From positions 1 to 17,901 of the forward strand of contig WRBZ01000003.1 of NCBI GenBank assembly GCA_009784305.1: 17,901 nucleotides of DNA. Direction: 5' to 3'. The first letter of the stretch is position 1. The number at the start of each line of letters is the position of its first letter. Both the position numbers and the translations under genes were made by a program. Shown one piece after another: positions 1 through 17,901 of this stretch. Source of the DNA: Synergistaceae bacterium. Its GTDB lineage: Bacteria; Synergistota; Synergistia; Synergistales; Aminobacteriaceae. The notes beneath the pieces were generated by a model that saw only the letters and a program-made list of their open reading frames with translations, ran no database searches and was not told the origin of the DNA.

Positions 1-834
1 AGTCAATCCGCCTTCTATGACCGTTCTACCGCCGAACCATACCACAAGCGCCAGCGCCGCTATTAGCAGGACTTCTACAACGCCCGCTAACACTGATTGA
101 ATCCTTACCCCTTTCATGAGCGCCGTAAAATTTTCGGCGTTTCCCGTGCGGAAACGTTCAAGTTCCTGACTTTCAGTCGCAAAAGCGCGGACGATTTTTA
201 TCGCCGAAAAAGCTTCCTGTACTATAGCGGTCAGGTTAGCTATCCTGTCCTGGACGATATGCCCTGTGTGCCTTAGTTTTCTTGACGCGTATAATAAAAG
301 CCACACAACCGGAGGCAGCATGAGGATTGTTGTTACCGACAATTTCCAATTCAGCCAGAATATGGCGCATAACATACCGATGAACGTAACTCCGTTCACT
401 ATAAGGTTTACTATGGTATTTGTCATAAGGGTCTGGAGTATCCCAACATCATTCGTTATTCGCGACATCATCTCTCCTATCCTTGAGCCGTGAATCGAAC
501 GCAGCGACATTCTCTGGGTATGATCATAGAGAGCTATTCTTAAATCCATTATAACGCGCTGCCCCGCCCAGTTTATCAGCACTTGATGTGCATACGACGC
601 TATGCCCTTAAACACAAATATCAATACGGCCGCAACACATACCACTGTTAACGCTGCTCTATCCTTGTTAAGAAGGACGTCATCTATTATAGTTTTGAAA
701 AGCCATGCCGGCAGGACATTTAAAAGAGACGATATAACCATGCACAATAGAGCAAAAATAATTTTTCTCTTATATGGCAGTATCCAGGGTAATATTTCGG
801 ATATCAGGCTCTTAGAGCTTTTAGATTTGCTCAT
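1..834 (-). CDS. MsbA-like ABC transporter, transmembrane domain (3' part beyond window)
   Basis: Reading the minus strand from an ATG at 834 gives 278 codons open to the left edge, so only the N-terminal part is present. The protein starts MSKSKSSKSLISEILPW and has several hydrophobic segments. It carries the typical exporter coupling-helix text RIGEMMSRITNDVGILQ and, further on, a VQEAFSAIKIVRAFATE stretch characteristic of MsbA/lipid-A-type or multidrug homodimeric ABC exporters. The nucleotide-binding domain would lie outside the window. The start lies inside the last codons of the upstream TerB-domain gene (14-base overlap), so the two are probably co-translated. A GAAGGA element sits about 13 bases before the ATG, rather far. 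The substrate is unknown: lipid A or another lipid is one possibility, a drug or peptide another. The family call is firm; the exact role is not. Confidence 0.85.
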   Translation of the reverse strand, partial: MSKSKSSKSLISEILPWILPYKRKIIFALLCMVISSLLNVLPAWLFKTIIDDVLLNKDRAALTVVCVAAVLIFVFKGIASYAHQVLINWAGQRVIMDLRIALYDHTQRMSLRSIHGSRIGEMMSRITNDVGILQTLMTNTIVNLIVNGVTFIGMLCAIFWLNWKLSVTTILMLPPVVWLLLYASRKLRHTGHIVQDRIANLTAIVQEAFSAIKIVRAFATESQELERFRTGNAENFTALMKGVRIQSVLAGVVEVLLIAALALVVWFGGRTVIEGGLT

Positions 835-2878
835 TATTCTTTATGATTCCTTCTTTCGGTTCTTCCTGGTTCTTTTTCTGGTCATGATCCGACAACTCTT
901 CGGATCTGAAAAGGTGTTTAAGAGCTTTTATCAGGGCCTCCCCTATTGAAATGTTTGATTTTGCTACCGGTTGCGGACGCCCCTCCACTTCAAGCAAAGC
1001 TGAAAGGGATGTTAAAAATTCGTCCCTTTCTTTTGCGAATGAGTCTCCGGTTGGCGCGCAAAGCCTATAAAAGAAATCCCTTAAGAGCATCCTGTCTTCA
1101 ACTTGCAACCCGCTTTGAAAACTTACCGCAAGGTTTTGCGAATCCACCGCCTGATGCTCAAATATTTGCATTAGCACAGCCATCCTGTCTGATTCCTCTT
1201 TTGAAAGCTCAAAATGCACAGTCAAGCGTTCAAGGATATCTTTAAGTTTCTTTCTTCGTTCAGTTGGCTTACGGCTGAATAATTTACGTTCGGTTATGTC
1301 TATCGCGCCTCCTGTGAATGACGCCGCAAATTCAAAAAGAATTGCCGCGCAGCGGTAAGCATCTGAAATACGATCACCTATCTCTACCCAAACGGGTGAA
1401 ACCAAGTCCTCCCAATGATAGATTTTCCCTAATATCCCAAGTTCAGGTATTAAAAGCCTGCCTCCCGTCCTTGTGATTTCCGATATCCCTCTTCTTTGCG
1501 AGCCTGTCGGGCGTTCTCCGGCTTCAAGTTCAATGAGTTCGGACAATTCAAGCAAAGAAATTAAGAGAGGTTCATGCTGATCCTGAAGTTTTTCCTGGAT
1601 GAAAGAATCAAGATCGGAGCGCATTTGCTGGTCGAGCGTTACAGGAATATTTTCAGCTTCAACTTCTGATTCATCATTTACAATGTCTGTCTGATCCGAG
1701 TTTTCTGTTTTTACCTTCTCAACGAGTTTATGTTTTTTTCTTGGAGCGGGAGTTGGATTTTGAAGCTTTACATTACGGATGTAATCCCAAATTTGGATTA
1801 AAGTTGAAAACTGGGATGAGTCTTTGAAAAAATCCGGCGCCTCTATGTTTGTAAGCGGCTTTGGTCCCGATAATGTTGGATTTGTCGGGAAATATGTAAC
1901 GTAAGCGATTGCTTTGGGACGCATAAGGGTCATTCCCATATCTGTGGTTTCCATATATGTGGCGGCAAATAAGGAGAGTTGTTCATCGTTATGCCTGACA
2001 GGAGAGTTACCGGAGTAAGCGTTACGCATTATCGTGTAAGCTATCAGAGGCGGCAAACGCATTTCAGACCCCGCGTAAGGCGCGAGAAGGACATTAAGGA
2101 TATCCTGAGGCAAATTCGTTATATGACGCAAGTCAAGAGCAAGTCTTTCAGGAGGATATTTCATCATCACAGCAACGCATGTCATGAATCTCAATATGAC
2201 AGGTAATGCTGGGTTTTCAAGCAAAGACGGAAGCCGTGACGAAATTTCCCCAAGACAAATGGCCGCGTCTTTTTTTTCATATATTGCCCGTCTTTCTATG
2301 CCAAAAAACCATAACCTGAAGTAAGACGTACTTGCCGCTCCCATCCTGCCCCTCGACAGCCATCGGAGATACGCCCCTCTTTGTTCAGGGCTCATAACCT
2401 CATAAGAACTTGGAATCTCAGGCTGTCCGGCATTTTCATCTATTTTGACAGGCAAAGTTACGTCTATAGCAGAAGGCTCTTTTATTTTCGGCGCTCCATT
2501 GGACCAATACACCATAGGCCCCGGAAGGGCAATGCCCTTTACTTCTATCCTGCCGCCTTTTCCCGCCCATATCAGGTCTAAAGTTCCGCTTTGCTGTTGC
2601 TTATGTTGTTTTGGCTCTTGTGATTCCTGGGCTATCGCAGCGTTTTCTTTTTCTTCCGGCTCACTTTCTTCATCCCGATTGGAGTAGTTTCCTCCTTCGA
2701 CATTATGAGATTCCGAAATATAGGCGCCATGCTGGCTTCCGTCATCGGTGATATGCACGGAGTCTTTTATTTTCCTGGCAGCTTTGAGAGCAGGATCAGG
2801 CGGATTATTACCAGTTCTGTTAACCATCGCCATTGAAACGATAATTACCACTCCAATCCCGATTATTATATAGTCCAT
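821..2878 (-). CDS. Membrane-anchored TerB_N/TerB-domain stress protein
   Basis: This is a 685-residue protein. Residues 3-19 form one hydrophobic segment, followed by a charged low-complexity linker (about 40-95), suggesting an N-terminal membrane anchor with a large soluble body. Residues about 103-310 match the TerB N-terminal domain: a KGIALPGPMVYW strand region, then YEVMSPEQRGAYLRWLSRGR (159-178), then YFRLWFFGIERRAIY (186-200). A second acidic/basic linker spans about 375-415. The segment around 505-605 (AAILFEFAASFTGGAIDITE) resembles the helical TerB metal-binding-like fold, and the C-terminal end may hold a TerB_C-like region. The family is linked to tellurite and general chemical stress responses at the membrane; the biochemical function is unknown. 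A strong AGGTGGGAG ribosome site precedes the ATG at 2878. The gene is divergent from the OYE-hutU cassette and overlaps the ABC exporter gene by 14 bases. The TerB_N call is confident; the middle and C-terminal assignments are tentative. Confidence 0.8.
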   Translation of the reverse strand: MDYIIIGIGVVIIVSMAMVNRTGNNPPDPALKAARKIKDSVHITDDGSQHGAYISESHNVEGGNYSNRDEESEPEEKENAAIAQESQEPKQHKQQQSGTLDLIWAGKGGRIEVKGIALPGPMVYWSNGAPKIKEPSAIDVTLPVKIDENAGQPEIPSSYEVMSPEQRGAYLRWLSRGRMGAASTSYFRLWFFGIERRAIYEKKDAAICLGEISSRLPSLLENPALPVILRFMTCVAVMMKYPPERLALDLRHITNLPQDILNVLLAPYAGSEMRLPPLIAYTIMRNAYSGNSPVRHNDEQLSLFAATYMETTDMGMTLMRPKAIAYVTYFPTNPTLSGPKPLTNIEAPDFFKDSSQFSTLIQIWDYIRNVKLQNPTPAPRKKHKLVEKVKTENSDQTDIVNDESEVEAENIPVTLDQQMRSDLDSFIQEKLQDQHEPLLISLLELSELIELEAGERPTGSQRRGISEITRTGGRLLIPELGILGKIYHWEDLVSPVWVEIGDRISDAYRCAAILFEFAASFTGGAIDITERKLFSRKPTERRKKLKDILERLTVHFELSKEESDRMAVLMQIFEHQAVDSQNLAVSFQSGLQVEDRMLLRDFFYRLCAPTGDSFAKERDEFLTSLSALLEVEGRPQPVAKSNISIGEALIKALKHLFRSEELSDHDQKKNQEEPKEGIIKNNEQI

Positions 2879-2966
2879 AATCTCCCACCTTTCAATAATA
2901 TCATTATATAATATATAAAAAATGTCGGTGAAATTTCTGATATCTCGTATTTGAGGAGGAATCTAA
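2879..2966. promoter_or_regulatory. Divergent promoter region between the TerB-type gene and the OYE-hutU cassette
   Basis: These 88 bases separate two divergent starts and are strongly A+T-rich in the centre. On the minus strand a TATAAT (bases 2903-2908) has a weak TTCACC-like -35 about 18 bases upstream. On the plus strand an overlapping TATAAT lies at 2907-2912 without a convincing -35. The cores overlap, so the two directions may compete for polymerase. No operator palindrome was recognised. The promoter assignments are inferred from sequence only. Confidence 0.45.
2954..2960 (+). promoter_or_regulatory. Shine-Dalgarno site of the OYE-family gene
   Basis: AGGAGGA lies 6 bases before the ATG at 2967. 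This near-ideal ribosome binding site fixes the start of the flavin oxidoreductase gene. Confidence 0.8.
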
Positions 2967-4067
2967 ATGAATATTTTCAGTAGTTGTAAAATTGGTGATG
3001 TGGAACTCTCCAACCATTTAGTCCGTTCTGCAACCTGGGAAGGATTGGCGACGGAGAAAGGAGAAGTCACAGATAATCTCGTTTCATATATCGACACCCT
3101 TGCAAAAGGTGGCATAGGGTTGATAATAACAAGCCATGCGTATATTGAAAGAAGCGGGCAGGCTTCACCGTTGCAGCTTGGAATTTGTGATGATTCAAAT
3201 ATAACGGGATTAAAAAGATTAACTGAAGCCGCTCATAAATCAAAAGTAAAAATTTTTGCACAGTTGAACCACGGGGGATGTCACGCGCTGCCGGAACTTA
3301 CAAAAATGCCATCGTTTGGAGTTTCAATGATAAATACAAGCCGTGGTGGACAAGCACTTGCCATGGGGAGCACAGGAGTTAAAAATAAAATAATGATGTT
3401 TGCAAACTCCGCTGACAGAGCCATTCAAGCCGGATTTGACGGTGTGCAGATACATTGTGCTCATGGTTACCTTATAAGCCAGTTTTTATCGCCTTTCTAC
3501 AATAAACGCAATGATGAATGGGGAGGAAGCCTTGAAAACCGTATGCGATTCCTTCTTGAAACGATTCTTGCTATCAGGATTCGTATAGGAAACCATCCTA
3601 TAATCATAAAACTAAATGTCTCCGATTTTATTGAAGGCGGGATCGAACCTGAACAGATGCTCGAAATTGTAAAATCATTGGAAAATTCAGGTATTGAAGC
3701 CATTGAACTGAGTGGCGGAACTGTTCACCCTGATGGGAAATATAACAGTACTCGCACATTTGACCCTTCATGTCCCGAAGAAGAGGGGTATTACATAGAA
3801 GCAGCTAAAAAATATAAGGAAATTTCAAAAATTCCTTTGATACTTGTAGGAGGATTCCGTTCATACGAGCGTATATCACAAATATTGAGCGATGGAATAG
3901 CTGATTTTGTTTCAATGTCCCGACCGCTTATATGTGAGCCAAACTTGCCTAAACGTTGGAAAGCCAGTAGAGCTAATAATAAACGAAGAGCTAAGTGTAT
4001 ATCCTGCAATGGGTGCAGGCCCACAGCAGTATCTGGAAAAGGATTGAGGTGCATAGTATATGGATAA
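2967..4067 (+). CDS. Old-yellow-enzyme-family NADH:flavin oxidoreductase with C-terminal Cys cluster
   Basis: This 366-residue TIM-barrel protein of the OYE/2,4-dienoyl-CoA reductase family should bind FMN. The signature HCAHGYLISQFLSP (163-176), followed by NKRNDEWGGSLENR, gives the substrate-binding H163/H166 pair and the catalytic-type Y168. VGGFRS (294-299) and SMSRPLI (316-322) fit the FMN phosphate site. The C-terminus carries four cysteines (C344, C347, C350, C362; CX2CX2CX11C), close to the CX2CX3CX11C [4Fe-4S] site of enoate and dienoyl-CoA reductases. The FAD/NAD(P)H domain of those roughly 650-residue enzymes is absent, so electrons must come from NAD(P)H directly or from a partner. 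The usual QLxHxGR motif reads QLNHGGC. The stop overlaps the hutU start by 8 bases, implying translational coupling. The substrate is not known; reduction of a C=C bond in a urocanate-related compound is inference from context. Confidence 0.85.
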   Translation: MNIFSSCKIGDVELSNHLVRSATWEGLATEKGEVTDNLVSYIDTLAKGGIGLIITSHAYIERSGQASPLQLGICDDSNITGLKRLTEAAHKSKVKIFAQLNHGGCHALPELTKMPSFGVSMINTSRGGQALAMGSTGVKNKIMMFANSADRAIQAGFDGVQIHCAHGYLISQFLSPFYNKRNDEWGGSLENRMRFLLETILAIRIRIGNHPIIIKLNVSDFIEGGIEPEQMLEIVKSLENSGIEAIELSGGTVHPDGKYNSTRTFDPSCPEEEGYYIEAAKKYKEISKIPLILVGGFRSYERISQILSDGIADFVSMSRPLICEPNLPKRWKASRANNKRRAKCISCNGCRPTAVSGKGLRCIVYG

Positions 4068-6090
4068 AAATATTAAAATTGGCGAATCAATGAGAATTCG
4101 CCTTGATTTTCCTGAAGGACTGCCGGAAAACCCGGGATTCTTACCTGGATATAGACGAGCGCCCGATAGAGTATATACTTTATCAAAAAATGAGACCGTC
4201 CTGGCTTTGAAAAATGCGCTCCGATATATTCCGGAAGAGTTTCATAAGACAGTTGCCCCTGAATTTCTTGAAGAACTCCGCACAACCGGCAGGATATATG
4301 GATACCGTTTTCGCCCGGCAGGAGCTATTATTGGGAAACCTATATATGAGTATAAGAGCAAGTGCAATGAGGGAAAAGCTTTTCAAGTCATGATCGATAA
4401 TAACTTATCCTTCGATGTAGCTCTTTACCCTTATGAGCTTGTAACATACGGAGAGACCGGTCAGGTATTTCAGAATTGGATGCAGTATCTGCTTGTGAAA
4501 AAATACCTGGAAGAATTGACTCACGATCTGACCCTTGTGATCGAATCCGGTCACCCGATAGGATTTTTCCGCTCACGCTCTGAAGCTCCGCGTGTGATAA
4601 TAACAAACGCATTGATGGTCGGATTATTCGATAATTTGCAGGAATGGCACAGGGCAATGCAGCTAGGAGTAGCGAATTACGGGCAAATGACAGCCGGCGG
4701 TTGGATGTATATTGGACCGCAGGGAATAGTTCATGGTACATACAATACCCTCCTTAACGCCGGAAGGATGAAACTTGGCGCTACCGGCGACGACATGCTT
4801 GAGGGGAACTTGTTCGTCACTTCTGGTTTGGGAGGCATGAGCGGAGCACAGCCTAAAGCAGCTAAAATTGCGCGAGCGACCTCGATAACTGCAGAAGTTG
4901 ATTATTCACGAATTGAAACCCGCCACTCACAAGGCTGGGTCGATAAAGCAACAGCGGATATCAAAGAAGCCTTTGAACTGGCTGATGATTCCATCAGAAC
5001 CAAGAAGCCCGTTTCGATTGCTTTTCACGGTAACATTGTCGATTTGCTCGATTATGCGGTAAAAAATAATATAAGAATTGGGCTTCTGTCGGACCAAACA
5101 TCATGCCATGCTCAGTATGAAGGTGGATACTGCCCTCAAGGGCTTACTTTTGAAGAGAGAACGAGAATGTTAAATGAAAATCCGGCTGAGTTCCGAAAAA
5201 AAGTGGATGAATCGCTCATAAAACACTTTCATTTAATAAAAACCCTTTCTGAACGCGGCACATATTTCTTTGATTACGGAAACGCTTTCTTAAGAGCTGT
5301 ATATGACGCCGGTTGTAAAGAAGTTGCAAAAAATGGAGAGAATACGCATGACGGGTTCATATTCCCATCTTATGTAGAGGATATACTTGGCCCGCTGTGT
5401 TTTGATTTTGGCTATGGCCCGTTCCGTTGGGTATGTCTATCTGGAAAACCGGAAGACCTACGTAAAACAGACCATGCCGCGATGAAATGTATAGACCCTG
5501 AGAGGCGTTTTCAAGATAAAGATAATTGGGTCTGGATCAGGGATGCTGAAAAAAATGGGCTTGTGGTTGGGACTCAAGCGCGTATCCTTTATCAGGACGC
5601 GGAAGGACGGGTAAATATAGCCTTGAAGTTCAATGAAATGGTCAGAAGAGGAGAAATAGGCCCCGTGATGCTTGGACGCGATCATCATGACGTTTCCGGT
5701 ACGGATTCTCCTTACAGGGAGACTTCAAACATAAAGGACGGTAGCAATGTCATGGCGGAGATGGCAACTCAGTGTTTCGCCGGCAACGCAGCCCGCGGTA
5801 TGAGCTTAGTCGCGCTGCACAATGGCGGTGGCGTAGGAGTTGGAAAATCAATCAACGGCGGATTTGGAATGGTGCTGGACGGAAGTTATCGCGTTGATGA
5901 GATAATCAAATCAGCGATGAGCTGGGACGTAATGGGCGGCGTTGCCAGAAGAGCCTGGGCGCGTAATGAAAACGCTTTGAGCGTCAGCATGGAATTCAAC
6001 GAAAATAAAGCAAATATAGGAGAACATATAACATTGCCGTATATTGCGGATGAAGATTACTTAAAACAGCTTGTTTACATTAAATCCTGA
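4060..6090 (+). CDS. hutU: Urocanate hydratase (long form)
   Basis: Urocanase converts urocanate plus water to 4-imidazolone-5-propionate in histidine degradation, using tightly bound NAD+ as an electrophile in the cytoplasm. The 676-residue length matches the long form (as in vertebrate UROC1 and fusobacterial/anaerobe enzymes) rather than the roughly 555-residue proteobacterial/Bacillus form. Visible family blocks include NYGQMTAGGWMYIGPQG, TSGLGGMSGAQPKAAKIA, SDQTSCHAQYEGGYCPQG, C447 just before YGPFRW with LSGKPEDLRKTD after it, GRDHHD (539-544) with SPYRETSNIKDGS, and SLVALHNGGGVGVG. The ATG at 4060 is preceded by GAGGTG 8 bases upstream, whereas the next Met (4090) has no good site. No hutH, hutI or ftcD is in the window. 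The gene forms a two-gene operon with the OYE-family enzyme. Its 3' end overlaps the converging exporter gene by 16 bases. Confidence 0.95.
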   Translation: MDKNIKIGESMRIRLDFPEGLPENPGFLPGYRRAPDRVYTLSKNETVLALKNALRYIPEEFHKTVAPEFLEELRTTGRIYGYRFRPAGAIIGKPIYEYKSKCNEGKAFQVMIDNNLSFDVALYPYELVTYGETGQVFQNWMQYLLVKKYLEELTHDLTLVIESGHPIGFFRSRSEAPRVIITNALMVGLFDNLQEWHRAMQLGVANYGQMTAGGWMYIGPQGIVHGTYNTLLNAGRMKLGATGDDMLEGNLFVTSGLGGMSGAQPKAAKIARATSITAEVDYSRIETRHSQGWVDKATADIKEAFELADDSIRTKKPVSIAFHGNIVDLLDYAVKNNIRIGLLSDQTSCHAQYEGGYCPQGLTFEERTRMLNENPAEFRKKVDESLIKHFHLIKTLSERGTYFFDYGNAFLRAVYDAGCKEVAKNGENTHDGFIFPSYVEDILGPLCFDFGYGPFRWVCLSGKPEDLRKTDHAAMKCIDPERRFQDKDNWVWIRDAEKNGLVVGTQARILYQDAEGRVNIALKFNEMVRRGEIGPVMLGRDHHDVSGTDSPYRETSNIKDGSNVMAEMATQCFAGNAARGMSLVALHNGGGVGVGKSINGGFGMVLDGSYRVDEIIKSAMSWDVMGGVARRAWARNENALSVSMEFNENKANIGEHITLPYIADEDYLKQLVYIKS

Positions 6091-7115
6091 ACAATAAACG
6101 ACACTAACGCTACAGCAACAGAACAGCTAAGCCCAAGCAAAATAGGTTTTTTACCATGCCGTATCAATTCGCGCGGGTTGGTGCTTAAGCCTATGGCAGC
6201 CATAGCGATCATTATGCAGAATTTGCCCATACTGCCCCAAATTTCGCTTATCTGTTCTGGAATGAGATTAAAGCTGTTGATGATGCATGCTACGATGAAT
6301 GCAACAACAAACCAGGGGAAAACTTTGCTTATTTGAAAGCTGCCAGTTTCACCTGTTTTTTTAGCCTGCAGAATTGATAGTAAAAAAGCTGCGGGCATAA
6401 TCATAAGTGTACGCGCCAGCTTCACTACAGTGGCGGTATTACCGGCTTCATTGCTGTAAGAATAAGCCGCTGCCACAACGGATGAGGTATCGTTAATGGC
6501 AGCGCCGCACCAAATACCGAAATGTAAATCACTCATTGATAAAATTCGGGCAACAAATGGAAAGATGAATACGGCAAGTATATTAAAGAGAAAAATGATG
6601 GAGATTGATGTGGCTACCTCACGTTCACTTGCCTTGATAACAGGCGCGATGGCGGCAATGGCGGAACCGCCGCAAATAGCTGTGCCAATTCCAATCAAAA
6701 TTTGCTCATTGGTATGCATACGCAAGGCTTTACCGATAACATTAGCCATCAACAGAGAAGTGGCAATTGTGGCACATATCAATACCAGCCCCTGCCCGCC
6801 CAGAGATAATACATACTTTAAGTTCATCTGAAAACCGAATAAGACGATGGCCGACTGAAGAACCCGCTTGGAAGTCGCTGATATGCCCGACTTGTACATT
6901 TGCGGATATTGCCATATGTTTGCCAATAATATGCCAAGCAGTATTGCAATAACGGCGCCCCCTGCCAATGGAAACAAACGCCCCAAAAACCAGGCAATTG
7001 CGGCTAATAACAGACAGATCAGGGCTCCTGGTAAGTTTTTCTTACTATAATAGTCGAAAGTGGCAATAGGCAGTGTAATCAGTATGCCCGATAAAATACA
7101 GGCAATTTCTACCAT
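6075..7115 (-). CDS. YeiH/PSE-family membrane exporter (UPF0324), candidate sulfite or sulfate exporter
   Basis: This 346-residue, highly hydrophobic protein has about ten predicted membrane segments. It matches the conserved hypothetical 698/YeiH family by GIGTAICGGSAIAAIAPVI, the GIWCGAAINDTSSVVAAA block and the closing MAAIGLSTNPREL. The family is called the putative sulfate exporter (PSE) family because members sit beside sulfonate-degrading genes such as those for cysteate; biochemical proof is limited. Here it follows a cysteate/D-cysteine lyase homologue after a 41-base gap, which supports an oxyanion or sulfur-product export role. The ribosome site is weak (an AAAGAAAAAAGA tract before the ATG), so expression may depend on coupling to the upstream gene. 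Its end overlaps the converging hutU gene by 16 bases. Family is confident; substrate is inference. Confidence 0.85.
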   Translation of the reverse strand: MVEIACILSGILITLPIATFDYYSKKNLPGALICLLLAAIAWFLGRLFPLAGGAVIAILLGILLANIWQYPQMYKSGISATSKRVLQSAIVLFGFQMNLKYVLSLGGQGLVLICATIATSLLMANVIGKALRMHTNEQILIGIGTAICGGSAIAAIAPVIKASEREVATSISIIFLFNILAVFIFPFVARILSMSDLHFGIWCGAAINDTSSVVAAAYSYSNEAGNTATVVKLARTLMIMPAAFLLSILQAKKTGETGSFQISKVFPWFVVAFIVACIINSFNLIPEQISEIWGSMGKFCIMIAMAAIGLSTNPRELIRHGKKPILLGLSCSVAVALVSFIVQDLM

Positions 7116-7156
7116 ATTCTTTTTTCTTTAGCTATGCGTGCTGCAAGGCGTTTGGA

Positions 7157-8158
7157 CTATTTACCAAAGAAGGCCCCGGTATATGCAAACAATGCAACGG
7201 AACCGCCTGTATGGAGGAACAGGATGTTTTTCATACCGTTAAAATATCCATTGCGCAATAAATCAATCATACCAGCCATAGTTTTGCCGGTGTAAACAGG
7301 ATCAAGCAGGATTGCTTCCTTACGTGCCAACAATTTAACAGACTCCAGCATGTCATCCGTTACGCGGGAATAGCCTTCACCTACGTAATCGTCAAAGACA
7401 ATCACGTCTTTTAAAGCCGGTGCTTCCTTGAGGTTTAGTTTTTTAGCCAGTTTTTCGGATAATTCGTACACCATCTTACTTTGTGTTTCCTTTTTGCGAT
7501 TGATACTTATGCCGATAACTGGAATTTGGGCGTTATTGCCTACAATTCCTGTAAGAACTCCAGCATGGGTACCGGCGCTGCCACTGGTGCAGACTATTGC
7601 GCCTATATTTAAATCCATTTCAAAAAACTGATGCAACATTTCCTGTGCGCAGGCTACATAGCCCATCGACCCTATGGCATTGGAACCGCCGCCTGGAATT
7701 ACATAAGGCTTACGGCCACGCGCGCGTAAGTTATCCGCGATGGACTCCATTTTAGCCATCAAATCAATACCGCCTTCCACCACATGAACTTCCTCAACAC
7801 CCAGTAAATCGTATAGGAAGTTATTCCCGCTGGCGTAGCGTTCATAACTGTTGGGCACGCGCTGCTCCAGCACCAGTTGGCATGCGATTCCTTCCTTGTT
7901 GGCTGCCGCCAGAGTCAAACGGCAATGATTTGATTGTATTGCGCCGCAGGTGATAACTGTATCCGCTCCCTGCGCGATAGCATCAGCCATTAAAAACTCA
8001 AGTTTGCGAGTTTTATTGCCGCCTCCAGCTAAACCGAGTAAATCATCGCGCTTAATATAAATATTGGGACCACCCAAATACGCGCTTAAGCATTCAAGCT
8101 TTTCGATAGGCGTTATCCCCATCGTGTAGCGGCGGCGTGGAAACTGACAAAGATTCAT
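7157..8158 (-). CDS. PLP-dependent D-cysteine desulfhydrase / L-cysteate sulfo-lyase family enzyme
   Basis: This 333-residue protein belongs to the ACC-deaminase/D-cysteine desulfhydrase fold-type II PLP family. GGNKTRKLEFL (46-56) contains the PLP Schiff-base lysine K49. QSNHCR (75-80), PYVIPGGGSN (151-160) and TSGSAGTHAG (191-200, PLP-phosphate loop) are all intact, as is the C-terminal HTGGSVALFAY block. The chosen start is the ATG at 8158, preceded by AGAAGGT about 6 bases upstream. An in-frame upstream ATG at 8236 would add 26 unconserved residues and overlap the GGDEF gene. Members release ammonia and pyruvate from D-cysteine (with sulfide) or L-cysteate (with sulfite; CuyA). Motifs alone do not separate these, but the PSE-type exporter directly downstream resembles cysteate-desulfonation loci and tilts the call to CuyA. 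D-cysteine desulfhydrase (DcyD) remains fully possible. Confidence 0.85.
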   Translation of the reverse strand: MNLCQFPRRRYTMGITPIEKLECLSAYLGGPNIYIKRDDLLGLAGGGNKTRKLEFLMADAIAQGADTVITCGAIQSNHCRLTLAAANKEGIACQLVLEQRVPNSYERYASGNNFLYDLLGVEEVHVVEGGIDLMAKMESIADNLRARGRKPYVIPGGGSNAIGSMGYVACAQEMLHQFFEMDLNIGAIVCTSGSAGTHAGVLTGIVGNNAQIPVIGISINRKKETQSKMVYELSEKLAKKLNLKEAPALKDVIVFDDYVGEGYSRVTDDMLESVKLLARKEAILLDPVYTGKTMAGMIDLLRNGYFNGMKNILFLHTGGSVALFAYTGAFFGK

Positions 8159-8195
8159 AATATACCTTCTTTCATAATTATCATTGCATTGGATT

Positions 8196-9092
8196 TTATG
8201 GTAGATCACACCATACAACCCTGTTTTTGCCCTCATTTTTCGCTGTATATAACATCTTGTCGGCTATATCAACAACAGAATTGAGATCTTCTTTTTGTTT
8301 CGGGATCACTGATACTCCGCCAATGCTGACAGTGATTACCGGAGCAACTTTTGAATGTTCATGAGGGATATTAAGTTTCACAACTTCATTACATATTTTT
8401 TCCGATAATCTTTTTCCGCCCTCAGCTGGAGTATTTGATAAAACAAGTATAAACTCCTCTCCGCCGTATCGAGCTGCAAAATCTATTTTACGTCTTAAAG
8501 AATTTGTTATTGTCATAGCAACATACCTAAGAATTTCGTCACCCTTAAGATGACCGTAATAATCATTATAGGATTTAAAATTATCTATATCTATCATGGC
8601 AAAAGAAATCGAAATTTTTTCCCTGATCGCCCTGACCCACTCGGTCTGGGAATGAACATCGTAACTTCTCCTGTTCGGGATCAGCGTAAGTCCATCTATC
8701 AAAGCCAAATCCTCAATTGTCTTACGCATTAAAAAAAGATCAATATGATTCTTAACTCTTGCTTTAACAACACCCAAAGAGAAAGGCTTATGAATATAAT
8801 CAGCAGCTCCAAGCTTAAGCCCCTCTTCTTCAATATCCGGATCTATTAAAGCTGAAATGAATATAACAGGTATATCTTTGGTTTCAGTGGAATCTTTAAG
8901 CCCCTTTAAAACCTTAAATCCATCGATTTGAGGCACTATAAAATCAAGCAAAACAATAGTAGGCAACAGCTCTTTCGCTATTGATATAACATCATTTTTA
9001 TTATCGTATGTTGAAACTCTATAATCATTGCTAAGAGCCTCCGCTAATGTATTCTGACCTAACCCATCATCTAAAATCAAAATCTTTTCCAT
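8196..9092 (-). CDS. Response regulator with GGDEF domain (active-type diguanylate cyclase)
   Basis: This is a 298-residue cytoplasmic protein. Residues 1-122 form a receiver domain with acidic pair D8/D9, phospho-acceptor D50 (IVLLDF) and K102 (HKPF). Residues about 130-298 form a GGDEF domain with DGLTLIPNRRSYD, FAMIDIDNFKSYND, an intact GGEEF active site (210-214) and an RxxD inhibitory site (R201-D204) five residues ahead of it. It should make c-di-GMP from two GTP with product feedback, activated by phosphorylation, as in PleD/WspR-type proteins. No partner histidine kinase is in the window. It lies 46 bases downstream of a degenerate paralogue and 37 bases upstream of the sulfo-lyase gene. 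The ribosome site is modest (AAAGAGAT). The receiver start reads ILILDDGLG, lacking the common Asn after the acidic pair. Confidence 0.93.
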   Translation of the reverse strand: MEKILILDDGLGQNTLAEALSNDYRVSTYDNKNDVISIAKELLPTIVLLDFIVPQIDGFKVLKGLKDSTETKDIPVIFISALIDPDIEEEGLKLGAADYIHKPFSLGVVKARVKNHIDLFLMRKTIEDLALIDGLTLIPNRRSYDVHSQTEWVRAIREKISISFAMIDIDNFKSYNDYYGHLKGDEILRYVAMTITNSLRRKIDFAARYGGEEFILVLSNTPAEGGKRLSEKICNEVVKLNIPHEHSKVAPVITVSIGGVSVIPKQKEDLNSVVDIADKMLYTAKNEGKNRVVWCDLP

Positions 9093-9138
9093 ATCTTATC
9101 TCTTTCATGCTGTATTAATATGAAATATAAACATGAGA

Positions 9139-10038
9139 CTAATCCTCATCTGAAGCTATCATATTTCTGCCGTAAGCTTTTGCCTCAAACAGCATCTTAT
9201 CAGCCTTTTCAACTAATTCATATATATATTCTCCATAGACTGGTGAAACGGTTACCCCACCTATACTTACAGAAACGATATCTGCAGATCCCGAATAGGC
9301 ATGAGGGATTCTTAAATTCTGAACTGCCTTTTTGATACGCTCATATACAATCCTTGCGCCATTTTTTGCTGTGTTCGGCATGACTATTACAAATTTTTCT
9401 GGACTGAAACGAGCGGCAAAGTCGGTTTTACGCGACATAACATGTCTTATCTCTGAAGCAACAAGCTTAAGTACATCATCACCTCTTGAACTCCCGTAAT
9501 GCTCATTGTAAGAATTGAAATTATCGATATCAATGAAAGCAAGCGAAATCGGCGTTTTCTCTCTGATCGAACGCGCCCATTCCGTCTCAATTTTATCGTC
9601 ATAACTCCTTCTGTTGGGTAATAGGGTAAGATTATCAACAATTTCAAGTTTTTCCACGACTTTTTTCAGCAGGAACAGGTCAACATGAGTCCCAATTCTA
9701 TTTCTCACTATCCCGGGAGAAAAAGGCTTTGAAATATAGTCAACCGCTCCTTGGGAAAGCCATTTGTCTTCCATATCATTATCAACTTGAGCCGAAGCTG
9801 TAATCATTATTGGTATATCTTTTATTTCGCCGGTATTTTTAATAGTAAAGAGAGTTTCTTTTTTATTAATTTTTGGCATATTGCTATCAAGCAGAATAAT
9901 CACAGGCCTATGCTGCTTGGCTTTATTAATCCCATCTCCAGGTTCAAGAGATGATATTACTTCATAAAATTCCTTTAATATATCTTTCAATATTCTTACA
10001 TCCATAGGGTTATCGTCAATTATTAGAATTTTTTCCAT
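9139..10038 (-). CDS. Response regulator with degenerate GGDEF domain (c-di-GMP-sensing candidate)
   Basis: This 299-residue paralogue of the next gene has the same receiver plus GGDEF layout. The receiver keeps D8/D9, D51 (IILLDS) and K104 (SKPF). The GGDEF domain keeps LPNRRSYD and FIDIDNFNSYNE, but the signature is SPEKF (212-216) instead of GG(D/E)EF, so diguanylate cyclase activity is not expected. The RxxD site (R203-D206) is retained, which in other degenerate GGDEF proteins can serve as a c-di-GMP receptor site. The ATG at 10038 is chosen because it aligns with the paralogue (MEKILI) and has AAGGAG 8 bases upstream; a TTG directly before it is possible. The pair looks like a tandem duplication followed by divergence. 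The gene sits 26 bases after the fusion gene. Confidence 0.9.
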   Translation of the reverse strand: MEKILIIDDNPMDVRILKDILKEFYEVISSLEPGDGINKAKQHRPVIILLDSNMPKINKKETLFTIKNTGEIKDIPIMITASAQVDNDMEDKWLSQGAVDYISKPFSPGIVRNRIGTHVDLFLLKKVVEKLEIVDNLTLLPNRRSYDDKIETEWARSIREKTPISLAFIDIDNFNSYNEHYGSSRGDDVLKLVASEIRHVMSRKTDFAARFSPEKFVIVMPNTAKNGARIVYERIKKAVQNLRIPHAYSGSADIVSVSIGGVTVSPVYGEYIYELVEKADKMLFEAKAYGRNMIASDED

Positions 10039-10064
10039 CAAAATACTCCTTATTGATATTGATA

Positions 10065-11687
10065 TTAATATTTATCTATTGCTTTATTGGATAAATAATC
10101 TGCATAAGAATTCTGTTCCCTTGGTATCCATTCATATACTAAATGCATATCTTGAGCTAACAACTTGGCTTGCTTACATAACTCTTTCAGTCGTGGTTCA
10201 TTCACCTTCCATCTTCCACTCATTTGTTCAATTACAAGTTTACTGTCTCCACGAACTATTGCTTTTTTAATACCACACTTACGAAATTCATTCAATAAAT
10301 TTATCAATGCAATATATTCCGCTTCATTATTAGTTTTTTTGCCTAATACATCAGAATTTTCCCATACAGGTTCTTTATTTCCGCAAGATATCCAAGCTCC
10401 TGCTCCGGCAAGCCCCGGGTTCCCGCGCGAAGCTCCATCAAAATAACCAATAAAGGATTCATCAACAGATCCTTCAAATAAAGAGATATTTTCAGAAATA
10501 CGGCTCATAACGTTTACATTTGTAAAGTCACTATCCATTTTTGATGCAGCCGAGAATTGATATTTATGTCTATTTACATCAAAATCAATAGCGTTCTTCA
10601 TTTCTTCCAGTTTAGTTCTGCTAAGTGAAACTTGAGGCAGCACTATGTCTTTTTCGAGAGGCTTCCTCGCAAGTTTTTCATCAATAAGAGCGCTTGATAT
10701 CAGAGGTTGCAGGATCGAGAGCATAAGTTTTACAGTATTAATAGATCCCAACAACCCACATTTAGCCTCTTGAATGTCTATTATGGGAATACCTTTTATA
10801 TTTGTCAGCAAGTCATGCGCATTGCCGATAATTTGCCCGGTTTTTCCTCGCAACAGCTCCACGGGGTTACTTGTATAAGTAGCGCTGTTCATTATGAGCC
10901 ATCCGAATTCTTGAGAACTATATATCGCGAAATCTTCCGCCAAGCGGTTTGTGTGAATGCTAAAAAGAGTGGCAAAATGATGATAATCCGCTATGTAATC
11001 ACTTGACATTAGCGTATCGAGGTAGTTATTTGCCGTAGTAGAAAATCCAAGAATTTTATAGACTAATTCCCTATCATATTTCTGAGTAGGCCACGTAAGC
11101 TCGCTAACTCCAAGAGTACATTCATTCGTCGAATTAAACGCAGCTATGAGGCGTATTAAGTCACGGGAAAACGCATCATAATGGGCAAGCCAGTAATGCC
11201 CAATATTTATTGTCTGCGCTTGCCGTAAATAATTATATCCTGGAACTATAAGAGAATAATGAGACTCCGCTCGCTCTAAAAGACATTCTAACACGGAAAC
11301 CATTATATTTTTTATCTCAAAAAGCTGCGCCCTCATATAGAGCTTTAAAGTAGTGGTAATTTGATCATTACGGTTGAGTTCGGTATGAAGTTTAGCTCCT
11401 GCTGCTCCTATTTTTTCTATTAATCTGGCTTCAACATTCGAGTGAACATCATTATATTCAGTTTTTTGTATAAATCTACCGGTTAAAATATCATCTTTTA
11501 CAGAAATAAGTCCGGATTCAATCTCAATAAACTCTTTATCATCAATTATGCCAATTTTATTTAGCATTATTGCATGAGCGATTCTAGCTATAATGTCAAA
11601 TTCCGCAAGTTCCCAATCGCAATCAGGCGATTTTGAAAGCTCAATCCCAGCCTTCGCGGTATCATTATCAAAACGCCCTTTCCACAT
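10065..11687 (-). CDS. Argininosuccinate-lyase-like pseudoenzyme fused to RNase HI
   Basis: This is a continuous 540-residue frame. Residues 1 to about 340 follow argininosuccinate lyase: MWKGRF start, HSNVEARLIEKIG, KLHTELNRNDQITT (99-112), VPGYNYLRQAQT (148-159), SSQEFG (257-262) and ELLRGKTGQIIGN (277-289). Key elements are lost. The catalytic His of GYTHLQ is Y153, and the mobile GSSIMPQKKNP loop is about 10 residues shorter and reads NSATYTSNP (267-275). The lyase C-terminal domain is missing. A linker (about 340-410) leads to an RNase HI domain at 411-540 with DGASRGNPG, TNNEAEY, RGDSKLV and NSYADYLSNKA, so the four catalytic acids D417, E457, D481 and D530 are present. Expected: no lyase activity, probable RNA/DNA-hybrid cleavage, and unknown ligand sensing or oligomerisation by the lyase fold. 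The ATG at 11687 has CGGAGAG upstream. I know of no named family with this architecture. Confidence 0.85.
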   Translation of the reverse strand: MWKGRFDNDTAKAGIELSKSPDCDWELAEFDIIARIAHAIMLNKIGIIDDKEFIEIESGLISVKDDILTGRFIQKTEYNDVHSNVEARLIEKIGAAGAKLHTELNRNDQITTTLKLYMRAQLFEIKNIMVSVLECLLERAESHYSLIVPGYNYLRQAQTINIGHYWLAHYDAFSRDLIRLIAAFNSTNECTLGVSELTWPTQKYDRELVYKILGFSTTANNYLDTLMSSDYIADYHHFATLFSIHTNRLAEDFAIYSSQEFGWLIMNSATYTSNPVELLRGKTGQIIGNAHDLLTNIKGIPIIDIQEAKCGLLGSINTVKLMLSILQPLISSALIDEKLARKPLEKDIVLPQVSLSRTKLEEMKNAIDFDVNRHKYQFSAASKMDSDFTNVNVMSRISENISLFEGSVDESFIGYFDGASRGNPGLAGAGAWISCGNKEPVWENSDVLGKKTNNEAEYIALINLLNEFRKCGIKKAIVRGDSKLVIEQMSGRWKVNEPRLKELCKQAKLLAQDMHLVYEWIPREQNSYADYLSNKAIDKY

Positions 11688-11727
11688 TTTAATAAAACTC
11701 TCCGCTTATTGGGTAAGACATTGTTCT

Positions 11728-12825
11728 TTAGCGATCCCTTAAGTAAACTTTAGCTTCCTCTTCTTTGGCATAATTCTTCCAATGCTGAAGCTGCCCTTCA
11801 AATATAAGATTTCGAAGGGCTTCAGTTATCTTTGTGAAGCCATAAGTAAAAGAATCTGTAGAAGATGTAACATTTATACTTACCTTCAAAGTTTGAGCTA
11901 TTCTTTGATTGGATGAACTTACATTATTTGTTAGACCTAATATACGCTCCGTTGGCCCCGAAGCCCCTTGCGCGTGAATAGTTCCAAAAACTAAATGTCC
12001 GGTTTCCGCAGCGTTCAATACAGACAAGGCAGTTTCCTGATCTCTTATTTCCCCCACAAGTATTATGTTGGGAGTTTCTCTCATAGCCTGCCTGAGAGCA
12101 GTAGGATAATCAGGCACGTCTGAGCCTATTTCTTTTTGTGTCGCATACCCTAATCCCTCGTAAAGAGTGTATTCTATTGGGTCTTCTATTGTTATGACGT
12201 GCACTGGATATTTATTTATATATTCCTGTAATACTGAAGCAAGAAGGGAGCTTTTTCCGCTTCCAGTCCTTCCTGCTATCAATATAAGACCTTCATTTAT
12301 AGGCTTTTCTCCAAATATTTTAAAAAATGAGCTGGCGCCCGTTAAATTAGGAGGCATAGCTCTTATAGGGAGTATTCTTATAAAGATATGTTCCATTGTT
12401 CTATCCATTGAATAACTCCTTGTAACACGCATTCGCCTTATTAAGCCGCCGCTGTCATTTGAGAGGAACATACACCCTTCTTCTATAGTTTTATCTATAT
12501 CCACTACAAATGGAGGATTTATTACACCATTCCATGTAGCTCTGCAGACAGGAACTCCTATTTTGTTATATTTCAATACGGGAATATTCTTTCTTGGAAT
12601 GTAGACATGAGCATCGGATAATCCCTGGCTGAAAAGGACTTCGGATAATTTTCTTGCTCCTGGTACTTTCACTACATTCTCCAGAGGATAATCCCCGGCT
12701 CGAGGAAATTTTTTATTATGAGATGAACTTAGTGTGCTTTCACCGAGTTCATCCGATCTGTTCCAATCCTTAGAGCTTGAATCCGGCTGTATACCGAGCA
12801 ATTCAGATAAATCTTTTACTTCCAT
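11728..12825 (-). CDS. PilT-like secretion/retraction ATPase
   Basis: This 365-residue hexameric-type ATPase belongs to the type II/IV secretion superfamily. It has Walker A GRTGSGKSS (185-193), Asp box ITIEDPIEYTL (211-221), Walker B IILVGEIRD (254-262) and His box TGHLVFGTIHA (275-285). The GEIRD form and the C-terminal EALRNLIFEGQ resemble PilT, the type IV pilus retraction motor. The first 50 or so residues are polar and unlike PilT, and the SDAHV text (70-74) corresponds to the SDLH region of the PilT N-domain. No pilin, PilB, PilC or secretin gene is in the window, so it is an orphan here. Its start lies within the end of the DUF501 gene (23-base overlap), preceded by AAGGGGGAT. It could work in twitching, surface sensing or a non-pilus process. 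Confidence 0.9.
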   Translation of the reverse strand: MEVKDLSELLGIQPDSSSKDWNRSDELGESTLSSSHNKKFPRAGDYPLENVVKVPGARKLSEVLFSQGLSDAHVYIPRKNIPVLKYNKIGVPVCRATWNGVINPPFVVDIDKTIEEGCMFLSNDSGGLIRRMRVTRSYSMDRTMEHIFIRILPIRAMPPNLTGASSFFKIFGEKPINEGLILIAGRTGSGKSSLLASVLQEYINKYPVHVITIEDPIEYTLYEGLGYATQKEIGSDVPDYPTALRQAMRETPNIILVGEIRDQETALSVLNAAETGHLVFGTIHAQGASGPTERILGLTNNVSSSNQRIAQTLKVSINVTSSTDSFTYGFTKITEALRNLIFEGQLQHWKNYAKEEEAKVYLRDR

Positions 12826-13426
12826 GTTTTATCCCCCTTAACGGTTTGGCATTGCAATAATTTAAGCAGAATGACGAAATATTTTCTTTAAACCAACCTT
12901 GTCCGGGATGGAATCCCAGGGAAAGTAAGGAAGCCATTTGTAAATGCAAACATTTAACCTGAACTTCTTCATTGATTCTAATTCCGCCTATACCTATATT
13001 ACCATCATATAAGCTTTTATATAAAGATAAATTATTTTTCTTTAAAATATTTAATTCAACTTCACTCGTAAGGTTTATTCGAATTTTCACATGTAGTCTA
13101 TTATATTCCTTCCATTCAGCTTTAGAATTCTCTTTTATGTATGTTTCAAGTTTTTTAACTCCACCTAAAGATTCAAGTTGTCCTGCCATCTTTACAAAAA
13201 AAGGGCAGGACAACCAAAAACTGTTTGGGAAAGGCAGGCCATTATGTAATGATTTGCATAAAATTACTTGTGGTTTTCCATACAAACAGCGCGATGTCAC
13301 GCCTAAAATCAGGTTCGGATCAAATTTTCTTTTTTTCATCTGCTGAAGAATTACATCAGCATCTTCTTCTGAAACCACATAACGAGTGCATAACTCTTTT
13401 TCCCACTCGTTATTTAGGTCTATCAC
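12803..13426 (-). CDS. DUF501 domain protein
   Basis: This 207-residue protein is of unknown function. Family blocks are visible: RCLYGKPQV (46-54), GLPFPNSFWLSCPFFVK (63-79) and VKCLHLQMASLL (157-168), followed by a GFHPGQGW region that replaces the more usual NPVG. Conserved Cys and His residues (C47, C74, C159, H161) suggest metal binding or catalysis, but no activity is established for the family. The start is GTG and overlaps the upstream stop as GTGA, with only a weak ribosome site, so translation is likely coupled to the S1-domain gene. DUF501 genes occur next to cell-division or S1-type genes in other bacteria. The extra C-terminal tail (about 180-207, with C187 and C191) is not explained. 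Confidence 0.8.
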   Translation of the reverse strand: MIDLNNEWEKELCTRYVVSEEDADVILQQMKKRKFDPNLILGVTSRCLYGKPQVILCKSLHNGLPFPNSFWLSCPFFVKMAGQLESLGGVKKLETYIKENSKAEWKEYNRLHVKIRINLTSEVELNILKKNNLSLYKSLYDGNIGIGGIRINEEVQVKCLHLQMASLLSLGFHPGQGWFKENISSFCLNYCNAKPLRGIKHGSKRFI

Positions 13427-13866
13427 TTTTGCTTAACACCACTTGAGCGGCGTTTGCTTCCTTTTGGATTATTAAGCTTAATATTTAAATCTGCAATTTT
13501 TGATTCACTGTTCTTTAGGAAATTTGAGAGACGTTTCTCAAATGAATCCTTATCCTCTTTTGTTAATGCTGGCTGTTGAAGAACAGGAGCTTTTTCTTCC
13601 AATTTTTTTATAGATAAGTCAATGCGCCCTTTCTCATCGATTTTTATCACAGACGCTTTAATTTCTTGACCAACAAAAAGTACATCTTCAACTTTCTTTA
13701 CAAAATTTGCAGAAAGTTCAGATATATGAACCATACCTCTTTGTTTTGTCGCCAAAACTCGAACAAATACACCATATTGCATTATTTGTTCTACTACGCA
13801 ATCAACTGCATCTCCAACTTGAACTGAAGAGGACTCGGCCTTCTTCTCCTCAAACATGTACCCCAT
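13423..13866 (-). CDS. S1-domain RNA-binding protein (YabR/GSP13-like)
   Basis: This 147-residue protein carries a single S1 OB-fold at about 16-92: VGDAVDCVVEQIMQYGVFVRV, then RGMVHISELS, VGQEIKASVIKID and GRIDLSIKK. The tail (95-147) is lysine-rich and probably disordered. Small single-S1 proteins of this kind bind RNA or ribosomes under stress in Firmicutes; the target here is unknown. The start is uncertain between ATG 13866 (3 bases after a perfect AGGAGG) and ATG 13857 (12 bases after it). The gene is coupled by GTGA overlap to DUF501. Confidence 0.88.
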   Translation of the reverse strand: MGYMFEEKKAESSSVQVGDAVDCVVEQIMQYGVFVRVLATKQRGMVHISELSANFVKKVEDVLFVGQEIKASVIKIDEKGRIDLSIKKLEEKAPVLQQPALTKEDKDSFEKRLSNFLKNSESKIADLNIKLNNPKGSKRRSSGVKQK

Positions 13867-13896
13867 AAACCTCCTGTAATATGATATTTACGATAT

Positions 13897-14505
13897 TCAA
13901 TTCTTAGATTGACTCCCAATTTCAATCCATCGCCAATCAATATCTTTATCTCCTAATCGCTTATACATATAAAGCCCTTTAGGGTCAAAACTTCTGTTGA
14001 TTGAATTGTACCAAATAAATAAAGAACCATTTTGCTTATTTAAAACAAGTTTTGATACATTATCATGTATTATTGGCTGAAAATAAGCTAAATTAAACTC
14101 GTTTTTTTCAGTAACCCTCTCATTTATAGGAATAAATGATAATCTGTTTCGCCTTTCTTGCGGCAACAAAGCAAATTGTTTCCGCCATTTTCGTAAATGT
14201 ACCGCAATTTTTAGTGAAACTTCTTTTGACTTAATTTCACCAGGAGCATAGCTTTTTATCTTGTCTCCCTTAATTTTCGCAGATAAACTTTTCATTTTCA
14301 TGCTGCTATTCACACATGCAAGTTTCCCGCAAGAAAATTGTAAGGGAGAAATAATCCTGGCTTTCGCAACACCTTTATATACTTCTATATTTCTGTTTAA
14401 ATTTAAAACATTCATTTTATGCATGCTAAAGCAAAAAGAGTGTACAGGGATACGTCCCAAAAAATAACGGGAAAAATATTTACGAATATCCTCTCTATTT
14501 ACCAT
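13897..14505 (-). CDS. Unrecognised basic protein
   Basis: This is a 202-residue protein I do not recognise. It is rich in Lys and Arg, has no signal peptide or membrane segment, and contains a middle patch KIAVHLRKWRKQFALLPQER (about 99-118) that suggests a nucleic-acid or acidic-partner surface. The C-terminal part is rich in aromatic residues (SLFIWYNSINRSF and DIDWRWIEIG). It begins 11 bases inside the end of the upstream unknown gene, with AAGGCG just before the ATG, so the two are likely translated together. It lies between an S1-domain gene (30-base gap) and the FapA cluster. The coding call rests on frame length, ribosome site and tight packing. Confidence 0.65.
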   Translation of the reverse strand: MVNREDIRKYFSRYFLGRIPVHSFCFSMHKMNVLNLNRNIEVYKGVAKARIISPLQFSCGKLACVNSSMKMKSLSAKIKGDKIKSYAPGEIKSKEVSLKIAVHLRKWRKQFALLPQERRNRLSFIPINERVTEKNEFNLAYFQPIIHDNVSKLVLNKQNGSLFIWYNSINRSFDPKGLYMYKRLGDKDIDWRWIEIGSQSKN

Positions 14506-15064
14506 CGCCTTGTATCTCTGTGGCTATTGTGCGCAATGCCTTCTGCATTCTGCTGAATGGTTCCGTCAGCTCCATTGTTTGAGAAGCATTAACTAGTAGA
14601 TTAACCACAAATTTAACTTCATTCTCAGCAACATTAGGTTGGAACGTTATTTTTAAAGGGGCGCTGACTGAATCAGCCTGAACAAAATAAACCCCGTTCT
14701 CTCCTGTAGACTCAATATCACCTGCTGAATCAAGCGGATGATGGTTACTGTTCATAAGCATAATTGCCTTGCTTTTTGTAAAAAAACGCAACGGCGCTAA
14801 TAGATTCTGTTCCCTACAAATCCATAAAGCTGGTTTGGCTTCAACTGCGCGTATAAGGCTTTCGAGAATAAGCTCTTCTTTTAAGTACACTTCAAGAGCA
14901 TTTCCATATAGAACCTTTTCAAGCTTTGTTGGGCGTATTGGCTCAGTGTACCTGAAATCAACAGGTATCCCTCTTAAATCTGACGCAAGGACAGCCCCGC
15001 GAAATGAACCCTCTTCAGCCTCTATTATTATATAAGCTAAACTGTTATTATCTGCAACCGGCAT
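14495..15064 (-). CDS. Unrecognised protein in the flagellar-sigma cluster
   Basis: This 189-residue protein has no motif I can name. It appears to be a compact soluble alpha/beta protein: an N-terminal strand-rich part (LAYIIIEAEEGSFRGAVLAS), then FRYTEPIRPTKLEKVLYG (37-54), then a helical segment (YLKEELILESLIRAVEA), and a C-terminal part rich in strand-forming residues. There is no signal peptide or transmembrane segment. An AAGGAT site lies 8 bases before the ATG at 15064. It is 20 bases downstream of the small charged protein gene and overlaps the next gene by 11 bases, so it belongs to the fliA-fapA gene train. Any link to flagella is by position only. Confidence 0.65.
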   Translation of the reverse strand: MPVADNNSLAYIIIEAEEGSFRGAVLASDLRGIPVDFRYTEPIRPTKLEKVLYGNALEVYLKEELILESLIRAVEAKPALWICREQNLLAPLRFFTKSKAIMLMNSNHHPLDSAGDIESTGENGVYFVQADSVSAPLKITFQPNVAENEVKFVVNLLVNASQTMELTEPFSRMQKALRTIATEIQGDGK

Positions 15065-15084
15065 ATTAATTCAATCCTTTTATG

Positions 15085-15414
15085 CTATACGTAAAAATCA
15101 TACCTACCATTTTTCTGAATAGGGATTTGTGCTGCATTTTGTTCTTCTTCATCTGTTTGCATCAGTTTTTTGTTTTGCTCCTCATGTTTTTGTTTTCTTT
15201 CTTCACGCTGTTCATCATCTGTTTTACGATGTACTTTTTCAGTCATCAAAACCTCATCGCTTGGTTGTACTTCCTGTGTTTTTTTATAGCTATCTTTAAG
15301 AATCTCGTTCATTTGAGAAGTCTGTTGAGCTTGCGCCAACGAGCCTTTTGATGTCTGGGCAAGAAATTCAACTCCGAGAGTTCCTTGCTGCAAACCTATT
15401 GGCTCAATTACCAT
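15085..15414 (-). CDS. Small charged protein, probable coiled coil
   Basis: This 109-residue hydrophilic protein is very rich in Gln, Glu and Lys (for example about 45-95), with predicted helix and coiled-coil character and no hydrophobic core or signal peptide. The short N-terminal IEPIGLQQGTLGVEF and C-terminal GRYDFYV ends look like peptide docking motifs flanking a disordered middle; that reading is inference. A strong AAGGAGGG ribosome site precedes the ATG at 15414 by 6 bases, supporting real translation. It lies 25 bases after fapA and 20 bases before the next gene. I do not recognise the family. Confidence 0.65.
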   Translation of the reverse strand: MVIEPIGLQQGTLGVEFLAQTSKGSLAQAQQTSQMNEILKDSYKKTQEVQPSDEVLMTEKVHRKTDDEQREERKQKHEEQNKKLMQTDEEEQNAAQIPIQKNGRYDFYV

Positions 15415-15439
15415 GAAATTCCCTCCTTATACCTATAAT

Positions 15440-17044
15440 CTATGATCTATAATCATATGAACGTAGCTTAACTTCACCCTCTTCAAAAACAAAAGAACAA
15501 AATTTAAATGGTTCCCTAATCAAATATGTATATCCGCGTATTGTAATCGAAACGCCAGAATAACAAACATCTTTAACTCTAACTATCCCTTGAGCTTTAG
15601 TTGTTTCAAGCATTTGGTCAATTTCATGTAATTCTTTCGTTGCATTTTGCAGTTGAGCCTGTACTTGAAATTTTGTTTTCGTGATAGATATCAATAAAGC
15701 TCTTTTGTCATCATCAAGGGCTTGCGCAGCCTCAAGTTTTTTTAAAAATGTTAAATTTGCTTCTATTTTTTCCATATTCTCATTATATGCTGAAAGTGAC
15801 GCAACTAATTCCTTCTTGCGCGCGGCGTAAACCGGGGAAACACCAACTATCACTTCAGTTTTTGTTCCCATTTCGCTTCCCATAGTTGAACATGAAACTT
15901 CAATTGCCGCTTGAATCTTACCTCCTGCAATTTGTGATTTTCCACTACCGGATACTATAACAGACCCGCCCGCAAATATATCACTGTGCAGAGCAGCGTT
16001 GTGCACCAGCACATCCCCTCCGGCAGTCAATTCAGCCTGGTCAACAAAGCCAATATCAATTCTACCTGCGGCAATAATTCTAGCTTTATCCATCCCACGA
16101 ACGCCGCCTCTGATAAGTATATCCCCTTTACTCTCAACATGAGCGCCCTCTACAACTTCAGCAATCTCTATATCTCCTGCTGCTATAACTCTAAATCCAT
16201 CTTTAACTGCGCCTTTTATTTTTACAACGCCGACGAAATCAATGTTTCCTACATGAAAATCCACATCACCTGAGACATTTAGTTCCGGCGATATGGTTAA
16301 TCTGTTATCGATTTTTTTCAAACACCCACTGATTTCAGCTAACAGCGTTGATCCATCTTCAGAAACCACAGTGCCTGCACCGTTTGGAAAAGGTATTTCC
16401 TTTCCCGGCTTCGCCTTAATGGGTACATTTGAAACACTTATGCCATCTATTCCGTCTGTAGGAGGAAAGCGCACTGCAAGGACATCTCCCTGAGAAACGT
16501 TAATAATCAAGCCACGTTCTCTATGATCAATTCTCTCTTTATTATTTTCCGATCTATCTGTTTTTGAAGATAGATCAATTTTTACCTCAACCCATCCATC
16601 TTTACCAACCACCGGTCCTATTCCTTTTGCTGCTACTACAGGTTCATTGCTTACTCGATTATTGATAATATCTGAAATAACGTTATCATCAATACCGTAA
16701 ACTATATTTTTCTCAGCAAGAGCGCTTCTAATCTGAGCTAATGTAGGCCACGGTTTTGTAAAAAAAGGCGGCGTTATATTCACACTTGCCTCCATATGAT
16801 CTTTTGACACAGATACAGTTATAACAGCATCATTCTCAGGATTTAAATTTCTTTCAGCTATTTTGTATGGGGACTTGCCTTGTGCGCGTACGAAAGCTTC
16901 TACTGATTTGTTGTCAAATTTAAGTATGCCTTTAAGTCCGAGAAATTGGAGCAATAAAGGTAGTGAAGGACATTCTTCTCCTTCGGCTAAATTTATAAAA
17001 ATTCCATCTTTGCGTGCTTCTAGCAGGACTAAATCTTGTTTCAT
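15440..17044 (-). CDS. fapA: FapA-family (DUF342) flagellar assembly protein
   Basis: This 534-residue protein belongs to the DUF342/FapA family, cytoplasmic polymer-forming proteins linked to flagellar assembly and polar placement. The N-terminal part (1 to about 175) includes FVRAQGKSPYKIAERN. The family core follows: GDVLAVRFPPTDGIDGISV (186-204), GKEIPFPNGAGTVVSEDGS (214-232) and ISPELNVSGDVDFHVGNIDF (251-270). Next comes a right-handed beta-helix region of repeated G-(D/S)-(I/V) turns (about 255-400), then a coiled coil (about 405-482) and a closing beta segment (487-530). A GGGGGGAG ribosome site lies 5 bases before the ATG. It starts 14 bases after the sigma factor gene, the usual close pairing with fliA. 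The exact molecular function is not settled in the family. Confidence 0.9.
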   Translation of the reverse strand: MKQDLVLLEARKDGIFINLAEGEECPSLPLLLQFLGLKGILKFDNKSVEAFVRAQGKSPYKIAERNLNPENDAVITVSVSKDHMEASVNITPPFFTKPWPTLAQIRSALAEKNIVYGIDDNVISDIINNRVSNEPVVAAKGIGPVVGKDGWVEVKIDLSSKTDRSENNKERIDHRERGLIINVSQGDVLAVRFPPTDGIDGISVSNVPIKAKPGKEIPFPNGAGTVVSEDGSTLLAEISGCLKKIDNRLTISPELNVSGDVDFHVGNIDFVGVVKIKGAVKDGFRVIAAGDIEIAEVVEGAHVESKGDILIRGGVRGMDKARIIAAGRIDIGFVDQAELTAGGDVLVHNAALHSDIFAGGSVIVSGSGKSQIAGGKIQAAIEVSCSTMGSEMGTKTEVIVGVSPVYAARKKELVASLSAYNENMEKIEANLTFLKKLEAAQALDDDKRALLISITKTKFQVQAQLQNATKELHEIDQMLETTKAQGIVRVKDVCYSGVSITIRGYTYLIREPFKFCSFVFEEGEVKLRSYDYRS

Positions 17045-17058
17045 AATTCTCCCCCCTT

Positions 17059-17802
17059 TTAATGAAGCATCCTTTTCATGGAAGCAAGAGCTTTTCCATG
17101 TATCTGTGATACGCGAGACTCGCTTACTCCAAGTACATTACCAATTTCTTTCAATGTTAAACCTTCATAATAATATAAAGACAGTACCTGCATTTCCCTT
17201 TCCGGCAATTTTCTAAGTGAAGAAGCAACTCGTTCAATTTCATCTTCATTCTCTAAAATATCCTGAATCGACTCCCCATCATGCGGTAAAGCCTCTTCAA
17301 GCGTAACTTCGCCATCTTCAAATGCGACCATCTCATCAAGCGAAACAAAATAAGTACGGCTCGCTAACTCAAGGGTCTCACGATAAATCTTTTCATCAAC
17401 TCCCATTTCTTCGATCAAGTATTTATCATGTAGAGACCCTTTTTCCTGTAAAACCTTATCCATAGCTTTATTCAGTTTTTGTAGTTTTTCTCTGCCTGTC
17501 CTTGATATCCAATCATATTTGCGCAATTCATCAAGAATTGACCCTCTTATTCTTGGGACAGCAAATGTTTGAAAAGAAAAACCTTTTGAAATATCAAATC
17601 TGTTTACAGCATCTAATAGTCCAAAAACTCCAAAACTCAACAAGTCTTCATAATCAAGCCCGGACGGAGGCGACACTATCATTCTCCCTACCACATACTT
17701 CACGAGAGGAAGATAACGCTTAACAATTTTCTCTTTATTGATTTCAGTGGGAGAGGTTAAATATTCATCCCAAAGCTGAGAATCCGAAGATTTGCGCTCC
17801 AA
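17059..17802 (-). CDS. fliA: FliA/WhiG-type RNA polymerase sigma factor (sigma-28)
   Basis: Sigma factor of the flagellar/motility group, directing RNA polymerase to late flagellar and chemotaxis promoters. With the TTG start at 17802 the protein has 247 residues. Region 2 (about 25-96) contains YLPLVKYVVGRM, LDYEDLLSFGVFGLLDAVNRFD and FQTFAVPRIRGSILDELRKYDW, followed by ISRTGREKLQKLNKA of region 3. Region 4 (about 193-245) contains LPEREMQVLSLYYYEGLTLKEIG and VSESRVSQIHGKALASMKRML, the DNA-binding helix-turn-helix. The longer reading from a TTG at 17823 would place the strong AGGAGG inside the coding sequence, so the downstream TTG is preferred. Anti-sigma FlgM is not in the window. The gene heads the minus-strand train with fapA. 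Confidence 0.93.
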   Translation of the reverse strand: MERKSSDSQLWDEYLTSPTEINKEKIVKRYLPLVKYVVGRMIVSPPSGLDYEDLLSFGVFGLLDAVNRFDISKGFSFQTFAVPRIRGSILDELRKYDWISRTGREKLQKLNKAMDKVLQEKGSLHDKYLIEEMGVDEKIYRETLELASRTYFVSLDEMVAFEDGEVTLEEALPHDGESIQDILENEDEIERVASSLRKLPEREMQVLSLYYYEGLTLKEIGNVLGVSESRVSQIHGKALASMKRMLH

Positions 17803-17812
17803 AAGTGAATTA

Positions 17813-17818
17813 CCTCCT
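17813..17818 (-). promoter_or_regulatory. Shine-Dalgarno site deciding the fliA start
   Basis: The minus strand reads AGGAGG here, 10 bases before the TTG at 17802 and 3 bases after the upstream TTG at 17823. It is the only strong ribosome site near the sigma gene. It supports the downstream TTG as the initiation codon. Confidence 0.65.
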
Positions 17819-17833
17819 CTCAACGCTCTTCAT

Positions 17834-17901
17834 TTATATCATGGTGACTCCCTTACCCAATACTTTTACGCTGAGCATCCATGTTTCTGTATTAAACTCA
17901 A
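17834..17901 (-). CDS. Possible C-terminal tail of an upstream gene (partial)
   Basis: One minus-strand frame is open from the right edge to a TAA at 17834-17836 and ends in TWMLSVKVLGKGVTMI. It stops 31 bases before the sigma start, consistent with an operon neighbour. Twenty-one codons are too few to identify a family, and a chance open frame is not excluded. Confidence 0.3.
   Translation of the reverse strand, partial: EFNTETWMLSVKVLGKGVTMI

Follow-up and report, generated by a model that had tools for sequence, protein, structure and literature searches.

The window analysed here, a stretch of 17,901 nucleotides from a Synergistaceae bacterium, carries on its reverse strand a single reading frame (Table 1) whose N-terminal part is a catalytically dead argininosuccinate lyase (ASL) and whose C-terminal part is a type I RNase H. 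Judged from its sequence, the gene is a derived, lyase-dead member of a clade of ArgH-RNase HI fusions. The best explanation, which is held to be moderately probable, is that it descends from such a fusion with its RNase HI at work and its lyase half turned into a folded, probably oligomeric carrier. The frame contains no internal stop, and GCGGAGAG lies upstream of its ATG start.

Table 1. Location in the window of the fusion gene, its parts and the genes upstream of it
Feature	Position	Strand	Remark
Whole ArgH-like/RNase HI fusion gene, 540 aa	10065..11687	-	
Residues 1-344, dead argininosuccinate-lyase domains 1 and 2	10656..11687	-	
Span of five domain-2 helices (106-142, 162-186, 230-256, 275-299, 305-332), spared core	10692..11372	-	
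Residues 149-160, eroded PGYTHLQQAQP segment (T152N, H153Y, Q155R, P159T)	11208..11243	-	
Residues 272-275, site of the mobile catalytic loop: 8 residues (GSSMMPQK in P0002) gone after 272 and 2 (DA) after 275	10863..10874	-	
Residues 302-304: 3 residues (YDR in P0002) gone after 303	10776..10784	-	
Residues 345-348: 82 residues (ASL C-terminal domain) gone after 346, alignment A1	10644..10655	-	
Residues 347-410, last ASL helix of relatives and variable linker	10458..10649	-	pLDDT below 50 at 382-409
Residues 411-540, type I RNase H with D417, E457, D481, D530	10068..10457	-	
Upstream genes: PilT-like ATPase, DUF501, S1, two unknowns, short ORF, FapA-like protein, sigma factor	11728..17823	-	

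Loss of the lyase chemistry

Residues 1-339 score 255.7 bits against the argH family TIGR00838, under its cut-off of 279.5; Lyase_1 (90.2 bits) and PRK12308 are also matched by the protein. The predicted structure appears to keep the ASL fold, and the best structural matches of the model are the avian delta-crystallins. The first-pass annotation had described this half as devoid of the chemistry of the enzyme, and the motifs that it named are indeed changed or deleted. The GYTH histidine has become a tyrosine (the window reads GYNY, through T152N and H153Y), the mobile loop GSSxMPQKxNP has been shortened by an 8-residue deletion that removes its serine and lysine residues, so that T272 now adjoins SNP, and QEDK reads QEAKC. 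The C-terminal ASL domain is gone as well, PF14698 being absent from the window protein while it is listed for the related fusions P0002-P0006 and found in P0003.

In alignment A1 with P0002 all four gaps (Table 1) are in frame, and a further gap of 10 residues falls in the variable linker after residue 379. A second alignment placed the first three gaps identically and split or placed the large C-terminal gap differently. In duck numbering, which was counted on the alignment and is consistent with the published mutants T161, H162, S283 and H91, T161 corresponds to N152 of the window protein, H162 to Y153 and D330 to A308, and S283, K289 and Y323 lie inside deletions. The equivalents of duck H91, N116, E296 and K331 are still present, and N107, H82, E277 and K309 remain in the active-site region. 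In the goose protein, one report describes H160 as important for catalysis and bonded by E294 (PMC2779060).

The RNase HI half

The C-terminal half is matched by RVT_3 at residues 416-536 (67 bits) and by RNase_H (33.8 bits), both above cut-off. The four RNase HI acids that had been noted as kept (D417, E457, D481 and D530) align to those of the solved Rv2228c (3hst), which is the nearest solved RNase H to this half. By family score and catalytic acids the half is a type I RNase H, and its substrate is presumably the RNA of RNA-DNA hybrids. No second RNase HI was matched in the window's own genome (G000, a 78% complete assembly); RNase HII was identified in 8 of 10 genomes and not found in G000 or G012, an absence that carries little weight at 78% completeness. 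GGAAG stands immediately 5' of Met363, which makes an internal start and a separately made RNase H possible.

Stand-alone RNase HI genes of Synergistota, of which 20 out of 29 matched places were used (L132-L151), carry a C-terminal C-x-C...C-x-H motif in 18 cases, and the one that was scanned (L134) matches the SWIM zinc finger just above cut-off. The SWIM-type motif is absent from all six ArgH-RNase HI fusions described below. Other arrangements of the domain also occur: P0123, a Synergistales protein of 476 aa, joins an N-terminal RNase HI to a C-terminal HD phosphohydrolase and HD_assoc, and P0121, P0122 and P0124 (600-810 aa) hold two to four RVT_3 stretches per chain.

A clade of fusions and the place of the window gene

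Lyase and RNase H domains occur together in the window protein and in P0002-P0006, six proteins among 120 listed of 2320 matches (7998 scored candidates). A further search, using as query the RNase H portion of P0003, a Synergistaceae MAG protein, recovered these six again and added no lyase fusion among the matches listed (best 120 of 5444). The fused protein proposed by the first-pass annotation is therefore real, with one open frame and at least five relatives of the same domain order; these are longer (607-647 aa), and in all five the four tested lyase motifs are intact, which leaves the window as the derived exception.

The six fusions are separated from all other rows by one branch in the ArgH tree (IQ-TREE, 43 rows; support 100/99) and likewise in the RNase H tree (IQ-TREE, 37 rows; 95/86, with a long-branch warning). 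Since they group together in the trees of both halves, a single fusion of a working ArgH with an RNase HI explains all of them, and the window protein, with its N-terminal ArgH and C-terminal RNase HI, belongs to this group. Its ArgH end branch measures 0.49 as compared to 0.06-0.11 in the three nearest relatives, and its RNase H end branch 0.27 as compared to 0.11-1.29.

At the genome level, this type of RNase HI is held by 96 of 185 Synergistota genomes (E 1e-15), and a frame longer than 348 aa was seen only in G000 (546). The P0003 query was matched in 79 of 81 family genomes, with both parts in one ORF only in G000 among the matches listed. No DNA of an intact fusion was found in named genomes by the P0003 scan (at least 80 loci), as every listed match ends by query residue 485, before the RNase H.

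The order sigma factor, FapA-like gene, two unknowns, S1, DUF501 and argH is common to the window and to two other loci with long flanks, L049 and L062; the names FapA-like protein and sigma factor for the window genes are our assignment from the type of sequence. Among the loci with short flanks, DUF501 (and S1) stands beside argH in many and no neighbour was matched in some. This shared order indicates that the fusion occupies the ancestral Synergistaceae place of argH. Relatives with a normal argH at the locus, which the first-pass annotation would have taken as a refutation, were indeed seen, but they do not refute the fusion since they mark the ancestral state. In L057 (Thermovirga) and L062 a gene of 302-313 aa, which we take by eye to be Ppx/GppA-like, lies between DUF501 and argH.

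The neighbours had been named correctly, as a partial PilT-like ATPase and two response-regulator GGDEF proteins, and they give no functional link to the fusion. The PilT-like gene (11728-12825, reverse strand) scores 155 bits against a cut-off of 319, with only the middle of the family matched; it sits between DUF501 and the fusion, is unmatched in the relatives' loci shown and is thus a local oddity. The tandem GGDEF proteins (9139-10041 and 8196-9092, both reverse strand) read GGEEF in one and SPEKF in the other, so that the second is probably an inactive cyclase. Further along, a D-cysteate sulfo-lyase (CuyA, above cut-off) adjoins a putative exporter of YeiH type (below cut-off) at 6075-8236 on the reverse strand; the two may form a sulfite release and export pair. 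At 2967-6090 on the forward strand, a 366-aa old-yellow-enzyme protein matches only the first part of 645-aa families; after it comes a urocanate hydratase that matches its family from residue 101 onward.

No other argH or RNase HI was found in G000 (78% complete, 272 contigs), where the first-pass annotation had proposed to look for separate intact copies. The gene argG is absent from G000 and from G001 of the same genus; 46 of 47 good genomes have it. It is also lacking in 4 of 7 other family genomes that are less than 90% complete, so that a loss of the arginine pathway is only suggested. The ornithine carbamoyltransferase-type family (PF00185) was detected in 11 of 12 genomes, among them G000 and G001. 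G001 has no argH match and also lacks DUF501, and its missing argH therefore says nothing about this locus. ArgJ (PF01960) was matched in 0 of 59 genomes, while argG was matched in 52 of the 59 and ArgJ in 10 of 14 control genomes.

Decay of the lyase half and its spared core

The chief rival explanation is plain drift, by which the lyase half would be a decaying leftover without any structural role, kept in frame only for the downstream RNase HI; it has an appreciable but minor chance of being right. The overall pattern of substitution speaks for it. Changes were counted against an ArgH panel (P0001-P0045 without the short P0039 and P0043, of 363 and 313 aa), excluding columns less than 80% filled or with disagreement among P0002-P0004, which left 260 of 340 window sites. 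The lyase half is changed at 72 of these: 36/124 sites with at least 90% conservation among 39 reference rows, 19/82 at 60-90% and 17/54 below 60%. Counted against the other two of the trio, the same classes give 1/125, 5/87 and 16/70 for P0003, 3/127, 5/87 and 16/70 for P0004, and 3/127, 4/86 and 5/59 for P0002. Change over residues 1-340 of the window protein is thus independent of conservation (Spearman 0.04, p=0.5). The replacements are about as radical as in simulated mutation (mean BLOSUM62 -0.24 versus -0.30 to -0.42), whereas those of the five relatives are milder (0.11 to 1.00). In the RNase H half 0/34, 2/27 and 2/25 sites are changed; the trend with conservation (Spearman -0.24, p=0.025; Fisher p=0.15) is a weak test, resting on 4 changes at 86 sites. 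The loss of the whole ASL C-terminal domain also fits drift, as does a precedent from Mycobacterium smegmatis, for which a study reports that growth, though slightly delayed at 24 h, is hardly affected by removal of CobC from RNase H-CobC, and proposes fixation by drift (PMC7466739).

No stop codon interrupts the lyase half, while 3.4-7.3 would be expected from mutation alone (72-102 missense changes). The likeliest reason is that the downstream RNase H is needed in the same frame, an argument that becomes weaker if the internal start at Met363 is real. Base composition by codon position did not clearly separate the two halves.

The distribution of the changes over the fold argues against uniform drift. 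In ASL and delta-crystallin the central bundle is built from domain-2 helices (PMC4701392), and the bundle was defined here as every modelled domain-2 helix of at least 20 residues, five in all. It is changed at 19/115 sites as compared to 53/145 in the rest (Fisher p=0.00044), and at 5/48 as compared to 31/76 among sites conserved in at least 90% of rows (p=0.00023); permutation within conservation classes gave p=0.0001. These values are optimistic because other partitions of the same data had been tried earlier (by conservation, by hydrophobic or polar character, by helix or non-helix, and by hand-picked segments). No difference between bundle and rest was detected in the relatives P0002-P0006 (p=0.36 to 1), and inside the window bundle the trend with conservation is weak (Spearman -0.13, p=0.17). 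Elsewhere, 20/66 sites are changed in domain 1 and 33/80 in loops and strands. The sparing argues for the keeping of a folded core, short of demonstrating a tetramer, and selection against aggregation alone could also yield it. The first-pass annotation had suggested a tetramerisation platform; this is partly borne out, in that the sparing favours the helices from which the ASL tetramer is built, and an oligomer of the window protein itself is probable.

The signature segments C1-C3, whose limits are our own assignment and a few of whose residues overlap the bundle, are changed at 10/29 sites in the window protein and at 0 to 2 of 29 in the five relatives. A separate active-site test (39/85 versus 33/175) was discarded because its segments had been chosen after the changes were seen. 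Nor is the active site claimed to be the most eroded part, the 10/29 of C1-C3 not exceeding the 33/80 of loops and strands.

The state of these segments bears on a second rival explanation, put forward by the first-pass annotation, in which argininosuccinate, arginine or fumarate bound at the old active site would control the RNase H. The fold kept in the model and the remaining N107, H82, E277 and K309 leave some room for such a ligand. The segments C1-C3 fare no better, however, than the other sites outside the bundle, and deletions have removed the catalytic loop, the Tyr-Asp-Arg stretch and the C-terminal domain, which makes ligand gating very unlikely. A new or residual enzyme activity of the lyase half might be expected of a versatile superfamily whose fold persists in the model, but it is scarcely credible with the equivalents of duck T161, H162, S283, K289 and Y323 changed or deleted. 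An error of assembly or consensus that joined or damaged two genes, conceivable for a single contig of a draft genome in 272 contigs (78% complete) and named beforehand as a possible refutation, is extremely unlikely in view of five separate proteins of the same domain order, a shared upstream gene order and a frame still open after 72 substitutions at 260 compared sites.

Proposed origin and significance

In the preferred reading, a working argH at a conserved Synergistaceae locus would have gained a C-terminal RNase HI, as the relatives and both trees support. In the lineage of the window, selection for lyase activity would then have ceased; the loss of catalytic residues, of the mobile loop and of the C-terminal domain can be read from the gene itself. 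The RNase HI has remained conserved, probably as the sole RNase HI of the cell, given that no other was seen in the 78% complete genome. M. smegmatis does not survive the loss of both its type I RNases H (PMC4429107), which offers a precedent for the need to retain the C-terminal half. The lyase half would persist as a folded carrier in which the tetramer helices are spared and erosion affects the active-site segments, the loops and domain 1, and the RNase H is therefore probably displayed on an oligomeric ASL core. A more specific version, offered tentatively and rather doubtful, is that the pseudo-lyase tetramer acts as a multivalent chassis on which four RNase HI domains gain avidity for RNA-DNA hybrids in place of the SWIM-type zinc finger; catalysis would then have been lost and the oligomer core kept.

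A fusion known from sequence both with and without an intact lyase opens the worth of a fused metabolic enzyme to its partner to direct study, and poses for a dead enzyme the question whether it is junk held in frame by its neighbour or a scaffold. An eroded active site and eroded loops around a spared oligomer core provide a testable signature for how pseudo-enzymes arise. The case also suggests that what is probably the only RNase HI of a cell can ride on an unrelated housekeeping protein.

Comparison with known systems

Fusions of metabolic enzymes with RNase H are known, but no description of a lyase-dead ASL carrier was found. No published account of an ASL-RNase H fusion was found in the open-access literature, in agreement with the initial statement that the architecture is not a described family. 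The closest parallel is RNase H-CobC (Rv2228c/MSMEG_4305; NCBIfam NF005567), in which an RVT_3-type RNase HI is likewise joined to a metabolic enzyme and the domains diverge at different rates (PMC7466739). Its partner, however, is a C-terminal phosphatase of vitamin B12 synthesis, whereas that of the window protein is N-terminal and dead. ArgH itself (TIGR00838) is homologous and encoded at the same locus in relatives, but the window protein falls below the family cut-off and lacks the catalytic loop, catalytic residues and C-terminal domain. Marine gamma proteobacteria reportedly possess an ArgH with a C-terminal partner of the N-acetylglutamate synthase type, similar in position to the partner in the window protein; there, in contrast, the partner works in the arginine pathway and the lyase is presumed active. 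Avian delta-crystallins, among which delta-1 crystallin is catalytically inactive, differ from the window protein in keeping the full fold, and we know of no nuclease attached to them. They resemble it in the use of the ASL fold as a structural protein (PMC4701392).
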